Positions 1 through 64,000 of a stretch of 64,000 nt of DNA are shown here, piece after piece. This DNA is from Pirellulales bacterium (GTDB taxonomy: Bacteria > Planctomycetota > Planctomycetia > Pirellulales > JADZDJ01). The stretch spans positions 1 through 64,000 of the forward strand of contig DASRSD010000183.1 of assembly GCA_035656635.1 (NCBI GenBank). The letters run 5' to 3'. Positions within the stretch are counted from its first letter, which is position 1. Every line of letters begins with the position of its first letter. The position numbers and the translations under genes are program-made. The notes under the pieces are model-generated. The model was not told the origin of the DNA. It did not search any database and worked only from the letters and a program-made list of their open reading frames with translations.

Positions 1-1250
1 AGCTTGTCGCGAATTTCCGGCGCGATGCCGGGGCCATTGTCGGTGACTTGAATCTGCACCGCGCTCGTGGGTTGCTCGGTCGAGCCTTCGACGCCGTCGC
101 AACGGCAAACTTCGATGGTCACTTGACCTCCCTGGTTCAGCGCTTCTAGCGAATTTTGGCACACGGCGCGTAAGGCCACGCGCAATTGCGCTGCATCGGC
201 AACAATGGGCAGCGGTTCGATCCGGGTCGGCGCCTGCAGCGTGGTTTGTTGCGCGGCGGCCTGTTCGGCCAGCCCGGCGAGCACTTCGCGAACCAAAGCC
301 GTTACATCAACTTGCTCCCACACCGGTCGCGGCGGATGGGCAAAGAGCATCATGTCCGCGAGCATTTCGTGAGCGCGAAAAGCTTGTGTGTTGATGGCCG
401 CTAATCTGCGGCGCCGCTCCGGATGCGTTTCCTCTTTGAGCAGAGTTTGCGCGCGACTGGCGATATTGGCCAAGGGATTGTTGAGTTCGTGTCCTGCGCC
501 GTAGGCAAATTCTTTGAGTGATTCGAGCTTGGCCGTTTGCAAACGCTCTGCAAAGCTTTGTTCCAGCTCCACCAGGCGGCGCAATTGCGCTGCGAGCGCC
601 GGCAACGTTTTGTGGATGCCAGGAATTTCTACCAGCCAGCGACGCCAAGCTTCGTCGGCGGCCGGACGCGCCACGGGGTAAGTGGAGTTGTCCGCCGCAG
701 GCGCTGTCAATGGCCACGCTGGCCAGGCAGCGACGGGGCCCGCTTCGCTATTGTTTGCAGCCAGCAACCATTCCTGCCAGCGGGTGGTTAAGGCCGCGAG
801 ATAGCACGGTTCCGAAAGCGCATTTTCGCGGCCGGCTACACGCAAAGCATGTTGTGCTGCGCCGATCGATTCGGCCACGAGCGCCGCAAACTTCCCGTGC
901 TGATCGGACGAAAGCTCACTTGCGGCCGGGGCATCGCACCAATCGAGCAACTGCAGCAAGCGTGGCGCCAGCCAGGCGGCGAGCAACGTAATCGATTGCG
1001 GAAACTCCGCGGTGAAAGACGGCGGGGAAGGATTCGCCTGCGGCCTGGTTTTGGCCACCTGCCACACGGTCCAAATTGCCAGAGCCGGATCGGCTGACAG
1101 GGTGGCGCATAAATTGCGCGCAAGATCAGTATTCGTTTTTTCAGCCAAGGCCTCCAGCAATGCCAAGACGGAGGAATCGCACAAGGGCAAACGCCAATGG
1201 CGTGACTCGTGAACGATCGCAGGCAGGCTGAGCAATGTGCGGGAAGTCAT
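1..1250 (-). CDS. Sensor histidine kinase, C-terminus cut by window edge
   Basis: Read from the minus strand; the frame is open from an ATG at 1250 to the left edge, so the 3' end is missing and about 416 residues are visible. The N-terminal ~230 residues show no motif I recognise. A phosphoacceptor H-box (YGAGHELNNPLANI) lies about two thirds along, followed by an N-box (CQNSLEAL) and a G1 box (TDNGPGIAPE) that reaches the edge. This order is HisKA plus HATPase_c. No transmembrane segment is evident, so it is probably a cytoplasmic kinase. It lies downstream of the HTH-receiver gene on the same strand, suggesting partnership (inference), although a terminator-like hairpin separates them. Confidence 0.85.
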   Translation of the reverse strand, partial: MTSRTLLSLPAIVHESRHWRLPLCDSSVLALLEALAEKTNTDLARNLCATLSADPALAIWTVWQVAKTRPQANPSPPSFTAEFPQSITLLAAWLAPRLLQLLDWCDAPAASELSSDQHGKFAALVAESIGAAQHALRVAGRENALSEPCYLAALTTRWQEWLLAANNSEAGPVAAWPAWPLTAPAADNSTYPVARPAADEAWRRWLVEIPGIHKTLPALAAQLRRLVELEQSFAERLQTAKLESLKEFAYGAGHELNNPLANIASRAQTLLKEETHPERRRRLAAINTQAFRAHEMLADMMLFAHPPRPVWEQVDVTALVREVLAGLAEQAAAQQTTLQAPTRIEPLPIVADAAQLRVALRAVCQNSLEALNQGGQVTIEVCRCDGVEGSTEQPTSAVQIQVTDNGPGIAPEIRDK

Positions 1251-1320
1251 GTCGACTGTTTAATAGGCCACGGCCCTGGGCACAAACGCATCGCCAGCCA
1301 CGCGGCAAAAAAGTTGCCAA

Positions 1321-1354
1321 ACAATAAAAGCCCACGGGCGCTAACCCATGGGCT
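1321..1354 (-). terminator. Rho-independent terminator after the HTH-receiver gene
   Basis: On the minus strand, arms AGCCCATGGG and CCCGTGGGCT (1354-1345 and 1338-1329) pair over 10 positions with one G-T wobble and a 6-nt loop, followed by TTTTATTGT. It sits 40 bases past the regulator stop and before the kinase ATG, so the two genes may be only partly cotranscribed. Confidence 0.65.
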
Positions 1355-1394
1355 TGGAGTTTTGTCGTGTTCATCCAACCGGCCGGCTGGCAAA

Positions 1395-1976
1395 CTAACC
1401 GGTGGTTACCGATTCCACATCCAGCAGAGTCCCGATCCGATCGACCAAGGTTTCCACTTCGAACGGCTTGTGCATAAAGTCGTTGGCACCGGCGGCTTTC
1501 AAATCTTCGATTTTGTCGTTTTCGATCATGCCGGAAATGCAGATAATTTTTACATCATCCATGGTTTTGTCGCCGCGCACTCGCTGGCAGACCTCGCGCC
1601 CGTTGATGTCGGGCAGCATGACGTCCAGGACCAGCAAATCGGGACGATATTCCTTGACCATCATGCCGGCATCGAACCCGTTATTGACGGAACGGACTTC
1701 GAAGCGGCCGTCTTTTTCCAAGACATCGACAATCAGGTCGACCAGTTCTTGATCGTCGTCGACGACCAGGATTTTCCGCTTGCCGCTTTCGAGCGCATCG
1801 GTCGGAATGCCGTTGTCGCGCATGAAGGAGTACAACTCGGCCCGGGGAATGCGACGAAACCGGCTGCCAGGAACTCGGAAGCCCTTGAGTTGGCCGGAAT
1901 CAAAGCAGCGAATAATAGTTTGTTGACTGACTTTGCAAATTTTGGCGGCTTCGCCGGTCGTGAATACGGTTTTCAT
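1395..1976 (-). CDS. Response regulator with N-terminal excisionase-type HTH
   Basis: 193 residues. Residues 3-55 form a MerR/excisionase-like winged HTH (TGEAAKICKVSQQT, then GFRVPGSRFRRIP). Residues 68-185 form a receiver domain with acidic pocket D73-D75, phosphoacceptor D118 in LLVLDVM, S148 in the Thr/Ser position and K170 in the KPF motif. DNA-binding first and receiver last is the reverse of the usual OmpR/NarL order. The open frame extends 70 codons further upstream, but I chose ATG 1976 because the HTH begins there and a GAGAGGG ribosome site lies about 10 bases before it. Its likely partner is the adjacent histidine kinase. Confidence 0.9.
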   Translation of the reverse strand: MKTVFTTGEAAKICKVSQQTIIRCFDSGQLKGFRVPGSRFRRIPRAELYSFMRDNGIPTDALESGKRKILVVDDDQELVDLIVDVLEKDGRFEVRSVNNGFDAGMMVKEYRPDLLVLDVMLPDINGREVCQRVRGDKTMDDVKIICISGMIENDKIEDLKAAGANDFMHKPFEVETLVDRIGTLLDVESVTTG

Positions 1977-2254
1977 CTGGCAAACTACCCTCTCGCTAGC
2001 CGCGGCGCAGCTAGTCTCAGCGGGACCCACGATTTGCATCTGTTCCGCAAGACGCCTCGGGGTACCTAGTCCTCCGTGTTTCGCAAAGACGAGCGCCGAA
2101 CGATTATCACGCACGGCCTCACCGGGAAAAGTCTCTCGTCCACCCTTGACGCAAGATTCCTGTAACCAACCCAGCATACTGAGCAACCTGAAGTTGCCAA
2201 GGATGACAGACTGGATTCACCTAACCCGCCTTACCAATATTGCCATCCATGCGA
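1977..2254 (-). promoter_or_regulatory. Long 5' leader of the HTH-receiver gene
   Basis: From the predicted transcription start near 2248 to the ATG at 1976 there are about 270 bases on the minus strand. They contain several G-rich and self-complementary stretches but no riboswitch I recognise. An in-frame extension of the regulator is open across most of it, without similarity to anything I know. A structured leader or an upstream small ORF is possible. Confidence 0.35.
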
Positions 2255-2282
2255 ATTATAGCCATCTTGTTGTTTACGTCAA
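2255..2282 (-). promoter_or_regulatory. Sigma70-type promoter TTGACG-N16-TATAAT
   Basis: Minus strand: -35 TTGACG (complement of 2277-2282), 16-base spacer, perfect -10 TATAAT (complement of 2255-2260). The first gene downstream is the HTH-receiver regulator. Among the clearest housekeeping-type promoters in the window. Confidence 0.7.
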
Positions 2283-2389
2283 GATTGATCTAATCGCCGC
2301 AACCGGCGGACAACAAATAACTTGCGCAAAACATAAATTTCTCCTTAGTCGCCTCATTTCTTATTCTAACAGCTCTTTTCATGTGGTTT

Positions 2390-4243
2390 TTACCCCTCCA
2401 AATGCACTAGCAAAACTGCTACGTCTGTGGGAGTTATGCCGCTAATTCGACTAGCCTGAGCCAAACTTACTGGCCGTACTCGGGCAAATTTTTCACGGGC
2501 TTCCGTGCGAAGCTGAACGAGGGAAGCGTAATCGAAACTCGCCGGAATCCGCTTTTCCTGCAGCCGGCGCAGGCGAGAGATTTCCACTTCCTGGCGCTCC
2601 ACATAGCCGGCGTACTTTAGGTCGTACTCGATGCTGCGCGCCGTCTCTGCCGACGCCTGGGCAAGTTCCGGAAGTTGGGCGACCAACTCCGGCCAGCCAA
2701 TCTCCGGCCGTCTTAATAGTTTGGCTAGCGAAACTTCGCCAACTCTAGTGGTTTCCAAAAGTGCCAAGCTCTGAGCGATAGCAATTTGCTTTTGCTCGAA
2801 GCGCTGCCATCGCCGCTCGTCGACCAGGCCAATTTGCCGGCCCAGCGGCGTTAGCCGGCGATCCGCATTATCTTGCCGCAGCGAAAGGCGGAATTCTGCG
2901 CGGCTGGTGAACATGCGGTAGGGCTCGTCCACTCCGCGCGTTACCAAGTCGTCGATCAACACGCCGATGTACCCTTGTTCGCGCGCCAGCATCAGCGGCT
3001 CGGCGCCGCGCAACATTAAAGCCGCGTTAATCCCGGCCATCAATCCTTGAGCAGCCGCTTCTTCGTAACCGGTGGTGCCGTTAATTTGACCGGCGAAGTA
3101 CAACCCGTTAACAAGCTTCGTTTCCAAGCTGGGCCACAGTTGCACCGGCGGAGCGTAATCGTATTCCACCGCGTAGCCATAGCGCATAATCTCGGCCCGC
3201 TCCAGTCCCGGAATCAGCGGCAGCATTGCGTCTTGCACATCGCGCGGCAAGCTGGTCGATACGCCGTTCACGTAAACTTCCAGCGTGTTGCGTCCTTCCG
3301 GCTCCAAGAACAACTGATGCCGCTCCTTATCCGCAAACCGCACTACCTTGTCTTCAATCGACGGGCAATACCGTGGCCCGCGCGATTGAATTTGCCCCGA
3401 GTACATGGGCGCCCGGTGCAAATTGGCGCGAATTAAATCATGCACGGCCTGGTTGGTGTAGGTAATCCAACACGGCATTTGATTCTGCGTGATGCGGTCA
3501 CTCAGAAAACTGAACGGCTGCGGATCGTCATCGCCCGGTTGAAGTTCGCAGCGGCTGTAATCGATCGTGCGGCCGTTCAAGCGACAAGGAGTGCCGGTTT
3601 TGAAGCGTGCCAGTTCGAAGCCTAATCGCACCAGCGCGCCGCTGATGCCGGCAGTGGTTCCTTCCCCGGCGCGGCCGCCGGGCGTTTGAGTTTCGCCCGT
3701 GTGCATAATCGCTTGCAAAAACGTGCCGGTGGTGAGAATGATCGCGCGGGCCCGGTATTCGGCGCCGCCGCGAACCCGAACGCCGGTGATGCGCGAAGGT
3801 TCGGAATGGGGAATGGGGAATGGGGAATGGGGAATGGGGAACGAAGATGGTTCGACCAGCAAGTCTTCCACCACTTCTTGCCGCAGTACAAGATTCACTT
3901 GCGATTCCACAATCCGCTTCATTTCCTGCTGATATGCTTTTTTATCGGCCTGGGCCCGGGGGCTGTGCATGGCCGGGCCTTTGCGGCGGTTCAGCAGGCG
4001 GAATTGAATGCCGGTGGCATCGATGGCCTGGCCCATGGCTCCCCCTAGCGCGTCGATTTCCCGCACAATTTGCCCCTTGGCCACGCCGCCAATGGCCGGA
4101 TTGCAGCTCATCTGCGCCACCGTGTCGCAGTTGGTGGTGAGCAGCGCCGTGCGAGCCCCCATCCGCGCCGCCGCCAGCGCCGCTTCGCACCCGGCATGAC
4201 CGGCGCCAATCACAAGCACGTCGAATTCGTAGGGGAAGGGCAT
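2390..4243 (-). CDS. mnmG: tRNA uridine-5-carboxymethylaminomethyl synthesis enzyme MnmG (GidA)
   Basis: 617 residues, close to the family norm of about 625. FAD-binding Rossmann motif [15 protein letters not shown] near residue 11, family signature [20 protein letters not shown], and the C-terminal helical region ending near [15 protein letters not shown]. With MnmE (not in this window) it installs cmnm5 on wobble uridine of tRNAs in the cytoplasm. Odd: residues ~134-148 consist of a heptamer DNA repeat translated as [13 protein letters not shown], sitting where other MnmG proteins have a short loop (VENDRVVG in E. coli), so the repeat appears to have expanded in frame. No Shine-Dalgarno precedes the ATG; a CTAGYCCC-type repeat abuts it. 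Confidence 0.97.
3803..3842. repeat. GGAATGG heptamer array inside mnmG
   Basis: Four perfect tandem copies of the 7-base unit GGAATGG plus a partial fifth. Three units equal 21 bases, which keeps the mnmG frame. Degenerate relatives lie between genes at 6327-6381 and 44543-44615. Confidence 0.9.
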
Positions 4244-4282
4244 GGGGGATAGGGGTTAGTGGCTAGGGACTAGTGGCTAGAG
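4244..4282. repeat. CTAGTGGCTAGGG-type repeat upstream of mnmG
   Basis: Degenerate repeats of TTAGTGGCTAGGGACTAGTGG. The same family occurs at 5340-5386, 12348-12377, 12841-12871 and 33169-33210, in four cases directly before a start codon. Confidence 0.75.
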
Positions 4283-4728
4283 TTAGTTTTGTTCTGAGGT
4301 TTTTATTTTCGCGACAGAACGCAATCGTTTTGTCAGCGGACAGATGAAATGGGTTCCGAAAATTGCGGGTTCGGGAATCATCATGGGTGACTCAAACAGT
4401 TCGATTTACGTTCGGCAGTGTTCATTTTCGGTGAAGTGTTTTTCGTCGCTACATTTTCTTTGAATCAAATTTATGAGACAACCTCGTGCTTCACGGCATT
4501 GTCTTGGGCATCGCCCGGCCGCGAACTCTTTGCCCGCGCATGGTCGTTTTGGCCTAAATCTGCCGGCCGCACAATATCTGTGCGCAAAGCAAAGGTGTGC
4601 TGATTTTACCGGATCGCCCGATCGCGTTCAAATCAAAATTAGGCCACTGGCAACATGCAGGTGCGCCACCGGCAATCGCATGAATTCGTAAAATGCCGCT
4701 GGCTGCAGATTAAGCTGCCACAGAGTCA

Positions 4729-4765
4729 TTCGCCGCAAATGAACGGGAATGAACGCAAATCAGAG
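4729..4765. repeat. CGCAAATGAACG-type repeat
   Basis: Copy of a family built from GCCGCAAATGAACG and GAATGAACGCAAAT. Other copies: 14096-14125, 14204-14233, 14632-14730 and 27479-27573. Confidence 0.7.
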
Positions 4766-4800
4766 GAGCCATTTTGCGCGGGCTTACTGTGGCCGGCCCA

Positions 4801-5337
4801 TTATGCCTTCGGCAAATCGTCGACGCGGGGGTCGTCGGCGTCGTCGACGGCGGCGTGCAGGCGAATTTCCACGGCGTTGGTGGCGTCGTACAAAGTTTTT
4901 TCGGCCTTGGCCACCGCCAGCGGATCGTTTCCGTGGGCCAGCACCAGCACCTGGCCCGATTTGATTTTTGCTTCATACCCGGGGATGTGATCTTTGTGCA
5001 CGCTCCAGCCGCGGATGGCGCCAATCAATCCGCCCACGACCACGCCGGTCAGTGCGCCCAGTGGCCCGGCAATGAACACGCCGGTGCCGGCCAATGTCAC
5101 CACCGTGCCGCCGCCGAGCAGACCGATGACGCCGCCAATGCCGGCGCCAATGGCGGCATCTTTTTGGGATTCGTCCCCCAGTTCCAGCGCCCGCTTGACG
5201 GCCGCCGATTCGTTCTGGAGCGTGGCAGTGACCAGCGAAATGTTAGTTTTCGGAAAGCCGGAGCCGATGAGCTTATTGATTGCCGCTTGGGCATCGGCGA
5301 CATTCTGATAAACGGCCACAACGCATTCTTCAGGCAT
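4801..5337 (-). CDS. Glycine-zipper general stress protein (YflT/DUF1269-like)
   Basis: 178 residues. An N-terminal alpha/beta segment (VVAVYQNVADAQAAINKLIG) resembles heat-induced stress proteins of the YflT/17M class. It is followed by a Gly/Ala-rich hydrophobic stretch around residues 62-108 (GAGIGGVIGLLGGGTVV) that could form a membrane hairpin, and a second alpha/beta segment near VLVLAHGNDPLAVAKAEKTL. Function is unknown for the class; stress or envelope roles are usual annotations. The ATG is preceded by a pyrimidine-rich repeat instead of a ribosome site. It probably stands alone. Confidence 0.7.
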   Translation of the reverse strand: MPEECVVAVYQNVADAQAAINKLIGSGFPKTNISLVTATLQNESAAVKRALELGDESQKDAAIGAGIGGVIGLLGGGTVVTLAGTGVFIAGPLGALTGVVVGGLIGAIRGWSVHKDHIPGYEAKIKSGQVLVLAHGNDPLAVAKAEKTLYDATNAVEIRLHAAVDDADDPRVDDLPKA

Positions 5338-5339
5338 GG

Positions 5340-5386
5340 TGGGAGCTAGGGGTTAGAGAGTAGGGGGTAGAGGGTAGGGGGCTAGT
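5340..5386. repeat. CTAGGGGTTAGAG-type repeat
   Basis: Low-complexity member of the CTAGTGGCTAGGG family directly upstream of the stress protein start codon (minus strand). Confidence 0.7.
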
Positions 5387-5445
5387 AAGAAATCTTGCAA
5401 ACTGTGTGCCGTGGAGCGATCACATCATAACGCCGGAAGCAGGAT

Positions 5446-6321
5446 TTAGGCTAGTCGCAGGCCGTGGTCGGTAATTTCGAACGGCACGGTCTGATCGCTG
5501 GCCGCGCTGCCCCGATGCTTGGCAATGTGCAAGGCCCGGCGGATTTTGCCGCCATCCATCACTTTGCCCAATTGAATGATGGTGTTGGCGTTGGCCAGCA
5601 CGTCCCCTTCGTCCAGCGGCCGGCGAATTAGCTCGTCCAGCATGGTCTCGGCCGAAGTGTATAGCAGCAGGCAGCCAATTTGCTCGTGATCGTAACATGC
5701 CTGGGCCACGGCCTCAGCATATTCGCGGAATCGCTGGCGAAACAAATCGCGGGCGACCCAATCGGCCTGCTTGCGCAGAATTTGATGATAGACGTAATCG
5801 AACAGCTCGAATTGGATCGATTCGCTGTGCCGGCCGGCCGGTTCCACGCCGTCGATCACCGTCCGGCGCACGCCTTGGATAAAGTTCCCGTAGAAGAAGG
5901 CAATGGCCGCGTTCAGCCGGGCGTTCAATTCGGCGCGCCACTCGTGCCAGGCGTCAAAATCTAAATCAGATCGACTGACACGTTTGCCGCGGCGATCGAA
6001 AATGTGCAAGTAATCGCCGTGGCAGCGGAGCGGGTTGAAAAAATCGTCCAGGGCCGGCGACGCGGCAGCGCTGGCCGGATGCAGCTTCCAAGCGAACATC
6101 CGCTGGGCATACTCGGCCTGACTTTGCGAATCGCCGCGGGCGGTCATGTCCAAAATAATGCCGCGGTGCTGTTCCTGATGTTGGCCCGCCTCGGCAAATT
6201 GTAACCCCAGTTGCGTTTTGCCGATGCCCGTTGCCCCGACCACCACCGTTAGCCGACCGGGAAGCAACCCGCCCCCGAGCAGCTCGTCGAGACCAGGGAT
6301 GCCGGTAGAGAGGCGGGACAT
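5446..6321 (-). CDS. RecA-superfamily (KaiC/RAD55-like) ATPase
   Basis: 291 residues. Opens with the KaiC/RadA-type motif [18 protein letters not shown], Walker [10 protein letters not shown] at about residues 29-37, and a Walker B-like strand RTVIDGVEP near residue 155. Only one ATPase domain is present, unlike two-domain KaiC. The middle region (residues 70-230) is helix-rich and gives no further clue. The protein probably binds ATP and may act in signalling or DNA-related switching, but its partner is unknown. Minus strand, about 100 bases upstream of the stress protein gene, so cotranscription is possible. Confidence 0.75.
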
Positions 6322-6759
6322 TGCGGGGTGGGAAATGGGGAGTGTGGAATGGGGAATGGGGGAGTGCGGAATGGGGAATGTCGGCCGTTCGTTTAACCCC
6401 GGCGGCCACGCCGGGCGGCCACCGAAGACCTTTCAAGCGGCAGCGTGGTTCGCCGATGAATCGATAGTACCAGTTGAGAAGCGCAGATTGAACGATGCCC
6501 ATCGTCCCGCGGTTTGAAATGCTAGCGGCGGCTTGGGCGGAGGCATGGTGATTGATCTGCCGGCAGTCGGGGCGACAGCGGAATTCCGGATTTGGCATGG
6601 TTGCCCGGCGAGCGTGTTTGTCGGGAAATTCAACGGGAAAGCTCAATTCCGCCAGAAAGCTCAAATTGTCCATGATCTTACTGGCAAGTAGTGGCAGAGG
6701 AGGGAGTTTGTTGTTAAATTAAGAGTTTAACACCTCATCTGACTTAGGATTCGCTCTCG
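6322..6759. other. Intergenic region with GGAATGGGG repeat
   Basis: 438 bases between divergent genes. The first 60 bases hold a GGGGAATGG-rich repeat (6327-6381). A gttaaa/tttaac palindrome lies at about 6712-6731, before the gene at 6760. Other open frames here look like chance frames through the repeat. Confidence 0.6.
6327..6381. repeat. Degenerate GGAATGGGG repeat
   Basis: Alternating GGAATGG, GGAGTG and GGAAATGG units, related to the array inside mnmG. Confidence 0.7.
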
Positions 6760-7227
6760 ATGTCAAACTCGATCCGCCCGGCCACCCCGTTGTATACCCA
6801 AGTCGATATTACTACGGCTGCCGCATCCATCCCTGCCCCGGCGGCCGGCAATTTGCTGGAGCAGAACCAGTTGCTGCACGATATGCTGCTGGCACTGGAC
6901 CGGCAAAACGAATTGATGGAAGAGCTGATTTCGCAGGTCGGCTCGGTCCAAAAGCAACGGGCCAACGAATTAAAGCAATGGAAAGAGGCCAATCCGCGGT
7001 TGGCGCACCGCTGCCGCATTGCCTCCGAAGCGCTGACCAAAGTGCAGACCGAATTCCTGGAAACGCTGACCACGGAAGTCAACGAAAACCCCGACGCCCT
7101 GATCGACGGTGATTTCTTCCTGAACGAATTCATCGATCGCTACGGCCCTCGGCTGGCGCATTTGAACGGCGTGCTCCAGGTGTTGGCGCAATTGGGCAGT
7201 GCATCCAGCCCGGCCAACTCGCAATAA
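6760..7227 (+). CDS. Hypothetical protein, mostly helical
   Basis: 155 residues, not recognised. Residues 1-30 are low-complexity and Ala/Pro-rich. Residues 30-75 look like an amphipathic helix (QLLHDMLLALDRQNELMEEL) suited to a coiled coil, and residues 75-145 are helical and acidic. No signal peptide, cysteine cluster or catalytic motif. Good codon use, a full-length frame and an ATG at the first reasonable position support a real gene. It is followed after 120 bases by a propeller lipoprotein gene on the same strand. Confidence 0.7.
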   Translation: MSNSIRPATPLYTQVDITTAAASIPAPAAGNLLEQNQLLHDMLLALDRQNELMEELISQVGSVQKQRANELKQWKEANPRLAHRCRIASEALTKVQTEFLETLTTEVNENPDALIDGDFFLNEFIDRYGPRLAHLNGVLQVLAQLGSASSPANSQ

Positions 7228-7347
7228 CGCTTACAATCTAACCCCATTCCGTGGCATGTTCCGCGAGGAAACGGAACCCGGCCATGGCTCCCCTTGGTTA
7301 CGCGGAAGCCGCCGTAAGGATTTTTGCCGGCGCTTCGCACAGGATTC

Positions 7348-8817
7348 ATGCGCATTCAGCTTGCGTTTTGTGGGCATGACGGCCCGTTGGCGCCGATGTG
7401 GATTGCCCTGCTGGCGGCATGGTGCGCCTGCGGTTGCGGGCAAGAACATGGACGGCCCGATGTGGTGCTGTCGCTGCCGGCCAGCGCGGAATCGGCCATA
7501 GCGTCCAATCCCACGATTTCCAGTGCGGCAACCTTCCAACCCTCGGCGGTTCCAGGCGAGGCGGCAGATAGGACGGAGCCGGCGGTTGCCGATTTAAACT
7601 GGCCCGGCTGGCGCGGTGAAAACACTTCCGGCCTATCGGCCTCGCAGCATTTGCCGATTGAGTGGACCACGGAAAAATGCATTCGCTGGAAGCAGCCGGT
7701 GCCAGGGCGTGGAAATTCTTCGCCCGTGATTTGGGGCGATCATGTATTGATTACCTCGGCGCTGGGGGAAGACGAGGGAAGCAAGCTGGTGGTGTGCGCG
7801 CTGGATCGTCGCAGCGGCGCGCCGCAATGGCAGGCCGATGCCGGTACGGCGCGCGGTTCTAAGCACAATAAAAATGGTTATGCCTCGGCCTCGGTCGTGA
7901 CCGATGGCCAGCGGGTGTTTGCCAGCTTTGGCAGCGCCGGCTTGTTTGCTTTTGATTTGGACACCGGCCATCCACTGTGGCACGCTGATTTAGGACCCCT
8001 GACGCACGAATGGGGCAGCGCCTCCAGCCCCGTGTTGGTGGGCCAGAACGTCATTCAATTGTGCGATAGCGCGACCGAATCGAGCCTGAAGGCATTCGAT
8101 CAGCGCACGGGCCAGCCGGTGTGGAGCACGCCGCGCACCAGCACCGGTTCCTGGAGCACGCCGGTAATAATCGATGCGGTAGACGCAGCCGGGCAGCAGC
8201 GGCCAGAGTTGGTGGTAAATGGCACGGGTGTGGATGGCTCGGGCAGCGGCTTTATCACAGCGTATGATCCGGCCGATGGCCACGAATTGTGGCGCGTGCA
8301 AGGAACGACCGACGTGGTATGTCCGACGGCCATCGTGTGCGGAGGATTAGTCATTAGCACCAGTGGGCGGAATGGACCCATCATTGCCATTCGGCCCGGC
8401 GGAAGCGGCGATGTCACCGCCAGCCGCATCGCTTGGAAATATTCTCGCGGCGGGGCCTATGTGCCGACCGGCGTGGCCCTGGGGAATCGGTTGTACTTGA
8501 TCGCTGACGGCGGCGTGATGAGTTGCTTGAATTTGGCCAGCGGCGAAGAAGTATGGCGCGAGCGGTTGAAGGGCACGTTCACCCCCAGCCTCGTTGCGGC
8601 CGATGGGCACATTTACGCCACGAACGAATTCGGCACGGTGTACGTGCTGGCTGCCGGCGACAAATTTCAAACGCTGGCCGCCAACGACATGCAAGAACGC
8701 ACTTTGTGCACCCCGGCCATTGCCGGCGACCTGTTTTTGCGCACCGAAACCCAGCTATACTGCGTGGCAGGCGGGCAGCAGGACGATCGATCGGGCCAGG
8801 TTTCCGGCAATCAGTAA
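7348..8817 (+). CDS. PQQ-type beta-propeller lipoprotein
   Basis: 489 residues from ATG 7348 (an ATG at 7324 is also possible). The N-terminal hydrophobic stretch MWIALLAAWCACGCG ends in cysteines suited to a lipobox. The rest contains repeated WxxxxG propeller blades: WPGWRGEN, LDRRSGAPQWQ, FDLDTGHPLWH, YDPADGHELWR, NLASGEEVWRE. The PQQ ligands of true quinoprotein dehydrogenases are not evident, so a binding or scaffolding role outside the cytoplasm is more likely than catalysis. It ends 16 bases before the hydrolase gene and may be cotranscribed with it. Confidence 0.8.
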   Translation: MRIQLAFCGHDGPLAPMWIALLAAWCACGCGQEHGRPDVVLSLPASAESAIASNPTISSAATFQPSAVPGEAADRTEPAVADLNWPGWRGENTSGLSASQHLPIEWTTEKCIRWKQPVPGRGNSSPVIWGDHVLITSALGEDEGSKLVVCALDRRSGAPQWQADAGTARGSKHNKNGYASASVVTDGQRVFASFGSAGLFAFDLDTGHPLWHADLGPLTHEWGSASSPVLVGQNVIQLCDSATESSLKAFDQRTGQPVWSTPRTSTGSWSTPVIIDAVDAAGQQRPELVVNGTGVDGSGSGFITAYDPADGHELWRVQGTTDVVCPTAIVCGGLVISTSGRNGPIIAIRPGGSGDVTASRIAWKYSRGGAYVPTGVALGNRLYLIADGGVMSCLNLASGEEVWRERLKGTFTPSLVAADGHIYATNEFGTVYVLAAGDKFQTLAANDMQERTLCTPAIAGDLFLRTETQLYCVAGGQQDDRSGQVSGNQ

Positions 8818-8833
8818 ACAGAGCCGATTTCGA

Positions 8834-9700
8834 ATGTCTCATGTTGAATTAGTCCAGGTGCGAACGGCCGACGGTCTGCGCTTGGTTGGCGCGCTGGCGA
8901 TGCCAAAGCATGTCGATTCGCCGCGCCAGCCGCCGGTCGATGCGGTGTTGTGCGTGCATGGCACCGGCAGCAACTTTTACGCCTCGGCACTGTTCGAGGG
9001 CCTGGCTTCCAAACTGTTGGCCGATGGCATTGCCGTGCTGCGCGTGAACACACGGGGACACGATGTGCTTAGCATCGCCAGCACGCTGCACGGTCCGCAG
9101 CGAGCGGGCTCGGCCCTGGAGCACGTGGACGATTGCCGCCACGACCTGGTCGCTTGGTTGGAGTGCTTGGCGGCGCGCGGCTGCCAATCGGTGGCGCTGG
9201 TGGGGCACAGCCTGGGGGCCATCAAAGCGCTATATACCGCAGTTCGAATGCAACATCCGGCGCTGGTGCGGTTGGTGGCGATTTCTCCGCCGCGGCTGTC
9301 GCACGCGCATTATCTATCTTCCGAGAAGCGCGACGAATTTCTGGCTCATTACCGCCTGGCGCAGGAACATTTGGCGGCAGGGCACGGCGAGGCGCTGATG
9401 GAAATCAAAACGCCGCTGCCGTTTTTGGTCTCGGCCGCCAGCTTCATCGACAAGTACGGCCCTGAGGAAAAATATAACTTTTTGCGCGAACTGGACCGCA
9501 TCAATCTGCCCACGCTGTTTGCTTTTGGCGACGTGGAACTGCAGGAGATGAATTTTCGCGGCCTGCCCGAAGCGATTTTGGCGGCCGCCTCGCCGGCCCA
9601 AAATATCCGCGTAGTCACCATCGCCGGAGCCAATCACATTTACACCGGCCAAATCGACGAGCTAGCGCACAAAATCCGCGCCTGGCTGGCGACAAACTGA
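8834..9700 (+). CDS. Alpha/beta-fold hydrolase
   Basis: 288 residues from ATG 8834. Oxyanion-hole region VHGTGSNFY near residue 41, nucleophile elbow GHSLG with S126, and a late histidine in GANHIYTGQ consistent with the catalytic triad. The acid is probably the aspartate in FAFGDVEL. Substrate unknown; esterase, thioesterase or acyl transfer are possible. A longer frame starts at 8594 but overlaps the propeller gene, so the later ATG is preferred. It precedes an acyl-activating enzyme and two dehydrogenases on the same strand, so release or loading of an acyl group is a reasonable guess (inference). Confidence 0.8.
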   Translation: MSHVELVQVRTADGLRLVGALAMPKHVDSPRQPPVDAVLCVHGTGSNFYASALFEGLASKLLADGIAVLRVNTRGHDVLSIASTLHGPQRAGSALEHVDDCRHDLVAWLECLAARGCQSVALVGHSLGAIKALYTAVRMQHPALVRLVAISPPRLSHAHYLSSEKRDEFLAHYRLAQEHLAAGHGEALMEIKTPLPFLVSAASFIDKYGPEEKYNFLRELDRINLPTLFAFGDVELQEMNFRGLPEAILAAASPAQNIRVVTIAGANHIYTGQIDELAHKIRAWLATN

Positions 9701-9757
9701 CTTCGGGCGATAAAATCAGTAGCTTGCCGGTTACCCGGGAATCGCTAAGGATCTTGC

Positions 9758-10888
9758 ATGACCTCCGCCGCCGCTTTGCCAGCCCAAATTCAATCTTTGG
9801 TTGCCGCTGCCCGGGAACGGCTTGATGCCCACGTGTACGAAACCGTGCAGTGGCATTTTCATCCGTCCACCGGCTGTCCATTCTGGCTGGAGAAGGCCAA
9901 GGAATTGAAGTTCGATCCGCTGAAAGAAGTGCGCACGTTCGACGACTTGAAAAAGTTTCCGGAATTCCAGGACGAATGGCTCCGCGGCGGACCGGTGCGG
10001 CGCTGGGTGCCCAAGGCGCTGGCCGATAAGCCGATTTACGTGTTTGAAACCGGCGGCACCACGGGCATCCCCAAAAGCCGCATTGCCAGCGAAGATTTTC
10101 GCATCGATTACTCGCTATTCAGCGATACGCTGCCGGAAAAATATTTTCCCAAGGGCGCCAACTGGTTGATGCTGGGTCCGTCAGGGCCGCGGCGGCTGCG
10201 GCTGGCCGTGGAGCATTTGGCACAACATCGCGGCGGCATTTGCTTTTGCATCGATTTGGATCCGCGGTGGGTCATCAAGCTGATCAAGCGCGGCTGGATG
10301 GAGCATTTGGAAGCGTACAAGCAACACTGCATCGAACAGGCGATCACCATTTTGCGCGCCGGCCACGAGATCAAGTGCATGTTCACTACGCCCAAGCTGC
10401 TGGAGGCGCTGGCGCTGGAACTGGAGAAGCAAGGGTCCAGCATTCCGAAGGAAGGCATTACGGGAATTTTCAGCGGCGGCACAGAATTCACGCCGCAATG
10501 GACCCGCTTTGCCGTCGAGGAATTTTTGGGCGGGCCGCCGGAGCAAAGCGGCGTGTACATGACTCCGACGTACGGCAACACGCTGATGGGCCTGGCCGCC
10601 AGCAAGCCGATCACCGCCGCCGACGGCTACAAAATTAGCTACTACGCGCCGCAACCGCGGGCGATGGTGGAAGTCGTCGAGTTCAAAAACTACAACAACG
10701 TGGTCGGCTACGGCCAAACAGGCCGGGCGAAATTGACCACGCTGACCAAAGAATTTTTTGTGCCTGGGTTCCTGGAGCGAGACGAAGGGGAGCGTGAACC
10801 GCCATTCGAAAAATATCCCTGGGACGGTGTCAGCGGCGTGCGCCCCTTTCACGAGCTGGCCGAAGCCACGACGGTTGGGGTGTATTAA
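9758..10888 (+). CDS. Acyl-activating enzyme, LuxE/PaaK-like
   Basis: 376 residues with an AAGGATC ribosome site 5 bases before the ATG. The ATP/AMP-binding loop ETGGTTGIPKS lies near residue 95, and IFSGGTEFTP and PTYGNTLMG match the later adenylate-forming motifs. The C-terminal lid domain of typical phenylacetate-CoA ligases (about 430 residues) seems to be missing, which makes its length close to LuxE acyl-protein synthetases. It should activate a carboxylic acid as an acyl-adenylate. The next gene, an aldehyde dehydrogenase 21 bases away, suggests reduction of the activated acyl group (inference). Confidence 0.75.
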   Translation: MTSAAALPAQIQSLVAAARERLDAHVYETVQWHFHPSTGCPFWLEKAKELKFDPLKEVRTFDDLKKFPEFQDEWLRGGPVRRWVPKALADKPIYVFETGGTTGIPKSRIASEDFRIDYSLFSDTLPEKYFPKGANWLMLGPSGPRRLRLAVEHLAQHRGGICFCIDLDPRWVIKLIKRGWMEHLEAYKQHCIEQAITILRAGHEIKCMFTTPKLLEALALELEKQGSSIPKEGITGIFSGGTEFTPQWTRFAVEEFLGGPPEQSGVYMTPTYGNTLMGLAASKPITAADGYKISYYAPQPRAMVEVVEFKNYNNVVGYGQTGRAKLTTLTKEFFVPGFLERDEGEREPPFEKYPWDGVSGVRPFHELAEATTVGVY

Positions 10889-10909
10889 AGCGGGGAGTAA
10901 GGGTGGTTA

Positions 10910-12361
10910 ATGTTAAATTTGCCTGTCATCCGCTGGGGCCAGCCATACGATTCGCTGGAGAAGGACCAGGTGGTTCACTTCCTCAGCGGCGAGCCGATTG
11001 CTTCGGTCAGCCAGGCAAACGGGGCGCTTTTGCAGCGCGACATGCGCAATGCCAAGCAGGCCCGGAAGGCACTGTTGGATTTCAAGCCGGAAGAACTGAT
11101 CGAGCGGATCAAAAAAGCGGCGGATTTGTATTTGAACGCCACGTTGCCGATGGGCGATGGCACGCAATCGCCCCAGCAGTTTTCCCGACAGCAATCGGCC
11201 AGCACCGGCCTGCCGGAGCACATGGCCAAAGGGAACATGGCCAAAAACCATTTCGTGCTGACGCACATGGATCAAATGCTCGATGCGCTCACTCGCGGAC
11301 TGCCGCTGTCGATTCTTTCGCGCGGCTATGGGGTGGAAAGCCGCGGCGTGGTGGTGAGCTATCAATGCCAAGCGCCGGCCCTGGGCGTGGTGCTGCCGTC
11401 CAACTCGCCGGGCGTGCACACGCTGTGGCTGCCGGTGATACCCATGCAGGTGGGCCTGGTCCTCAAGCCTGGGCCGCAAGAGCCGTGGACGCCGTATCGC
11501 ATGACCGCGGCCTTTGTGCAGGCAGGCATTCCAGCCGAGGCGATCGGTATTTACCCCGGCGGGGCCGATGCCGGCGCTGCGGTGCTGGCCAGTTGCGAGC
11601 GGAGCATGATTTTCGGCGGCGCCGCCACCGTGGAACGCTACAAAGGCAATCCGAAAGTGAGCGTGCACGGTCCGGGCTTCAGCAAAATTCTGCTCGGCGA
11701 TGACATGGTGGACGAGTGGGAAAAATACCTCGACGTGATGGTCGAAAGCGTGTTCATCAACAGCGGCCGAGGCTGCATCAATTGTTCCGGCATTTGGGCT
11801 TCGCGGCACACCCAAGAAATTGCTGAGGCCATCGGCAAGCGGATTGGCCCGGTGGAACCGAAACCGCCGGAGGACCCGACCGCATCGTTGGCAGCTTTCA
11901 CGGTGCCCGGTCAAGCTGCCGGCGTGTGGAAGAGCATCGAGGCCGATTTGCGCGAAAGCGGCGTGCAGCATGTCACCGAGCAATACGGCCCACGGCTGGT
12001 GGAACGGGAACGCTGCGCTTATCTGCGGCCCACGGTGTTGCATTGCGAATCGCCCACGCTGGCGGCGGCGAAAAAAGAGTTCATGTTCCCGTTCGTTACC
12101 GTGGTGAAATGCCCCCAAGAAAAAATGATCGAATCGATCGGTTACACGCTGGTAGGCACGGCCATTACGAACCATCCGCAGTGGCAGCGCGAACTGACCG
12201 ACGCCACGAACATTGATCGGCTGAACATCGGACCCATTCCCACCACCAAGCTCGATTGGCTCCAGCCGCACGAAGGAAGCATCGTGGAATTTTTATTCCG
12301 CGCCCGAGCGTACCAGCTTCCGCCGGATCGCGTGGCCACGTTGAAAGGGGCTAGTGGCTAG
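10910..12361 (+). CDS. Aldehyde dehydrogenase-fold enzyme, possibly acyl reductase
   Basis: 483 residues. ALDH features: PSNSPGVHTLWLPVI near residue 163, cofactor region IFGGAATVERY, and the catalytic cysteine region NSGRGCINCSG with C289 and C292. The conserved general-base glutamate of oxidising ALDHs is not obvious, which is also true of acyl-CoA and LuxC-type reductases. Together with the upstream acyl-activating enzyme and the Fe-alcohol dehydrogenase it could reduce an activated acid to an aldehyde. The ATG is preceded by GGGGAG and AAGGG. The 3' end merges into a CTAGTGGCTAGGG repeat, which supplies the last codons (GASG). Confidence 0.8.
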   Translation: MLNLPVIRWGQPYDSLEKDQVVHFLSGEPIASVSQANGALLQRDMRNAKQARKALLDFKPEELIERIKKAADLYLNATLPMGDGTQSPQQFSRQQSASTGLPEHMAKGNMAKNHFVLTHMDQMLDALTRGLPLSILSRGYGVESRGVVVSYQCQAPALGVVLPSNSPGVHTLWLPVIPMQVGLVLKPGPQEPWTPYRMTAAFVQAGIPAEAIGIYPGGADAGAAVLASCERSMIFGGAATVERYKGNPKVSVHGPGFSKILLGDDMVDEWEKYLDVMVESVFINSGRGCINCSGIWASRHTQEIAEAIGKRIGPVEPKPPEDPTASLAAFTVPGQAAGVWKSIEADLRESGVQHVTEQYGPRLVERERCAYLRPTVLHCESPTLAAAKKEFMFPFVTVVKCPQEKMIESIGYTLVGTAITNHPQWQRELTDATNIDRLNIGPIPTTKLDWLQPHEGSIVEFLFRARAYQLPPDRVATLKGASG

Positions 12362-12377
12362 GGGCTAGTGACTAGCT
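12348..12377. repeat. CTAGTGGCTAGGG repeat, left flank of four-helix gene
   Basis: Contains GGGGCTAGTGGCTAGGGGC and GTGACTAG. A copy in the opposite orientation lies at 12841-12871, so the two flank the four-helix-bundle gene as inverted repeats. Confidence 0.8.
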
Positions 12378-12380
12378 TAG

Positions 12381-12764
12381 TCAGCGCTGTTTGGCTTTTA
12401 GCGACTTTTGAAGGCCGCGCAGCATTTTGCCGATTTCATTGAGTTGCGACAACAAATCATCGATGGCTTGTGGAGCGACGAAACCAAGATCGGCGGCAAG
12501 AATCAGTTGAGTTTCCAGTTCCGCAAGAGAACCCAGCGCATATGATATGTGGTGCAGAAACTCAAGCGTGGAATCACGTGCTTGGCCTTCTGCGATATTA
12601 GAAGGTATAGAAATGGCTGCGCGCTGGGATTGAATTGCTAAACCAAAAGTCTGTTGTTTTGGATATCGCTCGGTCAATTTGAATACGGTTTTTGCGACAC
12701 CCATGGACCGTTCCCAAACCTTCAGATGACGGTAATGCCGGACTTTTAAATCTGACGAATTCAT
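12381..12764 (-). CDS. Four-helix bundle protein (23S rRNA IVS / bAvd-like family)
   Basis: 127 residues from ATG 12764, with GGGGA 7 bases upstream; a longer frame to 12848 is less likely. Family features: HLKVWERSMGVAKTVFKLTERYP, SQRAAISIPSNIAEGQARDS and a last helix near LAELETQLILAADLGF. These small proteins occur in intervening sequences of 23S rRNA genes and as accessory proteins elsewhere; the molecular role is poorly known. The gene runs against the surrounding operon, between the aldehyde and alcohol dehydrogenase genes, and is bracketed by inverted repeats, so it looks like an inserted cassette. Confidence 0.9.
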   Translation of the reverse strand: MNSSDLKVRHYRHLKVWERSMGVAKTVFKLTERYPKQQTFGLAIQSQRAAISIPSNIAEGQARDSTLEFLHHISYALGSLAELETQLILAADLGFVAPQAIDDLLSQLNEIGKMLRGLQKSLKAKQR

Positions 12765-12840
12765 TGGAGTTCCCCAATTACGTTCCGAATGTTGTGTAAC
12801 AGACCGCGCTGAAATAGCATTGTGATCGACACAAGCATCG

Positions 12841-12871
12841 CTAGCCACTAGTCCCTAACCACTAGCCACTC
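12841..12871. repeat. CTAGCCACTAGTCCC repeat, right flank of four-helix gene
   Basis: Inverted relative of the repeat at 12348-12377. It ends three bases before the alcohol dehydrogenase start codon. Confidence 0.8.
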
Positions 12872-12873
12872 AA

Positions 12874-14025
12874 TTGACATCGTTTGATTTTTATCCGCGG
12901 ACGCGCATTGTTTTCGGGCCAGGCAAAGTGGCTGCGCTGGGTGAGTTGGCCGGCGAGCTGGGGGCCCGGCGCGTGCTGGTGGTCAGCGATCCGGGCATTG
13001 TGAAAGTCGGGCACAGCGCTCGGGCGATCAAAATGCTGGAGCAGGCGGGGATCGAAGGGCAACTCTTCGATACGGTGGGAGAAAATCCGACTACGGAGCA
13101 CGTCGAAGCGGGCTTGAAAGTGGCCAAGCGCTGGGAGCCGGAACTGATTGTGGGCCTGGGGGGCGGCAGCAGTATGGATTGCGCCAAGGGAATCAATTTT
13201 CTGTACACCAACGGCGGGCAGATGCAAGATTATTGGGGCATCGGCAAAGCGACCAAGCCCATGCTCCCGATGATTGCCGTGCCGACCACGGCCGGCACCG
13301 GCAGCGAAACGCAATCGTTCGCACTCATCAGCGATGCCAAAACGCACGTCAAAATGGCCTGCGGCGATAAAAAAGCCAGCTTTCGCGTGGCGCTGTTGGA
13401 TCCAGAATTAACGCTCACGCAGCCGGCACGGGTGACGGCGCTAACGGGCATTGACGCCGTGGCCCATGCCTTGGAAAGCTACGTGTGCCGGACGCGCAAT
13501 CCCGCTTCGATGGCCTTCAGCCGGGAGGCATGGCTGGCCTTGGGGGGAAACTTTGCCCATGTGTTGGCCCAGCCAAGCGATTTGGCTGCCCGCGGCGGCA
13601 TGCAATTGGGGGCGTGCTTTTCCGGCCTGGCGATTGAGAACAGCATGCTGGGAGCGGCGCATGCGCTGGCCAATCCGCTAACGGCCAGCTTCAACATTGC
13701 CCACGGCCAGGCGGTGGGCATGATGTTGCCGCACGTCATTCGCTTCAACGGCGAAGAGTTCGGGAATTTATATTTCGAGCTACTGGAATGCACGGCCGGC
13801 GGAAACGGCTTTCCTGCGCCGGCGGCGGGTTATCAAGGCCTGGCAGATTTCGTGGCGGAGCTGCTTCAACAGGCGGGCTTACTCGGCCGATTGCGCGAAT
13901 TTAAAATCCCGGCGGAAAAGCTGGAATCGCTGGCCGCCGACGCCGCCAAGCAATGGACGGCCGAGTTCAATCCGCGAAAAGCCGGCGTGCCGGAATTGCT
14001 GTCGCTGTATCAGGCCGCGTATTGA
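12874..14025 (+). CDS. Iron-containing alcohol dehydrogenase
   Basis: 383 residues from a TTG start, a normal length for the family. NAD-binding GGGSSMDCAKG near residue 94, AVPTTAGTGSE near 136, and the metal-ligand region with DAVAHALESYV and the histidines in AAHALANPL and NIAHGQAVG. It reduces an aldehyde to an alcohol or the reverse. It shares strand and theme with the acyl-activating and aldehyde dehydrogenase genes, but the four-helix cassette separates them by about 500 bases. No ribosome site is visible because the repeat adjoins the start. Confidence 0.9.
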   Translation: MTSFDFYPRTRIVFGPGKVAALGELAGELGARRVLVVSDPGIVKVGHSARAIKMLEQAGIEGQLFDTVGENPTTEHVEAGLKVAKRWEPELIVGLGGGSSMDCAKGINFLYTNGGQMQDYWGIGKATKPMLPMIAVPTTAGTGSETQSFALISDAKTHVKMACGDKKASFRVALLDPELTLTQPARVTALTGIDAVAHALESYVCRTRNPASMAFSREAWLALGGNFAHVLAQPSDLAARGGMQLGACFSGLAIENSMLGAAHALANPLTASFNIAHGQAVGMMLPHVIRFNGEEFGNLYFELLECTAGGNGFPAPAAGYQGLADFVAELLQQAGLLGRLREFKIPAEKLESLAADAAKQWTAEFNPRKAGVPELLSLYQAAY

Positions 14026-14095
14026 GGCCAGGAATTGGCCGCGAATCGCCGCAAAGCAGAAAATTAGCCGCGGATGAACGCCCAGCCAAAGTATT

Positions 14096-14204
14096 GCCGC
14101 GAATGAACGCAAATGAACGCGAATATCTGAATGATTTAGCACAACGGGTGATCGGCGCTGCTTATGATGTTTCGAATACTTTGGGAACCGGATTTTTGGA
14201 TTAG
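14096..14204 (+). pseudogene. Truncated copy of GxxExxY gene start
   Basis: From ATG 14103 a 33-residue frame (MNANEREYLNDLAQ..., AAYDVSNTLGTGFLD) ends at TAG. It parallels the first 33 residues of the intact gene immediately downstream (MHANSREYLNELAE..., AAYEVANVLGLGFLE). The copy stops exactly where the GxxExxY motif should be completed. Probably the remnant of a tandem duplication. Confidence 0.7.
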
Positions 14205-14210
14205 CCGCAA

Positions 14211-14555
14211 ATGCACGCAAATTCACGCGAATATTTGAATGAATTGGCGGAGAAAGTGGTCGGTGCAGCCTACGAAGTGGCAAATGTTCTGGGGCTTGGT
14301 TTTTTGGAAAAAGTGTACGAACGGGCCATGACCAGCGAATTGACCCGACAGGGAATACGCGTGCGTCCTCAAGCGCCCATTAGCGTGATCTACAAGGATG
14401 AAATGGTGGGAGATTATTTCGTAGATCTGCTTGTCGAAGAAGTTTTAATTGTCGAGCTGAAATGCGTTGATAGTTTTTGCGATCAACATTTGGCACAATG
14501 CCTCAATTATTTGAAGGCTACTGGATATCATTTGGCGCTCCTGGTTAACTTTTAA
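14211..14555 (+). CDS. GxxExxY protein (PD-(D/E)XK nuclease-like)
   Basis: 114 residues. The family-naming motif appears as GFLEKVY near residue 31. The nuclease-like core follows with GDYFVDLLVEEVLIVELKC, giving D..ExK-like spacing, then CLNYLKATGYHLALLVNF. The molecular role of the family is not established; a nuclease fold is inferred from the motif. Its first codons (ATGCACGCAAATTCACGCGAATAT) are themselves a member of the ATGAACGCAAAT repeat family, which links the intergenic repeat to this gene's 5' end. A truncated copy lies directly upstream. Confidence 0.85.
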   Translation: MHANSREYLNELAEKVVGAAYEVANVLGLGFLEKVYERAMTSELTRQGIRVRPQAPISVIYKDEMVGDYFVDLLVEEVLIVELKCVDSFCDQHLAQCLNYLKATGYHLALLVNF

Positions 14556-14569
14556 CGCAACCGGGTCGA

Positions 14570-15886
14570 ATGGAAGCGAGTGGTCTGGAATTTTTGAAAT
14601 CGGTCGCCGTTTGCATGCAACATCTGTTTCTCATTTGCGTTCATTCGCGTTCATTTGCGGCCAATCTCCTGCTGAATGCATTCCGCATCCATTCGCGTTC
14701 ATTCGCGGCTAATCTCCTGCTGGGTGCATTGCTGATTTGCGGCGGTTGTGAAGGAAATCATCCTGCAGCGCCGGCAGCAGGTAATCATCCAGCAGCGGCA
14801 GTTGCTGGCGATGACAGTGACAGTTCCACCGGCGGGCCCTGGCCGGTGTTTCGCCAAAACGCTCAGGCCACGGGCGTGGCGGAGAGTACATTGCCGCAGG
14901 AGTTGCAGCTGCTCTGGAAGTACACGGTGCAGAAAGGCTCGTTCGAATCGACGCCGGTCATTGTCGACGGCGCGGTGTACATCGGCGACATGGACGGCAC
15001 GTTTTACGCGCTCGATTTGCGCTCCGGTCAGGAGCGCTGGAAGTTCGACCTGGGCAAAGACAAAGCCGGCTTTACCGCCGCGGCCGCCGTGCGCGACGGG
15101 CGGGTGTATATCGGCGACATGGACGGCAATTTTTTGTGCCTGGACGCGCAGACGCACGAAAAAAAATGGACAGCCACGGCCGGCGCGGAAATCGATTCGG
15201 CGGCGAATTTCTATCACGACGTGGTGCTGTTCGGTTCGCAAGACACCACGCTGTATTGCTGCAACGCCGCTAGCGGAAAGCAGCAGTGGACGCATCAAAT
15301 TGGCGATCAAATTCGCTGCTCGCCCACCGTGGTGGAAGATTGTTGTTTTCTGGCTGGTTGCGACGGCAAGCTGCATGTGATCGATTTGCACGATGGCCAA
15401 GAAACCGGCGCGGTCGAAATTGCGGCGCCCACCGGCAGCACCCCGGCCGCCAGCGGAGAGTTGATTTATTTTGGCACGGAAGGGGGCACGTTCTTGTGCG
15501 TGAATTGGAAGCGTTTGGAAAAGGTTTGGGATTGGCAGGACCGGCTGCGCGGCCAATCGATTCGTTCCAGCGCCGCCTTGACGGACAAGGCCGTGATTTT
15601 CGGTGGGCGAGATAAAATGGTTCACGCGCTGGATCCCAAGACCGGCGACAAACGGTGGGATTTTATCACCAAAGGGCGCGTCGATAGCTCGCCGGTGGTC
15701 GTGGGCCAGCGCGTGTTTTTCGGCTCGGCCGATGGCCGGATTTACGCGCTCGACATGGCCACGGGCGAAAAAGTCTGGGACTACGAATGCGGCGGCCGGC
15801 TGGTCGGCAGCCCCGCGGTGGCCCAAGGGCGCCTCGTTATCGCCAGCGATGCCGGGGTGATATACTGTTGGGGAGAGAAAAAGTGA
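14570..15886 (+). CDS. PQQ-type beta-propeller lipoprotein with repeat-derived signal peptide
   Basis: 438 residues from ATG 14570 (ATG 14615 also possible). The mature part is a seven- or eight-bladed propeller with blades such as YIGDMDGTFYALDLRSG, YIGDMDGNFLCLDAQT, FGSADGRIYALDMATG and WDYECGGRLVGSPAV. The leader contains HSRSFAANLLL twice, ending LLICGGCEG, a plausible lipobox. Those segments are translated copies of the ATTCGCGTTCATTTGCGGC intergenic repeat, so the export signal appears to be assembled from repeat DNA. The 11-base spacing to the next gene suggests an operon with the Tat-exported NHL protein. Confidence 0.8.
   Translation: MEASGLEFLKSVAVCMQHLFLICVHSRSFAANLLLNAFRIHSRSFAANLLLGALLICGGCEGNHPAAPAAGNHPAAAVAGDDSDSSTGGPWPVFRQNAQATGVAESTLPQELQLLWKYTVQKGSFESTPVIVDGAVYIGDMDGTFYALDLRSGQERWKFDLGKDKAGFTAAAAVRDGRVYIGDMDGNFLCLDAQTHEKKWTATAGAEIDSAANFYHDVVLFGSQDTTLYCCNAASGKQQWTHQIGDQIRCSPTVVEDCCFLAGCDGKLHVIDLHDGQETGAVEIAAPTGSTPAASGELIYFGTEGGTFLCVNWKRLEKVWDWQDRLRGQSIRSSAALTDKAVIFGGRDKMVHALDPKTGDKRWDFITKGRVDSSPVVVGQRVFFGSADGRIYALDMATGEKVWDYECGGRLVGSPAVAQGRLVIASDAGVIYCWGEKK
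14632..14730. repeat. Duplicated ATTCGCGTTCATTTGCGGC repeat in coding sequence
   Basis: Two 41-base copies at 14642-14682 and 14690-14730 match at 37 of 41 positions. They are 48 bases apart, so both are read in the same frame. Confidence 0.85.
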
Positions 15887-15897
15887 GGAACTGAAAC

Positions 15898-16983
15898 ATG
15901 AAATTCACGCACAAATCGCCGCACCTTTCGCGGCGCGATTTCGTCAAAATTGCCGGCGTCGGTACGGGAGCCGCGCTGGCCGGAGCGCCGCTGTTTCTGC
16001 ACGCCGACGATAAAGCCGGCGGCAAGCCGCCGATTTTGGGCAGCGGCGCGCACACCTATGAGGCGATTCATGGCTGGGCACAGGTGCCCGAGGGCATGCG
16101 GTTTGGCAACACGCACATGGTGCAGGAAGATTCGCAGGGGCGGATTTTCATTCATCATCAAAACGGCGCGCCCGATTCGGTGTTCATTTTCGATCCCGAC
16201 GGCAAGTTTATTAAATCGTGGGGGGCCGAGTGGCGCGTTGGTGCGCACGGCATGCAACTGCGCAAGGAAGGGAACGAAGAATTTTTGTATTTGGCCACGA
16301 CCAAGCAGCATCAGGTGGCGAAAACCACGCTCGATGGGGAAAAAGTATTCGTGCTCGATTATCCCAAAGAAGCGGAAAATGCCGCCAGCGATCGTTGCTA
16401 TGCAAATGAGCAAAAATATTTGCCCACCAATATTGCCTTCGCCCCGAATGGCGATTTTTATGTGGCCGATGGTTACGGCTCGTATTACGTTCATCGTTAC
16501 GATAAAAACGGCAAGTACATTTCCACTTTTGGCGGCGCAGGCACCGATGACGGCGTGCTCGAGGAACCGCATGGCATTTGGTGCGATACGCGCGGCCCGA
16601 ATCCGATGATTTTGGTGGCCGATCGCAAGAACGAGCGGCTGCAATGGTTCGATTTGGAAGGCTCGCACCTGGAAACCTTGCTGCCGCCGGAAGAAAAGGG
16701 ATTCCGCAAGCCATGCCATTTCGATCAGCGGGGCACCGAATTGCTCTTGCCGGGGCTCGATGGCCGCGTAAGTATTCTCGATAAGGACAATCAGCAAATT
16801 GTCATTTTGGGCGATAACGATAATCCGAAGCAGCGCGGCCAAAACAAGGTGCCGCCGGAGCAGCGCAAGCCGGGCGTGTTTGTTTCGCCGCACGGCTGCC
16901 TGTGGGATTGGGCCGGCAACATTTACATTACCGAGTGGCTGACCGACGGCCGAGTAATCAAGCTGCGAAAAGTGGATGCGTGA
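15898..16983 (+). CDS. Tat-exported NHL/six-bladed propeller protein
   Basis: 361 residues with GAGGAACTG before the ATG. Twin-arginine motif SRRDFVK at residues 11-17, then a hydrophobic stretch (IAGVGTGAALAGAPLFL). NHL-like strands follow: FIFDPDGKFIKSWG, IAFAPNGDFYVADGYGSYYVHRYDKNG, ILVADRKNERLQWFD, GNIYITEWLTDGRVIKL. The closest functional class is peptidylamidoglycolate lyase-like or plain NHL proteins; the activity cannot be assigned. Export folded through Tat implies a cofactor or metal. Follows the propeller lipoprotein gene by 11 bases. Confidence 0.8.
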   Translation: MKFTHKSPHLSRRDFVKIAGVGTGAALAGAPLFLHADDKAGGKPPILGSGAHTYEAIHGWAQVPEGMRFGNTHMVQEDSQGRIFIHHQNGAPDSVFIFDPDGKFIKSWGAEWRVGAHGMQLRKEGNEEFLYLATTKQHQVAKTTLDGEKVFVLDYPKEAENAASDRCYANEQKYLPTNIAFAPNGDFYVADGYGSYYVHRYDKNGKYISTFGGAGTDDGVLEEPHGIWCDTRGPNPMILVADRKNERLQWFDLEGSHLETLLPPEEKGFRKPCHFDQRGTELLLPGLDGRVSILDKDNQQIVILGDNDNPKQRGQNKVPPEQRKPGVFVSPHGCLWDWAGNIYITEWLTDGRVIKLRKVDA

Positions 16984-17036
16984 TCGAAAAGTGTTTAGCC
17001 GCGACGCGCTAGCGGAGCGGGAGGGAATAGCAGAGC

Positions 17037-18344
17037 GTGGCGACCGGAACGACTAAAAAAACCGAAGTTGGCAGCTACTTCATTGCCAATTATCCGCCGT
17101 TTTCGCAATGGACGGCCGACGCCCTGCCGGCGGTTCAAGCGGCGCTGCATGCGCCGCCGGCCGATGTTCCCTTGGGGCTGTATTTGCATATTCCGTTTTG
17201 CCGCAAGCGCTGCAAGTTTTGCTATTTCCGCGTGTATACCGATAAAAACGCGGCGGAAGTGGAGCAATACGTAGCGGCTTTGGCGCGCGAAATTGAACTC
17301 GTGAGCAAGCTGCCGGTGATGGGCGGGCGGCCGTTCCGGTTTGTCTATTTCGGCGGCGGCACGCCGTCGTTTTTGAGCGCCAAGCAATTGACGTCGCTCG
17401 TCGATCGGTTGCGGGCCAACATCCGTTGGGATCGGGCCGAGGAAGTTACGTTTGAATGCGAACCCGGCACGCTCTCGGAGCCCAAAGTAAAAACGCTGCG
17501 CGATTTAGGCGTGACACGCATTAGCTTGGGCGTCGAAAACTTCGGCGATTCCATTTTAGAAGAGAACGGCCGGGCTCATTTGTCGGCGGAAATCGCGAAG
17601 GCTTGGCAGTGGATTGTGGATGCCGGTTTTCCCAACACGAACATCGATTTAATTTCCGGCATGGTGGGTGAAACATGGGAAAATTGGCGCGACACCGTGC
17701 GGCGGACCATCGATTGCTCGCCCGACAGCGTGACCATTTATCAAATGGAGTTGCCGTTCAACACGGTGTACTCCAAAGACGTTTTAGGCAATCACACCGA
17801 AACGCCCGTGGCCGATTGGCCGACGAAGCGGGCCTGGGTGGATTATGCCTTCGATGAGTTATGCGCCGTCGGCTACAGCGTTTCCAGTGCGTACACGCTG
17901 GTGAAAGACAAACGGAAAGTGAATTTCAGCTACCGCGATAATTTGTGGCGTGGCAGCGATTTGCTGGCCACGGGCGTGGCCAGCTTTGGGCACGTCTCCG
18001 GAGTGCACTACCAAAATTTAGCGGAATGGCCCCAATATGTGGGTGCGCTGGATCGCGGCGAATTGCCCCTGTGGCGCGGCATGCAGCCGACGGCACATCA
18101 GCGGCTGGTGCGCGAAATGATTTTACAACTCAAAACGGGCCAACTGGAGGCGGGCTATTTTCGCGACAAATTCGGCGTCGATATTTTGGAGCAGTGGCGA
18201 GAGGTGTGGCAGGAATACGTGGCGGACGAGCTGTTGGCCCTGGACGGCGACCGCATTCAATTGACCCGCGCCGGCTTGCTACAGGTGGATGCACTGTTGC
18301 CAGCATTTTTTGAGCCCGAACATCGTGGGGTGCGGTACACGTAA
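17037..18344 (+). CDS. Radical SAM protein, coproporphyrinogen III oxidase-like
   Basis: 435 residues from GTG 17037, with GGGAGGGAA about 10 bases upstream. The 4Fe-4S motif CRKRCKFC is embedded in LHIPFCRKRCKFCYF near residue 50. HemN/HemW-family landmarks FVYFGGGTPS, FECEPGTLS, ISLGVENF and NIDLISGMVGETWENW follow, with a winged-helix-like C-terminus. The variant CYFRVYTDKN and the neighbours (polyprenyl synthase, chorismate-lyase-like protein) argue against a plain heme role. It may be a HemW-like protein or act on an aromatic or prenylated substrate (inference). Confidence 0.8.
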   Translation: MATGTTKKTEVGSYFIANYPPFSQWTADALPAVQAALHAPPADVPLGLYLHIPFCRKRCKFCYFRVYTDKNAAEVEQYVAALAREIELVSKLPVMGGRPFRFVYFGGGTPSFLSAKQLTSLVDRLRANIRWDRAEEVTFECEPGTLSEPKVKTLRDLGVTRISLGVENFGDSILEENGRAHLSAEIAKAWQWIVDAGFPNTNIDLISGMVGETWENWRDTVRRTIDCSPDSVTIYQMELPFNTVYSKDVLGNHTETPVADWPTKRAWVDYAFDELCAVGYSVSSAYTLVKDKRKVNFSYRDNLWRGSDLLATGVASFGHVSGVHYQNLAEWPQYVGALDRGELPLWRGMQPTAHQRLVREMILQLKTGQLEAGYFRDKFGVDILEQWREVWQEYVADELLALDGDRIQLTRAGLLQVDALLPAFFEPEHRGVRYT

Positions 18345-18499
18345 GGGCTGTGAAAGCGGAGTGATTCGCAGTATTACGCCGGCAGAATGTTGGGGAAAGT
18401 CTGCGCAACCGGCCGAATACCATCTTTTCTTGTGGCTTCAAACGTGTAGCATTAGACGGAACGTGAATTGACCGGCCGCGGCTTTTCAGGAAATTTACT

Positions 18500-19732
18500 T
18501 TGGCGACTGCATTACCCCAATCTGTCCGGGCGGATGGAAGTTTGTCGTCGGCGACAAAATCTGCGTTGAATCGCCGGTGTGCGGCTAGCGGCGCGGCGTA
18601 TAGTCGGTTGCTGGAAGCAGCCGCGGCAATGTTCTTGCCGCAGGAATTGGAGCGGTTGGCGCCTCGCTTACATGCCGCAACCAGCGGGGGCCGCACGCAT
18701 CCGGAGCGGCTTAACGGCCAGGGCGTGCAACATTTGGATCCGCTGTCGGCGACCGAAGCCATGGCCTACGATTTTTTGGCCAAAGGCGGCAAGCATTCGC
18801 GGCCATTCATTACGTTGGCGGCGTATCACGCCTTGGCGGAGAATGTGAATGTCTCCGGCAGCACTACTGGCGGCAGCGCGGCAAACGTGGGGGATGAATC
18901 TAAGCCCATCGCCTTGCCCGATGCCGTGAAGCGCTGCGCTTTGTCGATCGAAACGTTTCACAAGGCGTCGCTGGTGCACGACGATATTGAGGATAACGAC
19001 GAGTTCCGTTACGGCACGCCCACGCTGCATCGCAAATACGGCACGCCCACGGCCATTAACGTGGGCGATTATTTGATTGGGCTGGGCTACCGGTTGGTCA
19101 GCCGCGAGGCGAAGTCGCTGGGGCCGGAAGTGGTCAGCGACATTTTGGATCGAATTGCCGATGCCCACATGAAGCTGAGCGCAGGGCAGGGCGCCGAGTT
19201 GTTGTGGCGCGATTCGCACAACAAACAGCTCACCCCGCAAGATACGCTCCGCATTTACGCTCTGAAAACCGCGCCCGCCTTCGAAGCGGCGTTGCATACC
19301 GGCTTACGTTTGGCCGGCCCGGCCGAGCACTACTTGGAGCCCGTCGGTCAATTTGCGCGCAATTTGGGCATCGCCTTTCAAATCATCAACGACCAGAACG
19401 ATTGGTTGGGCGATAATCACAATAAACTGTTGGTCGCCGGCGATGTCATCGGCGGCCGCCCCACTTTGCTGTGGGCTTTAGCATTGGAAGGTTTGGCGGC
19501 GGGAAATCGCAGTGAATTGGAAACCTTGGTCAGCGAGCTTCCCTTGTCGGATGAAAAGCTATGCGAAATCCGCCGGCTGTACGAAGAGGCGGGCGCTTTT
19601 CAGAAAGCCGATCGCCTGGTCGAAAAGCATCAACAACGGGCCGAGGCGTTGGCCGCGGAAATCGAGCCCGAGCCGCTACGGCGATTGTTTTTCCATTTGA
19701 TCGACATGGTATTGGAGCGCCGGCGGAGTTAA
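18500..19732 (+). CDS. Polyprenyl diphosphate synthase family protein
   Basis: 410 residues from a TTG start, longer than the usual ~320 because of an N-terminal extension of about 75 residues. GGKHSRP near residue 92 matches the substrate-binding GGKR(L)RP motif, and the first Asp-rich motif is HDDIEDND. The second Asp-rich motif reads INDQNDWLGD, with asparagine in place of the first aspartate. It should condense isopentenyl diphosphate onto an allylic diphosphate in the cytoplasm, though the altered motif could change chain length or activity. It lies between the radical SAM and chorismate-lyase-like genes. Confidence 0.85.
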   Translation: MATALPQSVRADGSLSSATKSALNRRCAASGAAYSRLLEAAAAMFLPQELERLAPRLHAATSGGRTHPERLNGQGVQHLDPLSATEAMAYDFLAKGGKHSRPFITLAAYHALAENVNVSGSTTGGSAANVGDESKPIALPDAVKRCALSIETFHKASLVHDDIEDNDEFRYGTPTLHRKYGTPTAINVGDYLIGLGYRLVSREAKSLGPEVVSDILDRIADAHMKLSAGQGAELLWRDSHNKQLTPQDTLRIYALKTAPAFEAALHTGLRLAGPAEHYLEPVGQFARNLGIAFQIINDQNDWLGDNHNKLLVAGDVIGGRPTLLWALALEGLAAGNRSELETLVSELPLSDEKLCEIRRLYEEAGAFQKADRLVEKHQQRAEALAAEIEPEPLRRLFFHLIDMVLERRRS

Positions 19733-19751
19733 GATCGATGTCAGAGAGGCT

Positions 19752-20372
19752 TTGTTCCGTTTGAAGTTCCCACCGTTCGCTCCGCCTGCTGCCTACCGTT
19801 TACCGCCTACCGTTTTGCCGCCTGTGCCCACTCGCCGCGTCAACGCTGAGTTATCGGACCTCGTCGAGTTGTTTTATGATTCGCCTGTCGCGCTGGGCAA
19901 ATTAGAGGAGACGGCCGCGGCCGAAGTTCCCCCGCCGTATCATCAGTTGCTGGTACATAACCATCACATGACGGTTACCGTCGAGGAGTTTTACGGCAGC
20001 CCGGTGGATGTGAAAGTACTGGAAAGAAAACGCAGCGGAACAATCTATGCGCGGCGAATTCTCTTAGCCCGCCAAACCGATGGGCGGATTGTGCAGTTCG
20101 GCATTGTACGGCTCAATTTCGAGTTTCTTAGCCCTGAAGTGCGGCAAGAAATCGAAAGCCAGCAGACGCCGCTGGGGCGGATTTTGGTTCGCCACAACGT
20201 ATTGCGGGAAATCGAGCTGGTCAGGCTGTGGCGCGTGCAGCCAGGGAGCGATTTGTGCCGCCTGCTGGCCATTGGGCCAGAACAATTCACGTATGGGCGC
20301 ACCGCCATTATTCACTGCAACGGCGAGCCGGCGGTAGAATTGCTGGAGATCCTTGCGCCCGTTGATGTTTAG
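19752..20372 (+). CDS. Chorismate lyase-like protein (UbiC/DUF98 fold)
   Basis: 206 residues from the earliest TTG; the true start may be later. The core resembles chorismate pyruvate-lyase relatives: LLVHNHHMTVTVEEFYGSPV, VKVLERKRSGTIYARRILL and TPLGRILVRHN. UbiC converts chorismate to 4-hydroxybenzoate and pyruvate; DUF98 relatives bind related compounds. Planctomycetes normally use menaquinone, so a ubiquinone role is unlikely. Adjacent to a polyprenyl synthase, an aromatic-plus-prenyl product is a possible reading (inference). The first 25 residues are Pro-rich and partly repeat-derived (CCTACCGTTTACCGCC). Confidence 0.6.
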   Translation: MFRLKFPPFAPPAAYRLPPTVLPPVPTRRVNAELSDLVELFYDSPVALGKLEETAAAEVPPPYHQLLVHNHHMTVTVEEFYGSPVDVKVLERKRSGTIYARRILLARQTDGRIVQFGIVRLNFEFLSPEVRQEIESQQTPLGRILVRHNVLREIELVRLWRVQPGSDLCRLLAIGPEQFTYGRTAIIHCNGEPAVELLEILAPVDV

Positions 20373-20401
20373 CCGCCGGGCTTGCCCGGCGAAGGCGCCA
20401 C

Positions 20402-21784
20402 ATGACTCCGCAGGCAACCACAATGATTCAACCGCCGGAAATGCCTGGCTCTAAGGGTGCCGGGTCGTCACTGCGGATTGTGTATCTCACCGCCGGGGCA
20501 GCCACGCGCTATTGCGGTTCCTGCTTGCACGACAACGGTTTGGCGAAAGCATTAGCAGAGTTGGGCGAGGATATTTTGCTGGTGCCCGCCTATACGCCGC
20601 TGCGCACCGATGAAGAAAATGTCAGTTTGAATCGTGTGTTTTTCGGCGGCGTGAATGTGTATTTGCAACAGAACTCTTCGGTGTTCAGGCACACCCCCTG
20701 GTTTTTGGATCGCTGGTTCGATTCGCCCAAGTTCCTTAACTGGCTCGCGCAGCGCAGTGCCGGCATGGAATTCGCCAAGCTCGGCGCACTGACCGTTTCC
20801 ACACTGCAAGGCGAACAAGGCCGACAGCGGAAAGAACTCGAAAAGCTGCTGCAGTGGCTAGAGCAAGAGGGGCGGCCGGAAGTCATTCATCTTTCCAATG
20901 CACTGCTCTTGGGCATGGCCGGCCGGCTGCGCAAAAAACTGAATGTGCCCATCGTGTGCGGCCTGGCAGGCGAAGATTTGTTTTTGGAACAATTGAGCGA
21001 GCCGTACTACAGCCAGGCGCGGCAGTTGCTACGCGAGCGCGCCAAGGATGTCGACGTGTTCGTGGCGTATAATCGCTACTTCGCGGATTTCATGGCCGAT
21101 TATTTGGGCATTCCGCGCAGCCGGATTGAGGTGATTCGTCACGGGCTGCATTTGGCCGGACACGGCGAGCGCCAGACTAGCCAACCCGGCCAAGCGTTTA
21201 CCGTTGGTTACTTTTCTCGCATTGCGCCGGAGAAGGGCCTGCATTTATTGATTGAGGCGTTTGCATTATTGCGAGCCGATGGGTCTGGCGCGCCGCTGCC
21301 GCCCCTGCGATTGAAGGCCGCCGGTTACAAATCGTCGGGCGACGAGCAATATTTTCAATCGATTTTAAAGCGCGTGCAGCAATTGGGCTTGGCCGACCAG
21401 TTTGAATTTACTGGCGAATTGGACCGTGCCGGGAAAATTGCGTTTTTGCAATCGCTGGATGTGATGAGCGTGCCGACCGTGTATCGGGAAAGCAAAGGGC
21501 TTTCGATCTTGGAATCGCTGGCCAATGGCGTGCCGGTGGTGGTGCCGCGGCACGGTTCTTTCCCGGAAATCATCGAGCACACCGGCGGCGGGCTGTTGTG
21601 CGAAGCCGAAAACCCCGCCGATCTGGCCGCTAAATTGCGCGAATATGTTTTGAATCCTGCGCTGGCCGCCGATCACGGCCGCCGCGGGCGGGAAGTCATT
21701 CACACCCATTACACCGCCGCGCAGATGGCCCAGGAACACCGGAGCTTGTATCGCCAAGTGAGTACGGCAGCAAGGAAGCAGTGA
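20402..21784 (+). CDS. Glycosyltransferase family 4 protein
   Basis: 460 residues. GT-B fold features: N-terminal RIVYLTAGAATRYCGSCLHDNGLAKALAELG, central VDVFVAYNRYFADFMADYLGI, and the C-terminal donor-binding domain with YFSRIAPEKGLHLLIEAF and the E-x7-E-like stretch ESKGLSILESLANGVPVVVP. It transfers a sugar from a nucleotide donor to an unknown acceptor, probably in envelope or exopolysaccharide synthesis. It starts 29 bases after the chorismate-lyase-like gene and may be in the same operon. Confidence 0.9.
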   Translation: MTPQATTMIQPPEMPGSKGAGSSLRIVYLTAGAATRYCGSCLHDNGLAKALAELGEDILLVPAYTPLRTDEENVSLNRVFFGGVNVYLQQNSSVFRHTPWFLDRWFDSPKFLNWLAQRSAGMEFAKLGALTVSTLQGEQGRQRKELEKLLQWLEQEGRPEVIHLSNALLLGMAGRLRKKLNVPIVCGLAGEDLFLEQLSEPYYSQARQLLRERAKDVDVFVAYNRYFADFMADYLGIPRSRIEVIRHGLHLAGHGERQTSQPGQAFTVGYFSRIAPEKGLHLLIEAFALLRADGSGAPLPPLRLKAAGYKSSGDEQYFQSILKRVQQLGLADQFEFTGELDRAGKIAFLQSLDVMSVPTVYRESKGLSILESLANGVPVVVPRHGSFPEIIEHTGGGLLCEAENPADLAAKLREYVLNPALAADHGRRGREVIHTHYTAAQMAQEHRSLYRQVSTAARKQ

Positions 21785-21808
21785 CGAGTGGTGACGGAAG
21801 CTTCCCTC

Positions 21809-22084
21809 TCAGTCCAATCCTCGACGTTTGAGAAAGCGGACGTTGAGCACTTGAACGAGCAAGTCGGGCTCATTGACTTTATAGGTAATTACCAGGGGCG
21901 GCACAAATAGAATGCGCAGCGACTCCACTCCGCGAGATTCTCCTTGATCAGCGGGATCAACACGCAGCAACTCATCGAGTTTGCTGGCGCCCGCGTTGAT
22001 GCTCGAGCGTTGTTGTGGGTAATCGAGCCAGAACTGCCCCAACGCGCCAAGTGCCATGTGGCTCCAGCGAATTTGAAAATTCAC
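21809..22084 (-). CDS. ParE/RelE-like toxin candidate
   Basis: 91 residues from GTG 22084, overlapping the upstream gene's stop by 4 bases (GTGA). The sequence VNFQIRWSHMALGALGQFW and the end LVITYKVNEPDLLVQVLNVRFLKRR fit the compact alpha-beta RelE/ParE fold, where the C-terminal strands carry basic residues. RelE-type toxins cleave mRNA at the ribosome and ParE types act on gyrase; which applies is not visible. The short coupled upstream partner supports a toxin-antitoxin arrangement. Confidence 0.65.
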   Translation of the reverse strand: MNFQIRWSHMALGALGQFWLDYPQQRSSINAGASKLDELLRVDPADQGESRGVESLRILFVPPLVITYKVNEPDLLVQVLNVRFLKRRGLD

Positions 22085-22317
22085 TGAAGGCTCTCCAGAT
22101 GACGCAATACTTCGGCGGTTGTGTGCCACTCCGACGATTGTTCGATCTTGCGATATTCTTCGGGGCTTAAATCCGGGCCGACAATTTCATAATCGCTGGA
22201 TTCAATCGCCGGCACAAAATAGCCGAGCTTTTTTCCGGAAGCATCACACAGATTTACAGGATGCGGCAAGCCCGCCAGCTGCGCGGCCAACTCGGCGGGA
22301 ATAACGAAATTACCCAT
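22081..22317 (-). CDS. Antitoxin-like small protein
   Basis: 78 residues. Begins MGNFVIPAELAAQLAGLP, contains a strand-rich part (VNLCDASGKKLGYFVPAIES) and ends in an acidic helical tail (LSPEEYRKIEQSSEW...). Small size, translational coupling to the ParE/RelE-like gene and the acidic tail fit an antitoxin. No HTH or ribbon-helix-helix is obvious. Confidence 0.6.
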   Translation of the reverse strand: MGNFVIPAELAAQLAGLPHPVNLCDASGKKLGYFVPAIESSDYEIVGPDLSPEEYRKIEQSSEWHTTAEVLRHLESLQ

Positions 22318-22742
22318 CAGTGGATTCCTATTAGCAACCGTAAAAACCAGCGCTTCTAAAACTTATATGATTATATCGCCAGGGCTGCCAAGTAGCACGT
22401 TTAGCGTTTAGATCGCAGTGCCGAGCATGGGCCGGTGGCGGAAGCTGCTGGTGCCTTCCCCAACCTAAAAACCGGCAAAGCTTTGCGGCTTACCACGGGA
22501 GGGGTGGGCCTAGTGTCCGCGGAAGGTCGACGGTAGTCGTCGCCGGCATTTTCGGACTTTCTAGATCGTTTTTATCACACAGACATTGCGGCTTGCGCCG
22601 GGGGCACGCTACACTTTTAGTAGCCGGTCAAGCGGCGCCAGTGGCCCTCGGGGAGCCAAGCCACGGCGTCCTCGGTTCAGTTCACGTCTCGTTTTGAAGA
22701 AGTGCTGGCTTCGCTCGTGTGCTCCCTTGTAGAAGGTGTTCG
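22318..22742. other. Intergenic region upstream of RRM gene
   Basis: 425 bases between divergent genes. A possible promoter lies at 22586-22615, leaving a leader of about 120 bases before the RRM start. Otherwise I see no gene, RNA or repeat I can name. Confidence 0.5.
22586..22615 (+). promoter_or_regulatory. Possible promoter for RRM gene, TTGCGG-N18-TACACT
   Basis: -35 TTGCGG and -10 TACACT with an 18-base spacer. Only half of the -35 matches consensus. A ~120-base leader would follow, as often seen for cold-responsive RNA-binding protein genes. Confidence 0.35.
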
Positions 22743-23063
22743 ATGGGTCGACGGATTTATGTAGGGAATCTTCCCTGGTCAACCACTTCCTCGGAATTGC
22801 AAGACATGTTTGCAGAACACGGCGGCGTGAAAAACGCTGAAGTGATTTCCGATCGCGAAACCGGCCGCTCCCGCGGTTTTGGTTTTGTCGAAATGGAATC
22901 CGATGAAGCGATGAATGCCGCCATTGCCGCGATGAACGGCAAAGACATGGGCGGCCGCGCTTTAACGGTCAACGAAGCGCGGGAACGCACCCCGCGCCCC
23001 GCCGGTGGCGGTGGTGGCCGTGGCGGTTATGGTGGCGGCGGCGGCGGTTACGGCCGGCGTTAA
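22743..23063 (+). CDS. Glycine-rich RRM RNA-binding protein
   Basis: 106 residues from ATG 22743, with AGAAGG upstream. One RRM domain with RNP2 (IYVGNL) near residue 4 and RNP1 (RGFGFVEM) near residue 43, then a Gly/Arg-rich tail (GGGGGRGGYGGGGGGYGRR). Bacterial RRM proteins of this kind bind single-stranded RNA and are frequently cold-induced. A strong terminator follows, so it is probably a single-gene transcript. Confidence 0.95.
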   Translation: MGRRIYVGNLPWSTTSSELQDMFAEHGGVKNAEVISDRETGRSRGFGFVEMESDEAMNAAIAAMNGKDMGGRALTVNEARERTPRPAGGGGGRGGYGGGGGGYGRR

Positions 23064-23172
23064 ACCGTTTTTGCGGCGGCAGCACTGGCTGCTACCACCG
23101 CAAGTAGCCTGGCGTCAAAATCGCCATATTGTTTGTGAGGGTAGTTGACGGAGAGTTAACTTGACCATCACC

Positions 23173-23217
23173 TCGCCCCCGGTTGGCAAGCTGCCCACCG
23201 GGGGCGAATTGTTTTTA
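23173..23217 (+). terminator. Rho-independent terminator after RRM gene
   Basis: Perfect 11-base stem TCGCCCCCGGT / ACCGGGGGCGA with a 13-base loop, followed by ATTGTTTTTA. Confidence 0.85.
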
Positions 23218-23227
23218 GGGGGGATAA

Positions 23228-23307
23228 GTGCCTGGGTGTCTAAGTGTCTGGTTTTATTGCTGGAGCTTAAGGCTATTCAGACACTCAGACACGTAGGCAC
23301 CAGGCAC
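23228..23307. repeat. 80-bp imperfect palindrome
   Basis: Arms GTGCCTGGGTGTCTAAGTGT and its imperfect complement ending GGCACCAGGCAC. It lies between the RRM terminator and the 134-bp element. Confidence 0.7.
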
Positions 23308-23311
23308 CTTT

Positions 23312-23445
23312 GGTAGTGATGCATTTTGCAGTGAACTGCATTGGGTGGCCGGGGTCGAGTGCCGCCGAGCCCCCGGAATGCTGCCCGCTGGGGGCTCCCT
23401 TCGGTCGACCCCAGCCACCCTGCGGAAGCAAAGTGCATCACGACC
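23312..23445. repeat. 134-bp element with terminal inverted repeats, copy 1
   Basis: Ends GGTAGTGATGCATTTTGC and GCAAAGTGCATCACGACC are imperfect inverted repeats. Internal complementary blocks (GGGGTCGA/TCGACCCC, GAGCCCCC/GGGGGCTC) allow a single long hairpin. Copy 2 at 42561-42694 matches at 131 of 134 positions. Confidence 0.9.
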
Positions 23446-23535
23446 GGCGCCTTTTTACCGCTAGATTTCCGCTGCTGATTCCGGTATCTTAGGGAGTTTG
23501 ATTCCCCCTCACTGTTTGGAAGCGCAGAACTCGCC

Positions 23536-23820
23536 ATGCCTCGATTTGGTTTTCGTGATAAGAAGAAAATGCCTCTGCGGAAGCGGGCCAAGCCCAAGAT
23601 CCGCACCAAGAAAAAAGACCCCATCTTCATCGACGGCAAGCGGCCGCGCCCGCTTTTTGTCGATTACAAAGATTTGGACCTGCTGAACAAGCTCACCAAT
23701 CGCCAAGGCAAAATTGTCAGCCGCCGCAAAAGCGGTTGCACCGCCGCCAGCCAACACGCCATTACCCTGGCCGTTAAACGGGCCCGCTTCATGGCGCTGT
23801 TGCCGTACGTGGGCGAATAG
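23536..23820 (+). CDS. rpsR: 30S ribosomal protein S18
   Basis: 94 residues. The S18 core is clear: FVDYKDLDLLNKLTNRQGKI, then SRRKSGCTAASQHAITLAV and KRARFMALLPY at the end. The basic N-terminal extension (MPRFGFRDKKKMPLRKRAK) is somewhat long. S18 binds S6 and the platform of the small subunit. Here the usual neighbours rpsF, ssb and rplI are absent, so the gene is detached from its common cluster. A GGAAG site precedes the ATG. Confidence 0.93.
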   Translation: MPRFGFRDKKKMPLRKRAKPKIRTKKKDPIFIDGKRPRPLFVDYKDLDLLNKLTNRQGKIVSRRKSGCTAASQHAITLAVKRARFMALLPYVGE

Positions 23821-23826
23821 TTTTCA

Positions 23827-23904
23827 AGGCAGAAGGCAGACCGCAGAAAGCAGAATCGAAACTCACGATTTTGTATTTTCTGCCTTCCGCCTTCTGCCTT
23901 CTGC
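23827..23904. repeat. Palindromic AAGGCAGAAGGCAGA repeat
   Basis: Left arm AGGCAGAAGGCAGACCGCAG and right arm CTGCCTTCCGCCTTCTGCCT form an inverted repeat that fills the spacer between rpsR and the thioesterase gene. Confidence 0.75.
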
Positions 23905-23907
23905 GTT

Positions 23908-24327
23908 ATGCCATCTTTCACTGCCACGCGCCGAGTGGAATTTCGCGATACCGATGCGGCGGGCATCATGCACTTCGCCTCGTTCTTTCCATTGATGGAA
24001 TCGGTCGAGCATGAATTTCTGCGATCTCTTGGTCTGAGTGTTTTGGCCAAAGATGATAGTGGTCCGTTTAGCTGGCCACGCGTCAATGCTCAATGCGATT
24101 TTCAAAGCGCGGTGAAATTTGAAGATGTGCTAACCATCACGCTCACGATTGCTCGGCTGGGAAACAAAAGCGTGACCTATAAGTTTGAAGTCCGACAGGA
24201 AGAGCGGCCCGTGGCCGAGGGGCGCATGACCGCGGTCTGCTGCCGGCTGCCGGCGCTGGGGCACGAGTTGCAATCGATTCCCATTCCCGAAGACGTGGCC
24301 GCCAGGCTGCGGCCATATTGCGCCTGA
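23908..24327 (+). CDS. Acyl-CoA thioesterase, YbgC/FadM type
   Basis: 139 residues, a single hotdog domain. Starts RRVEFRDTDAAGIMHFASFF, where the aspartate in DTDAAGIMHF is the catalytic acid of the 4HBT/YbgC group. Middle LTITLTIARLGNKSVTYKFEV and EGRMTAVCC fit the central strands. It hydrolyses an acyl thioester in the cytoplasm; YbgC-type members often serve the Tol-Pal region, but no tol gene is nearby. The start adjoins a palindromic repeat. Confidence 0.85.
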   Translation: MPSFTATRRVEFRDTDAAGIMHFASFFPLMESVEHEFLRSLGLSVLAKDDSGPFSWPRVNAQCDFQSAVKFEDVLTITLTIARLGNKSVTYKFEVRQEERPVAEGRMTAVCCRLPALGHELQSIPIPEDVAARLRPYCA

Positions 24328-24410
24328 TCTGGTTTGGGACTGCCGCCGCGTGTAGACTTATCTCGGTATCATTCCACTAACTTGCCGCCCAAAGATTGGC
24401 ACGTTCGGTT

Positions 24411-24881
24411 ATGTCTCCTGAAGAATTGATGCGGTTGGCGATCGAGAAAACCCGGGAGGGTTTTAAGACCGGCAACAGTTGTTTCGGCTGTGCGATTGCC
24501 AAAGACGGCCAGGTTTTGGCGACGGCGCACAATACCGTGCTCACCACCATCGACAGCACGGCGCACGCCGAAGTGAATGCCATTCGGACGGCCTGCAAGC
24601 ACACCAATGCCATTTTCCTGGAAGGAGCTATGGTGGCCACCACGTGCGAGCCGTGCCCGATGTGCATGTCGGCCTTGCACTGGGCGCGGGTGGAGACGGT
24701 TTACTTTGGCGCGACCGTGCAAGATGCCGCCGATGTGGGCTTCAACGAACTGCATATCGATGCCGCTAAGATTCTTTCCATGGGGGGCAGCAAAGTGCGA
24801 ATTGTTGGCGGAATTCTGACCGACGAGTGCCGGCAAATGATGCACGATTGGAAAAAGCTGCCGACGGCGCGAACGTACTGA
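24411..24881 (+). CDS. Nucleoside/base deaminase of the cytidine deaminase fold
   Basis: 156 residues from ATG 24411; a TTG 15 bases earlier is possible. Zinc site: HAEVNAI (His ligand and proton-shuttle Glu) near residue 50 and TCEPCPMCMSAL near residue 79 (PCxxC ligands). The pattern is shared by guanine deaminase and TadA; the end (GGILTDECRQMMHDWKKL) is closer to guanine deaminase-like proteins. Substrate not decided by sequence. Confidence 0.85.
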   Translation: MSPEELMRLAIEKTREGFKTGNSCFGCAIAKDGQVLATAHNTVLTTIDSTAHAEVNAIRTACKHTNAIFLEGAMVATTCEPCPMCMSALHWARVETVYFGATVQDAADVGFNELHIDAAKILSMGGSKVRIVGGILTDECRQMMHDWKKLPTARTY

Positions 24882-24908
24882 GCGGAAATACGACTCAACG
24901 GCAGAACG

Positions 24909-25217
24909 TCACTTCTTCGCAGTATTTTTTGTCCGAGTACGTTTGCCCGCGCTCGATTTCCGGCCGTTAGGCTTGATTTTTGGCTTAGACAATAGCAGCT
25001 TTTCAAGTGTCGACGGGACCGCAAGCGCAAAAAAACGATTTGCGGAGTATCCGTAGTCTTCGCCGCTTTCGTCGATCACACGCATCAAACCATGGTTTGT
25101 TGCATCGTTGTCGGGAACGACTTGATACAGCTTGCCAATTTCCAAAGAGGCGCGATACCCAGCGTTATCGACGCAAACTGCAAACACTGGAGATTCTCTC
25201 TTTCTGATCATGTTCAA
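24909..25217 (-). CDS. Hypothetical small protein
   Basis: 102 residues, not recognised. Residues 8-70 look strand-rich and SH3-like (VFAVCVDNAGYRASLEIGKLYQVV, DYGYSANRFFAL). The C-terminal 30 residues are strongly basic (KPKIKPNGRKSSAGKRTRTK). Could bind nucleic acid, but nothing proves it. It starts from ATG 25217 or possibly ATG 25211. Confidence 0.55.
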   Translation of the reverse strand: MNMIRKRESPVFAVCVDNAGYRASLEIGKLYQVVPDNDATNHGLMRVIDESGEDYGYSANRFFALAVPSTLEKLLLSKPKIKPNGRKSSAGKRTRTKNTAKK

Positions 25218-25296
25218 TCCAAGAACGGCAATTTAAGTTTCATTTCGCGACGGCCTATGCCATGGGCCAGATACCAATGGATTTTACAGAGTCAGC

Positions 25297-25917
25297 TCAC
25301 TTCTGTTTTTCGTCCGGCAAAGTGATCGACGAAACCGCGCCGTTGTGGTCTAAATCTTTGCCGAAGGAGAGTTCGGCTTTGGCTTTGGCATCTTTAAAGT
25401 TTGGCAAGCCCACGGTGGGTGCGGAACTGTAGCCGGCGCCGCCGCTTTCCACTTCATAGCCGATGACTTTGCCGTCTTTGACCAGCGCGTAAGCCACGGC
25501 CGGCTTGGTGGGCCACATTTCGCCCTTGCTGCGCTGGTAGCGGTAGAAGTTGGAGATTTTGTCGAGCTGGTCGTTGGTGATGCCGTACTTGCCTAGGGCG
25601 TCCATCAGCGCGGCCTTGTTCTGGCGAACTTGCTCTGGATCGGGCTGGGTTCCGGCCGGGGCGGGGTGAACATGACTAAAGGCTTCGCGAAACACTTCCG
25701 GCTTCACCCCCAAGGCATTGGCAATGAGCACGACCGGGCGACCTTTATCTACGCCTTCGGTATCGTGACCGCCAGAGAATTCGACCTTCACGCGGGTGAC
25801 GCCCGGCGGCAGCGGTTTCTTTTTAGCGGCATCGTCGTCCTTGGATTGAGCGAACAATGCAGCAAATGTGAAAGTAATGGACGCCACAAAGATTGAGATT
25901 CTGGCAATGCTTGACAT
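25297..25917 (-). CDS. Secreted hypothetical protein
   Basis: 206 residues. N-terminal signal peptide (ARISIFVASITFTFAALFAQS). The mature part has no enzyme motif; GYEVESGGAGYSSAPTVGLP is a short Gly-rich beta motif found in various exported proteins, and HVHPAPAGTQPDP is Pro-rich. It lies upstream of nothing obviously related. Function unknown. Confidence 0.65.
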   Translation of the reverse strand: MSSIARISIFVASITFTFAALFAQSKDDDAAKKKPLPPGVTRVKVEFSGGHDTEGVDKGRPVVLIANALGVKPEVFREAFSHVHPAPAGTQPDPEQVRQNKAALMDALGKYGITNDQLDKISNFYRYQRSKGEMWPTKPAVAYALVKDGKVIGYEVESGGAGYSSAPTVGLPNFKDAKAKAELSFGKDLDHNGAVSSITLPDEKQK

Positions 25918-25937
25918 GGTTCATCCTCAAGAGCGAA

Positions 25938-26303
25938 TCATCGTACTTTTTCGAGCGCAAAATGTGGATTTTCAATAATGCCGAAGCTGTTGCCAAAGGG
26001 ATCGGCCACGGCGGCAACTCGGATACCTTCGCCAACATCTTGCAGTGGCTCGCTGATTGCGGCGCCCAATGATTGCAATCGGGCCACTGCTGCTGCGGCA
26101 TCTGCCACACCCCAATAAGCTACGGTGCCCCCTGGCCCGGGCTTTCCATCAGGAACCAGGCCCAGCTCAAAACCGCCGACGGAATAACCGACGTAAAACG
26201 GCTGATCGAAGTACGGTTCTTGATTTAAGACCTGGTTGTACCAAGTCTTTGCTGTGGCCAGATCGCTAACATGATAAATCACGGTACGCAAACCTTGGAT
26301 CAT
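25938..26303 (-). CDS. VOC (glyoxalase/bleomycin resistance) family protein
   Basis: 121 residues, single VOC module: GLRTVIYHVSDLATAKTWYNQVL at the start, GGFELGLVPDG and VAYWGVADAAAAVARLQSLG in the middle, VAAVADPFGNSFGIIEN at the end. Such proteins bind a metal and act as small isomerases, dioxygenases or binding proteins; the substrate is not visible. A probable minus-strand neighbour of queF, separated by about 20 bases. Confidence 0.85.
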   Translation of the reverse strand: MIQGLRTVIYHVSDLATAKTWYNQVLNQEPYFDQPFYVGYSVGGFELGLVPDGKPGPGGTVAYWGVADAAAAVARLQSLGAAISEPLQDVGEGIRVAAVADPFGNSFGIIENPHFALEKVR

Positions 26304-26324
26304 TGAAGTCTCCAGTCCGCTAAG

Positions 26325-26690
26325 TCATTTGACATTTTTGGCTTCAAACTGCACGGTGACGTTCGTGCTGATTCCGCCGCGGGGGGTGAAAGCGGCAACC
26401 AGCTTCATGCGGCGTGGGGAAAGCACAGCCACCAGATCGTCCAGAATGCGGTTGGTGACCATCTCGTAAAAAATTCCCTCGTTACGGAACTGTTGCAAGT
26501 ACAGCTTCAGGCTTTTTAGCTCTACGCATTTCGCTTCCGGCGTGTAAGTGATGGTCAGCGTGCCGAAATCGGGCTGGCCGGTTTTGGGGCAAACCGAGGT
26601 GAACTCGGGGCAAATGATTTCGATGCTGTAATCTCGCCCGGGATATTGGTTGGCAAAAGTATCGAGCGTGTGGCGGAAGTTGTCGGACAC
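26325..26690 (-). CDS. queF: NADPH-dependent preQ0 reductase QueF
   Basis: 121 residues, the short type I form. Signature [20 protein letters not shown] with likely catalytic C34 and D41, then [19 protein letters not shown] (the QueF motif for cofactor and substrate). It reduces preQ0 to preQ1 in queuosine synthesis. It is divergent from queC with 46 bases between the starts, and queE follows queC, so three of the pathway's genes cluster here; queD is not in the window. Confidence 0.97.
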
Positions 26691-26736
26691 GTTCTGGCTC
26701 CTTTTCTTGCAGTTTCAATTGTGCCAACATGGAAGG

Positions 26737-27474
26737 ATGGAAGCCAGGGTCTCCCGACAAACCAGTTCAGTTAATCCGACCTCGCAGGGTAAGCCGGCGG
26801 TGATTTTATTGTCAGGCGGGTTGGATTCCACCACGACCGGCGCGATCGCCAGGGCCGATGGGTTCGAGCTATTTGCCCTGTCGGTTGATTACGGGCAACG
26901 GCACCGGTTCGAATTGGAAGCGGCGGCACGAGCGGCCAAATTTTTGCGCGTAAAGCGGCATGAAACGGTGCGGATTGATTTGGCCCGTTTCGGCCACAGC
27001 GCACTGACGGCCGAAATTGCCGTGCCTAAGGGACGCAGCGCCGCTGAAATGGAACACGGCATTCCAGCGACGTATGTGCCGGCGCGGAACACGGTGCTGC
27101 TATCGCTCGCGCTGGCGTATGCCGAAACGGTGGCAGCGGCCGACATTTTCCTGGGCGTGAATGCGATCGATTACAGCGGCTATCCCGATTGCCGGCCGGA
27201 GTACATCTCGGCCTTCGAGCGGCTGGCGAATTTGGCGACGAAGGCGGGCGTGGAAGAAACACTACGGTTCAAAATTCACACGCCACTGATTACGATGACC
27301 AAGGCGGAAATTATTCGCCGCGGCACGGAGTTGGGCATCGATTTCGGAATGACGCACAGTTGTTACGATCCGGATTCGCAAGGCAAACCGTGTGGCCGCT
27401 GTGACGCCTGCCTGCTGCGCCGCAAAGGTTTTGCCGAAGCGGGGCTGACCGATCCGTTGCCGTATTCAGATTGA
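26737..27474 (+). CDS. queC: 7-cyano-7-deazaguanine synthase QueC
   Basis: 245 residues from ATG 26737, with GGAAGG just upstream; the frame extends 87 bases further but would overlap the queF start. N-type ATP pyrophosphatase loop [10 protein letters not shown] near residue 19, [17 protein letters not shown], and a C-terminal zinc site in [17 protein letters not shown]. It makes preQ0 from 7-carboxy-7-deazaguanine, ammonia and ATP. Confidence 0.96.
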
Positions 27475-27478
27475 ATGG

Positions 27479-27573
27479 GCCGCAAATGAACGCAAATCAA
27501 CGGAAATGCGGTAAATTGAAATTCAGATTTCATCAACGGTCTAATTCGCGTCTATTTGCGTTCATTCGCGGCT
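27479..27573. repeat. Inverted pair of ATGAACGCAAAT repeats
   Basis: Left arm GCCGCAAATGAACGCAAATC and right arm TATTTGCGTTCATTCGCGGC form a ~95-base dyad filling the queC-queE spacer. Confidence 0.8.
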
Positions 27574-27601
27574 GATTTTGCAGGCTTGGAAAATTGCCAC
27601 C

Positions 27602-28336
27602 GTGAAAATTGCTGAGATATTTCGATCGTTGCAGGGCGAGGGCTTTCTGACCGGCACGCCCAGCGTGTTTGTCCGCGCCAGCGGCTGCAATTTAAGATGC
27701 TGGTTTTGCGATACACCGTATACGTCGTGGGAGCCGGAGGGCGAGGATCTATCGGTGGAAGAAATTCTGCGGCAGGTCGATGAATTGTTGGGCAGCCCTC
27801 ACTCCGGCTCTCTGCCAAAGGGAGAGAGAGAATATGCGTGCAGTCATGCGGTGTTGACCGGGGGCGAGCCGATGTTGTTTGCCGAATTGGTGCCGCTGGC
27901 CGGCGCGCTGCGCGATCGGGGAATGCACATTACGGTGGAAACCGCCGGCACGCTGTATTTGCCGCTGGAGTGCGATTTGATGTCGATCAGTCCGAAGTTG
28001 GCCGGATCTGGACCGACGGCCGAGCAAAATGAGCGTTGGCATGTACGGCATGAGCAATCGCGGCATGCGCCGGACGTGATTCGGCGGTTGGTGACGGAGT
28101 ATCCGTATCAAATTAAATTCGTGGTCGATTCGCTGGACGATTGCGTGGCAGCCGAAGCGTGGCTGGAAGAATTTCCACAGGTGAATCGCTCCCGCGTGCT
28201 GCTGATGCCGCAGGGAATCGACACGGAAACGCTCGCGCAAACCGCCGCATGGCTGGAACCCTATTGCCAGCAGCAGCAGTTAAACTTTTGCCCGCGAAAG
28301 CACATCGAATGGTTCGGCTGCGTGCGGGGAACGTGA
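27602..28336 (+). CDS. queE: 7-carboxy-7-deazaguanine synthase QueE
   Basis: 244 residues from GTG 27602, which starts the conserved KIAEIFRSLQGEG; an upstream TTG at 27578 is less likely. Radical SAM cluster cysteines C29, C33 and C36 in GCNLRCWFCDTPYTSW, and LTGGEPM further on. It converts 6-carboxytetrahydropterin to 7-carboxy-7-deazaguanine. Residues ~64-78 (GSPHSGSLPKGEREY) are translated from a CTCTCTGCCAAAGGGAGAG hairpin repeat inserted just before the conserved HAVLTGGEP strand. Confidence 0.95.
   Translation: MKIAEIFRSLQGEGFLTGTPSVFVRASGCNLRCWFCDTPYTSWEPEGEDLSVEEILRQVDELLGSPHSGSLPKGEREYACSHAVLTGGEPMLFAELVPLAGALRDRGMHITVETAGTLYLPLECDLMSISPKLAGSGPTAEQNERWHVRHEQSRHAPDVIRRLVTEYPYQIKFVVDSLDDCVAAEAWLEEFPQVNRSRVLLMPQGIDTETLAQTAAWLEPYCQQQQLNFCPRKHIEWFGCVRGT
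27797..27830. repeat. CTCTCTGCCAAAGGGAGAG hairpin inside queE
   Basis: Short hairpin repeat of the form CCCTCACTCCGGCTCTCTGCC...GGGAGAG, kept in frame within queE. Confidence 0.6.
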
Positions 28337-28343
28337 GGGAAAA

Positions 28344-28417
28344 ACCAATAACCAAATCCCAATGACCAACGAGAAAAACAACTCCGGTTCGGTCATTGGT
28401 GCTGGGTCATTGGTCAT
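28344..28417. repeat. Palindromic CCAATGACCAA repeat
   Basis: Left arm AATAACCAAATCCCAATGACC and right arm GGTCATTGGTGCTGGGTCATT form a dyad in the queE 3' spacer, overlapping the end of the convergent gene. Confidence 0.7.
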
Positions 28418-29520
28418 GATTTCGCGGGCGCCGGCGTTGGTGGTGCTGGTTGCGCTTTGGTTTCGACGGTTGGCGCAGCATGCGGCGCGCCGCGGGGAGC
28501 AAAGATCAGCACGCTGACCGCGCCGGCGACAACGACAATTAACCCGGCGTAGAAAAACGGTGAAATGCTGCTTAGTTGTTGGGCCGTGATGATGCTGAAG
28601 AAAGTGTTGACGACCGGTGCCCCACCGAACACCAGCGGCATGACGTAAATAGGTTTGCCGCCAAAGGTGAACGCCAAAATTACGCCCAGCGAGCCAACCG
28701 CGCCGGCGGTTCCGCCCGCCAGGCTCCAAATCACTCCGCGAGCGGAAATTTGGCCGTGGTCTCCCAGAGCGGTCCAAAAAATCAAAGGCGCAACGATTCC
28801 CACGACAACGTACGCCATTCCCACACAAATGAATGGACGCATCCGGCTGCCGTGCATGAAAGTTTGGCCTTTGTGCAATAACGGACCGTAACATCCCCAG
28901 CAAATTGCGGTTAAAGCGATGAAGGCTGAAATGATCAGCAGCGCGGTAAAGCCAGAACTCGCATTTGCTGCGGCAGCTTGTACGGTCGCGCCATTGGGCG
29001 CGGAAGTGGGAGCCTCTGGCGCGGCGGCCACGGTTGGAGTGGGAACTGGCGGGGCTATCTCGTGAGGCTTAAAGACCAACACCGCCACGGCCCCGGCAAT
29101 GACCAAAATTAATCCGGCATAGAACAGCGGCCCTGTTTCTCGGTAGGTTTTTGAAATCCACATCGCCAGCAAGGTGTTGACGACCGGCGCTCCGCCGAAC
29201 ACCAGCGGCATGACATAAATCGGATTGCCCTTGTTCGTGAGCGCCAAAATTAAGCTTAGCGCGCCCACGGCAGTAACCACGCCTGCGAAAAAACTCCAGA
29301 TGATGCCGCGAGAATTCCAATTACCGGGCTCACCTCGCCACAGCAACAAAGCAGTTGTCGCTAAAACCGCAATCAGGAAGTATGCCACGCCCACAAACAC
29401 AAACGGCAACCAATGGCTGCCGCCCATTTGTTTTCCGCCAGCGTTCAACAAGGGACCGTAAATTCCCCAAGCAATGGCAGTCATGGCGGTAAAAAGCAAA
29501 ACGTAGAATAGATTTTTCAT
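28414..29520 (-). CDS. Ten-TM membrane protein with internal duplication (EamA-like)
   Basis: 368 residues from ATG 29520; a longer frame upstream runs into the neighbour. Two similar halves of about 150 residues, each with five predicted TM helices. Landmarks repeat: GIYGPLLNAGGKQM / GCYGPLLHKGQTFM, LPFVFVGVAYFLIAV / RPFICVGMAYVVVGI, YVMPLVFGGAPVVNTLLAM / YVMPLVFGGAPVVNTFFSI and PLFYAGLILVIAGAV / PFFYAGLIVVVAGAV. A Pro/Ala-rich linker joins them and a similar tail ends the protein. The topology resembles EamA/drug-metabolite transporters; substrate unknown. Confidence 0.8.
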   Translation of the reverse strand: MKNLFYVLLFTAMTAIAWGIYGPLLNAGGKQMGGSHWLPFVFVGVAYFLIAVLATTALLLWRGEPGNWNSRGIIWSFFAGVVTAVGALSLILALTNKGNPIYVMPLVFGGAPVVNTLLAMWISKTYRETGPLFYAGLILVIAGAVAVLVFKPHEIAPPVPTPTVAAAPEAPTSAPNGATVQAAAANASSGFTALLIISAFIALTAICWGCYGPLLHKGQTFMHGSRMRPFICVGMAYVVVGIVAPLIFWTALGDHGQISARGVIWSLAGGTAGAVGSLGVILAFTFGGKPIYVMPLVFGGAPVVNTFFSIITAQQLSSISPFFYAGLIVVVAGAVSVLIFAPRGAPHAAPTVETKAQPAPPTPAPAKS

Positions 29521-29612
29521 GAAGTTGCCTGTGGGAGAGAAAATGGAAAGTTCTGTAGTGTAACATTTTCGGTGGCAGCGGAACGAGAGATGTTTTGTCG
29601 AATTCCCGCCGA

Positions 29613-32600
29613 TCAATTTCCGCGCAACGCGGCCAGCAATGGGGCGCGTAGAACGGCTCGCACGGCCAGCATTCCGGCCGACACGCCGACAATCAGCACC
29701 ACCGCCAACATGGCGCCGATCGAAAGCCACGGAATGCCAGCCCCGCCCGACATCCAATAGGGGCACAGCGTTACCAGTGCGGCCACCGTTCCCGTGCCCA
29801 GGCCGGCAACAAGCAGCGAAGCGTCTTCCCACAACACCAATTGCGCCAATCGACGTCGTCGGAAGCCTGTGGCTTGCAGCAGTGCCAATTCACCGCGGCG
29901 TTCGAAGACGCTGCGCAACTGCACGGCGGCCAAGCCAAACGTGCCCAGTAGCAATCCCAGCGCGCCCAGGCTGCGAAATGTGGCGAGATATGTGTTTTGC
30001 ACGGCGAAGAACATGGCCAGGCGTGCGGCCGTACTTTGCGTGACGAAACCGTAATCGCTCAAGGCGGTTTCCAAAGCATCGGCAACTTGAGCAGCGCTGG
30101 GCAGCGGCGTGCTGCTCGCTAGTGCAGTCGGGGTGGAAACCGCGGCATCCCCGGCAGCCGGCGGCACGCTCGCCAGAAAAAAACGGTAGCCGCTGGTATC
30201 AGGAAACAGCCGTTGAAAATTTGTTTCGCTCATCAGCAAATCGCCTTGAAAAATACTATTGGCCAACAGGCCAGCAACGCGCAGACGAATTTTTCCGCCG
30301 CGCGGATTGTCGATTTCGAAGACTTCGCCGACGCCGCCGGAAAGATGCAAGCTGTACAAGGCCGTGTTTTGATCGAGCACAACCGGGATGGCATCGGCAT
30401 CGGCTTCCGCAGGCGATTTTTCTTCCGCGGCATTCGCTTCGCGCTTGTGGAGCAGCAGTAACCAGGGATTGTTTTTTTCTCGGACAGTTTTCGCGGCGGT
30501 GGCCGTCCAGGCGAATCCGCCCTGGCCAATGAATTCCAGCGGCAGGCCCAAAATGCGCGGCTGCCTCGGTTGGTACAAATTCAAACAACTGGCGTCGTCG
30601 CCAGCCTGAACGCGCAGAGAATAAATGCGTGTTCCGGCAGCTTCCGCCGCGGACAATGTTTTTTCGGGTTGCGTGCTGAATCCTAAATCTTCTCGAGCGG
30701 CGGCAGAATTCAGGTTTTGATAAATTGGCTGATCGCTCTGAGCGATGAAGGCGTAACCGCCGTCGCCACTGTCGAAATCGGGTCCATGAGTCGGCGCATC
30801 GAGCTGGAACGCACTGAGCGCAACAATCAAAAAACAGGCCGCCGCCGTCAAAGCAATAGTGAGCGTGCTACGCAAGGGATGCCGGGCGGCGCTGCGCCAG
30901 GCCAATCGCACCAGCGCTCCACGACCAATCAGCACCGCGGATCGGCGATCATCTCGGAGCCGGTCCCAAATCCAGGTTAGCAGCGCGGCCAACACCAGGG
31001 CTCCGGCGGTCATAAAGGTGCCGGCCTGCTCCTCGCCGGCTAGCTGCGTGGCCGAAAAGCCGGCGGCGATGGCCGCAATCAGTAGGGCGGCAGCAATCCA
31101 CGGGGTGCGCCGTGCCCGGCGCTTGGGAACAGCGCGATTTTCTTCCGCCCGGCCAGCCAGCAAAGTACGCACACTAACTTGCCGGGTTTGGCGGACGGCC
31201 CAAATGATCGTGGCCAGCGAAATCAGCACGCCGAAAAATCCGCCATGAACCACACTGTGCTCGTCGACATACAAATGTAAAAACGGCGTCGAAATCGCGC
31301 CCAGCCACCAGGTTTTCAAGCCCTCCAACATCAGCCACGCATAACCAATTCCGGCCAATGCGCCCAGTGAAGCCCCAATCAAAGCCACGCAGCCTCCTTC
31401 CACCAGCAGCATGCGCCGCGCCCAGCGTTGCCGCAGTCCGACTGCCAACAGAATGCCCAATTCCGCGGCCCGGCTATCGACTCCCAGCTTGAACAGCAGC
31501 ATGACCAACAGCAGCGCAGCGGCAATGATGAACAGGCTGAATCCTAAAAATAATATCGCAAACGGCGTGGTGCCGGCAGCGGCGGTTAAACTGAGCCGTT
31601 TGACCGGCAGAAATTCAAATCCCAAATCGGCGGGTTTGATGGCCTGCTGTAGCTTTTGGGCGATGGCTTGCTCGGTCAGATCGTCACCAGGCGGAATGCG
31701 AATGGAAGTGGCATTTCCGAAGCGGCTGCCCCACAGTTCACGGCCTTGCTCTAAGCGGATAAATGCCTTGGGTGTGGCTCGATGCTGGCGCCAATATAAA
31801 TCGTCTTGATTGTTGGGGGGCGTGGCGCGCACGCGCTTCGAATCGTAGGGAAACGGTGGATTCCAATCGGCGATGGAGGCTTCGTCGGTGACGCCTTTCA
31901 CCTCGGGCGTGAAATTGGGATCGTCGGCCACGCCGCTGAGCGGGGTAATGTCTTTCAAGCGAAAGCTGTGGCGCGATTCGGCCACTTTGCCATGCGTGCT
32001 TTCCGGTTCGAAATAGGTGAGCACAATTGCATCGCCTGGCTTCACCGGCGTGCCTTGCGCGGCGAAATCGTCGGCGGCCCAGGAGTTGAGCACGATTTCG
32101 TCTTCAAGCAGCGGGCCAATCGGCGAGCCTTCGCGATTCACGAGCGGACCCAGCGGCGGCTGATCAGAAAAATCGATGGCGGCAACGGTGGAATACGGAA
32201 GTTTTCCACGTCCCTCGTCGGCCAGAATGTAATTGGCCAGATAAGTAAATGCCGGCTGGGCGCCCGCCGCGGCAAATGCTTGCTCGGCGGCGGATTCCAC
32301 GGCCGGCTCCAGCAACATGCGGTCAGTGGTAATGTTGAAGTAACCACGGGCTGTTTTGCGAACCGAGATGTTGTAATCGGCGAGCGTCGGCTGCAGCGAT
32401 TGTTGCAAAGACTGCTCGGCGGCGGCATCGGGGATGGCATTCTCGTCCGCACCACGGCCGGAGACGAAAATGGCGTTTACACGCCCATCGACGCCGAGCA
32501 TTTCTTGCAGCGGCTGGATGGCCGTAAAAGCATTGAGCGGCACTTGCTGCGTGGGACGGAGGCCAAAGCGGCCCAATCCCTCGGCCGGAATGATGGCGCT

Positions 32601-33158
32601 AACAAGGAACCGCCGACTGCGGACCGTTTCGGTTTTGCGGCCCAGCGTACTGTCGGCCGGCACATTGCTGGCCTGAGAAAAGCGCAGAACGACTTCATCG
32701 CCGACTTGCACACTTAGCTGATTGGCCAGCGGTTGATTGAGGACGATTTCGTCTTTCACCGGCGGCTTGGGTGGAGCGCCACGGCCGAGCTGCCAAAACT
32801 GCTGGCCCACGCCCAGAACCGCCACATTACCGGCGCGGCGATGGTGATCGCCCACAGGGTTTTCCAAAGTGCCTAACAGCATGATGGCAGGCAGGGAGGC
32901 GGTGAAATTGGATTGGAAACCCGGAGCAGCGCCGACTTCCTCCGCTAGCTTTTCGCGAAAGAAATGAGGCGTAACCAGAGCGGCATCGATTTGGCCGAGA
33001 CGTTCAATCGCTAAGTGCCGCAAGCTGAGCGTGACCGAATCGCCGACCACTAACGCGCCGGTCAGCACTGCCGTGGCGGCCATTACGCCCAGCGATACCG
33101 CCAGATTGCTGCGCCAATGATAGGCGAGGCTGCGAAGGGCGAGGCGGAGGAGGGACAT
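29613..33158 (-). CDS. FtsX-family ABC transporter permease, large
   Basis: 1181 residues. An N-terminal TM helix (NLAVSLGVMAATAVLTGALVVG) is followed by a long extracytoplasmic region (~residues 45-520), then TM bundles near 525-680 (FAILFLGFSLFIIAAALLLVML, SLGALAGIGYAWLML, GFFGVLISLATIIWAV), a second pair with another outer region (TLTIALTAAACFLIVALSAF), and a last bundle (ALGLLLGTFGLAAVQ, MLAVVLIVGVSAGMLAV). This is two FtsX-type permease units in one chain, as in MacB/LolCE-like or lipid-export systems. The ATPase gene is 50 bases upstream on the same strand. A CTAGTGGCTAGGG-type repeat precedes the ATG. Confidence 0.88.
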   Translation of the reverse strand: MSLLRLALRSLAYHWRSNLAVSLGVMAATAVLTGALVVGDSVTLSLRHLAIERLGQIDAALVTPHFFREKLAEEVGAAPGFQSNFTASLPAIMLLGTLENPVGDHHRRAGNVAVLGVGQQFWQLGRGAPPKPPVKDEIVLNQPLANQLSVQVGDEVVLRFSQASNVPADSTLGRKTETVRSRRFLVSAIIPAEGLGRFGLRPTQQVPLNAFTAIQPLQEMLGVDGRVNAIFVSGRGADENAIPDAAAEQSLQQSLQPTLADYNISVRKTARGYFNITTDRMLLEPAVESAAEQAFAAAGAQPAFTYLANYILADEGRGKLPYSTVAAIDFSDQPPLGPLVNREGSPIGPLLEDEIVLNSWAADDFAAQGTPVKPGDAIVLTYFEPESTHGKVAESRHSFRLKDITPLSGVADDPNFTPEVKGVTDEASIADWNPPFPYDSKRVRATPPNNQDDLYWRQHRATPKAFIRLEQGRELWGSRFGNATSIRIPPGDDLTEQAIAQKLQQAIKPADLGFEFLPVKRLSLTAAAGTTPFAILFLGFSLFIIAAALLLVMLLFKLGVDSRAAELGILLAVGLRQRWARRMLLVEGGCVALIGASLGALAGIGYAWLMLEGLKTWWLGAISTPFLHLYVDEHSVVHGGFFGVLISLATIIWAVRQTRQVSVRTLLAGRAEENRAVPKRRARRTPWIAAALLIAAIAAGFSATQLAGEEQAGTFMTAGALVLAALLTWIWDRLRDDRRSAVLIGRGALVRLAWRSAARHPLRSTLTIALTAAACFLIVALSAFQLDAPTHGPDFDSGDGGYAFIAQSDQPIYQNLNSAAAREDLGFSTQPEKTLSAAEAAGTRIYSLRVQAGDDASCLNLYQPRQPRILGLPLEFIGQGGFAWTATAAKTVREKNNPWLLLLHKREANAAEEKSPAEADADAIPVVLDQNTALYSLHLSGGVGEVFEIDNPRGGKIRLRVAGLLANSIFQGDLLMSETNFQRLFPDTSGYRFFLASVPPAAGDAAVSTPTALASSTPLPSAAQVADALETALSDYGFVTQSTAARLAMFFAVQNTYLATFRSLGALGLLLGTFGLAAVQLRSVFERRGELALLQATGFRRRRLAQLVLWEDASLLVAGLGTGTVAALVTLCPYWMSGGAGIPWLSIGAMLAVVLIVGVSAGMLAVRAVLRAPLLAALRGN

Positions 33159-33168
33159 GGCAGCGGAG

Positions 33169-33210
33169 TAAGTGGCTGGTGGTTAGTGGCTAGTGGTTAG
33201 AGAGTGAGTG
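33169..33210. repeat. CTAGTGGTTAGTGG repeat between ABC genes
   Basis: Member of the CTAGTGGCTAGGG family in the spacer between the ATPase stop and the permease start. Confidence 0.7.
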
Positions 33211-33211
33211 G

Positions 33212-33889
33212 CTACGTCGTGGGTGAAAGTTTGCCTGCGTTTAATTCCAAGCGTCGATCGAACAAGGCGGCCAACTCCTGGCTGTGCGTAACGACAATCA
33301 GCATCATTTGCTCGTCGCGCTCCAGTTCCAATAGCAGCTTTCCAACCCCGGCGGCGGTGCTGCGGTCAAGATTGCCCGTCGGTTCGTCAGCCAAGAGCAA
33401 CACAGGCTTGTGAATGAGCGCCCGCGCCAGTGCCACCCGTTGGCGCTCGCCGCCCGAGAGTTCCGCCGGACGGTGATCGATGCGCTGGGAAAGCCCAACC
33501 CGATCGATCAGCATTCGTGCGCGCTCCAAAAGCGCGCCGTTTTGTCCCGCTTGGGCGACCGTGGGGAGCAGCACGTTTTCCAGGACCGAGCATTGCGGCA
33601 ACAGGTAATGATCCTGAAACACGAAGCCAATTTGCCGACTGCGAAAATCGGCCAACTGGGGCTCGTCGAGAGTAAAGGGATTGGCACCTTTTAGTTCGAC
33701 ACGGCCGGAAGTTGGCCGATCCAGCGTGCCGACAATGTACAGCAGCGTGCTTTTGCCCGAGCCGCTGGGTCCTAAAATTGCCACGTTCTCGCCGCGCGAT
33801 AACTCCAATGACACGCCGCGCAACACGGATAGCGATTCTGCTCGTGTGGGAAACTCCTTCGTGATGTTTTCGACAACTAGATCGGGCAT
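33212..33889 (-). CDS. ABC transporter ATP-binding protein (LolD/MacB type)
   Basis: 225 residues. Walker A LGPSGSGKST near residue 39, Q-loop GFVFQDHYLLPQ, signature LSGGERQRVALARAL and Walker B LLLADEPTGNLD, then the H-loop VVTHSQE. Belongs to the LolD/MacB/FtsE class that works with FtsX-type permeases. It is the natural partner of the adjacent 1181-residue permease; the pair is likely a lipoprotein, lipid or peptide exporter or a mechanotransmitting complex. Confidence 0.95.
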   Translation of the reverse strand: MPDLVVENITKEFPTRAESLSVLRGVSLELSRGENVAILGPSGSGKSTLLYIVGTLDRPTSGRVELKGANPFTLDEPQLADFRSRQIGFVFQDHYLLPQCSVLENVLLPTVAQAGQNGALLERARMLIDRVGLSQRIDHRPAELSGGERQRVALARALIHKPVLLLADEPTGNLDRSTAAGVGKLLLELERDEQMMLIVVTHSQELAALFDRRLELNAGKLSPTT

Positions 33890-34145
33890 AGCAGAAGCCG
33901 GTCAACTTAGGACACGTGTGGGTTCAACTGGCAGTTGCTTCATTATCGCGGTGTTGACGTAAGTTGTTGTTCATTGGCAACACGACATCGTGAACTTGCA
34001 TTTACAAAAACGAAATTAGGGGCAATTTGCTCCGGCCCTTGCGGGAGGTTATGCTGGGCCACACAATGGCAGTTCTTTGTCTGGTACCGCGAAGGGCGTC
34101 TGCACAAAGCGAAACTATTTCATCCCCTCAGCAAAGTCAATCACC

Positions 34146-35165
34146 ATGCCTAACGAGCAGCCCGAGGTCATTCTTAGCGCTTTTGCGGACGAGGCTGCCA
34201 ACCAAAAAACGGCGGTTCAGCAGTTTGCTGCCTTGGCTGCCTTGGGATTGCAATACTACAGCATACGGTTCATCGACGCCGGCAATGGCATTAAAAATGT
34301 GATGAAGCTGTCGCGGGCCGAAATTACCGCGCTACGCCATTTGGAAGACGAATATGGGCTGAATGTGACGTGCATTGGCTCTCCCTTGGGCAAAGTGAAA
34401 TTGGTGGACGATGAAGACGGCACCAAAAACGCCTACATACCGTTCAAAAAATATTTGGCGAGCGACGTGAAGCGGGCTTGCGAATTAGCGCATGCGTTTG
34501 AGACGAAGCTGATTCGCGGCTTTTCGTTTTATCCGCCGTGTGGGGCCGATCCCGCCGATTACTTGCCGCAGGCCGTTGATCAACTGGGGCAAATTGCCGA
34601 AGCGTGCCATCGCTCCGACCTGACGTACGGACTGGAAATTGAAGCCAATTTAGTGGGACAAAGCGGCCAACTGATGGCGGAAATTTACCGGCAAGTGAAT
34701 CATCCGGCGCTGGTCTTGATTTTTGACTCGGGCAACATTGTTTCGCAGGGGTACACGGCGGCCGAAGTGTATCAGCAATACTTGGCGATGAAGCCGGGCA
34801 TTGGCTGGATTCATATTAAGGATTATCACCATCCTAAGCCGGCTAAGCGCAAGCGCCATGTCGATGAAGATGGGCTCAAGCATTTTGTGCCGGCCGAATT
34901 GGGAGACGGTTCTTACGCGATGATTCTCCGCGACTTCCGCAAGTCGATTCCAGCGTTGGAAAAGAAATTGAAGCGGCGCGGCATTCCCGGCGTGTTTTTG
35001 GATTTGGAGCCGCATTTGAAAGGGGGCGGCCAATTCGGCGGTTTTAGCGGGCCCGACGGATTGGGTGTGGCTACGCGCAGCCTGTGCCGCGTCTTGGACG
35101 TGGCGGGCATTGGCTATCATTTGCGCGATTTCGACGACGTGCTGGCCGCCCGCGGGAAATGCTAA
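34146..35165 (+). CDS. Sugar phosphate isomerase/epimerase (xylose isomerase-like TIM barrel)
   Basis: 339 residues from ATG 34146. AP endonuclease 2/xylose isomerase-like barrel: ILSAFADEAANQKTAVQQF at the first strand, YSIRFIDAG, CIGSPLGKVKL, YGLEIEANLVG with a metal-ligand-type Glu, LVLIFDSGNI, and WIHIKDYHHPKPA with H and D ligands. It probably isomerises or epimerises a sugar or inositol derivative; the exact reaction is not visible. It converges on the FHA coiled-coil gene (23-base gap). Confidence 0.82.
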   Translation: MPNEQPEVILSAFADEAANQKTAVQQFAALAALGLQYYSIRFIDAGNGIKNVMKLSRAEITALRHLEDEYGLNVTCIGSPLGKVKLVDDEDGTKNAYIPFKKYLASDVKRACELAHAFETKLIRGFSFYPPCGADPADYLPQAVDQLGQIAEACHRSDLTYGLEIEANLVGQSGQLMAEIYRQVNHPALVLIFDSGNIVSQGYTAAEVYQQYLAMKPGIGWIHIKDYHHPKPAKRKRHVDEDGLKHFVPAELGDGSYAMILRDFRKSIPALEKKLKRRGIPGVFLDLEPHLKGGGQFGGFSGPDGLGVATRSLCRVLDVAGIGYHLRDFDDVLAARGKC

Positions 35166-35188
35166 TTGCGGGATTGGCGTTGCGAAAA

Positions 35189-38100
35189 TTACGCCTCGGT
35201 CGAGTGCGGCGCCGAAGATTCTGGCGATGCCGTGGAGGCGAGGCTGACCGCTTGGTGTTCCGCGGAGTGTGACTTTGCGGCGCTTTGCTCGTGCGCGATG
35301 GCAGCCAGTTGCACATTTTTGTGCCGCTTGGTTTGCAATAGATTCCGCGCCAGCAGTTGGGTGCGAGTAAGCAGGCCGATCGAAGTGACCACGCCCACGA
35401 GGCCTAGATAGAACCAAGCCGAGGTGTAATCGGGCGAAAAGACAATGAGGCACACTCCGGTTACCATACTTGCCGACGCGGTGCCGAGTGTGCTCCAAAC
35501 TCGGTTCGTTCCACGACGGTGGTGGTGCGTGGCGATGGCGGCACGACTGGTGAGATTGGCAATTTCACGCATGGCGGCCAAATCATGGCTTTTTTCCGGT
35601 GCCGCGGAACGCGGTTCAAATTTTACCGGTCCAGTGGGGAGAGCCGCCGGCGAGCCTGGCGGAGGATTTTTATGTTCGCCCGTTGGCACTGCTGAGGCAA
35701 CCGGTTTGGCATTTTCTGGGATGTAGGTTCGCTGTGAGGCAGACGCGGAAGCATCGCCGGTCATTCCGCGCATCCGTTCGAGCAGCCTCGCCATGTAATC
35801 GTCGACCGAGTCCTCGTTTTCCTCGTCTTCCGCAGAGGCGGACGGAGAGGTTGTGGCTTGCGCGGGCGCCGGCTCTGGCTTGAGTGTGGGAACTATCTCC
35901 GGCGGCGTTACACTCTGGTCTGCGTGAGTTCTTTCGATTACGCTTTCGTCGGGTTCTGCCTTTAACAGCGACATTGCCCGGAGCCTGGCAAACACGGCGT
36001 CGTCGCCAGAAGCCGCTGGCGTGCCAACATCCACGGCAGGAGATTGCAATGGTTCCGGCGGTTGGTGTGTTTGTAACGTTGAAGTTACGGCCGTTGCCGG
36101 CGGTTCTTCCCTAGCTGCTGCAGCAGCATCTTCCAGCTGTTTTATTGAGAGCTGTGCTTGACGATGGTTGGCATGCAGTTCTTTGTGTTCCGTTTTCAAT
36201 AGGGCAAGCTCTTGTCCCAATTGCGCTGCGTGCTGGGTTAATTCCACTTCGCGCTGGGCTTTAGCTTGCTCCCATTGTGCGCGCTCGACGGCGGAATTGT
36301 GCTGTAACTTTTCTAATTCGGTGGAAAGTTGACGCACCTGTTCTTCTCGCTGGCGCGCCAGCGTTTGCAACTGCGCCAACTTGCTGTTTTCTGCAAGCAG
36401 CGCGGTTTCGGTGGCTTGCTGGTCCTGAACCAATGCGTGGCGTTGTTCGTTCAGCGCCGCTTGCTTCAGGGTCAAGTTTTGTTGCTCGAGGGCCAAGTTT
36501 TGTTTGGCTGCCTCCAGCTCGGTTTGGCGCGCGGCAAGCGTGATCTGCAGTTGTTCGATTTCTTGCCGAGTTACAGCGAAAGCCTGTTGCCTCTGCTGAA
36601 GTTCATTCCGTGCTAAGGCGAGCGATTGCTGTTGCTCTTCGAAGGTTGTTTGGCACGTTTGCAGCTTAAATTGTTCGTCGTCCAGCGAATGCTGACGGCG
36701 ATCTAATTCTTGCTTCTGTTCCTCGAGCGCATGCTGGCGTTGGTCGGCTGTTTGTTGACGTTGCTCTAAAGTCTGCTGGCGATGATCCAGGGCTTGGCGC
36801 CTTTGGTCCAACAAGTGCTGCTGTTCGTCCAGCGCCTGCTGGCGCTGCTGCTGCATACGCTCCCGTTCATCCAGCGCCTGCTGACGTTGTTCCGCGGTGT
36901 GTTGCCGTTGCTCAACTGCATTTTGTTGTTCGGCACAGCAGGCGAATTGGGTTTTCAGCTCTTGATGCCGCTGATGGAGTGCCAACTGTTGTTCGGCCAG
37001 TGAGGCTGCCAAAACTTCAAGTTTGGCACGTTGAGCTTGCAGCTTGCTGGCTAAGCCGGTTTGGTCTGCTTCCCAGCTAGCCCTTTGCGCTTGCAGGCCT
37101 TCGATTTGTGTTTCCCAAGCGTAGCGTTGCGCTTCCCAGGCGGACTGGTCAGATTCCCAGTCAGTCTTGGCCGCCTCATAACGGGCACGTTCTGATTCCC
37201 ACGCGCCGCGCTCGGATTCCCAGCGCGCGCGTTCCTGTTCCCAAGCAGATTGTTCCGTTTCCCAGCCGGTCTTGTTCGCTTCATAACGGGCGCGTTCGGC
37301 TTCCCAGTCGGTCTTGGTTGCTTCATAGCGGACGCGTTCGGCTTCCCAAGCCTGTTGCTGCACCTGCCAGGCTTGCCGCTCGGCGTCGAATCGGGTTTGT
37401 TCCGTTTGGAGTTGATCGCGAAGGGCCGCAATATCGGCTTGAACAGCGGATGGTCTCGACAAATCAATTGCCGCGACAGCATCCTGAAACTCCTGCTCTC
37501 GTCGCGCCAAATCTGCAGCTTGAGTTTCAATGGCTGCGGCATGCTCCCCTAACTGTGTTTCCTGATTGGCCAGCCGCGATTCAAATTCTTGCAGCCGAGC
37601 AAGTTGTTCGGCTATCTGGGCTTCGTTTTGGTCAATCGATTGTTTGCGCTGGACTAAATCGGCTTCCACCTGCTGGAGTGCGGCTTCCTTTTGCAGGCAA
37701 TCGTCGTTCCAGTGTTGTTTCTCAACCTCGAGCACGGCGCGATGGGACTTAAAATCGTCTCCCGCCTGTTGGAGCGAGATTTGTTGCTGCTGGAAAGCTG
37801 TTTCTTCTTGGGCCCGTTGATTTAGCCATTGATGCTGTTCCGCTTCGAACGCCGCCTGTTGGTCTTGGAGTTCGGCACAGTGTTGTTGCAGGGCAGCCTC
37901 CTGCTGTTGCAAAGCAGCTTCCTGCTGGCGTGATTTTTCTTCCCAATTATGTCGCTGGGTTTCCAGCATTGCGCGCTGGGCTTCCAGTTCGGCTTCGCGC
38001 TGCTGGATAGCGTCCTGGCGGTGTTGAAATGCCGTATCGAGCTGTGAATTGTGGTCGCGCCAATGGTTCCGTTCTGCTTCGAAGGCAACGCGCTCGGCTT

Positions 38101-39550
38101 CGAACCCAAGTTCGCGCTGGTGGAGAGCCTCATTTTGCTGCTGCCACGACGCATCATTATGCAGGCTTTGCTCTTCCCATTGGCGCCGCTGGGTTTCCAG
38201 TTCAGCTTCGCGCTGCTGGATAGCGTCCTGACGGTGTTGCAAGTCCGCATCTAGCTGCGAATTGTGGTCTCGCCGATGGTCCCGTTCTGCTTCGAAGGCA
38301 AGGCGCTCGGCTTGGAGCTCAAGTTCGCGCTGGTGGAGACCCTCTTTTTGCTGCTGCCACGACGCATCATTATGCAGGCTTTGCCCTTCCCATTGGCGTC
38401 GCGCGGTTTCCAGCATTGCACGTTGGGCTTCCATCTCGGCTTCGCGCTGCTGGATAGCGTCCTGGCGGTATTGCAAGGCCGTATCGAGCTGTGAATTGTG
38501 GTCTCGCCGATCGTCCTGTTCTGCTTCGAAGGCAAGGCGCTCGGCTTGGAGCTCAAGTTCGCGCTGGTGGAGACCCTGATTTTGCTGCTGCCATGACGTG
38601 TCGTTCTGCAGGCGTTGCTCTTCCCAATAGTGCCGCTGTGCATTCAGTTCCGTCTGTTGCAACTCCAGTTCCGCCTCGCGCTGTTGAAGTGCGGCAAGCT
38701 GATTTTGGAACAGCGCTGTCTGCTGGGAATTCTGTTCGTGCCAACTGTGCCGTTCGGTTTCGAGCGCCGCACAGCGATTTTCAAACTCGTTTTGATGTTC
38801 TCGAAACGCAGCTTCCTGTTGCAGCAAGACCGCTTTTTGCCCTTGGCATTGTTCGTGCAACGCTTGTCGTTCGTTTTCGAGCTGCGTTCGCAGTGCTTCG
38901 AGTTCCGCTTCGCGCTGGATGAGCCGATGGAGCTCCTCCTGCATCTGCGCACGGTCTTGGTCCAACGAATCCTGCTGTTCTAAAGCAGCCACGCGCCATT
39001 CCTGCTCGGCCTGCTTGGCGAGAAGCTGGTCCCGATCGCTGTTGTCCTGCCACTGTCGCCGCTGTTCCTTGAGGGCCGCCAAATCAGTTTGCAGTTCCGC
39101 CAACATGCGCTCCAGTTGCTCGGATTCGCCCGACGGTTCAGTCGTTGAAAGCGCGTCGAAATTCTCATCGACAACTTCAAATTCGATCGGCCCCACCGCC
39201 AATCGGTCATGCAGACGCAGCGGCGCCTCATCGAACATGCATTCATTTAGCCGGGTATCCAAAGTCCATCGGCGAATAACGGTTTGCTTGGCGCCGCGTA
39301 GAATCACGCAATGCAAGGGTGCAATTCCGGGCGCTTTCACGCGCAGTGTGCATTGTCGCGAGGAACCAATGGTAACCTTTGGAGAAAGTAGCCGAACGAG
39401 TTGCCCATCGCGCTGGCTGCCGCACACGCGCAAGGTGAGCGCTGTCGGGGGATTTCCCAACAACGATCGACGCGGTGCAGCGGCGGTGGCCGGCATAGAT
39501 GCAGAGCCTAAGCGAAGTGATGCAATCCGCAAGCGCGGCCTGAGCGACAA
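35189..39550 (-). CDS. Giant FHA-domain coiled-coil membrane protein
   Basis: 1453 residues. Residues ~40-130 look like an FHA domain (VTIGSSRQCTLRVKAPGIAPLHCVI, then LRLHDRLAVGPIEFEVVDE). Residues ~140-1150 are almost pure Gln/Glu/Arg-rich coiled coil, containing a 71-78-residue repeat (DNA 38,114-38,795 region), a Trp/Tyr-heptad section (WEAERARYEANKTG type, about DNA 37,085-37,365) and an LDQRRQA/LEQRQQT heptad run. A Pro/Ser-rich stretch leads to two TM helices at ~1357-1371 and ~1378-1396 and a charged tail. Likely anchored in a membrane with a long cytoplasmic rod reading phospho-threonine via FHA. Function unknown. An FHA domain also occurs in the sigma54 activator at 45-47 kb. Confidence 0.85.
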   Translation of the reverse strand: MSLRPRLRIASLRLGSASMPATAAAPRRSLLGNPPTALTLRVCGSQRDGQLVRLLSPKVTIGSSRQCTLRVKAPGIAPLHCVILRGAKQTVIRRWTLDTRLNECMFDEAPLRLHDRLAVGPIEFEVVDENFDALSTTEPSGESEQLERMLAELQTDLAALKEQRRQWQDNSDRDQLLAKQAEQEWRVAALEQQDSLDQDRAQMQEELHRLIQREAELEALRTQLENERQALHEQCQGQKAVLLQQEAAFREHQNEFENRCAALETERHSWHEQNSQQTALFQNQLAALQQREAELELQQTELNAQRHYWEEQRLQNDTSWQQQNQGLHQRELELQAERLAFEAEQDDRRDHNSQLDTALQYRQDAIQQREAEMEAQRAMLETARRQWEGQSLHNDASWQQQKEGLHQRELELQAERLAFEAERDHRRDHNSQLDADLQHRQDAIQQREAELETQRRQWEEQSLHNDASWQQQNEALHQRELGFEAERVAFEAERNHWRDHNSQLDTAFQHRQDAIQQREAELEAQRAMLETQRHNWEEKSRQQEAALQQQEAALQQHCAELQDQQAAFEAEQHQWLNQRAQEETAFQQQQISLQQAGDDFKSHRAVLEVEKQHWNDDCLQKEAALQQVEADLVQRKQSIDQNEAQIAEQLARLQEFESRLANQETQLGEHAAAIETQAADLARREQEFQDAVAAIDLSRPSAVQADIAALRDQLQTEQTRFDAERQAWQVQQQAWEAERVRYEATKTDWEAERARYEANKTGWETEQSAWEQERARWESERGAWESERARYEAAKTDWESDQSAWEAQRYAWETQIEGLQAQRASWEADQTGLASKLQAQRAKLEVLAASLAEQQLALHQRHQELKTQFACCAEQQNAVEQRQHTAEQRQQALDERERMQQQRQQALDEQQHLLDQRRQALDHRQQTLEQRQQTADQRQHALEEQKQELDRRQHSLDDEQFKLQTCQTTFEEQQQSLALARNELQQRQQAFAVTRQEIEQLQITLAARQTELEAAKQNLALEQQNLTLKQAALNEQRHALVQDQQATETALLAENSKLAQLQTLARQREEQVRQLSTELEKLQHNSAVERAQWEQAKAQREVELTQHAAQLGQELALLKTEHKELHANHRQAQLSIKQLEDAAAAAREEPPATAVTSTLQTHQPPEPLQSPAVDVGTPAASGDDAVFARLRAMSLLKAEPDESVIERTHADQSVTPPEIVPTLKPEPAPAQATTSPSASAEDEENEDSVDDYMARLLERMRGMTGDASASASQRTYIPENAKPVASAVPTGEHKNPPPGSPAALPTGPVKFEPRSAAPEKSHDLAAMREIANLTSRAAIATHHHRRGTNRVWSTLGTASASMVTGVCLIVFSPDYTSAWFYLGLVGVVTSIGLLTRTQLLARNLLQTKRHKNVQLAAIAHEQSAAKSHSAEHQAVSLASTASPESSAPHSTEA
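38114..38575 (-). repeat. Tandem 213/234-bp coding repeats in the FHA coiled-coil gene
   Basis: The GCGCTGGTGG landmark recurs at 38114, 38327 and 38561, giving periods of 213 and 234 bases. The 21-base difference equals exactly one heptad (AMLETAR-type insertion), so the coiled-coil phase is kept. Copies are nearly identical over most of their length. Confidence 0.85.
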
Positions 39551-40363
39551 CGCCTAGGCCGTAAACTGCGAATTTCATTGGAGATGTAGCTTATGCTGTC
39601 GCCCGGGTCAAAATCCGAAGCTCGGAATGTACGCCGGCATCGTCAAACCGGCCGCAGTGGCAGTGCTCATTTCTGGTTCGCTAGCAGCCGCACAATTCTG
39701 TGCCGTTGCCGTCTTTTCGGCAGAAATGGCTGCACCTGCTGGCCGAATTTGCCGATTATCCCATAGCGACCGGCGACCGGTCGTCGTAATCGTTACGGTC
39801 GGAAAAATTGAATCAGCCTTGTTCTTGGCGCACAGAAATCGTCCGCCGCCACGGACAAGTTCGCAGCGGCAATTTGTTTTTTCAGCGATGTTTTCTGGTG
39901 GTGGGTTTGTGAATTTTGTCACTTAAGTGTCCAAGTCGCGGTGGCTCGCATCATTGGGCATTGTCAGTTATTGCGAGATCAAAATACTTGGCCGATTTCG
40001 CCGGACGCCTATGATGTTTTGCCGAAAAATGGTGCCCTATGGTTTGTAAAACGTTAAAAATCAAGTTTTTAGAAATTTACCAGAGTCTGACGACCCAATT
40101 CGTCGGATTCACGTACTATATTTGGTTTGCTAACCACAGGCGACCGCAGCCTGTATATGTGGAGTCGTGGAACAATAGTGAACGAGGTCACAGAAAATTT
40201 TGACGGTTGAGCACGTTGTTTGAAGGGGGTTGAGGCACGCAGGTTCAATGTTCGGGGTGAATTTCAGCCGCCGTGGTCTAGGGCGGCGCGACCCAGTTCT
40301 TGGGCCCGGGCGGTCTCCAATAACTTTCTGCTTCCGCCGGCCGTCGGGTAAAGGGTAACCCAC
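39551..40363. other. 813-base region without a confident gene
   Basis: Two overlapping frames on opposite strands (39627-39926 plus, 99 codons; 39608-39922 minus, 104 codons) compete, neither with a clear ribosome site or known family. The rest contains an A/T-rich stretch (40040-40140) and a small gacga/tcgtc hairpin near 40090-40110. No tRNA, terminator or repeat recognised. Confidence 0.5.
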
Positions 40364-40810
40364 ATGGCACGTAAAGATGCACTGGTCAACATGCGTCAAA
40401 TTTTGATCAAGCGGCGCGACGCCCTCCGCAAAGCGCTGGCGGGCGACTTGAGTTTGCTCAAGGAGTTGCGGGCTCAAACGGCCGGCGACTTGGTCGATGC
40501 CGCCTTGGACTCGGCGCAAGATGAAATTAGCTCCCAGTTGGCGGAGGTCGAAAGCCGCGAACTGGCGAATGTCGAAAACGCGTTGGAACGGATGCGCACT
40601 GGGAACTATGGCGTGTGCGAAGGCTGTAGTTGTAAAATCCCAATTGCCCGGCTCAATGCCTTGCCGTACGCCACCTATTGCATTCAATGTGCCCGCGAGG
40701 TCGAGAAGTACGGTTCGGCCGGCGGCCACGACCAAGATTGGGGCCGAATCAGCGATTCCGGCGGCGAATCGGAAGCCACGCTCGATGACATCGAGTTGGA
40801 TGTTTCGTAA
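40364..40810 (+). CDS. DksA/TraR-type zinc finger protein
   Basis: 148 residues. An N-terminal coiled-coil hairpin (residues ~10-85) carries acidic residues (GDLVDAALDSAQDE) where DksA has its catalytic-loop aspartates. The C4 zinc finger is CEGC...CIQC within YGVCEGCSCKIPIARLNALPY. DksA-type proteins insert into the RNA polymerase secondary channel and tune transcription with ppGpp. The acidic tail (GESEATLDDIELD) is an addition. Located upstream of the HtrA-type protease gene, 230 bases away. Confidence 0.9.
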   Translation: MARKDALVNMRQILIKRRDALRKALAGDLSLLKELRAQTAGDLVDAALDSAQDEISSQLAEVESRELANVENALERMRTGNYGVCEGCSCKIPIARLNALPYATYCIQCAREVEKYGSAGGHDQDWGRISDSGGESEATLDDIELDVS

Positions 40811-41038
40811 CCGGCGGGTTTCCTTCCCAGCGGCAGATTCAGCCAATTCGAGTTTCCAGGGAGGGCGGCGCGACAGCCCACCGAAGCATTTATCTTCGGT
40901 CCGGCCAACGCATCGCCCTCCCATTTTGTTGCGCCCGCGGAATTTCTCAGCATAATTTTCCCGCGGGGCGCATTTTACGGGCGGCTTAAGATTTGGCATA
41001 CTTAGTTGTTTGAGGGGTTTTTGCTTCGGAGTTTTTGT

Positions 41039-42217
41039 ATGGTTGCAGCGCGATTGATCGAAGCCGGCCGGGTCCGCAAAAATTGGCTTGCCGGGTTGGT
41101 GCTGGGCACGTTTTTGAGCTCTTGGCTGGCGGCCGCCCCGGCGGCTTTGGCCCAGCAGTGGAACGAAAAAGAACCGACTCCCGAAGAACGCGCCAAGCAG
41201 TTCGATGATTTGGCGGTGGAATCGGAGCGGTTGCAGCAGGCCGGCAACGTGCTGCGAAAGGTTTCGCACCTTGTGAAGCCGTCCGTGGTGCACATCGATT
41301 CGGTTCGCAAAGATCGCTACGCGCGCAAGGAAGAAGATGCCGGCTCCGGCACCATTCTCCAATTCGGCGAGAAGTTTTACGTGCTCACCAATCGCCACGT
41401 CATTCGCGATGCCACCAGCGACAACATCACCATTAAGTTGGCCGATGGCCGCGAAATTCATCCTGTCCGCATTTGGGCCGATCAGCCCACCGATATTGCC
41501 GTCGTCAGCATTCAAGGCTCGAACCTGGTGCCGGCCCGCGTCGGCAACAGCGACGATATCGATGTCGGCGATTTCGTGCTGGCCGTCGGCAGCCCGTTCG
41601 GGCTGAGTCAGTCGGTCACGTTTGGCATTATCAGCGCCAAAGGCCGGCGCGATTTGGAATTGGACGAAGGCTCCAAAGATATTCTGAAATTTCAAGATTT
41701 CTTCCAGACCGATGCTCCCATCAATCCCGGCAACAGCGGCGGACCGCTGGTGAACATGAAGGGAGAAGTCATCGGTATGAACACGGCCATTGCCTCCAGC
41801 ACCAATAGCAGCGCCGGCGTGGGCTTTACCATTCCCATCGACATGGCGATGATTGTCGCCAAGCAACTCATCGACCACGGCACGGTGACCCGCGCTTACT
41901 TGGGCGTGGTGTTTTACAACAAGGAAAAAGACAAGGACAAATTCTCGGCCGCCGAGTTTATTAAAATTGGCTTGCCGCGCCCCGAGGGGGCCAGGCTTGC
42001 CGGCGTGGTGTCCAAGTCGCCGGCCGAAGCGGCCAAGCTCCAGCGCGATGACATCATTCTGGAATTCAACGGCGTGCCGATCGAGGACGACAGCCACCTC
42101 ATGTTCCTCGTGAGCCTGATCGAAGTCGGCAAAGACGTGCCCATCACCGTGTTCCGCGCCGGGCAACCCATCCACCTGTCGGTCAAAGTCGGCGACCGGG
42201 CCGATTACCCCGAGTGA
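41039..42217 (+). CDS. HtrA/Deg-type serine protease with PDZ domain
   Basis: 392 residues from ATG 41039. Signal peptide/anchor ending near AAPAALAQQ, a short helical linker, then a trypsin-fold domain with triad H120 (TNRHV), D152 (TDIAV) and S233 (GNSGGPL). One PDZ domain at ~290-385 (YLGVVFYNKE, AGVVSKSPAEAAKLQRDDII). Acts outside the cytoplasm in protein quality control. One PDZ domain resembles DegS rather than DegP, but the absence of a clear retained TM anchor leaves this open. Confidence 0.95.
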   Translation: MVAARLIEAGRVRKNWLAGLVLGTFLSSWLAAAPAALAQQWNEKEPTPEERAKQFDDLAVESERLQQAGNVLRKVSHLVKPSVVHIDSVRKDRYARKEEDAGSGTILQFGEKFYVLTNRHVIRDATSDNITIKLADGREIHPVRIWADQPTDIAVVSIQGSNLVPARVGNSDDIDVGDFVLAVGSPFGLSQSVTFGIISAKGRRDLELDEGSKDILKFQDFFQTDAPINPGNSGGPLVNMKGEVIGMNTAIASSTNSSAGVGFTIPIDMAMIVAKQLIDHGTVTRAYLGVVFYNKEKDKDKFSAAEFIKIGLPRPEGARLAGVVSKSPAEAAKLQRDDIILEFNGVPIEDDSHLMFLVSLIEVGKDVPITVFRAGQPIHLSVKVGDRADYPE

Positions 42218-43038
<821 letters not shown>

Positions 43039-43072
43039 AAAAAAACCGCCGTGGAGGATTCACACACGGCGG
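43039..43072 (-). terminator. Rho-independent terminator of the small secreted protein gene
   Basis: Minus strand stem CCGCCGTG / CACGGCGG with an 11-base loop followed by seven T residues. Located 19 bases past the stop codon of the gene at 43091-43321. Confidence 0.85.
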
Positions 43073-43090
43073 CTCGAGATTCGAGAATTG

Positions 43091-43321
43091 TCAGGCTGGC
43101 TTGGGTGTTCCCTGGTCAGCAGAAGGCGTTGGCGTCGCCGGTGCTGACTGTACGCCGGAACCGCCCCGCCGACGCCGTAAGATATGTGCAATAAGTGTAG
43201 AGGAGTCGGGCCCAGCAGCGGAAATACTAGCGTGGCCGGCAATTCCGCTCACTTGAACATCCGTCGTTGTGCACAGAGCGGCGACCAATAACGCAGCGGC
43301 AAACAAAATCCTTTTTCGCAT
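43091..43321 (-). CDS. Small secreted protein, function unknown
   Basis: 76 residues from ATG 43321, with GGAGG 5 bases upstream. Signal peptide MRKRILFAAALLVAALCTTT, then a short mature region with an Arg cluster (HILRRRRGGSG) and a Ser/Thr/Pro/Ala tail (SAPATPTPSADQGTP). A near-consensus promoter (43367-43395) and a strong terminator (43039-43072) frame it as a complete single-gene unit, which is the best evidence that it is real. No family recognised. Confidence 0.75.
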   Translation of the reverse strand: MRKRILFAAALLVAALCTTTDVQVSGIAGHASISAAGPDSSTLIAHILRRRRGGSGVQSAPATPTPSADQGTPKPA

Positions 43322-43366
43322 ACAAGCCTCCATTTTCTAGGGAAACAAATTACTGGGCGCAGCCGC

Positions 43367-43395
43367 AATGTAGTAAATCGAGCTCTAGTTGACAA
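43367..43395 (-). promoter_or_regulatory. Sigma70-type promoter TTGTCA-N17-TACATT
   Basis: Minus strand -35 TTGTCA (complement of 43390-43395), 17-base spacer, -10 TACATT (complement of 43367-43372), about 45 bases before the ATG of the small secreted protein. Confidence 0.65.
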
Positions 43396-43520
43396 CACCC
43401 CGCGCCCGGGCGTAATCGACGGGCGTCAAGTAGCAATAGTTGCTTGGTCTGAGAAACGGGGGAGAAACGGTGTCCGGTACTATTCTCGCGCACCCAATCA
43501 GATCAGCGCGCACTGTCCAT

Positions 43521-44465
43521 TCAGCTTTCTTTGCCGGCGCGCTCCAGGCTGCGCAGAACGCAATCGTGCATGGCGGTCATGTCGGCCTTGAGGGCCACGT
43601 CCATGTTCTGACGCCACTCGCGAATGCTTTGCCGGCGGCGGTCGAACACCACCATGCCGGCGGTCAACTCCCCTTCGGTTTCCACGTCGCCGGCTAAGCC
43701 CTCGGTTTCAAACAGTTCCGGATTGGTCACCGCTATAAGCGCGGCCACGTCGTGCAGATTAATATGCTCCTGCCCCAACGCTTGCCGCTGGGCGCGGAAG
43801 GCAAACGGCAAAATTTTCCGCAGGAACTTGCCGGCCCGAGTGGTTTCCGGCGGCAGTTGCTCGAGCAGATCGAACGTGAAGTTCAGCTCGCTGCTGATAT
43901 CCAAGGGCACCATGGTTTTGGTGGCCGCCGACTTCAGCACCCGCCGCGCGGAAAGTGGATCGCAAAAAATATTGAAATCGGCCACTGGGCTGACCCGCCC
44001 CGGCGAATTGATGGCGCCGCCGGAAACGACCAGCCGGCCCACGAGCGAAGTAAAATCGGGATCACGCTGCATCGCCCGGCCAATGTTGGTGAGCGGGCCG
44101 AGGCAAACAATGGTAATTTCTTCCGGCGCGGCGTGCACTTCGTCGCACAAAACTTTTTCCGCCGGGTGAATGTTGGCCAGGCCGGCGAAGGGGAATTCGA
44201 TGTTCCCCAGGCCGTTTTGGCCGTGCAGCACGCGGCCATCGATGGGCAATGGATTATCTTCCGGCGCGGCGCCAATCCGCGGCCAGCGCGGCGGATCCAA
44301 CTGCTCCACAATAATTTGCACGTTCCGCGTGGCCTGGGCCGGAAAGACATTCCCGCCGGTTGCGGTGACGGCCACCACTTCCAGCGTCGGATCGAACAGC
44401 GCCATCGTCAGAGCCACGGCGTCGTCGATGCCCGGATCGGTGTCGATAATCACCTTTCTGGCCAT
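43521..44465 (-). CDS. Inosine/uridine-preferring nucleoside hydrolase
   Basis: 314 residues from ATG 44465 with GGAAGGAG upstream. The calcium-binding family signature DTDPGIDDAVA is at residues 8-18, followed by VVAVTATGGNV, CLGPLTNIGRAM and ADFNIFCDPLSARRV with the ligand-region Asn and Asp. Cleaves N-glycosidic bonds of ribonucleosides. The upstream frame extends through repeats, so this ATG is preferred. Confidence 0.93.
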   Translation of the reverse strand: MARKVIIDTDPGIDDAVALTMALFDPTLEVVAVTATGGNVFPAQATRNVQIIVEQLDPPRWPRIGAAPEDNPLPIDGRVLHGQNGLGNIEFPFAGLANIHPAEKVLCDEVHAAPEEITIVCLGPLTNIGRAMQRDPDFTSLVGRLVVSGGAINSPGRVSPVADFNIFCDPLSARRVLKSAATKTMVPLDISSELNFTFDLLEQLPPETTRAGKFLRKILPFAFRAQRQALGQEHINLHDVAALIAVTNPELFETEGLAGDVETEGELTAGMVVFDRRRQSIREWRQNMDVALKADMTAMHDCVLRSLERAGKES

Positions 44466-44542
44466 GAATTGCTGTCTCCTTCCAGCCGATGATTTTGCAG
44501 ACGCCGTCCAGCGCTGGCGGCCTATGTATTGTAGGGCCGGCG

Positions 44543-44615
44543 GCGGGAAATGGGGAGTGGGGATAGATTGCTGGCAGGAGGAGGAGTGGGGAATGCGGAA
44601 TGGGGAGTGGGAATC
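44543..44615. repeat. Degenerate GGGGAATGG repeat between genes
   Basis: Mixture of GGAAATGGGG, GGAATGCGGAATGGGG and GGAGTGGG units, related to 3803-3842 and 6327-6381. Confidence 0.7.
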
Positions 44616-44738
44616 GCGCTGCCTCAAACCCAATAACCGTAATTTCCCGACGTGTGATATGGCTACTGCCTGGGGTGGCCATGCCTGGATTCTGTGTGAC
44701 TTTATGCCCACACAGAACTGTGGGCATGGCACCCGTCT

Positions 44739-45143
44739 TCAAACGCTATTTATGAGGCGGATTTGCGGCACCAGTACAGCCAGCAGCACGGCTTTGTCAG
44801 TCGTGGCCGGGTCGATTTCCAACAGCGCAATGGGAATGCGGTAGCCGTCGGCGGCATCGACCAGGGCCACGCAGGCAGCCCGATTGCCACGCAGCGATTC
44901 GCCAAAGGTTATGCCGGCCGCCTGGAGCAAATCGACCAGCCACACGCCCTCGAACTGCGATTCGACATCGTGTGCTTTGGCCTTCAGCGTGTGATGCGGC
45001 AATTGCGAAATTTGCTTGGCGGTAAACGGATGCGATTGGCCCGATTCGTCGATCACCATAAGTTGTGGCTCAGCAGCGCAAGCACCGGAAATGAAAATGA
45101 CCAGGGCGAAAGCGCACGCTGAGGAAGTAATAAATTGGCGCAT
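44739..45143 (-). CDS. Secreted molybdopterin-fold-like protein, C-terminally short
   Basis: 134 residues. Signal peptide (SSACAFALVIFISGACAA). The mature part (FTAKQISQLPHHTLKAKAHDV, FEGVWLVDLLQAAGITFGESLRG, AADGYRIPIALLEIDPA) matches small proteins with the oxidoreductase molybdopterin-binding fold. Relatives usually continue with an ADRRDG...RLIVP segment and end near WVRQV; here the frame ends in LVPQIRLINSV followed by a GGCATGGC-type repeat, so the C-terminus is probably lost. May be non-functional or a shortened variant. Confidence 0.7.
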   Translation of the reverse strand: MRQFITSSACAFALVIFISGACAAEPQLMVIDESGQSHPFTAKQISQLPHHTLKAKAHDVESQFEGVWLVDLLQAAGITFGESLRGNRAACVALVDAADGYRIPIALLEIDPATTDKAVLLAVLVPQIRLINSV

Positions 45144-45194
45144 GGCGGAACACCAGGAAGGGGAAATGGCGAATGGGAAAATTCGACAAAAACT

Positions 45195-47081
45195 TCAGCG
45201 GTTGATGCCGTACTCTTCGATTTTGCGGTACAGCGTGGCCCGGCCAATGCCCAGCAGCTTGGCGGCTTCGGGCACATTGCCATTGGTGCGTTTCAGGGCT
45301 TCGCCGATGAGCCGGCGTTCCCAATGGTCCAAGGCCAGTGTTTCCATTTCGGGCGCGCCGCTTAAATCGTGCAGGCCCAGGTCGCCGGCTTCAATGCGAT
45401 TATCGCCCGCCATGACGACGGCGCTATCCAGCACGTTGCGTAACTGGCGGACATTGCCGGGCCAGTTGTATCCCAGGAGTTTTTGGCGGGCCTCGGGGGA
45501 AATTTCCAAATTCGGCCGGCCATGCTGGCGGCGAAAGTGATCGAGAAAATAATTTGCCAACAGGTTAATGTCGCTCCCCCGATCGCGCAGCGGCGGCACC
45601 ACCAGCTCGAACACGCTCAGGCGGTAGTACAAATCTTCGCGAAATTTCTTCTGGCGAACGTAAGTTTGCAAATCTTGATTAGTGGCGGCGATGATCCGCA
45701 CATCGGCGGTTACTTCGTGCGAGCTGCCCACGGGCAAAAACGGATGCCCTTCTAAAATTCGCAGCAGCTTGGCTTGCCCTTCCAGGGTCATTTCGCCCAC
45801 TTCGTCCAGGAACAGCGTGCCGCTGTCGGCCTGTTGGAAAAAGCCGATGTGGTCGCGGTCGGCGCTGGTGAACGCGCCGGCTTTGTGGCCGAACAGTTGG
45901 CTTTCCATGAGCTCGTGCGGAATGGCGGCGCAGTTCACGCACAGCATGGGGCGATCGGCCCGCGGACTGGCTTTGTGAATGGCGCGGGCCACCAGCTCTT
46001 TGCCCGACCCGCTTTCGCCGCGCACCAGCACGCTGCCGCCAGCCTTGGCCAGCCGGCCGATTTTGGATTTTAGTTCCCGCATGCCGGTGGAATCGCCGAC
46101 GAGCTCGCCGAAGACGGAAGATTTTTCGACGAGCCGCTGATAATCGGTTTCCAGCGCGGTTTGCTTGCGAGCGCGGATTAGCGCAATTTCCACAATGTGC
46201 GCCAGCGACATGGCAAAATCGAAATCGCCCTGGCGGAAGCGGCCCTGGGCCAAATAGGCGTGAATGGCGCCGAAAGTGTGTTTCTCTGTGACCAGCGGCA
46301 CGCACAGGGCGTCAGCGTAATGGCCCAGGCTGTCGGACTGCGGATTGCCGCGCTGCTTGGCGATCCACACCGCGTGACGCTGGCGGCAGACCAATTCGGT
46401 GAGCGAATCGGAAAGATCGCTGGGCTCACGCGAGCCTTCGGGAATCACCAGCTTGGGCTTGAGCCGGCCTTCGTCGTCGACCCACAAGAAGCCCACCACG
46501 GAAGCTTTGGTTTGAGCCTGCAGCAGTTCCAGCGCGATGCGCACCACTTCGTCCGGCTGCGGGCAACCCAAGAGCTTGATGCTGAGTTGATACAGCACCA
46601 GCAATTGCTTGGCTTGCTCGAAATCGCGGACGGCGGCCAGGCCCAGCACGCCGGTATCGCTGAGCGATTGAGCAGCGTCGCGGGCTTCATGCACCGGCGC
46701 TTCGCGGACAATAGTGTTGGTGTACGTTTCCAGCGGGGCGGCGACAAATACCGTGGGCGGCTGATCGGCCAGATGAAATTCGAATTCGTTAGAACCCACG
46801 CGAACGTTGTGTCCTTCGTCCAACACAGCTTCGTCCGTTTTTTGGCCATTCACAAAGGTGCCATTGCGGCTGCCGCAATCGCGGACGATCCAACGACCAT
46901 CGCCATCGAGCAGCACTTCGGAATGCACGCGGGAGCAGAGCGGATCGCCCAAAATAATTTGGCAATCTTCACCACGGCCCAACCGGGTAACGGTGGAGCG
47001 GTCGAGCAGAAAGTGTTCGCCGGCACGGCCGCCAACCGTCATCGTGAAGTAGGCGAATTTTTGAGCAGTGGCGACAGCCAT
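45195..47081 (-). CDS. FHA-GAF-sigma54 activator (NtrC family)
   Basis: 628 residues from ATG 47081. FHA domain at ~15-105 (TRLGRGEDCQIILGDPLCSRVHSEV, RNGTFVNGQ), a GAF-like domain at ~150-310, an AAA+ domain at ~335-560 (Walker A GESGSGKE, Walker B TLFLDEVGEM, RDLYYRL-like FREDLYYRLSVFE), and a Fis-type HTH at the end (AAKLLGIGRATLYRKIEEYG). The sigma54-contact loop reads GAFTSA instead of GAFTGA. Activates sigma54 promoters, probably in response to phosphoprotein binding by FHA. It is divergent from cbiX. Confidence 0.93.
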   Translation of the reverse strand: MAVATAQKFAYFTMTVGGRAGEHFLLDRSTVTRLGRGEDCQIILGDPLCSRVHSEVLLDGDGRWIVRDCGSRNGTFVNGQKTDEAVLDEGHNVRVGSNEFEFHLADQPPTVFVAAPLETYTNTIVREAPVHEARDAAQSLSDTGVLGLAAVRDFEQAKQLLVLYQLSIKLLGCPQPDEVVRIALELLQAQTKASVVGFLWVDDEGRLKPKLVIPEGSREPSDLSDSLTELVCRQRHAVWIAKQRGNPQSDSLGHYADALCVPLVTEKHTFGAIHAYLAQGRFRQGDFDFAMSLAHIVEIALIRARKQTALETDYQRLVEKSSVFGELVGDSTGMRELKSKIGRLAKAGGSVLVRGESGSGKELVARAIHKASPRADRPMLCVNCAAIPHELMESQLFGHKAGAFTSADRDHIGFFQQADSGTLFLDEVGEMTLEGQAKLLRILEGHPFLPVGSSHEVTADVRIIAATNQDLQTYVRQKKFREDLYYRLSVFELVVPPLRDRGSDINLLANYFLDHFRRQHGRPNLEISPEARQKLLGYNWPGNVRQLRNVLDSAVVMAGDNRIEAGDLGLHDLSGAPEMETLALDHWERRLIGEALKRTNGNVPEAAKLLGIGRATLYRKIEEYGINR

Positions 47082-47222
47082 AGGCGCATGTACAATGATG
47101 AATGACGCAACAGAAATTACGACGATTGGGCCAGCAGCCGCGCGAATCTCAGTTCGAGAATTCTCAGTTCGAGATTTCGGGCAGCCCACGCAAACCTTTA
47201 ATATACCAGGATTATCGGATTC

Positions 47223-48122
47223 ATGGGATTCCCGCAGACCAGGCAATCTGTGAAAAATGGCCTCCTTTTGGTGGGGCATGGAACACGAAATGCGCGGGGG
47301 CTCAATGAGTTTTGGACGGTAGCTCGGCAGGTGGCGGAGTTGGCCGACGAATTTGTGGTGGAACCATCCTTTTTAGAGCTCGCCGAGCCAGCCATTCCTG
47401 CGGCAGTGGAGCGATTATTGCAGCAAGGCGTGGAACGGTTAACGGTCGCACCAATATTGCTGTTTGCGGCCGGCCACGCTAAGCGCGATATACCTGCGGC
47501 AGTGGCGGAAGCGGTGCGTGGCCATGATGATAAAGCCGCGACCGGTGGTCGCGCTGCGGCTGAGAACGTGGCAGTGAATTACCTCGGCGCGTTGGAATGC
47601 CACCCGAAAATTCTGGAGCTTTCGGCGCAGCGGTTCGCAGAAGCAGTGCGCGATAAACCGCACGTGGATGCAGCGGAAACCCTGCTGCTGTTGGTAGGCC
47701 GCGGCAGTTCGCACGCCGATGCCATTGCCGCCATGCGGAAATTTGCCGCATTACGCAATCCGTACAGCGATGTGGACCGAGTGGAAACTTGTTTTGTCGC
47801 CGTGGCCCAACCGACGCTGGAAGAAGGGTTGAGTTTGGCGGCGCACAGCGGCTATCGGCGGATTGTCGTGCAGCCGCATTTATTGTTCACCGGCGAGGTG
47901 TTGGAGCAAATTGCGGAAGAAGTGGCCCGGGTGCAGGAAGCCGGAAACAATGTTCAGACGTATAAAGCCGCGACCGTTGGTCGCGCTGGAGCAGAACTGG
48001 AGCGAGCATCGAGCATGGGGGGGCCGCGCGATCAAGAATGGATCATCGCGCACCCTTTGGGGCCATCGCCGCTGGTGGCCGAGGCCATGGTGGAAATTGT
48101 CCGGTCGGCGAGGCATTTATGA
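47223..48122 (+). CDS. cbiX: CbiX-type sirohydrochlorin/cobalt chelatase, two-domain
   Basis: 299 residues; GTG 47250 (KNGLLLVGHGTRN) is an alternative start. Two CbiX/HemH-like halves: LLLVGHGTRNARGLNEFW with VAPILLFAAGHAKRDIP, then LLLVGRGSSHADAIA with VVQPHLLFTGEVLEQI. The metal-binding histidines are the ones in VGHG and AGHAKRD. Inserts cobalt or iron into sirohydrochlorin. Two in-frame palindromic repeats encode KAATGGRAAAEN and KAATVGRAGAE. Confidence 0.88.
   Translation: MGFPQTRQSVKNGLLLVGHGTRNARGLNEFWTVARQVAELADEFVVEPSFLELAEPAIPAAVERLLQQGVERLTVAPILLFAAGHAKRDIPAAVAEAVRGHDDKAATGGRAAAENVAVNYLGALECHPKILELSAQRFAEAVRDKPHVDAAETLLLLVGRGSSHADAIAAMRKFAALRNPYSDVDRVETCFVAVAQPTLEEGLSLAAHSGYRRIVVQPHLLFTGEVLEQIAEEVARVQEAGNNVQTYKAATVGRAGAELERASSMGGPRDQEWIIAHPLGPSPLVAEAMVEIVRSARHL
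47530..47555. repeat. AGCCGCGACC-GGTCGCGCT palindrome in cbiX, copy 1
   Basis: 26-base unit whose arms GCGACC and GGTCGC pair around a GGT loop. 25 of 26 bases match copy 2 at 47962-47987. Confidence 0.85.
47962..47987. repeat. AGCCGCGACC-GGTCGCGCT palindrome in cbiX, copy 2
   Basis: Same unit with GTT loop; read in the same reading frame as copy 1, giving KAATVGRAG. Confidence 0.85.
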
Positions 48123-48615
48123 GACGCAACCGCACCAGCAGCGTTTATATAAGGAGCGCGTGCCTGCGCGCTGGCCGCAAAAATCGGCATCGGCGGCCAA
48201 AACGTACCACTGCCCCGGCGCTCGAATTGATAAAAAGCGGTACTCGAATCGATGAAAAATGCCCAAACCGCAAGCGACCTCAAGGGTTCTGGCTTGCGTA
48301 ACACACTCAGGTTTTCGATATTGCGTCGCGGAACTCGACCCAGTAATATCGGTTTAAGTCGTTAGATGTTTTGAACTTAGTAATACTTGCCGGTGGTTCC
48401 GGGCCGGTTCAGCATAAAGGATTTTCCCGCATTGGCGGGGGCCGCTCTCCTCTGCAATCTGGCAGGTTTCTTGGCATCATTCTTGCCAAGCCATGGTTGT
48501 TGCCTGAGGCGGACGGACATCTCCGGTATAATTCTCGGTAAGGTTTACTTAAAGTTCCTGGATTTACATTCTTCTGAACTCACTGTGTTTCTGAATTCAA
48601 TTCGTGGGAGATGAC
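48123..48615. other. Intergenic region between cbiX and prc-like protease gene
   Basis: 493 bases without a convincing gene. A perfect -10 hexamer lies at 48529-48534 upstream of the protease gene. Confidence 0.5.
48529..48534 (+). promoter_or_regulatory. -10 element TATAAT upstream of protease gene
   Basis: Perfect TATAAT about 82 bases before the ATG at 48616. No good -35 at 17 bases; TTGCCT sits 21 bases away. Confidence 0.4.
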
Positions 48616-50805
48616 ATGAATCGCGCGACATACCGTTGGAACAACTACCGGCGTTTGCTGTGGACGGGCTTGGCGGCGGGGCTAATCGTATGGGCCGGCG
48701 CGGTAATTGTCCGCGCAGCAACGGGCCCGGCGCCGCAAGCGCTGGATCGGCAAATTTCGCGGACCGTAACGCGGCTGTTGATTGATGAGAACTTCACCAA
48801 GCAGCCGCTGAACGAGGACATGTCGCACCGCGCGTTCAATACGTTTTTGAAAACGCTGGACCCCATGAAGGTGTATTTCACCCAGGCCGACGTGGACGAG
48901 TTTTCCAAATACAAAGACACGATGGCCGACATGATTAAGAAGGGGGATGTCACCCTGGCGTACAGCATGTTCAATCGGTTTTTGCAGCGCGTCGATCAGC
49001 GGCTGCTATTGGTGGACGAATTGTTGTCGCAGCCGATGGATTTTAGCGTTGACGAAGACCTGAAGACCGACCCCAAGCAACTCGACTATGCGAAAAACGA
49101 CGCCGAAATTCGCGATCGGTGGCGCAAGCGGCTGAAGTACGATTTGCTCGCCAAAAAGGCCGATAAGGTGGCCGATCAGGAAGCGCACGACAAAGTGGAG
49201 CGGCGCTATCACAGCTTCGCCAAGCGCATGCATCAAACCACGAGCGACGAATTGCTGGAGCGATTCTTGACCGCGCTGACGACCAGCTTCGATCCACATA
49301 CCGATTACATGTCGGCCAAGACCTTGGAAAACTTCGACATCAACATGAGCTTGAAGTTGGAGGGCATTGGCGCGGCGCTGGAATATGAGCTGGAGGAAGG
49401 TTGCACCAAAGTCAGCCGGCTAATTCCCGGCGGCCCGGCGGAAAAAGACAACCGCTTGAAGCCTGAAGATCGCGTGCTGGCCGTGGGCCAGGGCGTCGAT
49501 GGGGCGCTGGTGGACGTGGCCGACATGAGCTTGAACGACGTGGTCGATTTAATTCGCGGCAAGGCCGGCACCATGGTTCGCCTGCAAGTGCAAGCGGCCA
49601 CCGGCGGCGATCCGCACATCATTGACATCACCCGGGCCAGCATCGAACTGAAAGATGAAGAAGCTCGGGCGGAAATTTTCCACACCGAGCCGGCCAAGGC
49701 CGATCAGCCGAAAATGACCACCGAGGAAATGGTCAAATCGACCATTATCGAAAGCGATGCCCACAAACCCAACGGGCAACCGTACAAGATTGGCGTCATC
49801 GATTTGCCCAGCTTCTACATGGATATGAAGGGGGCGAAGTTGGGATTAAGCGATTATCGCAGCACCACCCGCGACACGCAGAAAATTTTGGAAGACTTCA
49901 ATTCCAAGGGTGTGGATGCGGTGGTGTTAGACCTGCGCCGCAACGGCGGCGGCTCCTTGGTGGAAGCCGTGAGCCTGACGGGGCTGTTCATCGACGAAGG
50001 GCCCGTCGTGCAGGTGAAAGACTCCAACGGCCGCGTGCAGCATTATGACGATAACGACAAGGGCGTGGCCTGGGCCGGCCCGCTGGTGGTGTTGCAAAGC
50101 AAGTTCAGCGCCAGCGCCAGCGAAATTTTTGCCGGCGCCATTCAGGATTACGGCCGGGGCATTATCGTGGGAGACAAAACCTCGCATGGCAAAGGCACGG
50201 TACAAAGCCTGCTCGATGTGAGCGGTCCGTTCTTCGGGAACATGCCCAACGCGCCGCAATTGGGCGCTTTGAAAGTTACCATACAGCAGTTTTATCGTCC
50301 CGATGGCGATAGCACGCAAAATCGGGGAGTCGTTTCCGATATTGAGCTGCCGTCCTTGACTACGCACTTTGACGTAGGCGAATCCGATTTGGATTACGCG
50401 CTCAAGTTCGACCATATCGACCCGGCCGAGTACACCAAGGTCAACATGGTCGATAAAATTTTGGTCGACGAATTGAAAAATCGCTCCGCCAAGCGAACTG
50501 CCGATTCGGAAGATTTCCAAAAGCTCGATAAGAAAATCGGGCACTATGTCGAGCAGAAGGACCGCAAAACGGTGCCGCTGAACCAGGACAAATTCCTCAC
50601 CGAGCGAGCCGAGCTCAATACCGAGCAGGAAGAGGAAAAGCAATTCGAGCAGCTCGACGATCCGAACCGCCCGGTGGTGAAGCGAGACTTTTACTTCAAT
50701 GAAGTGTTAAACATCACGCTGGATTATTTGCAGTTGGGCAAAAAGCTGGCGGCGGCCGATCGCGTAACCACCAGCGGCCACCGCACCATTTCGCTCGGGC
50801 AGTAG
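48616..50805 (+). CDS. Carboxy-terminal processing protease (Prc/Tsp)
   Basis: 729 residues from ATG 48616, with GGGAGA upstream. N-terminal TM/signal (LLWTGLAAGLIVWAGAVIV), a helical Tsp N-domain (residues ~55-230), a PDZ domain (~245-335, GIGAALEYELEEG, LIPGGPAEKDN) and an S41 protease core with serine in KFSASASEIF (S498-S502) and lysine in KTSHGKGTVQ. A C-terminal DUF3340-like region follows. Degrades or trims envelope proteins from their C-terminus. Followed by a terminator. Confidence 0.95.
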   Translation: MNRATYRWNNYRRLLWTGLAAGLIVWAGAVIVRAATGPAPQALDRQISRTVTRLLIDENFTKQPLNEDMSHRAFNTFLKTLDPMKVYFTQADVDEFSKYKDTMADMIKKGDVTLAYSMFNRFLQRVDQRLLLVDELLSQPMDFSVDEDLKTDPKQLDYAKNDAEIRDRWRKRLKYDLLAKKADKVADQEAHDKVERRYHSFAKRMHQTTSDELLERFLTALTTSFDPHTDYMSAKTLENFDINMSLKLEGIGAALEYELEEGCTKVSRLIPGGPAEKDNRLKPEDRVLAVGQGVDGALVDVADMSLNDVVDLIRGKAGTMVRLQVQAATGGDPHIIDITRASIELKDEEARAEIFHTEPAKADQPKMTTEEMVKSTIIESDAHKPNGQPYKIGVIDLPSFYMDMKGAKLGLSDYRSTTRDTQKILEDFNSKGVDAVVLDLRRNGGGSLVEAVSLTGLFIDEGPVVQVKDSNGRVQHYDDNDKGVAWAGPLVVLQSKFSASASEIFAGAIQDYGRGIIVGDKTSHGKGTVQSLLDVSGPFFGNMPNAPQLGALKVTIQQFYRPDGDSTQNRGVVSDIELPSLTTHFDVGESDLDYALKFDHIDPAEYTKVNMVDKILVDELKNRSAKRTADSEDFQKLDKKIGHYVEQKDRKTVPLNQDKFLTERAELNTEQEEEKQFEQLDDPNRPVVKRDFYFNEVLNITLDYLQLGKKLAAADRVTTSGHRTISLGQ

Positions 50806-50890
50806 CATTTGGATAACGCCTTTTTGCCAAACCGACGAACGTTGTAGCTGAGGGCGGCGGCAAGTTCTCGCAAACGTTAAAGTTTTCCAA

Positions 50891-50915
50891 CCCCCGACGG
50901 CAGTCGGGGGTTTTT
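50891..50915 (+). terminator. Rho-independent terminator after protease gene
   Basis: Stem CCCCCGAC / GTCGGGGG with a GGCA loop and a TTTTT tail. Confidence 0.9.
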
Positions 50916-51072
50916 ACTGCGCCGCGCAGCATGCAGGCGCGCAGGGTGGCAATACCGCCGGCGCGCGGTGGTTTCGTCCGCTTCACACGGCGTGGGGAAG
51001 ATGGTAATTTGGAGGCGTCGGGCTGCGTTTTGTGCCCGGTTCCCAAATGAATCTATTAGGAGCAAGCGACGC

Positions 51073-51171
51073 ATGGCTAAGCCACATCGAAATTTGAAGA
51101 AAGCCAACCACGGGGCCCGGCCCGCCAATAGCAAGGCCCGGCGGATGAAACGGAAGCACATTCGGACCTAA
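51073..51171 (+). CDS. Tiny, highly basic protein (32 residues)
   Basis: 32 residues from ATG 51073 (MAKPHRNLKKANHGARPANS..., ending RRMKRKHIRT), with AGGAG about 10 bases upstream. Half of the residues are Lys, Arg, His or Asn. Size and composition resemble small ribosome-associated or RNA-binding proteins, but I cannot assign it to a named family. It sits between a terminator and a FabZ-like gene. Confidence 0.65.
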   Translation: MAKPHRNLKKANHGARPANSKARRMKRKHIRT

Positions 51172-51314
51172 CGGGCGGACGGCGAAGGAATTTCTAAGCT
51201 CGACTTTCGATGCGTGGCGCCGGTACGAATGGGCTCGTCATTCGAATTTGGAATTGGGAGCTTGATTCGCCATTCGAGCATCGGCAGTCGTCACTTCCCA
51301 CAGGGAGTTGCTGC

Positions 51315-51836
51315 GTGTCTGGCAAAGAGTTGATCCTCGATCCCGCCGAATTCGACACTCATCAAGTCGTGGCCGATTTGGACGAAATTCGCCGTTATAA
51401 TTTGCAACGGTTCGAAATGGAGCAACTCTCCGCCATCTGCCACTGCGATACGCAGCGGCAAATTTGCGTGGGCTACAAAGATGTTACGCTCAACGAGTTT
51501 TGGGTGCGGGGGCATATGCCCAATGCGCCGCTCATGCCGGGCGTAATCATTTGCGAAGTGGCCGCGCAATTGTCCAGTTACTTCGTGCAGAAGTACGATT
51601 TGCTCGGCGCCAAAGTGGTGGGCTTTGGCGGGCTGGAAGATGTCAAATTCCGTGGCGGCGTGGTGCCGGGCGATCGGCTGGTGATGATCGTGCAACTGCT
51701 GAAAGTTCGCCGCGGCGCCATGATTGTTTGCCGCTTTCAAGGGTTTGTGAAGGACGCCATGGTGGTGGAGGGCCGGCTCAAAGGCATTCCGCTGCCGCTC
51801 GATTTGGCAGCCCTGGGCTTCAGTGCGCCCTCGTAA
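51315..51836 (+). CDS. FabZ/FabA-like hotdog dehydratase
   Basis: 173 residues from GTG 51315, with GGGAG 8 bases upstream. Hotdog motif RGHMPNAPLMPGVIICEVAAQ contains the His and Glu expected of 3-hydroxyacyl-ACP dehydratases. The N-terminal ~35 residues add to the FabZ core. Could act in fatty-acid elongation or a secondary lipid; no fab genes adjoin it. Confidence 0.85.
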   Translation: MSGKELILDPAEFDTHQVVADLDEIRRYNLQRFEMEQLSAICHCDTQRQICVGYKDVTLNEFWVRGHMPNAPLMPGVIICEVAAQLSSYFVQKYDLLGAKVVGFGGLEDVKFRGGVVPGDRLVMIVQLLKVRRGAMIVCRFQGFVKDAMVVEGRLKGIPLPLDLAALGFSAPS

Positions 51837-51952
51837 TGGCGCCGCCTGCCTTCAGAACCAGCGAAAAAAATCGCAATCTTTCTGCAGTTGCCGGTATAAA
51901 ATGGAGCGGCGGTGTGTGTTGTTCGTAAATTGATCTTCGCTGCAGCCACTGC

Positions 51953-52828
51953 ATGTTTCCCTTTGCCGACACCGTTCCAACCAAGCGCTGGGAAGTCGTC
52001 ACGTTCATCATCGTGGCGCTGAATGTGGTTTCGCTGTTGTGGTTTCAAAGCTTGTCGCCGGCTCAGCAGGAATCCATCACCGCCCAATGGGGCTTCGTGC
52101 CGGCCCGCATTGCGCAGCTTTCCGATCCGCACAAAATTGTCGAAGTGCAAGTTGGCCAGCAGCAGCAAGTGCAGGGGCCGTTTGTCATTGTGCTGCCGGT
52201 CGTCATGCGGTTGCCTGCCGACGCGCGGCAAATTGTGTTGTCGGCCTTCACCTGCATGTTTTTGCACGGCGGCTGGTGGCATTTGATCGGCAACATGTGG
52301 TACTTGCTGATCTTCGGAAACAACATTGAAGATAAGCTTGGGCATTTACTGTACGCCGTGTTTTATTTGCTCGGCGGATTAGCGGCCACGGCCGTGCATT
52401 GGGCGATGGATCCTGCCAGCGCCACGCCCATCGTCGGCGCCAGCGGGGCCATTGCCGCCGTGCTGGGCGCCTTTGTGGTTACTTTTCCGCATGCGAAAAT
52501 CAAATCGCTGGTGTTCTTGCTGATGTTTGTTACCGTGATTGAGCTGCCGGCCTACATGTTCCTGGTGTTCTGGTTTGGCGCGCAGCTATTCAGCGGCCTG
52601 GGAGCGCTGGGCGGCCAAATCAACGGCGGCGTGGCCTGGTGGGCCCATGTGGGCGGATTTATTTTCGGCGCGGCCACCATGCCGCTGTTTTCGCTGATTG
52701 CGCCGGCAGAGCCAGCCGAAATTTTGGACGCCGACGAGCAGTGGAATCGCCAGCACGGCTTCGCCTCGCCTCCCCGGCCAGCTCCGCCACAAACCGCTGA
52801 CCGGCATTGGCCCGAGGGATGGCGGTAA
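51953..52828 (+). CDS. Rhomboid-family intramembrane serine protease
   Basis: 291 residues with six or seven TM helices. Catalytic serine S164 in GASGAIAAVLG and histidine H232 in AWWAHVGGF; oxyanion histidine and asparagine H110/N114 in GGWWHLIGNMWYLL. A loop of about 40 residues separates TM1 from TM2. Cleaves membrane proteins within the bilayer. The C-terminal tail is Pro-rich and cytoplasmic. Confidence 0.95.
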   Translation: MFPFADTVPTKRWEVVTFIIVALNVVSLLWFQSLSPAQQESITAQWGFVPARIAQLSDPHKIVEVQVGQQQQVQGPFVIVLPVVMRLPADARQIVLSAFTCMFLHGGWWHLIGNMWYLLIFGNNIEDKLGHLLYAVFYLLGGLAATAVHWAMDPASATPIVGASGAIAAVLGAFVVTFPHAKIKSLVFLLMFVTVIELPAYMFLVFWFGAQLFSGLGALGGQINGGVAWWAHVGGFIFGAATMPLFSLIAPAEPAEILDADEQWNRQHGFASPPRPAPPQTADRHWPEGWR

Positions 52829-52895
52829 ATGGGTGCTGGGTCAACGCCAATCGGGCGTTAGCCATTCGGAACTGACATTCGCTATTTTTATTTTC

Positions 52896-53540
52896 ATGTC
52901 TCGTCGTTCGCTTAAGAAAATCGATCCGGCGTTAAATCTTTCAGAGCATTTGCTTACGCCGGAGCAACTGCCGCGACCGTGGGATGCTGTGCGCCTGTTC
53001 GGGCGCAGGGCGCCTTTGGAGGTGGAAGTAGGGAGCGGCAAGGGACTGTTTTTATCTGCGGCGGCAACGCAGTGGGCCGATCACGATTTTTTGGGAATGG
53101 AAATCGCCGCCAGGTACGCGCGGTTTTCGGCGGGGCGACTGGCCCAGCGGGGACTGGCCAATGCGCGGATGATTCACGGCGATGCCCGGCGCGTGTTCGC
53201 GGAATTTCTGCCCGCGGAGTGCGCGGCGGCGGTGCACGTGTATTTTCCCGATCCCTGGTGGAAAAAGCGTCATCAAAAGCGGCGCGTGATGAGCGCGCCG
53301 TTTTTGCGCGAAATTCAGCGTGTGCTGCAACCCGGCGGCAGGCTCCATTTTTGGACCGACGTGGAAGAGTATTTTCAAGCCACGTTGGAATTGATCGCGG
53401 CCGCCACCCAATGGCAAGGGCCCATTTCAGTAGCCGAACGGGCTGCCCAGCACGACTTGGATTTCCACACCCACTTCGAACGCCGCATGCGCTTGCACGG
53501 CGAAGCCGTGCATCGGGCCGAATTCCGCCGAATGCAATAG
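52896..53540 (+). CDS. trmB: tRNA (guanine-46-N7)-methyltransferase TrmB
   Basis: 214 residues from ATG 52896. SAM-binding EVEVGSGKGLFL near residue 43, the family motif VHVYFPDPWWKKRHQKRR near residue 109, and GGRLHFWTDVEEYF. Methylates G46 in the variable loop of tRNA. A longer frame upstream overlaps the rhomboid gene and is discounted. Confidence 0.97.
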   Translation: MSRRSLKKIDPALNLSEHLLTPEQLPRPWDAVRLFGRRAPLEVEVGSGKGLFLSAAATQWADHDFLGMEIAARYARFSAGRLAQRGLANARMIHGDARRVFAEFLPAECAAAVHVYFPDPWWKKRHQKRRVMSAPFLREIQRVLQPGGRLHFWTDVEEYFQATLELIAAATQWQGPISVAERAAQHDLDFHTHFERRMRLHGEAVHRAEFRRMQ

Positions 53541-53550
53541 ATTTCAATTC

Positions 53551-53579
53551 TTGGCAGGGCAAGGTACATTTTATATTAG
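53551..53579 (+). promoter_or_regulatory. Promoter candidate TTGGCA-N17-TATTAG
   Basis: -35 TTGGCA at 53551-53556 and -10 TATTAG at 53574-53579 (or TATATT with a 15-base spacer), just upstream of the DUF4258-like gene. If correct, transcription starts near 53586 and translation cannot start at the earlier TTG. Confidence 0.4.
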
Positions 53580-53612
53580 GCTTTGCAGTTGTTGAACATG
53601 ATGGATAAACGC

Positions 53613-53900
53613 ATGGACGTTCGTTATTTTTCTGATGCAGAGACGGGAGAGCCGCACATTTATGGCCACGGAATTTCAGAAGCAGAAGTAGAATATGTAT
53701 TGCGACATCCTGGAGAAGATCGGCCGGGTCGTGATGACTCTCGGCATGCACTGGGTCAAACCGCAGCCGGTCGATATTTGCATGTGATTTATGTGCCTGA
53801 CCCGGATGCCGACAGCGTGTTTGTGGTGACCGCATACGAACTGCAGGGCAAACCAGTGTATGCATATCGACGGAGATTCCGTCGGAAGGGAAAACAATGA
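53613..53900 (+). CDS. DUF4258/BrnT-like toxin candidate
   Basis: 95 residues from ATG 53613 (ATG 53598 also possible). MDVRYFSDAETGEPHIYGHGIS starts the family, GQTAAGRYLHVIYVPDPDADSVFVVTAYEL forms the core strands and the tail is basic (YRRRFRRKGKQ). This is the compact RelE/BrnT-like fold of DUF4258 proteins. The 4-base overlap with a short downstream gene (ATGA) indicates a coupled pair. Confidence 0.7.
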   Translation: MDVRYFSDAETGEPHIYGHGISEAEVEYVLRHPGEDRPGRDDSRHALGQTAAGRYLHVIYVPDPDADSVFVVTAYELQGKPVYAYRRRFRRKGKQ

Positions 53901-54100
53901 GCGAACAACGATTTCCACGGGGTTGGGACGAAGATAGGGTCAAGCGCTTGATAGCTCATTACGAATCGCTGACCGAAGAGGAACAGGTTGCAGACGACGA
54001 AGCCGCTATCGGTGAGCAAACAGGTCAGACTGTAATTAGCGTGCCCGAAAGTTTGCTGCCGGCAATTCGACAGCTACTGGCGGGCATAAAGAGCGATTAA
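53897..54100 (+). CDS. Small partner protein of DUF4258-like gene (antitoxin candidate)
   Basis: 67 residues. FPRGWDEDRVKRLIAHYESLTEEEQVADDEAA and VISVPESLLPAIRQLLAGI; acidic overall, while the partner is basic. Order toxin then antitoxin is the reverse of most type II systems, as in HigBA and BrnTA. Confidence 0.7.
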   Translation: MSEQRFPRGWDEDRVKRLIAHYESLTEEEQVADDEAAIGEQTGQTVISVPESLLPAIRQLLAGIKSD

Positions 54101-54301
54101 ATCTTATGATGCAGTGCGAGAAGCGACAGATGCTAGCATGAAGTGCCCTATGCCAAATTTGGCGGTTTTGAGATACTCTGCGACTGTTTTTAGTTGGATT
54201 CTTTGCTTGGCGTGAAAGTGTCCCGCGATTAGTTTTTCTCTGCGCCTCCGCGTCTCTGTGGTTGGAGATGCCGTGGCGCTTTGGGTCGCAAGGAAGCGAC
54301 G

Positions 54302-55144
54302 ATGGTTCGATATTCTGTCATCATTCCGCAGCATGATCGAGCGGACGAAGTGCGCCGGCAGTTGCCGGCGCTGGCGGCGGTGCTCGATCAGTTGGGCCAG
54401 ACCTACGAAATGATTGTGGTGGACGATGGTTCTGCCGGCCCCATGCTGCGCTTACTGGAAAAATTGCTGACGGAATATCGTTCGCTGCGGCTGCTATGCG
54501 TGGAACCGTTTTGCGGACTGAGTGTGGCCCTGGACGCCGGCATTCGCGCGGCCCGGGGTGAGGTGTTGATTGCCTTGGAACCAGGCTTGGGATACCCGCC
54601 CGATCAAATTCCGGTCCTGTTGAGTTGGCTGCGGCGCGGAGATTTTGTGGCGGGCCGGCGTCGGAAATTTGGCGCGGCCAAACTGTGGCATCGCATCAGC
54701 CGTATTCCGCGGTGGGCGCTATTGGGCTTGGATGGGCACGATCCCGACTGCCTGTTTTGGGCCGCGCGGCGGGAAGTGTTTGGCGAGTTGGTGCTGACCG
54801 CCGGCACAGCGAGATATTTGCCGGCGCTCGTGCGGCAACGAGGCTTTCGCATTTGCGAAATGTACGTCGAACAGCAGCAGCGTGCGCTTCCGCTCCAAGA
54901 GACGCAGGCCCATCTGGGCGATTTATTGGCGGTGTGGTGGCATTGCCGCCGATGGCGAAACGCGACCGTCCGCGAATTGACGGTCGGCGGTGCTGCCGCC
55001 CGGCCAGAGTTGCGCGTTGTGAGCACGGGCGACGAAATGCAGCCTGGCTCGGTCGGGACAGACCGGCCCGCGTTGGGCATGAATTCGGCCAGCGAGGTTA
55101 TGGCCCGCTCCGTTCACTCCTCGCCGGCGGTGAAAAGCGCATGA
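54302..55144 (+). CDS. Glycosyltransferase family 2-like protein
   Basis: 280 residues from ATG 54302 with AAGGAAG upstream. GT-A start VRYSVIIPQHDRADEVRRQL, the VVDDGSAG diphosphate-binding motif, and AARGEVLIALEPGLGYPPDQI where a DxD-like motif reads EPG, an unusual variant. Dolichol-phosphate-mannose-synthase-like transferases are the nearest class. The ATGA overlap with lpxB suggests translational coupling and a role in lipid or LPS assembly (inference). Confidence 0.8.
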   Translation: MVRYSVIIPQHDRADEVRRQLPALAAVLDQLGQTYEMIVVDDGSAGPMLRLLEKLLTEYRSLRLLCVEPFCGLSVALDAGIRAARGEVLIALEPGLGYPPDQIPVLLSWLRRGDFVAGRRRKFGAAKLWHRISRIPRWALLGLDGHDPDCLFWAARREVFGELVLTAGTARYLPALVRQRGFRICEMYVEQQQRALPLQETQAHLGDLLAVWWHCRRWRNATVRELTVGGAAARPELRVVSTGDEMQPGSVGTDRPALGMNSASEVMARSVHSSPAVKSA

Positions 55145-56460
55145 AAATTTTCTTTTCGGCCGGGGAACCCAGCGGCGACGTGCACGGAGCGAACGTCATT
55201 CGCAAGCTGCGCCAATTGCGTCCGGATATTCAGTGTGTCGGCTATGGCGGCCCGGAAATGGCCGCCGCCGGTTGCCAGTTGCACGTTGATTTAACCGCTT
55301 TGGCCGTGATGTGGTTTTTGCGCGTGCTGTTGAACTTGCACAAATTTTTGCATTTGGCCAGCCGGGCCGATCGCTACTTTCGCCACCAGCGTCCCGATGC
55401 CGTGGTACTGATCGATTACCCCGGCTTCAATTGGTGGATTGCCTGGCGGGCCAAGGCGCACGGGATTCCGGTGTTGTATTATTGCCCGCCGCAAATTTGG
55501 TCGTGGGGGAGCTGGCGGATTAAAAAAATACGGCGGTATGTTGATCACGTGCTGTGTACATTGCCGTTTGAAGAAAAGTGGTTTCGCGAGCAAGGTTGCC
55601 GAGCGACCTTTGTGGGGCATCCGTTTTTTGACGAGGTACGGCGGCAGCAACTCGACGAACAATTTCTGGAAACCATGCGGCAGAAGTCGGGCCGGTTGAT
55701 TACCATTTTGCCTGGCTCGCGCACGCAGGAAGTGCAGCACAACTTGAAATGGTTTTTGAAAGCGGCGGCGCTGGTGCAGGTGCGGTTTCCCAAGGTGCGC
55801 TTTGCGGTGGCCGCATTTAAGCCGCAGCAGGCACAAATTGCCCAGCAGTTGATCGCCCAAACCAAATTGCCAGTCGAAGTATACGTGCGCAAAACTCCAG
55901 AGCTGATGCAGTTGGCAGAATGCTGCATGGCGTGCAGCGGCTCGGTTTCGCTGGAACTTTTGTATCACAAAAAGCCCACGGTCATTTTGTATTGGATTAG
56001 TCCGTTGGCGTATCGAGTGCAACAGTGTTTTCGGCGCGTGAAATACATTACGCTGGTGAATTTGTTGACGGCCAAGGAATTGTTTCCGGCCGATACCACG
56101 CCGTACAGCCCCAGCGATCCGGATGCCCACCGCGTGCTGTTTCCCGAGTATTTGACCAGCGAAGACAAATCGCTGCAAATTGCGTCGCATTTAATTCAAT
56201 GGCTGGCCAGCGATGACCAACGCGACGGCCTGATTGCTCAATTGGCGGAGCTGAAAGCGAAGGTTGGTCATGGCGGCGCTTCGCAAACGGCCGCCGAAAT
56301 GATTCTCGCGGAAGCGGATCGACATGCGCGCCTTGTGCCCCCCAAGCCGCACTTTGTTCCCGGCATGATCGTGGCCAGCAGCGATGGCGGCGAGAAAGCA
56401 CTGCTAGCCGCCAAACAGTCAAACGGCGACAGCCCGCAGCGGTTGGATAAAGCGGCCTGA
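55141..56460 (+). CDS. lpxB: Lipid-A-disaccharide synthase LpxB
   Basis: 439 residues from ATG 55141; longer than the usual ~380 because of a C-terminal tail of ~40 residues. Starts MKIFFSAGEPSGDVHGANVI, then GYGGPEMAAAGCQLHVDL, VLIDYPGFNWWIAWRAK, YYCPPQIWSWGSWRIKKI, LPGSRTQEVQHN and CSGSVSLELLYHKKPTVILY. Joins UDP-2,3-diacylglucosamine and lipid X at the inner membrane, evidence that the organism makes lipid A. Confidence 0.97.
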   Translation: MKIFFSAGEPSGDVHGANVIRKLRQLRPDIQCVGYGGPEMAAAGCQLHVDLTALAVMWFLRVLLNLHKFLHLASRADRYFRHQRPDAVVLIDYPGFNWWIAWRAKAHGIPVLYYCPPQIWSWGSWRIKKIRRYVDHVLCTLPFEEKWFREQGCRATFVGHPFFDEVRRQQLDEQFLETMRQKSGRLITILPGSRTQEVQHNLKWFLKAAALVQVRFPKVRFAVAAFKPQQAQIAQQLIAQTKLPVEVYVRKTPELMQLAECCMACSGSVSLELLYHKKPTVILYWISPLAYRVQQCFRRVKYITLVNLLTAKELFPADTTPYSPSDPDAHRVLFPEYLTSEDKSLQIASHLIQWLASDDQRDGLIAQLAELKAKVGHGGASQTAAEMILAEADRHARLVPPKPHFVPGMIVASSDGGEKALLAAKQSNGDSPQRLDKAA

Positions 56461-56582
56461 ACACTTGCAAAAGCCGAATGTCTTTCGGCAGGCGGGCCCG
56501 GCCAGTATCTTGTAAGCGTGCCGCTTTGTAAGCAAGGAGTTACCTTGCAAGCAGAGGCCCTTCAAATTTCAATTGCCAATTC

Positions 56583-57368
56583 ATGTCATATCACTCCCTG
56601 GCAAGCGATCTTCCGGACGCCAACTTGCCGCCGTGCCATGTGGGCGTGGTGTTTGCCCTGGCTTTGGAGGCGGGCGCGCTGGAAGACAAGCTGGCGGGAA
56701 AAATTGCCGTGCGGGGCAGCCATTTCACCGCTTGGCAAGGAGGCCTGAAAGGCCGCGGCGTGGTGATTGTGCATTCCGGCGTGGGGCAAAAGAATGCCGC
56801 TATGGCGGCGGCGGCGCTCATTGTTGGTCACAAGCCGCGCTGGCTGATTTCCGCAGGCTTGGCTGGCGGATTGCATCCGAGCGTGAAGCGCGGCGACATC
56901 ATTATGCCCGATTGCATTTTGGGCGAAGATGGCCGGCGGTTGGCAATTGATTTTGATATTTCGCCGCAGCAGAAAGCCGCCACGCCCGGATTGCACGTGG
57001 GGCCGCTAATGACGATTGACCGGGTGGTGTTCAAAGCGGCGGAAAAACTTGCGCTGGGCCAGCAGCAGGGGGCACTGGCTGTCGATATGGAAACACTGGC
57101 CTTGGCCGAAGAATGCCGCCGCGAGAAGCAACGCTTTTTGGCAGTGCGCGTAATCAGCGACCCGGTGGATGAGGAATTGCCGGCCGACATCGAGCGATTG
57201 GTTACCCGCAAAACGTGGGCTCGACGAATTGGGGCCACGGCGGGCTCGATCATTCGCCGGCCATCGACGGTGAAAGATTTGTGGCGCTTCCGTGAAACGG
57301 CGCTGGCTTGCTCATTGAAACTTGCCAATTTCTTGGAAGGCGTGATCGAGCAGCTGGGCAGCACATGA
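56583..57368 (+). CDS. Nucleoside phosphorylase, hopanoid-associated HpnG-like
   Basis: 261 residues. PNP/MTA-phosphorylase fold with VGVVFALALEAGAL, IVHSGVGQKNAAMAA, ISAGLAGGLHPSVKRGDII and the family Met-Glu in VDMETLALAE followed by VRVISDP. HpnG acts on adenosylhopane in hopanoid synthesis; MTA/SAH nucleosidase is the alternative reading. The convergent hpnE-D-C module, 12 bases from its stop, supports the HpnG assignment. Confidence 0.8.
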   Translation: MSYHSLASDLPDANLPPCHVGVVFALALEAGALEDKLAGKIAVRGSHFTAWQGGLKGRGVVIVHSGVGQKNAAMAAAALIVGHKPRWLISAGLAGGLHPSVKRGDIIMPDCILGEDGRRLAIDFDISPQQKAATPGLHVGPLMTIDRVVFKAAEKLALGQQQGALAVDMETLALAEECRREKQRFLAVRVISDPVDEELPADIERLVTRKTWARRIGATAGSIIRRPSTVKDLWRFRETALACSLKLANFLEGVIEQLGST

Positions 57369-57380
57369 GCAGATTGCGAA

Positions 57381-58844
57381 TTAGCTTCCAACCAGCCAGC
57401 GCGCCAGCCACGGCCGGGGTAAATCGGGGGCGAGAATTTTTTCGTGTTGTCCCAAGCGGGCCAGAACGCTTTCGGCGGCCAGGTACCCGCTGCGGACGGC
57501 CCCTTCCATTGTGGCGGGCCAGTCGGTGGCGGTCCAATCGCCGGCTAAAAATAAATTCGGCACCGGCGTTTGTTGGGGAGGTCTTAATTGATCGCTGCCA
57601 ACCAGCGGCGCAAACACGGCATGCTGCTGTGTGATCAACCGCGCTTGCAATCGCTTTGCTTTCGCGGCGGCCGGCCAAATGCTTACCAAATCCTGTTGCA
57701 CTTGGGCAATGATTGCCTCGCGCGATTGTGCCGCCAACTCCCGCGAGGCACTGATGACAATTTGGTAATAATGACCCGGCGGGGTGGCTGAGCTAGCTGC
57801 AGCGGCCTGCACGCCGTGATTAAAAATCCATTGACTAAGGCGTCCGGGCAATACGGCATGGGGTAAATGGGTGATCGCTCGATCGAACCATAAATGAACC
57901 GCGGTAATGGGGGCCGATTCGAGCTGGGCCAGTTGTTGTAGTTGTGGAAGCGCCGCGCGCAATGGATCGCTGAGCAATTCGTCGACGCGCCGCCAGGGCG
58001 CCGCCAACACGACAATTTCTGTGGGCAAACGCTGTCCGTCGGCGAGGATTACTTCCGAGACGCCTTGGGCGTTACCGATCAGCTGTTTTGCCGGGCACTC
58101 TGTCCGCAACTCAATTTGGTGTTGCCGCAGCCATTGCTCCAGTCGCTGGCCGTAGAATTCGCCCAGCGGAATCGAAGGCACTTGCAATTCACACGCGCCG
58201 CGCGCGGCCAGGAAGGTATCAACGAATACTTTACGCACGGGCGGAACGGCGGCGCGGTCGACGGTTTCGCTCAGGGCACTCACAATGACCGGCGTCCAAA
58301 ATAGCTCGATGGCGCGCTCGGTTTGACCGGCGGTCCGCAGCCATTGGCCCATGGTGAGTTTGGCCGGATCAGCGTGTGCCGGGGTGCGCGCCAACGTCCT
58401 AAGTGCGGAAACAATGTCGAGCCGTTCGCGCAGGCTGAGATATTTCAATTGCAACAGCGACGGCAACAAGTGCAACGGCGCCGGCAGCCAGCGGCTAGGT
58501 GAAACATCGCAGCGGCGGCCGTCCGGGCCAAAAAAATAAAGCGTCTGGTCGCGGCGGAGCCATTCGGCCAGGCCTGTCCGTCGACAGAAATCAGCCAGGT
58601 TGGTGCAGCAGCCCAAGCTGACATGCTGGCAGTGATCGACCCAGGCGTCGCTGGCCGGATCGCGAAAGGAACCCGCTCGCCCACCCAGTTGCCGCCGCGC
58701 TTCCAGCAAGGTGATGTGGAAGTTGCGGTCCGCCAATGCCACGGCGGCGGCCAAGCCTGCCAATCCGCCGCCAATAATGACGATGCGGGGGGCGGTTATG
58801 CTTCCTGCGGGCAAGTGTTCCGGCTGTGCCTGCGTGCCGCTCAT
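57381..58844 (-). CDS. hpnE: Squalene-forming oxidoreductase HpnE
   Basis: 487 residues from ATG 58844, which overlaps the hpnD stop by 4 bases (ATGA). FAD motif IVIIGGGLAGLAAAVALADRN at residue ~20, LLEARRQLGGRAGSF, and the amine-oxidase-like end NLFLAGDWTATDWPATMEGAVRSG. HpnE reduces hydroxysqualene to squalene. Belongs to the hpnC-hpnD-hpnE operon. Confidence 0.93.
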   Translation of the reverse strand: MSGTQAQPEHLPAGSITAPRIVIIGGGLAGLAAAVALADRNFHITLLEARRQLGGRAGSFRDPASDAWVDHCQHVSLGCCTNLADFCRRTGLAEWLRRDQTLYFFGPDGRRCDVSPSRWLPAPLHLLPSLLQLKYLSLRERLDIVSALRTLARTPAHADPAKLTMGQWLRTAGQTERAIELFWTPVIVSALSETVDRAAVPPVRKVFVDTFLAARGACELQVPSIPLGEFYGQRLEQWLRQHQIELRTECPAKQLIGNAQGVSEVILADGQRLPTEIVVLAAPWRRVDELLSDPLRAALPQLQQLAQLESAPITAVHLWFDRAITHLPHAVLPGRLSQWIFNHGVQAAAASSATPPGHYYQIVISASRELAAQSREAIIAQVQQDLVSIWPAAAKAKRLQARLITQQHAVFAPLVGSDQLRPPQQTPVPNLFLAGDWTATDWPATMEGAVRSGYLAAESVLARLGQHEKILAPDLPRPWLARWLVGS

Positions 58845-59734
58845 GACGATAGGGCTTCCCATTTCGAAGCGGCGAGCGGCAGCCGAGGTCGCGCCAACAG
58901 TGCGCCGGCTGCGATGCGCGCTTTCTCCCAGGGGCTCAATCGAATACGGCGGCGAAACACGGCGTCCGGAGCACGTTTGATTTTCATCAACACCGCATGG
59001 TAGGTGACCGTCATGGCGCGAAATACACGCCGACCGTCTCGTTGCAACCAAGGCTCCAGCTCGGCGGCGGAGGTATAGAACTGTTCGGCCCGGCTGATTT
59101 CAAACTGCATGAGTTCGAGAAAGCGTGCATCGGCTTCGCCGCGCTGCAATTGCTCCGCGGTGCAACCGAAGCGGCGCAAATCTTCTTGCGGCAAATAAGT
59201 GCGGCCGCGCTGGGCGTCTTCCTTGAGGTCGCGCAGAATATTGGTGAGTTGGAACGCCACGCCGCAGCGGCGCGCCGGCTCCAAGGCTTCCGAGCCGCGA
59301 AAGCCCCAAATGTGAATGCAGGCCAAGCCGACGACCGACGCCACACAGTAGCAATATCGTTCCAGCTCGGCGAAAGTTTCGTAGCGGCTGTCGGCCAAAT
59401 CCATTTCTACCCCGTCGATGGCCGCGGTCAGGTATTCTTTAGGGATGCGATAAATGGCGGCGGTGTCGAGCAATGCCGGCACCATGGGATGGAGGGAATG
59501 ATCGCGCCCCGGTTGCTCAAGCTGAGCGCGCAATTCGGAAAGTGCAGCCTGGCGAGCGGCAACATCGCGGCGGTCGTCATCGGCCAGGTCATCGATGTGG
59601 CGCAAATACGCATACAGCACGCACATGGCCCGGCGCTTTTCGCGCGGCAACAGCAAAAACGAAAAGTAAAAGTTCGAGGCCGATCGTCGGGCCAGTCGCT
59701 GGCAGAGGGCATAGCTGGCGGAAAGGGAGTTCAC
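58841..59734 (-). CDS. hpnD: Presqualene diphosphate synthase HpnD
   Basis: 297 residues from GTG 59734, overlapping the hpnC stop by 4 bases (GTGA). SQS/PSY fold with first Asp-rich motif HIDDLADD and second motif NILRDLKEDAQRGRTYLPQE. HpnD condenses two farnesyl diphosphates to presqualene diphosphate. Confidence 0.93.
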   Translation of the reverse strand: MNSLSASYALCQRLARRSASNFYFSFLLLPREKRRAMCVLYAYLRHIDDLADDDRRDVAARQAALSELRAQLEQPGRDHSLHPMVPALLDTAAIYRIPKEYLTAAIDGVEMDLADSRYETFAELERYCYCVASVVGLACIHIWGFRGSEALEPARRCGVAFQLTNILRDLKEDAQRGRTYLPQEDLRRFGCTAEQLQRGEADARFLELMQFEISRAEQFYTSAAELEPWLQRDGRRVFRAMTVTYHAVLMKIKRAPDAVFRRRIRLSPWEKARIAAGALLARPRLPLAASKWEALSS

Positions 59735-60678
59735 GGCCGCGCCTCCAGCGAGGAGGGAAATGTAGCTCGCCGCTGCTGCCGCCAGGCATGAAAAAGCAGC
59801 GCGAGTTTCCTCCATTTGCCTACGACCGGCCGCCGTTGCCAGACGTCGTAATCGAGCTTGCGGATTGCTTGCAAAATAGCGCGGCCGCCGTCGATGAACA
59901 ATTGGATGTCAATTCGTAGCCCGGGCGGCGTCAAACTTACCAGTGGCTCCCCCGCGTCGAAAAATCCTTCGGCCCGAGCCACTTCGCCGCGGAGCAATTC
60001 GCGAAACGGCGGATTGAATTCGCCGCGGGCAAACATTTCCGGCGTGTAACCGGCCTGGCGGCAACTTTCTTGCGGCAAATAAATGCGGCCGATGGAATAA
60101 TCGCGAGCCACATCTTGCCAAAAATTGGCCAATTGCAAGCCGGTGCAAATACTATCGGCCAGCAGGCCGCGCTGCTCGTCGTGGCAGCGGCCTAAATACA
60201 GCACCAGCCGGCCAACCGGATTGGCGGAGTTGCGGCAATAACCGAGCAAATCGTCAAACGTTTCGTATCGGGCGCAGGTTTGATCTTGGCGAAAGGCCAC
60301 GAGCAAATTGCTGAACGGTTCGCTGGGAATTTGAAACTGGCGGATGGTGTCGACCAGCGCCACAAACACCGGATGGCTGGCCACGCCGCGGTAGCAATCG
60401 TCAAGCTGCGACTGCCACCACTCCAGCAGTTCCAAGCTGTACGCGCGGTTGCCGGCTTCGTCGGCTAAATCGTCCGACCAGCGGCAGTAAGCATAAATAT
60501 TGCAGAAGTGCTGCCGCAACACCGCCGGCAACAGCCAACTGGCCACGGTGAAGTTTTCGTAATGCTTGCGAGCCAAGCGGCGGCAGTAGGCTTGCGCTTC
60601 CGCAAGCGCAGGAATGCGGCGCGCAGCGGACGTGGGACCGTACAGCGCAAGTTCGTTGGGCAGCGAAGTTTGAGGCAT
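59731..60678 (-). CDS. hpnC: Hydroxysqualene synthase HpnC
   Basis: 315 residues. SQS/PSY fold with first motif RWSDDLADEAGN near residue 66 and second motif NFWQDVARDYSIGRIYLPQE. HpnC converts presqualene diphosphate to hydroxysqualene. First gene of the hpnC-hpnD-hpnE operon, with overlapping starts and stops throughout. No squalene-hopene cyclase gene is in this window. Confidence 0.93.
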   Translation of the reverse strand: MPQTSLPNELALYGPTSAARRIPALAEAQAYCRRLARKHYENFTVASWLLPAVLRQHFCNIYAYCRWSDDLADEAGNRAYSLELLEWWQSQLDDCYRGVASHPVFVALVDTIRQFQIPSEPFSNLLVAFRQDQTCARYETFDDLLGYCRNSANPVGRLVLYLGRCHDEQRGLLADSICTGLQLANFWQDVARDYSIGRIYLPQESCRQAGYTPEMFARGEFNPPFRELLRGEVARAEGFFDAGEPLVSLTPPGLRIDIQLFIDGGRAILQAIRKLDYDVWQRRPVVGKWRKLALLFHAWRQQRRATFPSSLEARP

Positions 60679-60792
60679 GAGCTGATGCTAGCGAGTGGCC
60701 GAAACTGCCTATCCGCGAATCGGGCAGCACATTATGATAACGCATAGTGGAGTTTCAAGCATCGTGGTTCGAGCCCAAGGATGTTACGCTGC

Positions 60793-61728
60793 ATGAAAAT
60801 CATTCTGGCCAGTCCGCGCGGGTTTTGTGCCGGCGTAAACATGGCGATCGACACGTTGGAACAATCGCTGAATCTCTTCGGTCCGCCGGTGTACGTTTAT
60901 CACGAGATTGTTCACAACAAGCACGTTGTCGATCGGTTTCGTGCCGAGGGGGCCGTGTTTGTTGACGATTTGCACGCGGTGCCCGAGGGGGCGAATTTGC
61001 TGTTTTCGGCCCACGGGGTATCTCCGGAAGTGCGGCGTGTGGCCCAAGAGCGGCGGCTGAACACGATCGACGCCACTTGTCCGCTGGTGACCAAAGTGCA
61101 TTTGGAAGCGGTGCGCTATGCCAAGCTGGGATACCAAATTATTCTGGTGGGGCACGCAGGCCACGATGAAGTAATTGGCACCATGGGGGAAGCGCCCGAT
61201 TCGTTTTATTTGGTCGGCAGCGAGGCGGAAGTCGACCAGTTGGAAGTTCCCTCTCGAGCGAAGCTGGCGTATCTGACGCAGACGACGCTTTCGGTCGACG
61301 ATGCCAACCGCATTATCAAGCGATTGAAGGAAAAATTTCCCAGCATCATTGGCCCGCCGAAGGAAGATATTTGCTACGCCACGCAAAATCGGCAGGAAGC
61401 GGTGCGGCAAATCTCCTCGGAGGCGACCTTAGTGCTGGTCGTGGGGAGCCAAAATAGTTCCAACAGTCTGCGGTTGGCGGAGCTGGCTTCCGAGACCGGC
61501 GCGCCTGCGTATTTGATTGACGGGCCGCCGGATATCGACCTGGCCTGGTTCCAGCCGACCGACGTTGTGTTGTTGACCGCCGGCGCCAGCGCCCCGGAAA
61601 GTGTGGTGCAACAATGCATCGAGCTGCTGAAGCGGCACTTCGGCGCGACGGTCGAGCAGCGCACTTTGCGCGAAGAGCAAGTGTTTTTTGCGCTCCCCAA
61701 GGAATTGCGAGTGCTGACCAGCCAGTGA
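60793..61728 (+). CDS. ispH: 4-hydroxy-3-methylbut-2-enyl diphosphate reductase IspH
   Basis: 311 residues from ATG 60793; ATG 60781 is an alternative. Fe-S cysteines in GFCAGVNMAI, ATCPLVTKVH and the C-terminal half; the substrate-binding SNSLRL is present. The usual GFCAGVxRAI motif reads NMAI, with Met instead of Arg. Final step of the MEP pathway, giving IPP and DMAPP for the neighbouring squalene enzymes. Divergent from hpnC. Confidence 0.97.
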   Translation: MKIILASPRGFCAGVNMAIDTLEQSLNLFGPPVYVYHEIVHNKHVVDRFRAEGAVFVDDLHAVPEGANLLFSAHGVSPEVRRVAQERRLNTIDATCPLVTKVHLEAVRYAKLGYQIILVGHAGHDEVIGTMGEAPDSFYLVGSEAEVDQLEVPSRAKLAYLTQTTLSVDDANRIIKRLKEKFPSIIGPPKEDICYATQNRQEAVRQISSEATLVLVVGSQNSSNSLRLAELASETGAPAYLIDGPPDIDLAWFQPTDVVLLTAGASAPESVVQQCIELLKRHFGATVEQRTLREEQVFFALPKELRVLTSQ

Positions 61729-61825
61729 TAAGCAAATTTCCACCGGGAAGCCACGAATGCCAAGGGGCACCCGACCGAAGTACCTGGTCGGTGCGCTGTT
61801 CGGAGTTCCCGCCCGGATCGCACTC

Positions 61826-62263
61826 TTACCCTTGGATGTAACTCTTCAGGTAATGGTTTTCCATCGTCAGTTGATTGTGCTGGTACTTCACCAGGTCGCC
61901 GATGGAAACAATGCCCACGAGTGTGCCGTCATCGTTGATGACCGGCAAGTGGCGAATGCGCCGATCGGTCATCATGCCCATGGCGTCTTGCACGCTGTCG
62001 TTGGGGGAGCACGTGGCTAAATCGGAAGTCATGACGTCGGAAACACGGTAGCGTTCCAGGGGAACTTTGCGCGCGGCACAGGCTTTGAGAATATCGCGCT
62101 CTGTGATAATTCCGAGCATGTGGGTGCAATCGTTTTCTTCACACACCACCAGTGAGCCGCAATTGTTCTTTACCAGCGTTTGCACGACATCTTCCAGCGT
62201 GGCCTGCGGCGAAATGCTGAATACCTGCGAGCCTTTGTCTTGTAGAATTTGCGCAAGCGACAT
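61826..62263 (-). CDS. CBS domain pair protein
   Basis: 145 residues from ATG 62263 with GAGG 7 bases upstream. Two CBS domains: VFSISPQATLEDVVQTLVKNN with GIITERDILKACAA, and MTSDLATCSPNDSVQDAMGMM with GIVSIGDLVKYQ. Such pairs bind adenosyl nucleotides and often regulate partners; no effector domain is fused. A near-consensus promoter lies ~110 bases upstream. Confidence 0.9.
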   Translation of the reverse strand: MSLAQILQDKGSQVFSISPQATLEDVVQTLVKNNCGSLVVCEENDCTHMLGIITERDILKACAARKVPLERYRVSDVMTSDLATCSPNDSVQDAMGMMTDRRIRHLPVINDDGTLVGIVSIGDLVKYQHNQLTMENHYLKSYIQG

Positions 62264-62370
62264 AGCAAGTCCTCGCTTTCGGTGACCCAGGTAAGAGATG
62301 CTGACCAAGATTGCCAGCCCCTTCTCTGTAGCGCAGCCAAAATTCTGCTGCCGCCCTCGCTCCCATCACA

Positions 62371-62400
62371 AGCATACCGGCAAAAGGGGTGGATAGTCAA
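62371..62400 (-). promoter_or_regulatory. Sigma70-type promoter TTGACT-N18-TATGCT
   Basis: Minus strand -35 TTGACT (complement of 62395-62400), 18-base spacer, -10 TATGCT (complement of 62371-62376), about 108 bases before the CBS gene ATG. Confidence 0.6.
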
Positions 62401-62503
62401 AGTGAAATTTTTTGATTGGGCAAGTTTTTGCGAGAGAGGTGATTCTCAGATAAGACTGTGAAAAAAATCACGAGAAGGAGATGAGTTTTGAGGGTCGGGA
62501 TAA

Positions 62504-62585
62504 CTCGCGCAGAGACGCAGAGAATGCAGAGGATATATTGTTTCGAGCACTTTCTCTCCTCTGCAATCTCCGTGTCTCTGCGCGA
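62504..62585. repeat. Palindromic CGCGCAGAGACGCAGAG repeat
   Basis: 29-base arms at 62504-62532 and 62557-62585 match in inverted orientation at 26 of 29 positions. A single half-copy (CTCTGCGCCTCCGCGTCTCTG) lies at about 54238-54258. Confidence 0.8.
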
Positions 62586-62590
62586 GAACT

Positions 62591-62989
62591 TTATGCATTG
62601 TCGCTCGGATGGATTGTCCGGATGACCAAACGCACGTCGCCAATCGGACTGCCCAGCGGTTGATGGGGGTCGACAACATAAACCGAAGCCGAGGCCGGGG
62701 GCTGTGGAAGTTGAGAATGCTTGTCAACTTCCACCAGTAACTCATTGGCCGGCTTAAGCAGCGAGGTAACTTCTGCACTGAAGAATTGCCCTGCGGTCAG
62801 CGGGGCTAACCGCGTGCCATTGAGCGAAGCTTCGCCTGAAAAAATTGCCCGATCGATCTCCAGCGAAACCCGCTCCCAGGTGTCCAATGCCGCTGGGGAA
62901 TTAAACCGGCGGCGAAAGAGGACGCGATCTGGCGTTGGCCCAGGAAGCTCATCCCATGGATGCTGCAGACGGATGGGATGAGGAATCAT
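62591..62989 (-). CDS. Stand-alone sugar-binding-like domain (glycoside hydrolase family 2 type)
   Basis: 132 residues from ATG 62989. HPWDELPGPTPDRVLFRRRF, WERVSLEIDRAIFSGEASLNG and FSAEVTSLLKPANELLVEVD follow the jelly-roll domain that precedes catalytic domains in GH2 beta-galactosidases. No catalytic domain is attached, so it may bind carbohydrate or be a domain remnant. It has no signal peptide. Confidence 0.55.
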   Translation of the reverse strand: MIPHPIRLQHPWDELPGPTPDRVLFRRRFNSPAALDTWERVSLEIDRAIFSGEASLNGTRLAPLTAGQFFSAEVTSLLKPANELLVEVDKHSQLPQPPASASVYVVDPHQPLGSPIGDVRLVIRTIHPSDNA

Positions 62990-63082
62990 GGAACGGTGGG
63001 CGGAAGGCAGTATGCGGTAAGCGGTGAGCAAACAATCGCAATGTACTGCTGTAACTGCCGGCTGCCTACAGCATACCGCGTA

Positions 63083-64000
63083 CTACTCTGGCACAAACGA
63101 TTCGACGATGCTCATTTCGTGCGTTTGCCGGCTGTCGGGCTCGTAGCAACGGATGGTGATTTTCACGCCCCGCAGCGGCACCGGATAAGGGGGCGAGGTT
63201 TCCGTATTGTTTGCAAAATCTTGGAAGCCAGAGAGGGCCTGATCGGGACCATTCGTGTTGTCGGTGAGGGGTGGCGGCAGCAATTTATCCTGATCTAGCC
63301 CATCGTGTTCGTAATGAGTGGTCCAAACATCAAATGTGGCAGGAGTGTAGCCGTTGCCTTGATAATCTGGCGGCGAGGTTTGGGGCGAGGTTGGGTTGGG
63401 TGAAGTATCAAACATCCAAGTCTTGGTGAAATCGGTGGGAGTACTCGTGGTGGCCACAAGTTGCGATTTAGGATGGCCGGTCGAATAGAACGGGCTCATC
63501 GTCAAATTGGTATTGGCCACTGTGTTCCAGGGCGCCGAAACCGCGCTGCCATCCCAGGCGTCTCCGTGCCAATTCAAATCGACAAACGAGCCAATGCTGT
63601 CGGGCACTCGAGCTCCCACGGGGGTGCCCGGGAGATAGGGGAACCCAGGATCGCTTGGAGCGACGCTCACTTGATTGGCCGAACTGCCTTGCACATACAC
63701 CGGCGCGGTGGGGTCCCACATTTGCACATCAAACGAGACGACATTCGTGAGTACCACGTCCTGGCCGTAACGCGACTTACTTGTGTCGACGCTGTAATTT
63801 CCGTTCGATAAAGAACCGCCGAAGGGAACTAAATACCACGGGCAAACGCGGTGTGGAAAGCCGTTCGACAACACCGCATTATTGATGAATGCATGGCCAT
63901 AGCGGCATTCACGATTGGTCAGGTCGGACAACGTGTTGGCCACAAATTTGCCTTGCGCCAGATCGTAATGTGCGGAAATATCGTTGTTGGTGTAGAAGTC
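63083..64000 (-). CDS. Pseudopilin-like protein, 5' end cut by window edge
   Basis: The frame is open to the right edge (NNDISAHYDLAQGKFVANTL near the edge), so the N-terminus is missing; about 305 residues are visible. The end PVPLRGVKITIRCYEPDSRQ and the middle (FDVQMWDPTAPVYVQG) resemble minor pseudopilins of planctomycete type II secretion/pilus systems. A prepilin leader would have to lie beyond the edge, so this remains unconfirmed. Confidence 0.55.
   Translation of the reverse strand, partial: DFYTNNDISAHYDLAQGKFVANTLSDLTNRECRYGHAFINNAVLSNGFPHRVCPWYLVPFGGSLSNGNYSVDTSKSRYGQDVVLTNVVSFDVQMWDPTAPVYVQGSSANQVSVAPSDPGFPYLPGTPVGARVPDSIGSFVDLNWHGDAWDGSAVSAPWNTVANTNLTMSPFYSTGHPKSQLVATTSTPTDFTKTWMFDTSPNPTSPQTSPPDYQGNGYTPATFDVWTTHYEHDGLDQDKLLPPPLTDNTNGPDQALSGFQDFANNTETSPPYPVPLRGVKITIRCYEPDSRQTHEMSIVESFVPE

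Follow-up and report, generated by a model that had tools for sequence, protein, structure and literature searches.

It is customary to place MITEs and REPs in two distinct classes of bacterial repeats, which are moved by DDE transposases and by REP-associated tyrosine transposases (RAYTs), respectively. Bacterial MITEs such as RUP, NEMIS, ERIC and Nezha are shorter than 300 bp, have no coding capacity, and are recognised by their terminal inverted repeats, target duplications and dispersed copies. In REPs, a GTAG or GTGG foot is placed 0-2 nt 5' of a stem-loop, according to the available part of PMC6006769, and in REPINs or BIMEs with their RAYT (TnpAREP), such hairpins form inverted doublets in which a GTGG-type foot immediately precedes the stem on its 5' side, as given in the accessible sections of PMC3116915, PMC6006769 and PMC8266576. 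A REP inside one MITE family is already known: QMITE2 of Coxiella burnetii is, in the portion of PMC5896051 consulted, a MITE containing a GTAG-type REP, with direct repeats of 7-11 nt and with shortened copies that resemble REPs.

The element described here occurs twice in a stretch of 64,000 nucleotides (the window) from contig DASRSD010000183.1 of a Pirellulales bacterium, whose draft genome comprises 4.90 Mb in 190 contigs. It shares with RUP, NEMIS, ERIC and Nezha the properties listed above; unlike them, its interior is a REP-like doublet common to unrelated MITE families. Whereas QMITE2, in the same portion of PMC5896051, is one MITE family with a REP, one doublet type is found here in at least four families of a single genome, and in further families of other genomes. 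The best reading of these data is that the outside is an ordinary MITE and that the unusual part is the REPIN-like interior shared by several unrelated MITE families. The occurrence of one REP doublet within several families of MITEs is not described in the available text of the literature searched (including PMC3733652, PMC6006769, PMC3116915, PMC3189936, PMC1525189, PMC10969869, PMC5896051 and PMC8266576); the relevant terms gave no match in the accessible part of PMC12306157, and a search with the string CCCCAGCCACC yielded no bacterial-repeat paper.

The 134-bp unit and its copies

A sequence-only reading of the window had reported two copies of 134 nt, 131 of them identical, with imperfect terminal inverted repeats. 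Both observations are borne out: the copies (23312-23445 and 42561-42694, both on the + strand) differ at three positions, and the two 17-nt ends, GGTAGTGATGCATTTTG on the left and GGTCGTGATGCACTTTG on the right, match at 15 of 17 positions. Being short, non-coding and bounded by terminal inverted repeats, the element is a MITE by its anatomy. Each full unit is folded as one hairpin, with a minimum free energy in copy 1 of -44 kcal/mol as DNA (z = -7.06) and -84.8 kcal/mol as RNA (z = -8.10), a stability that was equalled by none of 200 shuffled sequences.

The genome-wide search proposed in that reading, in which 40 of 86 first-look candidates were scored, revealed ten full-length copies on nine contigs (133-137 nt, 95-100% identity), the two window copies among them. 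Two more copies are devoid of the right arm, and the centre is repeated many times by itself. The window itself, with only two copies, would also suit a local duplication of one of its segments, which the sequence-only reading had named as the outcome that would refute its proposal; this explanation is practically negligible and has been discarded, since the ten copies have differing flanks and their own duplications. The family must be old as well as recently active, because a strongly decayed copy is preserved at L180:17-140.

The features of both window copies are collected in Table 1. Copy 1 lies upstream of rpsR (ribosomal protein S18) and has an RRM-protein gene on its other side, and copy 2 is located downstream of a trypsin/PDZ protease gene. 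A tRNA or a known RNA family was rejected as the identity of the repeat, given that no Rfam family at gathering score and no tRNA or tmRNA gene is present in the window. An origin from plasmids or phages was likewise rejected, with no match in plasmid or phage collections; one viral contig carries the right-half pattern.

Table 1. Features of the two copies of the 134-bp element in the window
Feature	Positions	Strand	Remarks
Left target-site duplicate, copy 1 (GGCACCTTT)	23303..23311	+	8/9 identical to 23446-23454
Left MITE arm, copy 1	23312..23342	+	terminal inverted repeat 23312-23328; from the pattern of both ends and arm comparison
Left REP-like half, copy 1	23343..23376	+	GGGTGG foot and CCGGGG..CCCCCGG stem
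Centre loop, copy 1 (AATGCTGCCCG)	23377..23387	+	specific to family A
Right REP-like half, copy 1	23388..23420	-	reads GGGTGGCTGGGGTCGACCGAAGGGAGCCCCCAG on the - strand
Right MITE arm, copy 1	23421..23445	+	terminal inverted repeat 23429-23445
Right target-site duplicate, copy 1 (GGCGCCTTT)	23446..23454	+	
Left target-site duplicate, copy 2 (CACCGCGGC)	42552..42560	+	9/9 identical to 42695-42703
Left MITE arm, copy 2	42561..42591	+	
REP-like doublet, copy 2	42592..42669	+	left half 42592-42625, loop 42626-42636, right half 42637-42669
Right MITE arm, copy 2	42670..42694	+	
Right target-site duplicate, copy 2 (CACCGCGGC)	42695..42703	+	

Other repeats were noticed in the window: a dispersed repeat around CATTTGCGTTCATTCGCGTTCATTTGCGGCCAAT in both orientations (4728-4764, 14629-14730 and 27475-27576), short GGGGAATGGGGAATG-type repeats at three distant sites (3788-3839, 6310-6383 and 44561-44612), and an inverted 42-nt pair with GGTTAGTGGCTAGGGACTAGTGGCTAG (4251-4292 and 12829-12870), 81% complementary and separated by 8.5 kb.

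The REP-like doublet in the centre

The centre of the unit extends over 78 nt (nucleotides 32-109) and consists of two inverted half-units, GGGTGG-CyGGGG-...-CCCCrG, around an 11-nt loop, in each of which the foot GGGTGG stands directly before the stem CTGGGG..CCCCAG. When 106 distinct half middles were compared between genomes, the inner pairs 4 and 5 of the half-hairpin were standard in 72/106 and 81/106, against 44.1 and 55.6 expected from shuffling and with none of 500 shuffles reaching the observed values; as these middles are related and not independent, the covariation is strong but does not translate into a probability. Pair 3 switches between A.G and G-C or A-T. Because the inner stem covaries, each half is taken to be a hairpin with the GTGG foot at its 5' side, and the position of GGGTGG directly before the stem agrees with the REP layout as set out in the available part of PMC6006769.

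As with REPs and REPINs, the sequence is found as inverted doublets and as single copies, many per genome: in its own genome the centre also occurs by itself and in the form of single halves, and 184 half-sites were counted there against 39 for the reversed pattern. The centre is a REPIN-like doublet of two REP-like hairpins in inverted orientation. Single REP halves followed by a second hairpin-like repeat of the CCAATGACCAAGCACCAATGACC type were seen at L276, L279, L280, L288, L289 and L292; this repeat was possibly inserted in the doublet loop.

The same centre in other MITE families and genomes

In the same genome the centre is enclosed by at least three other MITE-like families with different terminal repeats, named B, C and D, the window copies belonging to family A. 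Their arms around the centre are GGTAGTGGGCCAATTTGATGG... in B, (G)TCGCCTAATTTGAA... in C and GAGGCTGTTTCAAAACT... in D, the latter family having copies at the ends of several contigs. The left half TCGAGTGCCGCCGAG is common to A, B and D, and both halves are common to A and D; the centre loops differ by family. Two copies are chimeric: L019 joins a B left arm to a type A right arm, with no flank match, and L020, at which no flank match was seen by eye, has a left arm of type A and a B-like end on the right, with a nested centre. Recombination across the shared hairpin explains both of them. L017 and L018 have no right arm and break off behind the centre at one identical base (about position 1112, CACCCTGC). 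This common end point is possibly a second mobile boundary; an imperfect repeat of some 35 bp flanks L017.

The exact right-half pattern was found in 74 stretches from 13 assemblies: 12 carry a planctomycete label, and the thirteenth (Site_C14) is a MAG with a gammaproteobacterial label. In this MAG, the right halves at L099, L106, L111 and L127 have no close partner half, and their presence may be due to transfer or misbinning. The sequences GGGTGGCTGGGG / CCCCAGCCACCC are conserved across planctomycete genomes. The exact string GGGTGGCTGGGGTCG, repeated 60 times in this genome, is present in 24/392 genomes of the phylum, so the repeat is patchy and not universal.

Other MITE-like arms enclose the centre in SJ810 (GTGGTCCATTTCA), IP29b_bin.173 (GGCTTTGTCGG), OFTM22 (GAGGCTGTTTCAAAACCTG) and G067 (GGTAGTGATACCATTTG), and no arms are visible around it in G090 and G016. 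Between type D ends, OFTM22 has the left half TCGAGGCTTTCCGAG, unlike the D elements of this genome, and the congener G001 carries a D-type MITE with another short hairpin in the place of the doublet (L313). These observations suggest that the centres may go with the host rather than with the arms.

Target-site duplications

Target-site duplications, for which the sequence-only reading had suggested looking, are 9 bp long at both window copies and 8-9 bp at most copies. Reading of the flanks showed them, with at most one mismatch, in 7/10 full copies of family A (the window copies, L009, L010, L012, L014 and L015); L013 carries an indel, and a clear repeat of 8 bp is missing at L011 and L016. 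A scripted count at exactly 8 bp, with L019 included and L016 left out, gave 5/10 rows against 0.48 when the right flanks were dealt out anew. These direct repeats are the signature of a transposed element, and their length fits IS1-family elements.

Family B shows a duplication at 8 bp in 4/4 pairs, against 1.14 with redealt flanks. In family D the count at 3 bp (TTA/TAA) is 7/10 against 4.40, which is suggestive only because nearly all flanks are TTA or TAA; such duplications resemble those of some IS5 relatives. In family C a duplication was seen by eye at L027 only. As for the other genomes, G067, from another family of the same order, has an 8-bp duplication in 5/7 copies (0.81 redealt), OFTM22 a 2-bp duplication in 8/9 (1.68 redealt), SJ810 a 3-bp duplication in 4/6 (1.63 redealt) and IP29b_bin.173, with few copies, a 2-bp duplication in 3/4.

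Candidate transposases

The sequence-only reading had left the element as MITE-like or REP-like and mobilised in trans, and it turns out to be both at once, with MITE arms (terminal inverted repeats and 8-9 bp duplications) around a REP-like doublet. Of the Y1/RAYT transposase proposed there, it holds that a RAYT surrounded by REPs with the same foot exists in the genome; it does not adjoin REPs of the CTGGGG stem, and for the MITE ends the evidence indicates a DDE transposase of the IS1 family instead.

The ends of family B closely resemble those of family A, and a B-like end, GGTAGTGGGTCAGTTTGA, is situated at the 3' end of a gene for a 294-aa IS1-family transposase in the same genome (C135:905-1786). 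The element thus resembles the IS1 family (NF033558) in that a family gene stands at a GGTAGTGGG end. This gene reaches 54.3 bits (E = 1.6e-14) with model NF033558, below the curated cut-off of 100, and no matching repeat was found at its 5' end, the B-like end being present on one side only. No autonomous element with type A ends was found, all type A end pairs in the assembly bracketing the centre. L048 and L217 contain single end matches and no centre; L046 is a lone B-like end with no recognised transposase; good A or B ends are lacking at C148 and C152, where other IS1-family genes are located; and the transposase fragment of L180 belongs to the same locus as the decayed A copy, 1.4 kb apart from it. 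We infer that an IS1-family transposase may move families A and B in trans. For family D, no IS5-type parent was found, and the search for type D parents in G100, G001 and G098 was equally unsuccessful. Larger elements in which the halves bracket a transposase gene were considered and rejected, since half pairings are either close (about 48 to 139 nt from start to start) or absent.

With regard to RAYTs, the Y1 gene of C182 (L139) scores 102.6 bits with the REP-associated tyrosine transposase model NF047646 (cut-off 80) and is flanked by inverted doublets with the foot GGGTGG, the same as in our element, and with the stems CCCGGA..TCCGGG and CCCGGACA..TGTCCGGG; this locus is a complete REPtron in the same genome. 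At L139:1120-2420 (G000:C182) the RAYT gene is bordered on either side by two or more REP doublets, about 141 nt long and with the stem CCCGGA..TCCGGG. Among 65 Y1 loci from 12 genomes, a subset of the Y1 matches, none has REPs with the exact CTGGGG stem apart from L143, where the end of a contig carries a type D MITE close to a weak Y1 match. With the foot and any stem, several Y1 genes have GGGTGG-foot hairpins; the foot with a perfect 6-bp stem was counted 36 times near these loci against 5.6 after shuffling, and eight loci (0.0 after shuffling) have two or more such hairpins, one of them being the type D MITE of L143. In this lack of an adjoining RAYT, and in lying inside MITE ends with target duplications, the doublet differs from REPINs and BIMEs.

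Proposed composite origin of the element

We consider, with a probability of about 0.7, that the element is composite: an IS1-type non-autonomous MITE outside and a REPIN-like doublet inside, the doublet riding several MITEs. According to this model, a DDE transposase encoded elsewhere would cut at the GGTAGTG... ends of the unit, whose insertion would produce the 8-9 bp target duplications that are observed. The interior would be a REPIN-like doublet, each half with its GGGTGG foot, and not leftover transposase sequence; it would come from a repeat population that stands alone and also fills other MITE families with unrelated ends, and it would spread as a passenger of several MITEs. Recombination across the common hairpin could let families swap their arms, as the two chimeras suggest.

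The roles might be reversed if the doublet were a REPIN which, mobilised in single-stranded form by a RAYT, had landed in several ready-made MITEs; these would then be targets and not vehicles. The foot directly 5' of the hairpin, the inverted doublets, the standalone copies and the RAYT with same-foot REPs in the genome would all be expected from such a history, and so would the type D MITE of G001 with its replaced interior (L313). It is possible, though somewhat improbable: apart from the D MITE of L143, no RAYT adjoins the CTGGGG stem at the Y1 loci, and the search gave no pair of arms whose junction is unfilled but otherwise identical, L295, the only short pair, being a deletion that keeps GCCACCC. 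Furthermore, the arm linkers bear no relation to one another in the families that were compared, so a shared target motif is not apparent.

The doublet may otherwise have been kept for a hairpin acting at the RNA level, as a terminator, a protection of mRNA ends or an attenuator, with the carrier copies tolerated or useful. The very stable RNA hairpin and the position of both window copies next to genes would suit such a role, which is nevertheless distinctly unlikely, as the repeat corresponds to no Rfam family and the covariation is equally compatible with recognition of single-stranded DNA. GC-rich hairpin centres are common in MITEs, and the likeness between families could also be a coincidence or the result of independent origins followed by gene conversion. 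That recombination leads to exchange is indicated by L019 and L020; however, half middles of 15 and 14 nt, together with their feet, are exactly identical between unrelated arms and GGGTGGCTGGGG / CCCCAGCCACCC are conserved across planctomycete genomes, which makes convergence highly improbable. The composite element with a passenger doublet is thus retained as the preferred reading.

A wider proposal, rather unlikely as it stands, is that REP doublets of Planctomycetota have a second route of spread besides RAYTs, in which the doublet would be an exchangeable cassette filling unrelated MITEs (IS1-type, TTA/TAA-duplicating and 2-bp-duplicating), with each host genome supplying its own REP variant to its local MITE families and with the shared hairpin as the point of arm swapping.

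Implications

In this genome and elsewhere in the phylum, several MITE families that differ in their ends and in their duplications enclose one REP-like doublet. If the composite reading is right, REPs can spread without a cognate RAYT adjoining them, and MITE families can trade their interiors. These genomes would then offer a natural experiment in which the MITE and the RAYT routes of spread could be separated.

Follow-up and report, generated by a model that had tools for sequence, protein, structure and literature searches.

Our analysis indicates that a long reading frame in the window (the whole 64,000-nucleotide stretch of DNA that was analysed) belongs to a planctomycete protein family in which an N-terminal FHA head and a C-terminal module with a membrane hairpin are joined on one chain. 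The conserved feature is that these two ends are joined, the length of the rod between them being free to vary. The distribution of the family, its two conserved ends, its variable rod length and the loss of the triad of residues for binding phosphothreonine (pThr) are new. We think it probable that the protein is a membrane-anchored cytoplasmic tether or scaffold, with a head that docks independently of phosphorylation.

The gene and its family

The minus-strand frame 35189-39550 runs for 1453 codons with zero stops; the plus strand of the same interval is full of them. Because its G+C content by codon position (0.72/0.41/0.58) follows a coding pattern and because it is conserved in relatives, with a match in 52 of 57 related genomes (some of these matches being other FHA proteins), the frame is shown to be a gene, of which its own genome holds a single copy. 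In the closest homolog the protein starts (MPATAS...) at the position equivalent to ATG 39496, so that this codon is probably the true start, likelier than TTG 39550. The single chain of FHA domain, rod and C-terminal membrane helices described by the first-pass annotation is borne out by sequence, profile and model evidence (Table 1).

Table 1. Coordinates of the gene, its parts and its neighbours in the window
Feature	Position	Strand	Remarks
Xylose-isomerase-like TIM barrel protein, convergent	34077..35165	+	stops 24 bases short of the FHA-rod-hairpin gene's 3' end
FHA-rod-transmembrane hairpin gene	35189..39496	-	1435 aa from ATG 39496; 1453 aa from TTG 39550
Transmembrane hairpin, residues ~1352-1371 and 1378-1397	35360..35497	-	both ends predicted cytoplasmic
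Motif 2 RSAAPEKSHDLAAMREIANLTSRAAIATHHHRR, residues 1314-1346	35513..35611	-	cytoplasmic stem of hairpin helix 1
Motif 1 ENEDSVDDYMARLLERMRG, residues 1244-1262	35765..35821	-	acidic, then amphipathic helix
Gln/Ala/Glu/Leu/Arg-rich rod, residues ~146-1149	36104..39115	-	one internal Pro, residue 700
Heptads with Trp or Tyr at each seventh residue, residues ~735-818	37097..37348	-	read from translation
About three tandem copies of a 71-78-residue unit in the rod	37967..38683	-	213/234-nt repeats
FHA fold, residues ~36-131 of the 1453-aa frame	39158..39445	-	pThr triad lost
DksA/TraR-type zinc-finger protein, divergent neighbour	40364..40810	+	conserved neighbour in the order
HtrA/Deg-like serine protease with PDZ, next divergent neighbour	41006..42217	+	conserved neighbour in the order

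A search of the taxonomic distribution, which had been proposed as a check, was run and places the family in two planctomycete lineages. A profile of the C-terminal modules of 37 members (alignment A1) matches in the window's order, probably Pirellulales, in 43 of its 49 listed genomes, and in a different order in 40 genomes of a single family, f22, which, to judge by its size, is probably Planctomycetaceae; among the listed genomes of four other families of the same class (f21, f23, f24 and f25) it has zero matches. Beyond the class, sampling of the phylum with the C-terminal module gave just four weak matches (E 4e-5 to 5e-4), which cover mostly the membrane part and which we treat as chance. 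In the window's order and in that one family of the second order the protein is mostly single-copy, and the rest of the phylum is essentially without it; a search of plasmid records for relatives of the FHA head found none. Of 32 further loci picked solely by their C-terminal module, all 32 also had the FHA head, and in 31 both lay on one chain (at the exception, L089, the module falls under the local threshold). In all, 63 chains bear both ends. Among open-access papers we found none on a planctomycete FHA coiled-coil membrane protein, and the main text of a paper on the essential genes of Planctopirus limnophila mentions neither FHA nor coiled-coil proteins (PMC10632474).

Head, rod and membrane hairpin

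On the single sequence, Pfam gives matches to Yop-YscD_cpl (27 bits) and FHA (15 bits), both under the cut-off. Tested by profile and by fold search, the head has the FHA beta-sandwich: a profile of the family alignment, compared with solved FHA domains, matches that of FhaA at E 3.6e-8, the core of the AlphaFold model of the head reaches a pLDDT of about 95-98, and FHA domains fill the matches of a structure search with this model (best Z 16.3, rmsd 1.5, 92 aligned). The N-terminal FHA domain proposed from the sequence thus stands, and the outcome that had been named as counting against it, structure models without an FHA fold, is not what the AlphaFold model gives.

While the fold is retained, the pThr pocket is lost. 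An alignment of 63 members to FhaA and Ki67 shows that 3 of them have the pocket Arg and 2 the Ser, and that none has the Asn, since the NGT loop is shortened in all 63; the window's protein has Ser, Ala and a gap at the three positions. The conserved His and second Asn are kept in this alignment. The window contains a control, an FHA-GAF-sigma54 activator-Fis protein (45195-47279, minus strand), in which GRG, SRVH and RNGT are all intact. An FHA domain with a dispensable pThr site has a precedent in PrgH (PMC3635987). Because the triad is lost and the fold is not, we infer a docking surface that would act independently of phosphorylation. Judging from these residues, conventional reading of phosphothreonine by the head is improbable, though a head without the canonical triad might still, strictly, have an atypical phospho-site. 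The first-pass annotation implied that the head reads phosphorylated partners and suggested pulling them down; a triad lost family-wide, and intact in the window's other FHA domain, does not support that reading, and since it is lost in 63 members such a pull-down is probably the wrong experiment.

The rod is rich in Gln, Ala, Glu, Leu and Arg. Residues 161-1160 consist of 19% Q, 15% A, 14% E, 11% L and 9% R, with 3 Pro and 12 Gly. In windows of 35 residues along the whole rod, 28% exceed the shuffled 95th percentile for heptad periodicity, where 5% would be expected; the family median is 29%, and the signal lies above shuffles in most members. Periodicity is strong at residues 661-1000 (period 6.9-7.06 plus a 3.5 component) and weaker and mixed (6.5 and 7.8) in the remainder. 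Few Pro and Gly and a hydrophobic heptad periodicity, the latter judged against shuffles, agree with the coiled rod of about 1000 residues that had been proposed. The run of heptads with Trp or Tyr at each seventh residue is unusual for a coiled-coil core. Matches of the rod to HmpF and SMC in NCBIfam are far under the cut-off, and we rejected both identities, attributing the matches to coiled-coil composition.

Rod length in the 63 members spans about 155 to 1520 residues, about tenfold, with both ends kept, and in some members (L064, L101 and L054) a short or Pro-rich connector takes the place of the rod; not every member of the family has a long rigid rod. The tandem copies in the window's rod point to growth by in-frame duplication. 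The earlier idea of a long span across the cytoplasm is supported, but, given this range of lengths, no one fixed distance is conserved. As to the suggested relevance to the unusual internal membranes of planctomycetes, the family is missing from other families of the same class.

The C-terminal module contains two conserved motifs. In A1 the consensus of motif 1 is EESIDDYMxxLLxRxRG, with Tyr and Met each at 90% or more and Arg16 invariant; that of motif 2 is RxAPExxxDLxAMRELANxSARxAIxxH, which has an invariant Arg85 and runs into the hairpin; a variable Pro/Ala-rich linker lies between them. The structural model of the module shows a short motif 1 helix, a low-confidence unstructured linker and two hairpin helices, 52 and 48 residues long, which reach beyond the membrane-spanning part. 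Hydropathy by itself flags one transmembrane segment in the window's member, whereas the family model gives a helical hairpin and so supports the two C-terminal membrane helices first read there; a crude hydropathy threshold finds two segments in only 51 of 69 members. Positive residues flank the hairpin (mean K+R 4.5 and 3.8) and its loop is nearly free of them (0.4), and because of this distribution of charge both ends are predicted to lie in the cytoplasm. Pfam gave no recurrent family for the module across the 37 members, neither module nor rod matched a Pfam or NCBIfam family above the curated cut-off, and no enzymatic domain was found in the protein with either collection. A structure search with the hairpin returned no significant neighbour (best E 0.6), as expected for a two-helix hairpin.

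Gene neighbourhood and alternative roles

The gene is monocistronic: its flanking genes are convergent or divergent, and the first-pass annotation was right that there is no obvious operon partner. The gap between the divergent starts (39497-40363) measures about 870 bases, and a search of 39400-40450 against Rfam found nothing. A frame of 855 aa at 40130-42697 on the minus strand was rejected as a gene, being a shadow of the plus-strand DksA-like and HtrA-like genes. At 29613-33889, also on the minus strand, lie a 1181-aa FtsX-like permease and an adjoining ABC ATPase, an arrangement kept in the closest relatives (L031 and L032). In the second lineage, two divergent genes (of about 380 and 520 aa) adjoin the ortholog at 8 of 20 loci; the gene pair beside the ortholog at L074:10560-13450 has no Pfam match.

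Could the neighbours reveal the role? Within the order, an HtrA-like gene lies near the ortholog in the same divergent orientation at 35 of 50 loci, and a DksA-like gene at no fewer than 30 of the 50, an undercount in that short frames were dropped in part of the locus set. This would be expected of an envelope-stress or membrane-quality component working with the protease and the DksA-like factor. However, these genes lie on the opposite strand and not in one operon, and the second lineage, which retains the FHA-rod-hairpin protein, lacks the pair at all 19 loci. We therefore take its role to be independent of the neighbourhood and regard such a partnership as improbable. A phospho-dependent receptor, whose head would bring pThr-proteins of Hanks-type kinases to the membrane, has in its favour that the FHA fold is certain and that pThr binding is the usual role of the fold; yet with the triad lost across the family and kept in the control domain, we consider a receptor very improbable.

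Two further readings start from likeness to known proteins. The best Pfam match, weak and under the cut-off, is Yop-YscD_cpl, and YscD and PscD occur among the fold matches, which might suggest a remote member of the YscD/PrgH family of type III secretion. The head is nevertheless closer to FHA domains of the FhaA/GarA type, the chain ends as a hairpin and short tail that leave no room for periplasmic ring domains, and there are zero secretion genes among ten annotated neighbours; of what marks that family (an FHA domain, one transmembrane segment, ring-building periplasmic domains and a secretion cluster) the full set is not found at the window's locus, and membership is barely credible. More plausible, but still rather unlikely, is an organiser of polarity or of the bud site like TipN or PodJ, marking a pole and recruiting polar machinery in budding planctomycetes. 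TipN is a membrane-anchored coiled-coil polar scaffold of Caulobacter. Such scaffolds do play this part in Caulobacter (PodJ: PMC10127582), and the family is conserved in two lineages, mostly as one copy. On the other hand, the comparison is one of anatomy, without a known sequence relation to PodJ or TipN, and the family is absent from other families of the class, some of which also bud.

Proposed mechanism and closest known systems

How might a tether or scaffold with a phosphorylation-independent head work? The hairpin would anchor the protein in the inner membrane, both ends being predicted to lie in the cytoplasm, and the rod, probably an oligomeric coiled coil, would set the head at a distance from the membrane. 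In a fully helical rod, about 1000 residues at 0.148 nm per residue could extend up to about 150 nm, an upper bound. The head would dock on a protein partner through its phosphorylation-independent surface, while motif 1, a short helix within a disordered linker near the membrane, may form a second docking site together with the motif 2 stem. In-frame repeat duplication could alter the rod length freely, the joined ends staying as they are. More speculatively, and with considerable doubt, this length-variable tether might be a lineage-specific spatial organiser in FtsZ-free bacteria, tying to the inner membrane a complex docked on the FHA head independently of phosphorylation, be it at the division or bud site, the chromosome or a membrane fold. 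Planctomycetes are described as dividing without FtsZ (PMC12283558). Our analysis defines, in two planctomycete lineages whose FtsZ-free division and envelope organisation are poorly understood, a conserved family with an undescribed C-terminal module for which Pfam has no model; it shifts the search to phosphorylation-independent partners of the FHA head and of motif 1, and with rods of such widely differing natural length the idea of a tether can be tested directly.

Several known systems resemble the protein in part. YscD, PrgH and CdsD are likewise membrane proteins whose FHA fold has a poorly conserved pThr site (PMC3635987), but they differ in their ring-forming periplasmic domains and secretion context and have no rod. 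PodJ, with its long cytoplasmic coiled coil and inner-membrane anchor (PMC10127582), is alike more loosely, in anatomy and not by membership; PodJ and TipN have no FHA head and arrange their parts in another order. The closest solved sequences and folds to the head are the FHA domains of FhaA (TB39.8/Rv0020c) and GarA, although FhaA, unlike the planctomycete head, keeps the pThr triad. We know of no FhaA or GarA joined to a rod and hairpin of the planctomycete kind. The FHA domain of SLMAP, a tail-anchored eukaryotic protein, binds phosphorylated partners. SLMAP is alike in the order of its parts, with an N-terminal FHA domain, a coiled coil and a C-terminal anchor (PMC2712456). It differs in having a single tail anchor where the planctomycete protein has a hairpin, and the likeness is one of anatomy, not of membership; compared with SLMAP, the planctomycete family has motifs 1 and 2 as features specific to it.
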